NCBI GenBank assembly: GCA_014379815.1
Contig: JACMLA010000144.1
Location: forward strand, 1 to 6,152
Direction: 5' to 3'
Length of the DNA: 6,152 bases
Source of the DNA: Bryobacteraceae bacterium
GTDB taxonomy: Bacteria; Acidobacteriota; Terriglobia; Bryobacterales; Bryobacteraceae
A program made the position numbers and the translations under genes. Position 1 is the first letter of the stretch; each line of letters starts with the position of its first letter. The notes beneath the pieces are model-generated. The model was given only the letters and a program-made list of their open reading frames with translations, did not search any database and was not told where the DNA came from. Below, in pieces: positions 1 to 6,152 of the stretch.

Positions 1-1373
1 AGAAAGACGGCGCTATCAGCCGCGCTGAGCTGGAAAGCTCTGTGATTCATCCGGAAGATCTTGCCAGCTTTCGCTCCGAAATGGAGTGCTCCATTGAGAG
101 CGGGCTGCTGGATGAAATGACTCTCCGGATCCTGAGGAGCGATGGCGAAGTCGGCTGGGTGCAGGTCTCCGGACGCTTCGAGTATGACGCCGACGGTACG
201 CCCCGGAAGTTGATCGGTGTCGCCAGAGACATCACATCGGAACGTCGGGCCGAAGCGGCCCTTCGCCGAAGCGAATCAAGGTTGAGACGCCTGGTAGAAA
301 GCGGCATCATCGGGGTCATGTACTGGGATCTGGACGGCAGTGTTCTGGATGCCAACAACGAGTTCCTGAAGATGGTGGGCTTTACCCGCGGGGAACTCGA
401 AAACGGCGACATCGACTGGCGCGCCATAACCCCACCGGAATGGCAGTCCGCCGACGCTCACGGGATCGGGCAATTGCTTAACGTCGGCAAGATGGAACCA
501 TTCGAGAAGGAATACGTTCGTAAGGACGGGACCCGTGTGCCCGTCCTCCTGGCTGGGGCGATGTTCGAGGACAGTGTGCGTCAGGGAGTGATTCTGGTGC
601 AGGACATCACAGCGCGCAAGGATGCAGAACGAGAGTTAAATAAAACCAACGACGCCTTGCGGCGGGCCAACGCCGATCTCGAGCAGTTCGCTTACTCGGC
701 CTCTCATGATCTAAAGGAACCTCTGCGTATGGTCGGTGCCTTTAGCCAGCTTCTTCAGCGCAGATATCAGGGCAAGCTCGATGGGAAAGCCGACGAGTAT
801 CTTTCGTTTTGTGTAGAAGGCGTCCACCGGATGGAGGACCTGATCCGGGATCTGCTGGCGTTCACGCAGGCCGCCATGCCATCGGAACGTTTCGCAGTCC
901 CGCCGGTTGACACGGTCGCCGTGCTGGGTCGTGCGCTGGAAAACCTGCAAGCCTCCATTGAGGAGACCGATGCCGTGGTCACTCACGACACTCTTCCCTC
1001 GCTTCAGGTGGAAGCCATTCACTTACAGCAACTATTCCAGAATCTGATCGGCAACGCTATCAAGTACCGTAAACTCACCGAAATACCGCGTGTCCACATT
1101 TCTTGTGCGAGGGAGAACGGAGCCTTTATCGTCTCAGTACGAGACAACGGTCTGGGGATCGACTCCCGCTACAAAGATCAGATCTTTGGGCTTTTCAAGA
1201 GATTGAAAGACTCCGCCGACACGACCGGGACAGGAATCGGTCTGGCGATTTGTCAGAAGCTAGTCGAACGCTACAACGGGCGAATTTGGGTCGACTCCGA
1301 GGTTGGAGCGGGTTCCACTTTCCATGTGCTGTTCCCGTTTGAGCAGGAGGTAACGGCGGCCTCTTCAACCTGA
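1..1373 (+). CDS. PAS-domain sensor histidine kinase, 5'-truncated by window edge
   Basis: Two-component sensor kinase that should autophosphorylate on His and pass phosphate to an unlinked response regulator. The frame is open to base 3 with no stop and starts inside a PAS fold, so the true start is upstream; the GTG at 42 is an internal Val. Numbering the 456 visible residues from nt 3: end of a first PAS/PAC unit (HPEDL near 16, PAC ending in DITSERR near 77), second PAS about 92-208, a short linker likely to be a coiled coil, then a HisKA domain with H-box SHDLKEPLR (phospho-acceptor His235). The HATPase domain has an N-box (QNLIGNAIKYR, about 346-356), G1 box DNGLGID (381-387), F-box IFGLFKRL (394-401) and G2 box GTGIGLAI (409-416). 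All catalytic boxes are intact. The H-box resembles phytochrome (Cph1)-type kinases, but no GAF/PHY domain is visible. No membrane segment or receiver domain is seen. Signal and partner are unknown. Confidence 0.93.
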   Translation, partial: KDGAISRAELESSVIHPEDLASFRSEMECSIESGLLDEMTLRILRSDGEVGWVQVSGRFEYDADGTPRKLIGVARDITSERRAEAALRRSESRLRRLVESGIIGVMYWDLDGSVLDANNEFLKMVGFTRGELENGDIDWRAITPPEWQSADAHGIGQLLNVGKMEPFEKEYVRKDGTRVPVLLAGAMFEDSVRQGVILVQDITARKDAERELNKTNDALRRANADLEQFAYSASHDLKEPLRMVGAFSQLLQRRYQGKLDGKADEYLSFCVEGVHRMEDLIRDLLAFTQAAMPSERFAVPPVDTVAVLGRALENLQASIEETDAVVTHDTLPSLQVEAIHLQQLFQNLIGNAIKYRKLTEIPRVHISCARENGAFIVSVRDNGLGIDSRYKDQIFGLFKRLKDSADTTGTGIGLAICQKLVERYNGRIWVDSEVGAGSTFHVLFPFEQEVTAASST

Positions 1374-1385
1374 AAAAGCCGCCGT
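1353..1385. repeat. Inverted repeat at convergent gene ends, possible weak terminator
   Basis: ACGGCGGC (1353-1360) is the exact reverse complement of GCCGCCGT (1378-1385), giving an 8-bp GC-rich stem with a 17-nt loop that contains the kinase stop codon (1371-1373). It sits in the tail-to-tail junction between the kinase and phoD, where a bidirectional terminator is expected. Neither strand has a T-run after the stem, so it is not a canonical intrinsic terminator. It may act as a 3'-end stabiliser or a Rho-assisted site. The remaining gap (1374-1405) shows nothing else. Confidence 0.45.
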
Positions 1386-1405
1386 GCAAGGCCAAAGAAT
1401 TGACC

Positions 1406-3022
1406 TTAGGGAGCAGCGGGCGCAGGGTTTGCACCTGGCCGGCTTGCAGTACTCTGCGCAACCAGACGGTTTGAGCCGCTCGCAGCTACCAGCGCTCTTG
1501 CAAAGTCTTCGTCGGTAGTGCGCTCGAGGATGGTTCGGACGTGGTACCACTCGCCTTGTGCGCGCTCACGGTCGACATCCATTAAAAGGTACCCGCGCCG
1601 GAACAGTTCTACGTACTTGACGTGTGGATGAGTTGCGCCGATCTGTGCCTGCAGGCCATCTGCCTGCGCACGGTCGTCGATGCCAGGAGAAGAAACCGCC
1701 GGTGTCACAAATTCGACTGCCAGTGGATTGTACCCGGTCGGAAGGAACGGATTTCCTGCGATCTCGTTCCCCCATGACGAGTGAATATCGCCCGTGAGTA
1801 CAACCACATTATTGATGTTGTTTGTGGCGATTGTCTGGAGAAGGCGATTGCGGGACGCGACATAGCCATCCCATTGGTCGGAATTGAACGGCGCGCCATC
1901 GGCTCCGACAAGTTGCCCCATCATCGTCTGCTGTCCCAGTAAACGCCATTGGGTGCCGCGGCCCTGCGAAGTGCCTAGCTGGTAGTTGAGCCACGCTTCC
2001 TGATCCGGCCCCATAAGTGACCGGCTTTGATCGAAGATGGCAGGGCTGGTGGTTACTACCTGCTGACTCCGACCCGCCAGCCGGGTGTCGAGCATGATGA
2101 GATCGATCAGGCTGCCAAATCGGAAGTTGCGATAGATCTCGCCGTTGACATACGGATTCGCGCGCACCGGCATCCATTCAAACCAGGCCTGCGCAGAAAC
2201 CGCGCGCCGGGGTGACCATGCGCCCTCTGTGTCGGGCTGATGATTTTCTGCGCCTTCCTTCCACGAATCGTTGGTGGATTCATGATCGTCCCAGACTACG
2301 ATCGTGGCGTGCTGGCGATGCATCTCCTGCAGATCCTGATCGCTACGGTATTGCGCATAACGGGTGCGGTAATCCGACAAGGTGGAGATTTCCTTGTCTG
2401 GAGCGGGCACACGGTTCAGAGGAGTGCCATTGCCGTACTGCCGGTTTGCGTATTCGTAAATGTAATCGCCGAGGTGCAGGACAAAGTCGAGGTCACGGCG
2501 ATTCGCAACCAGCCGGTAGGTATTGAAATAGCCGTAGGGAAGGTTGGAACAGGAAACTACGGCAAAGCGGGCCCGTTCGACTGACGCGAGGGGCAGAGTC
2601 TTTGTTCGCCCAACTGGCGAGGAACTGCCGCGAAACGTAAAGCGGTAATAATAAGTCGTTGCTGGATTCAAGCGCTCCACGTCGACCTTGACTGTGTAGT
2701 CGAAGTTCCCGTTGGTGTAGGTGAGGCCCCTCTGGGCATTGCGGCTGAAATTAGCGTCCTCCGCAATAACCCACTCCACGGGAATGACTTCTTCGTCTGA
2801 GGTGGTGGTTAGCCGGGTCCAGATAACGACGCGGTTGAGAAGCGGGTCTCCACTGGCCACGCCGTGCTGAAAGATTCCGGAGTTCTGGGCTTCCGCGTTA
2901 CGCCGCAGGGAAGCACCTGCCGCCGCCGTGGTCAGGATCTGAGTGAATGCTCTACGTGAGACTGGCACAGCTACACAGGATGTCACCCTTTTGTTGATTT
3001 GTTGATTAATTCTGAGTGTCAA
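1406..3022 (-). CDS. phoD: PhoD-like alkaline phosphatase/phosphodiesterase, Tat-exported
   Basis: Metallophosphoesterase of the PhoD family, which hydrolyses phosphodiesters and monoesters outside the cytoplasm to release phosphate. The 538 residues are close to family length. An N-terminal Tat signal has the twin arginine in SRRAF (Arg23-Arg24), an Ala-rich hydrophobic stretch and a plausible AEA|Q cleavage site near 45. A PhoD_N beta-sandwich follows (about 50-145), starting FQHGVASGDP. The catalytic domain has SCS (Cys158), GDYIYEY (185-191, Asp186/Tyr189), WDDHE (244-248), a GQQTMMG stretch (363-369) and GDIHSSW (411-417, Asp412/His414). These match the Fe/Ca ligand pattern known for Bacillus PhoD. 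The C-terminus is a Pro/Ala-rich tail. The start is uncertain: no ATG precedes the signal. TTG at 3022 gives the longest form, while GTG at 2986 or 2968 keeps the Tat motif. None has a well-spaced Shine-Dalgarno. The gene is divergent from the propeller gene. Confidence 0.93.
   Translation of the reverse strand: MTLRINQQINKRVTSCVAVPVSRRAFTQILTTAAAGASLRRNAEAQNSGIFQHGVASGDPLLNRVVIWTRLTTTSDEEVIPVEWVIAEDANFSRNAQRGLTYTNGNFDYTVKVDVERLNPATTYYYRFTFRGSSSPVGRTKTLPLASVERARFAVVSCSNLPYGYFNTYRLVANRRDLDFVLHLGDYIYEYANRQYGNGTPLNRVPAPDKEISTLSDYRTRYAQYRSDQDLQEMHRQHATIVVWDDHESTNDSWKEGAENHQPDTEGAWSPRRAVSAQAWFEWMPVRANPYVNGEIYRNFRFGSLIDLIMLDTRLAGRSQQVVTTSPAIFDQSRSLMGPDQEAWLNYQLGTSQGRGTQWRLLGQQTMMGQLVGADGAPFNSDQWDGYVASRNRLLQTIATNNINNVVVLTGDIHSSWGNEIAGNPFLPTGYNPLAVEFVTPAVSSPGIDDRAQADGLQAQIGATHPHVKYVELFRRGYLLMDVDRERAQGEWYHVRTILERTTDEDFARALVAASGSNRLVAQSTASRPGANPAPAAP
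2992..3007. repeat. Tandem 8-bp direct repeat upstream of or within phoD 5' end
   Basis: TGTTGATT occurs twice head to tail (2992-2999 and 3000-3007) in an AT-rich patch of the phoD/propeller divergent region. If phoD starts at GTG 2986, the repeat lies in its 5' untranslated region. If it starts at TTG 3022, the repeat encodes residues 6-10 (NQQIN). A regulator site is possible, but the sequence does not resemble the Pho box familiar from Proteobacteria. Confidence 0.4.
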
Positions 3023-3047
3023 TTCGGTTGCTGGTAACGATTCCGGG

Positions 3048-3053
3048 TAAACT
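3048..3053 (+). promoter_or_regulatory. Candidate -10 element for the propeller gene (leaderless pattern)
   Basis: TAAACT (4 of 6 matches to TATAAT) ends 6 nt before the ATG at 3060. No convincing -35 is present and no Shine-Dalgarno is at proper spacing; the GGG at 3045-3047 is too far away. The spacing fits transcription starting at or next to the ATG. This is a weak motif on its own. Confidence 0.3.
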
Positions 3054-3059
3054 GCACTT

Positions 3060-4694
3060 ATGAAGTGGTGGCTGTTTGCGATTTTCGCTCCACTGCTGTG
3101 CGGTCAACAGAATCAGGTCCAGTTCAGCACCTGGTTTGGCGGGTTAGATATCGATAACGGCAACGCCGTTGCGGTGGGACCGGATGGAGACATTTGGTTC
3201 GCCGGCTCCACACGATCCCTTAATTTTCCAGTCAGAAACGCCTTCCAGCCTCGATGTGGAGGTGGCAGCGGCGGGTGTCAGGACGGCTTTCTTGCGCGTG
3301 TCAGCGCCGATGGCAGGACGGTACGCTTCGCCACTTACCTGGGCGGAACTGGCAATGACTTCGTTAGTGCCATTGTTCTCGATGGCAACGGCGATTCCTA
3401 CGTGACCGGACTCTTCGAAGGTGGAGCGTTAATTGCCCGCTTCGATGGCGATGGTCGTCCAGTGTTTGCAAAGACGCTGGAGGGCTCGCAAGGTATGCGA
3501 GGTACCGCAATCGCTCGTGATCCTCTGGGCAACATCTGTGTCGCGGCATCTTCGGACCGAAGTCTTGTCGCTAGAGTGTCGGGCACAGGATCGGTCCTGT
3601 TCTCGAGATTGCTGCCTGAAGGTGCAGAAGCGATTACGGTAGCTGGGAATGCGCGTGGTCATCTGTTCGTTGGCGGTATCACCAGCAGCGAAAGAGCATT
3701 TCTGTACGATGTCGCTCCAGTGGAAGGTGCCGAGGCTCTCGTGACGATAATCGAGTCACCCTTTGTCTGGCGACTTGTGAGCAGCATCCACGTCGAAACG
3801 GGCGGAACGCTGATACTGACGGGCGAGTCGAGATTCGGCGGTGTAGCCGCCAGGTTTGACCCAACCAATCACAAGATGCTGCAGGACCAGCGCGCTGGGT
3901 CGTCATTGGGCAGGGCTACGCTGTCCCGCGCGGGGGTCCTTACCGGAGGCGTGGGCAACCTCGTGCAGGTGAACACTGCAGACTGGCGCTTCGTGAATGT
4001 CGGAGGAGTCGGAGCCTTCATCCAGCAGGCAACACAGGCGTCCGACGGCAGCCTCGTTGTCACGGGTACGGCGACAGCGTTTACAAGTTTTCTGCGTCCG
4101 GTGGAAGCCTTACAGGAGAGGAGCGGTGGTCTGGACGACGCATATCTCATGAGACTGATGCCCTTTGCGCGTCCTGTTGCCACAGCAGTGAACGCAGCCA
4201 GTTTCACAGGTCCGTTTGTGGCGCCTGGCAGCATCGTATCGGTATTCCTGAATCAACCGGCAGACGAAGTCCGGGTCAGTGATGTCCGGGCTGAGGTCCT
4301 TTATAACGGGTCAGGTCAGATCAACTTCGTCGTACCCAGTCAAGTGGTTCCAGGACCAGTGCAAGTCAAGTTGTTGCAGGAAGGTCGTGAGATCGCGGCA
4401 GTGACCCTAATCGTCCATCCGGTCGCGCCTGGAATCTTCACCGCAGTCGGCAACCAGGAAGTAGTCACGGCTTATGGAACCGGGATTCGGAACCGTAGCT
4501 CGCCGGAGCGCGTTCGCGTCTTTCTTTCAGGAGTGGAACTGCCGGTGACCTATGCAGGACCGCAGTCTGAATACCCCGGCCTGGACCAGGTAAATTTCTC
4601 ATTGCCCGAGACGCTGCGGAGCCAAAATGAATTGGATTTCGTTCTTAGTGTCGACGGCAGGCTAAGCAATCCTGTACGATTTACTATTCGTTAG
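3060..4694 (+). CDS. Secreted SBBP beta-propeller protein with Solibacter-type C-terminal domain
   Basis: Secreted or surface protein of unknown function, 544 residues. The N-terminus MKWWLFAIFAPLLCGQQ is a short signal peptide with likely cleavage near 15-17. Cys14 does not fit a good lipobox. Residues about 20-120 carry SBBP-type propeller repeats: FSTWFGG followed by AVAVGPDGDIWFAGSTRSLNFP and NAFQP, then FATYLGGTGNDF with IVLDGNGDSYVTG. A Cys pair in a Gly-rich loop (Cys66, Cys73) sits between them. Residues 120-365 are degenerate repeats of the same kind, with recurring VTG/VGG strand ends. Residues about 376-543 (NAASF, VAPGSIVSVF, GQINFVVP, VAPGIFTA, YAGPQSEYPGLDQVNFSLP) match the C-terminal module I know from Solibacter proteins (TIGR03437-like), here in a compact form. 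The domain calls are from pattern recognition and are fairly sure. Function is not known; binding of a carbohydrate or a cell-surface partner is only a guess. Confidence 0.88.
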   Translation: MKWWLFAIFAPLLCGQQNQVQFSTWFGGLDIDNGNAVAVGPDGDIWFAGSTRSLNFPVRNAFQPRCGGGSGGCQDGFLARVSADGRTVRFATYLGGTGNDFVSAIVLDGNGDSYVTGLFEGGALIARFDGDGRPVFAKTLEGSQGMRGTAIARDPLGNICVAASSDRSLVARVSGTGSVLFSRLLPEGAEAITVAGNARGHLFVGGITSSERAFLYDVAPVEGAEALVTIIESPFVWRLVSSIHVETGGTLILTGESRFGGVAARFDPTNHKMLQDQRAGSSLGRATLSRAGVLTGGVGNLVQVNTADWRFVNVGGVGAFIQQATQASDGSLVVTGTATAFTSFLRPVEALQERSGGLDDAYLMRLMPFARPVATAVNAASFTGPFVAPGSIVSVFLNQPADEVRVSDVRAEVLYNGSGQINFVVPSQVVPGPVQVKLLQEGREIAAVTLIVHPVAPGIFTAVGNQEVVTAYGTGIRNRSSPERVRVFLSGVELPVTYAGPQSEYPGLDQVNFSLPETLRSQNELDFVLSVDGRLSNPVRFTIR

Positions 4695-4704
4695 ACTCAA
4701 AGTT

Positions 4705-4710
4705 TAGATT
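4705..4710 (+). promoter_or_regulatory. Candidate -10 element for the 90-aa Cys-pair gene
   Basis: TAGATT (4 of 6 matches to TATAAT) lies in the 23-nt gap after the propeller gene and ends 7 nt before the ATG at 4718. No Shine-Dalgarno is visible (AAAAACC precedes ATG) and no -35 is clear. This is either a leaderless promoter or a chance AT-rich hexamer, in which case the gene would be read from the upstream gene. Confidence 0.25.
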
Positions 4711-4717
4711 AAAAACC

Positions 4718-4990
4718 ATGGACGAGCGCGCGTTTTACACCGAAACTCAAGCTACGAAGTCTGCCACGCTGAACTGTCCGAGTTGCCACTCCGCGGAGGA
4801 GTATCCGTTGCGATGGGTGGTTCGGAAGAAGAAAGAACGTCTGCCGCCGGGTGCCGACGAGCGTGGCCGTGCCCAGTTTGCCAAGTGGCAAAGCTACATG
4901 GTTCTGGTCGATGACAAAGTAACTTGCGCGAACGCACGCTGCCGGAAACGCTTCGACATCTCCGGTATCAAAACGACCGCGTTCCTCTGA
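4718..4990 (+). CDS. Small conserved hypothetical protein with two Cys pairs (probable zinc ribbon)
   Basis: A 90-residue cytoplasmic protein with no signal peptide or membrane segment. It has CPSC (Cys20, Cys23) near the N-terminus and a second pair, C-x4-C (Cys70, Cys75, CANARC), near the C-terminus. Two separated Cys pairs suggest one tetrahedral zinc site of the zinc-ribbon kind. The middle is basic (RKKKER, 36-41), followed by a GADERGRAQFAKWQSYMVLVDD segment that looks strongly constrained. I have a sense of having seen this family in Acidobacteria but cannot name it, and no function should be assigned. Nucleic-acid binding is possible from the Cys pairs plus basic patch. ATG at 4718 is the only sensible start. 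The gene lies 23 nt after the propeller gene and ends 6 nt before the his promoter, whose upstream region overlaps its last codons. Confidence 0.8.
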   Translation: MDERAFYTETQATKSATLNCPSCHSAEEYPLRWVVRKKKERLPPGADERGRAQFAKWQSYMVLVDDKVTCANARCRKRFDISGIKTTAFL

Positions 4991-4996
4991 TCTGCA

Positions 4997-5005
4997 TGTT
5001 ATACT
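4997..5005 (+). promoter_or_regulatory. Extended -10 promoter of the his operon
   Basis: TGTTATACT is an extended -10: TGn at 4997-4999 followed by TATACT at 5000-5005, 5 of 6 matches to TATAAT. The hexamer at the -35 position with 17-bp spacing (4977-4982, CCGCGT) shows no match, which is tolerable for an extended -10 promoter. The predicted transcription start is about 5011-5014, at or just before the leader ATG at 5014. The position directly upstream of the leader peptide and attenuator supports the assignment. Confidence 0.65.
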
Positions 5006-5013
5006 TCGGGTTC

Positions 5014-5061
5014 ATGTACAGGCACGGGCATCTTCACCATCACCGGCATCATCTGCCGTAA
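5014..5061 (+). CDS. hisL: Histidine operon leader peptide (7 His in 15 residues)
   Basis: A 15-codon ORF encoding MYRHGHLHHHRHHLP, stop TAA at 5059-5061. Seven of 15 codons are His (positions 4, 6, 8, 9, 10, 12, 13). It lies just upstream of an intrinsic terminator and of hisI-hisG, the arrangement of a his attenuator leader in which the peptide serves only as a sensor of charged His-tRNA. An in-frame ATG at 4996 would give 21 residues but overlaps the -10 element, so 5014 is preferred. No good Shine-Dalgarno precedes it (only CGGG three bases before the ATG), and it may be translated from a leaderless transcript. A 5-bp hairpin, CGGCA (5044-5048) with TGCCG (5054-5058), overlaps the last His codons and could act as a pause hairpin. 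The ORF is too short for ordinary gene calling, but its His content and context are hard to explain by chance. Confidence 0.88.
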   Translation: MYRHGHLHHHRHHLP

Positions 5062-5109
5062 TGGGCTGAGCTCTCTTCACTGGAACGGATTCTTGAGCAA
5101 ACAAGCCCG
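5062..5109 (+). promoter_or_regulatory. his antiterminator structure
   Basis: GGGCT (5063-5067) pairs with AGCCC (5104-5108), extended by a U5062-G5109 wobble. After an internal loop, GCTC (5070-5073) pairs with GAGC (5095-5098). This fold uses 5104-5109 of the 5' arm of the terminator (5103-5111), so the two are mutually exclusive. The 5' strand starts one base after the leader stop codon. A ribosome resting on that stop would cover it and favour termination, while a ribosome stalled on the His codons would leave it free. Pairings were found by eye and no folding energy was computed. Confidence 0.7.
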
Positions 5110-5145
5110 CGGCACCGATACCGGTCGCGGGCTTTTTCTTTTTCT
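5103..5145 (+). terminator. his attenuator (Rho-independent terminator)
   Basis: AAGCCCGCG (5103-5111) is the exact reverse complement of CGCGGGCTT (5126-5134), a 9-bp GC-rich stem. Above a 2-nt bulge (GC, 5112-5113), ACCG (5114-5117) pairs with CGGT (5122-5125), closing a 4-nt loop. The T-tract TTTTTCTTTTTCT (5133-5145) follows at once. A strong intrinsic terminator between a His-rich leader ORF and hisI is the regulatory switch of the operon. The T-tract ends on the base before the hisI ATG, so terminated transcripts contain no hisI coding sequence. Confidence 0.9.
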
Positions 5146-5526
5146 ATGAACCTCGATTTTTCCAAGCTAGACGGCCTCGTAGCCGCCGTTATCCAGGACC
5201 ACCAATCCGGTCGCGTTCTGATGGTCGGCTTCATGAATGAAGCGGCTTTTCGCCAGACAGTGGAGACCGGGTTTGCGACGTTCTACAGCCGCTCCCGTGA
5301 CAAGCTCTGGCTCAAAGGGGAATCATCCGGCCACAAGCTCATCGTGAAAGACATTGCAACGGATTGCGATGCCGACAGCGTATTGGTTCGGGTGGAGGCT
5401 GTCGGGCCGGGCGTGTGTCATGAGGGCTATGAGAGTTGCTACTACAGGCATCTGGTGGATGGTGTCTGGACTGAGAATGAGGAGAAGACTTACGATCCAT
5501 CGGCCGTCTATGGGAGTGCCCGTTAA
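5146..5526 (+). CDS. hisI: Phosphoribosyl-AMP cyclohydrolase (monofunctional HisI)
   Basis: Third step of histidine biosynthesis: hydrolytic opening of the adenine ring of PR-AMP to give ProFAR, in the cytoplasm as a zinc enzyme. The 126 residues cover only the PRA-CH domain; there is no HisE (PR-ATP pyrophosphatase) fusion. Family motifs are present in order: LVAAVIQD with GRVLMVGFMNEAA (11-34), FYSRSR (46-51), LWLKGESSGH (54-63), the metal cluster DCDAD (73-77, Asp73/Asp75/Asp77 and Cys74), and GPGVCHEGYESCYYR with Cys91 and Cys98. Known zinc and magnesium ligands are therefore all present. ATG at 5146 follows the attenuator T-tract directly and no Shine-Dalgarno is visible, yet the homology-supported N-terminus (LDFSKLDGL) confirms this start. 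The stop TAA abuts the hisG ATG. Expression should be controlled by the upstream leader-peptide attenuator. Confidence 0.96.
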   Translation: MNLDFSKLDGLVAAVIQDHQSGRVLMVGFMNEAAFRQTVETGFATFYSRSRDKLWLKGESSGHKLIVKDIATDCDADSVLVRVEAVGPGVCHEGYESCYYRHLVDGVWTENEEKTYDPSAVYGSAR

Positions 5527-6152
5527 ATGAAGCTGCGGCTGGGAATTCCGAAGGGTAGCCTCGAGAATGCGACGATTGAGCTGTTCCGGCGCGCAGGTTT
5601 CGCAATCACGATCAGCAGCCGATCTTACTTTCCTTCCGTCGATGATCCCGAAATTGAATGCATGCTGATTCGTGCGCAGGAGATGGCGCGCTATGTCGAG
5701 GATGGAATTCTGGACGCGGGTTTAACTGGGCTGGACTGGGTGGGTGAGAACGCTGCAAACGTGGCTACTGTTGTCGATTTGATCTATGCCAAACAGAGCT
5801 TCGGTAAGGTTCGCTGGGTTCTTGCTGTTCCAGAAGGTTCTTCGTTTCAGTCGGTTCAGGACCTCGAAGGCAAAATCATCGCGACAGAACTGGTGCGGAC
5901 GACCGAGCGGTATCTCGAACGGAATGGCGTGAAAGCCAAAGTCGAGTTCAGCTGGGGCGCGACAGAGGTGAAGCCGCCGGTTCTGGCGGACGCCATCGTA
6001 GAAGTCACGGAAACCGGCTCGTCGCTGCGCGCGAACAAGCTGCGCATCGTGGAGACGATTCTCGAATCCAATACGCAGTTGATTGCGAATCACGACTCCC
6101 TGAAGGATGACTGGAAGCGGCGCAAGCTCGATGACATCCGGATGCTTCTGGA
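5527..6152 (+). CDS. hisG: ATP phosphoribosyltransferase (HisG), 3'-truncated by window edge
   Basis: First committed step of histidine biosynthesis: ATP plus PRPP gives phosphoribosyl-ATP; usually feedback-inhibited by histidine. The 208 visible residues stay open to the window end. Motifs: [21 protein letters not shown] (5-25), [24 protein letters not shown] (49-72), an [12 protein letters not shown] segment (119-130), and the PRPP-binding loop [17 protein letters not shown] (154-170). The reading frame is intact throughout. It starts at ATG 5527 directly after the hisI stop (TAAATG, no gap), with a possible Shine-Dalgarno GGGAG at 5512-5516, 10 nt upstream. Whether it is the long form with a C-terminal regulatory domain or the short HisZ-dependent form cannot be decided because the C-terminus is missing. 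The sequence already extends past the PRPP loop into the region where the catalytic domain closes ([15 protein letters not shown], 174-188). Same operon and attenuator as hisI. Confidence 0.96.

Follow-up and report, generated by a model that had tools for sequence, protein, structure and literature searches.

The histidine leader of enterobacteria (Rfam RF00514, His_leader) combines a short ORF of histidine codons with mutually exclusive antiterminator and terminator structures ahead of the his operon, and the leader analysed here, in front of the hisI-hisG operon of a probable acidobacterium, resembles it in these respects. The accessible text of PMC9413887 places his attenuators in Gammaproteobacteria and predicts others in three Firmicutes lineages, and that of PMC2965389 places predicted his leader attenuators before two hisS paralogs of bacilli. 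Like the present leader, the Firmicutes cases lie outside Gammaproteobacteria and were recognised from a His-rich ORF, an antiterminator and a terminator; they belong to another phylum and to small groups of species, and the portions of the sources at hand do not describe a leaderless architecture for them. In the same portion of PMC9413887, RF00514 has no occurrence in Firmicutes either. Leader-peptide attenuation is known from Actinobacteria as well, where the text available from PMC1262725 gives no case for histidine, whereas seven actinobacterial loci in our survey have a his leader. The trpL attenuator of Sinorhizobium meliloti, whose leader RNA begins directly with the ATG of its ORF according to the accessible part of PMC7298713, is leaderless likewise, but it serves Trp in Alphaproteobacteria and its start is experimentally known, whereas the acidobacterial start is predicted. 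As far as the accessible portion of PMC4833913 goes, short leader genes near structural genes occur in Acidobacteria among others, the his leader not being one of them; in 2010 almost no acidobacterial attenuator had a function, according to the part of PMC2965389 at hand. The literature that could be consulted, in part as excerpts, yielded no description of a his attenuator in Acidobacteriota, a claim of limited reach given that Lopatovskaya et al. 2010 (Mol Biol 44:128-139) may list Acidobacteria.

The 6,152-nt stretch of DNA analysed here (the window) contains ordinary neighbours in its first part, namely a PAS histidine kinase (3-1373, forward strand), a PhoD-like phosphatase (1406-3022, reverse strand) and a protein with an SBBP beta-propeller repeat (3060-4694, forward strand). 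A 90-residue cysteine-containing protein is encoded at 4718-4990 and ends 9 nt before the TATACT hexamer discussed below; it had no Pfam match, and no match in loci L001-L309 at an E value of 1e-4. The leader ORF, MYRHGHLHHHRHHLP, follows on the forward strand at 5014-5061 (ATG at 5014, TAA at 5059-5061) and has the 15 codons and seven histidines from which the original prediction set out. Codons 4, 6, 8, 9, 10, 12 and 13 are for histidine (5023-5052, the codons starting at 5023, 5029, 5035, 5038, 5041, 5047 and 5050), and the run is thus interrupted, 7 of 15, as compared to seven in a row in the enteric leader (PMC3896937, accessible text). Among the short ORFs of the window, the best count of histidines in ten residues is 7 on the forward and 2 on the reverse strand, and it lay between 2 and 4 in 200 dinucleotide shuffles of the window; a chance ORF is excluded by this comparison. 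Downstream, hisI (phosphoribosyl-AMP cyclohydrolase, 5146-5526, forward strand; PF01502, 103 bits), the first regulated gene, is joined by hisG (ATP phosphoribosyltransferase, from 5527, forward strand, to 6152 and on past the window end; PF01634, 150 bits), as had been proposed, and the hisG match begins 250-1200 nt past the hisI start in all 71 loci L001-L071. The closest HisI, 78% identical to that of the window, is from a Bryobacterales metagenome-assembled genome (MAG), and the nearest rows in the HisI tree are Bryobacterales or of the same order.

Folding bears out the perfect 9-bp terminator stem with its T tract. The hairpin spans 5103-5134 on the forward strand (-21.2 kcal/mol) and consists of an outer stem of 9 bp (5103-5111/5126-5134, AAGCCCGCG/CGCGGGCTT) and an inner stem of 4 bp (5114-5117/5122-5125), with a T-rich tail at 5133-5143; a simple terminator scan of the window, with its loop limit of 3-8, missed it. 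The fold of the leader is better than that of its own shuffles (z = -2.3; 5 of 200 as good). The antiterminator had been placed at 5062-5073 and 5095-5109. It is found there, and this description was incomplete: the helix predicted for a ribosome held at His4 or at His8-His10 comprises 15 pairs in three blocks, between strand 2 (5054-5073, forward) and strand 3 (5095-5114, forward), and the stretch so freed folds at -22.6 to -23.1 kcal/mol, compared to -21.2 for the terminator hairpin by itself. The blocks pair 5054-5059 with 5109-5114 (UGCCGU/GCGGCA), 5063-5067 with 5104-5108 (GGGCU/AGCCC) and 5070-5073 with 5095-5098 (GCUC/GAGC). Strand 2 overlaps the last leader codons and the stop codon, and strand 3 takes in the greater part of the terminator's 5' arm. 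By prediction the antiterminator excludes the terminator; taken alone, the antiterminator has -21.9 kcal/mol. The duplex of strands 2 and 3 in the window has -18.8 kcal/mol as compared to -13.0 for shuffled sequences (12 of 500 as low). A His-rich ORF, a terminator before the first gene and an exclusive antiterminator, the last by prediction and by coevolution in the family, are thus all found, and the leader of the hisI-hisG operon is understood as a ribosome-mediated transcription attenuator, a reading to which we assign a probability of about 0.92.

Membership in the described RNA family is another matter. The RF00514 model scores 23.7 bits on the window (E = 1.3), below the cut-off of 49, which places the leader outside the Rfam His_leader family, and none of the 20 relatives examined reached the gathering threshold; comparison to this covariance model had been suggested along with the original prediction. 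The same type of search bears on control of hisI by a tRNA-sensing T-box, or by another ligand-binding riboswitch, with the ORF of secondary importance. T-boxes do the same job in Firmicutes and are reported or proposed in Actinobacteria (PMC9413887 and PMC3896937, as far as accessible). No T-box or riboswitch model matched the window up to E = 5, and in the 20 leader loci searched none reached gathering; nor was a match to another known RNA family accepted. From the start codon, the leaders extend for a median of 99 nt (5-95% range 82-116) to the terminator, which seems too short to hold a full T-box. Such a control is considered extremely improbable. A match of ctRNA_p42d over the terminator (22.5 bits, cut-off 50) is taken as chance, because it covered only the generic hairpin and T run.

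Attenuation by the leader peptide is supported by conservation around the window's relatives. An ORF counted as a leader if it lay no more than 420 nt from hisI and had four or more His in a stretch of 10 residues. Among 80 named HisI loci, mostly of Acidobacteriota, mostly from metagenome assemblies and many labelled Bryobacterales, 71 have such an ORF just 5' of hisI by the criterion and 70 in effect, since L021 is spurious, its ORF sitting upstream of the promoter-like hexamer and lacking a His run. The named loci without a leader are L013, L017, L021, L035, L079 and, in distant bacteria, L072, L075, L077, L078 and L080; the contig of L035 begins inside a His-rich reading frame. L021 was counted by the His-ORF criterion and among the 142 leaders scanned for terminators, and was omitted from the pairing and promoter counts. 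In the order of genome G001 (the genome of L002), HisI was found in 141 of 150 genomes, and 45 of the 51 loci examined from these 141 (the best-scoring 30, G175 and 20 spread over the ranking, several being genomes of named loci) have a His-rich ORF at hisI. The search for His-rich ORFs upstream of hisI in near relatives thus turned out in favour of the attenuator. Taken over all 220 sequences (219 loci and the window, in overlapping sets and with one spurious case), 152 have a His-rich ORF within 420 nt of hisI. For background, the same criterion picked up 7 ORFs when applied to 530 kb of same-strand sequence lying farther upstream, and 9 when applied to the reverse strands over 1,008 kb.

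These numbers argue against the idea that the hairpin terminates upstream transcription, that hisI has another promoter and that the ORF either arose by chance or encodes a microprotein that binds metals. Metal binding is conceivable for short peptides rich in His, and the hairpin makes an intrinsic terminator by itself; yet the ORF goes with early his genes and is seldom met elsewhere in the DNA compared, His runs and strand pairing are maintained through changes of the peptide sequence, and a separate hisI promoter is disfavoured by the promoter-like hexamer upstream of the ORF and by the gap of just 11 nt between stem and hisI in the window. We regard this explanation as very unlikely. Several loci show the leader in other states, and loss of the ORF in the first three counts against the attenuator. 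In L021, in L079 and in its near-copy L131, the TATACT hexamer and the terminator are kept and the intervening leader ORF is missing as if deleted; these operons may be constantly attenuated. Seen by eye, the leaders of L116 and L206 have only two or three His codons and L215 has ACG at the position expected for the start codon, and these three may be decaying or have unusual initiation. In L081, of a Bryobacterales genome, an Rfam 6S RNA match (55.5 bits against a cut-off of 46.4) covers positions 2100-2296, on the opposite strand and some 80 nt upstream of where the leader begins.

Two features go beyond what had been expected for the leader and set it apart from the enteric one, namely a probably leaderless start and an antiterminator strand that overlaps the tail of the ORF in many leaders. 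An extended -10-like element, TGT-TATACT, is located at 4997-5005 on the forward strand of the window, 8 nt before the ATG; no -35 element was seen by eye at 17 bp spacing from it, and a strict sigma-70 scan of the window listed no promoter. Across the 141 leaders used for architecture (142 distinct leaders less L021, with peptides of 14-31 residues and 4-10 His), 134 have a TANNNT hexamer 5-11 nt ahead of the start codon, compared to 13.9 +- 3.4 in mononucleotide shuffles, and in 114 the -10-like hexamer is at 8-9 nt. The extended TGN accompanies the hexamer in 86 of the 141, and TTGA or TTGC is present at 16-18 bp in 38. A Shine-Dalgarno core was found at 3 of the 141 leader starts (6.6 in shuffled sequence) as compared to 28 of the 141 hisI starts. 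In the accessible text of PMC3160421, leaderless genes are recognised by such a hexamer some 12 bp ahead of the start codon, and they average 13.3% for three Acidobacteria. The hexamer of the his leaders has its first T at 14-15 nt upstream, slightly beyond these ~12, and the 5' UTR is accordingly estimated at 0 to about 3 nt. Given the hexamer at 8-9 nt in 114 of 141 cases, the message is probably leaderless and translation probably starts at or near its first base.

A script called the terminator, a hairpin with T run, in 136 of the 142 distinct leaders; L033, L083, L086, L106, L114 and L200 failed, L083 and L086 having no T run at all, and some accepted calls (e.g., L028, L108 and L146) have a wrong or weak look. 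The few leaders without a good T run, such as L083 and L086, would suit a ribosome-operated switch that acts through the translation of hisI or through Rho in place of an intrinsic terminator; the hairpin and T run in the great majority, together with a hisI start that frequently lies past the T run and outside the hairpin, make such a switch very improbable. In many relatives strand 2 lies within the codons of the peptide tail. It is often CGACGGGCN (Arg-Arg-Ala) opposite AGCCCGYCG in the window's group, and GCGTGTTGGCGG opposite CCGCTAACGCGC in a second acidobacterial group, the two strands changing together; the covarying strands of L092 are GTGTCAGCGG/CCGCTGGCAC.

Pairing was evaluated for 136 leaders, L012, L083, L086, L108 and the window not matching the core pattern; the window was added by hand to the permutation and ribosome-position sets and was tested alone for its own against foreign strands 2. 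The duplex of a leader's own strand 2 with strand 3 averages -21.8 kcal/mol, compared to -16.0 with shuffled strand 2, and z is below -1 in 118 of the 136. Among 76 representatives (less than about 70% identity), own partners give -21.88 and permuted partners -18.97 kcal/mol, and 0 of 5000 permutations were as low; the compensatory change looked for in the stems is thus borne out over the leader family. Own strands pair better than swapped ones at strand 3 positions -6 to -2 and +6 to +8, with several pair types, and there is no or nearly no such gain at -8, -7 and +9 to +13; the conserved CCCGCC core pairs about equally with the strand 2 of foreign leaders. The own strand 2 has a median rank of 25 among 136, and for the strand 3 of the window, 52 of 136 foreign strands 2 pair as well or better. 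With the gain confined to some positions and the median rank of 25, coevolution of strands 2 and 3 is solid for the family but modest in effect.

To explore the consequence for switching, truncated transcripts were folded at equilibrium on the assumption that the ribosome covers 12 nt counted from the A-site codon. The predicted mean sequestration of strand 3 is 0.71 with the ribosome on a His codon as compared to 0.25 at the stop codon; it is higher on His codons in 137 of 137 leaders, and by more than 0.2 in 118. For the last His codon alone the values are 0.61 and 0.25, with the former higher in 127 of the 137. In the window, sequestration is predicted at 0.86-0.88 for the earlier His codons, 0.41 at the last His codon, 0.19 at Leu14 and 0.04 at Pro15, and at 0.36-0.39 for the stop codon, where it reflects other, weaker pairing; the contrast with the stop is almost gone for His12-His13. 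Since the outer antiterminator block overlaps with the final codons and the stop codon, the helix is expected to be disrupted once a ribosome has moved beyond the His codons.

In the mechanism that we propose, transcription would start at or a few bases from the leader AUG, as the -10 position suggests, and the ribosome would thus load at the message's 5' end with no need of a Shine-Dalgarno site. Under a shortage of charged His-tRNA it would stall in the His codons and leave strand 2 free to pair with strand 3, so that no terminator would form and the polymerase would enter hisI; with His-tRNA plentiful, the ribosome would reach the stop and cover strand 2, strand 3 would pair with strand 4, and transcription would stop at the T tract. 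Start, stalling and histidine response are the conditional elements of this scheme, and the parts, their conservation, their spacing and, across the family, the coevolution of strands 2 and 3 are those observed. In enteric leaders, a protector (1:2) hairpin gives termination in the absence of translation. In the naked acidobacterial leaders, equilibrium folding predicts a strand 3 sequestration of 0.62 as compared to 0.71 in the stalled state, lower in 90 of 137 leaders and by more than 0.2 in only 38; the model thus hints, as a lead only, that absent translation may mean readthrough, unlike in enteric leaders.

Across the phylum, HisI was matched in 128 of 197 genomes, and among the best-scoring 90, which were examined, 37 have the leader at hisI. 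They are distributed as 28 of 30 in L081-L110, 9 of 10 in L140-L149 and 0 of 50 in L150-L199, the HisI matches of the last set being weaker and often within long reading frames. HisG is present in all 30 genomes searched out of these fifty, and in 17 of the 30 it shares the strand of hisI and is found some 5-6.3 kb upstream. That this part of the phylum lacks the leader had to be rejected, for 12 of the 30 have a His-rich ORF at or upstream of hisG: just 5' of hisG in nine (L222-L225, L227, L229, L230, L234 and L236) and about 1.1-1.5 kb upstream in three (L233, L242 and L246). The gene between leader and hisG was looked at in two of these three, L233 and L246, and is HisZ-like by Pfam in both. 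The other 18 of the 30, without a leader at hisI, have no His-rich leader at hisG. The 37 cases at hisI and the 12 at or upstream of hisG amount to a leader in at least 49 of the 90 genomes, and wherever it was found, an early operon gene comes next, be it hisI, hisG or a HisZ-like gene followed by hisG, which differs from the enteric arrangement. To judge from sequence, the attenuator in front of hisI is not a one-off; it is repeated across Acidobacteriota. This conservation, together with strand coevolution, supports the prediction that an acidobacterium has a his attenuator of the leader-peptide type, and of the two readings offered with that prediction, an underreported system fits better than a single convergent oddity.

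The wider spread of the leader was examined at hisI only. Among 30 loci from the order to which the Acidimicrobium MAG of L068 belongs, 1 has it, namely that MAG itself, and among 30 from the class that includes the Fimbriimonadaceae MAG of L073, 4 have it; a nearby ORF in L276 has no terminator and is taken as chance. Of the seven actinobacterial loci with a leader, six are labelled or placed as Acidimicrobiaceae and one is labelled only Actinobacteria. Their HisI fork with rows of Acidobacteriota and one Chthoniobacterales-labelled row at a support of 87/89, which is below the strong mark, and ten HisI from loci of the L068 order without a His leader form a clade of their own, away from the seven. 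Transfer of hisI together with its leader would be the simplest reading, which a tree of 124 columns cannot settle. Genome G350, the Chthoniobacterales-labelled MAG of locus L012 (1099-1476), has two HisI matches 70% identical to that of the window and a His-rich leader; its contigs are possibly mis-binned.

Other amino acids were considered in part. Trp-rich leaders were absent before TrpE-family matches in all 30 loci inspected. Among the 30 ilvB-family loci of the same order (L340-L369), 13 have a short ORF rich in Ile, Leu and Val in the 500 nt before the match, about 160-275 nt upstream, and the reverse strands of the 30 loci have 7 such ORFs in all; in L341 and L345 the ORF is followed by a hairpin and a T run. 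A branched-chain attenuator is therefore likely. Extended to the whole, one may tentatively envisage an old, widespread class of leaderless attenuators in Acidobacteriota, in which the naked leader antiterminates and termination requires a ribosome to travel from the 5'-terminal AUG to the stop codon, serving his and probably ilvB and having reached some Acidimicrobiia and Armatimonadota together with hisI; as a composite proposal it is possible, though we would sooner doubt than assume it.

Lastly, the acidobacterial leader very probably works like the enteric his leader while being probably leaderless and outside the Rfam His_leader family. More than 100 distinct acidobacterial examples suggest that his attenuation is much commoner than the Rfam model shows, and they give a likely function to attenuators of a phylum in which hardly any function was on record for them in 2010. 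Two questions are thereby made testable: how ribosome and polymerase are coupled on a leaderless message, and whether his leaders have been inherited, reinvented or transferred together with the operon.
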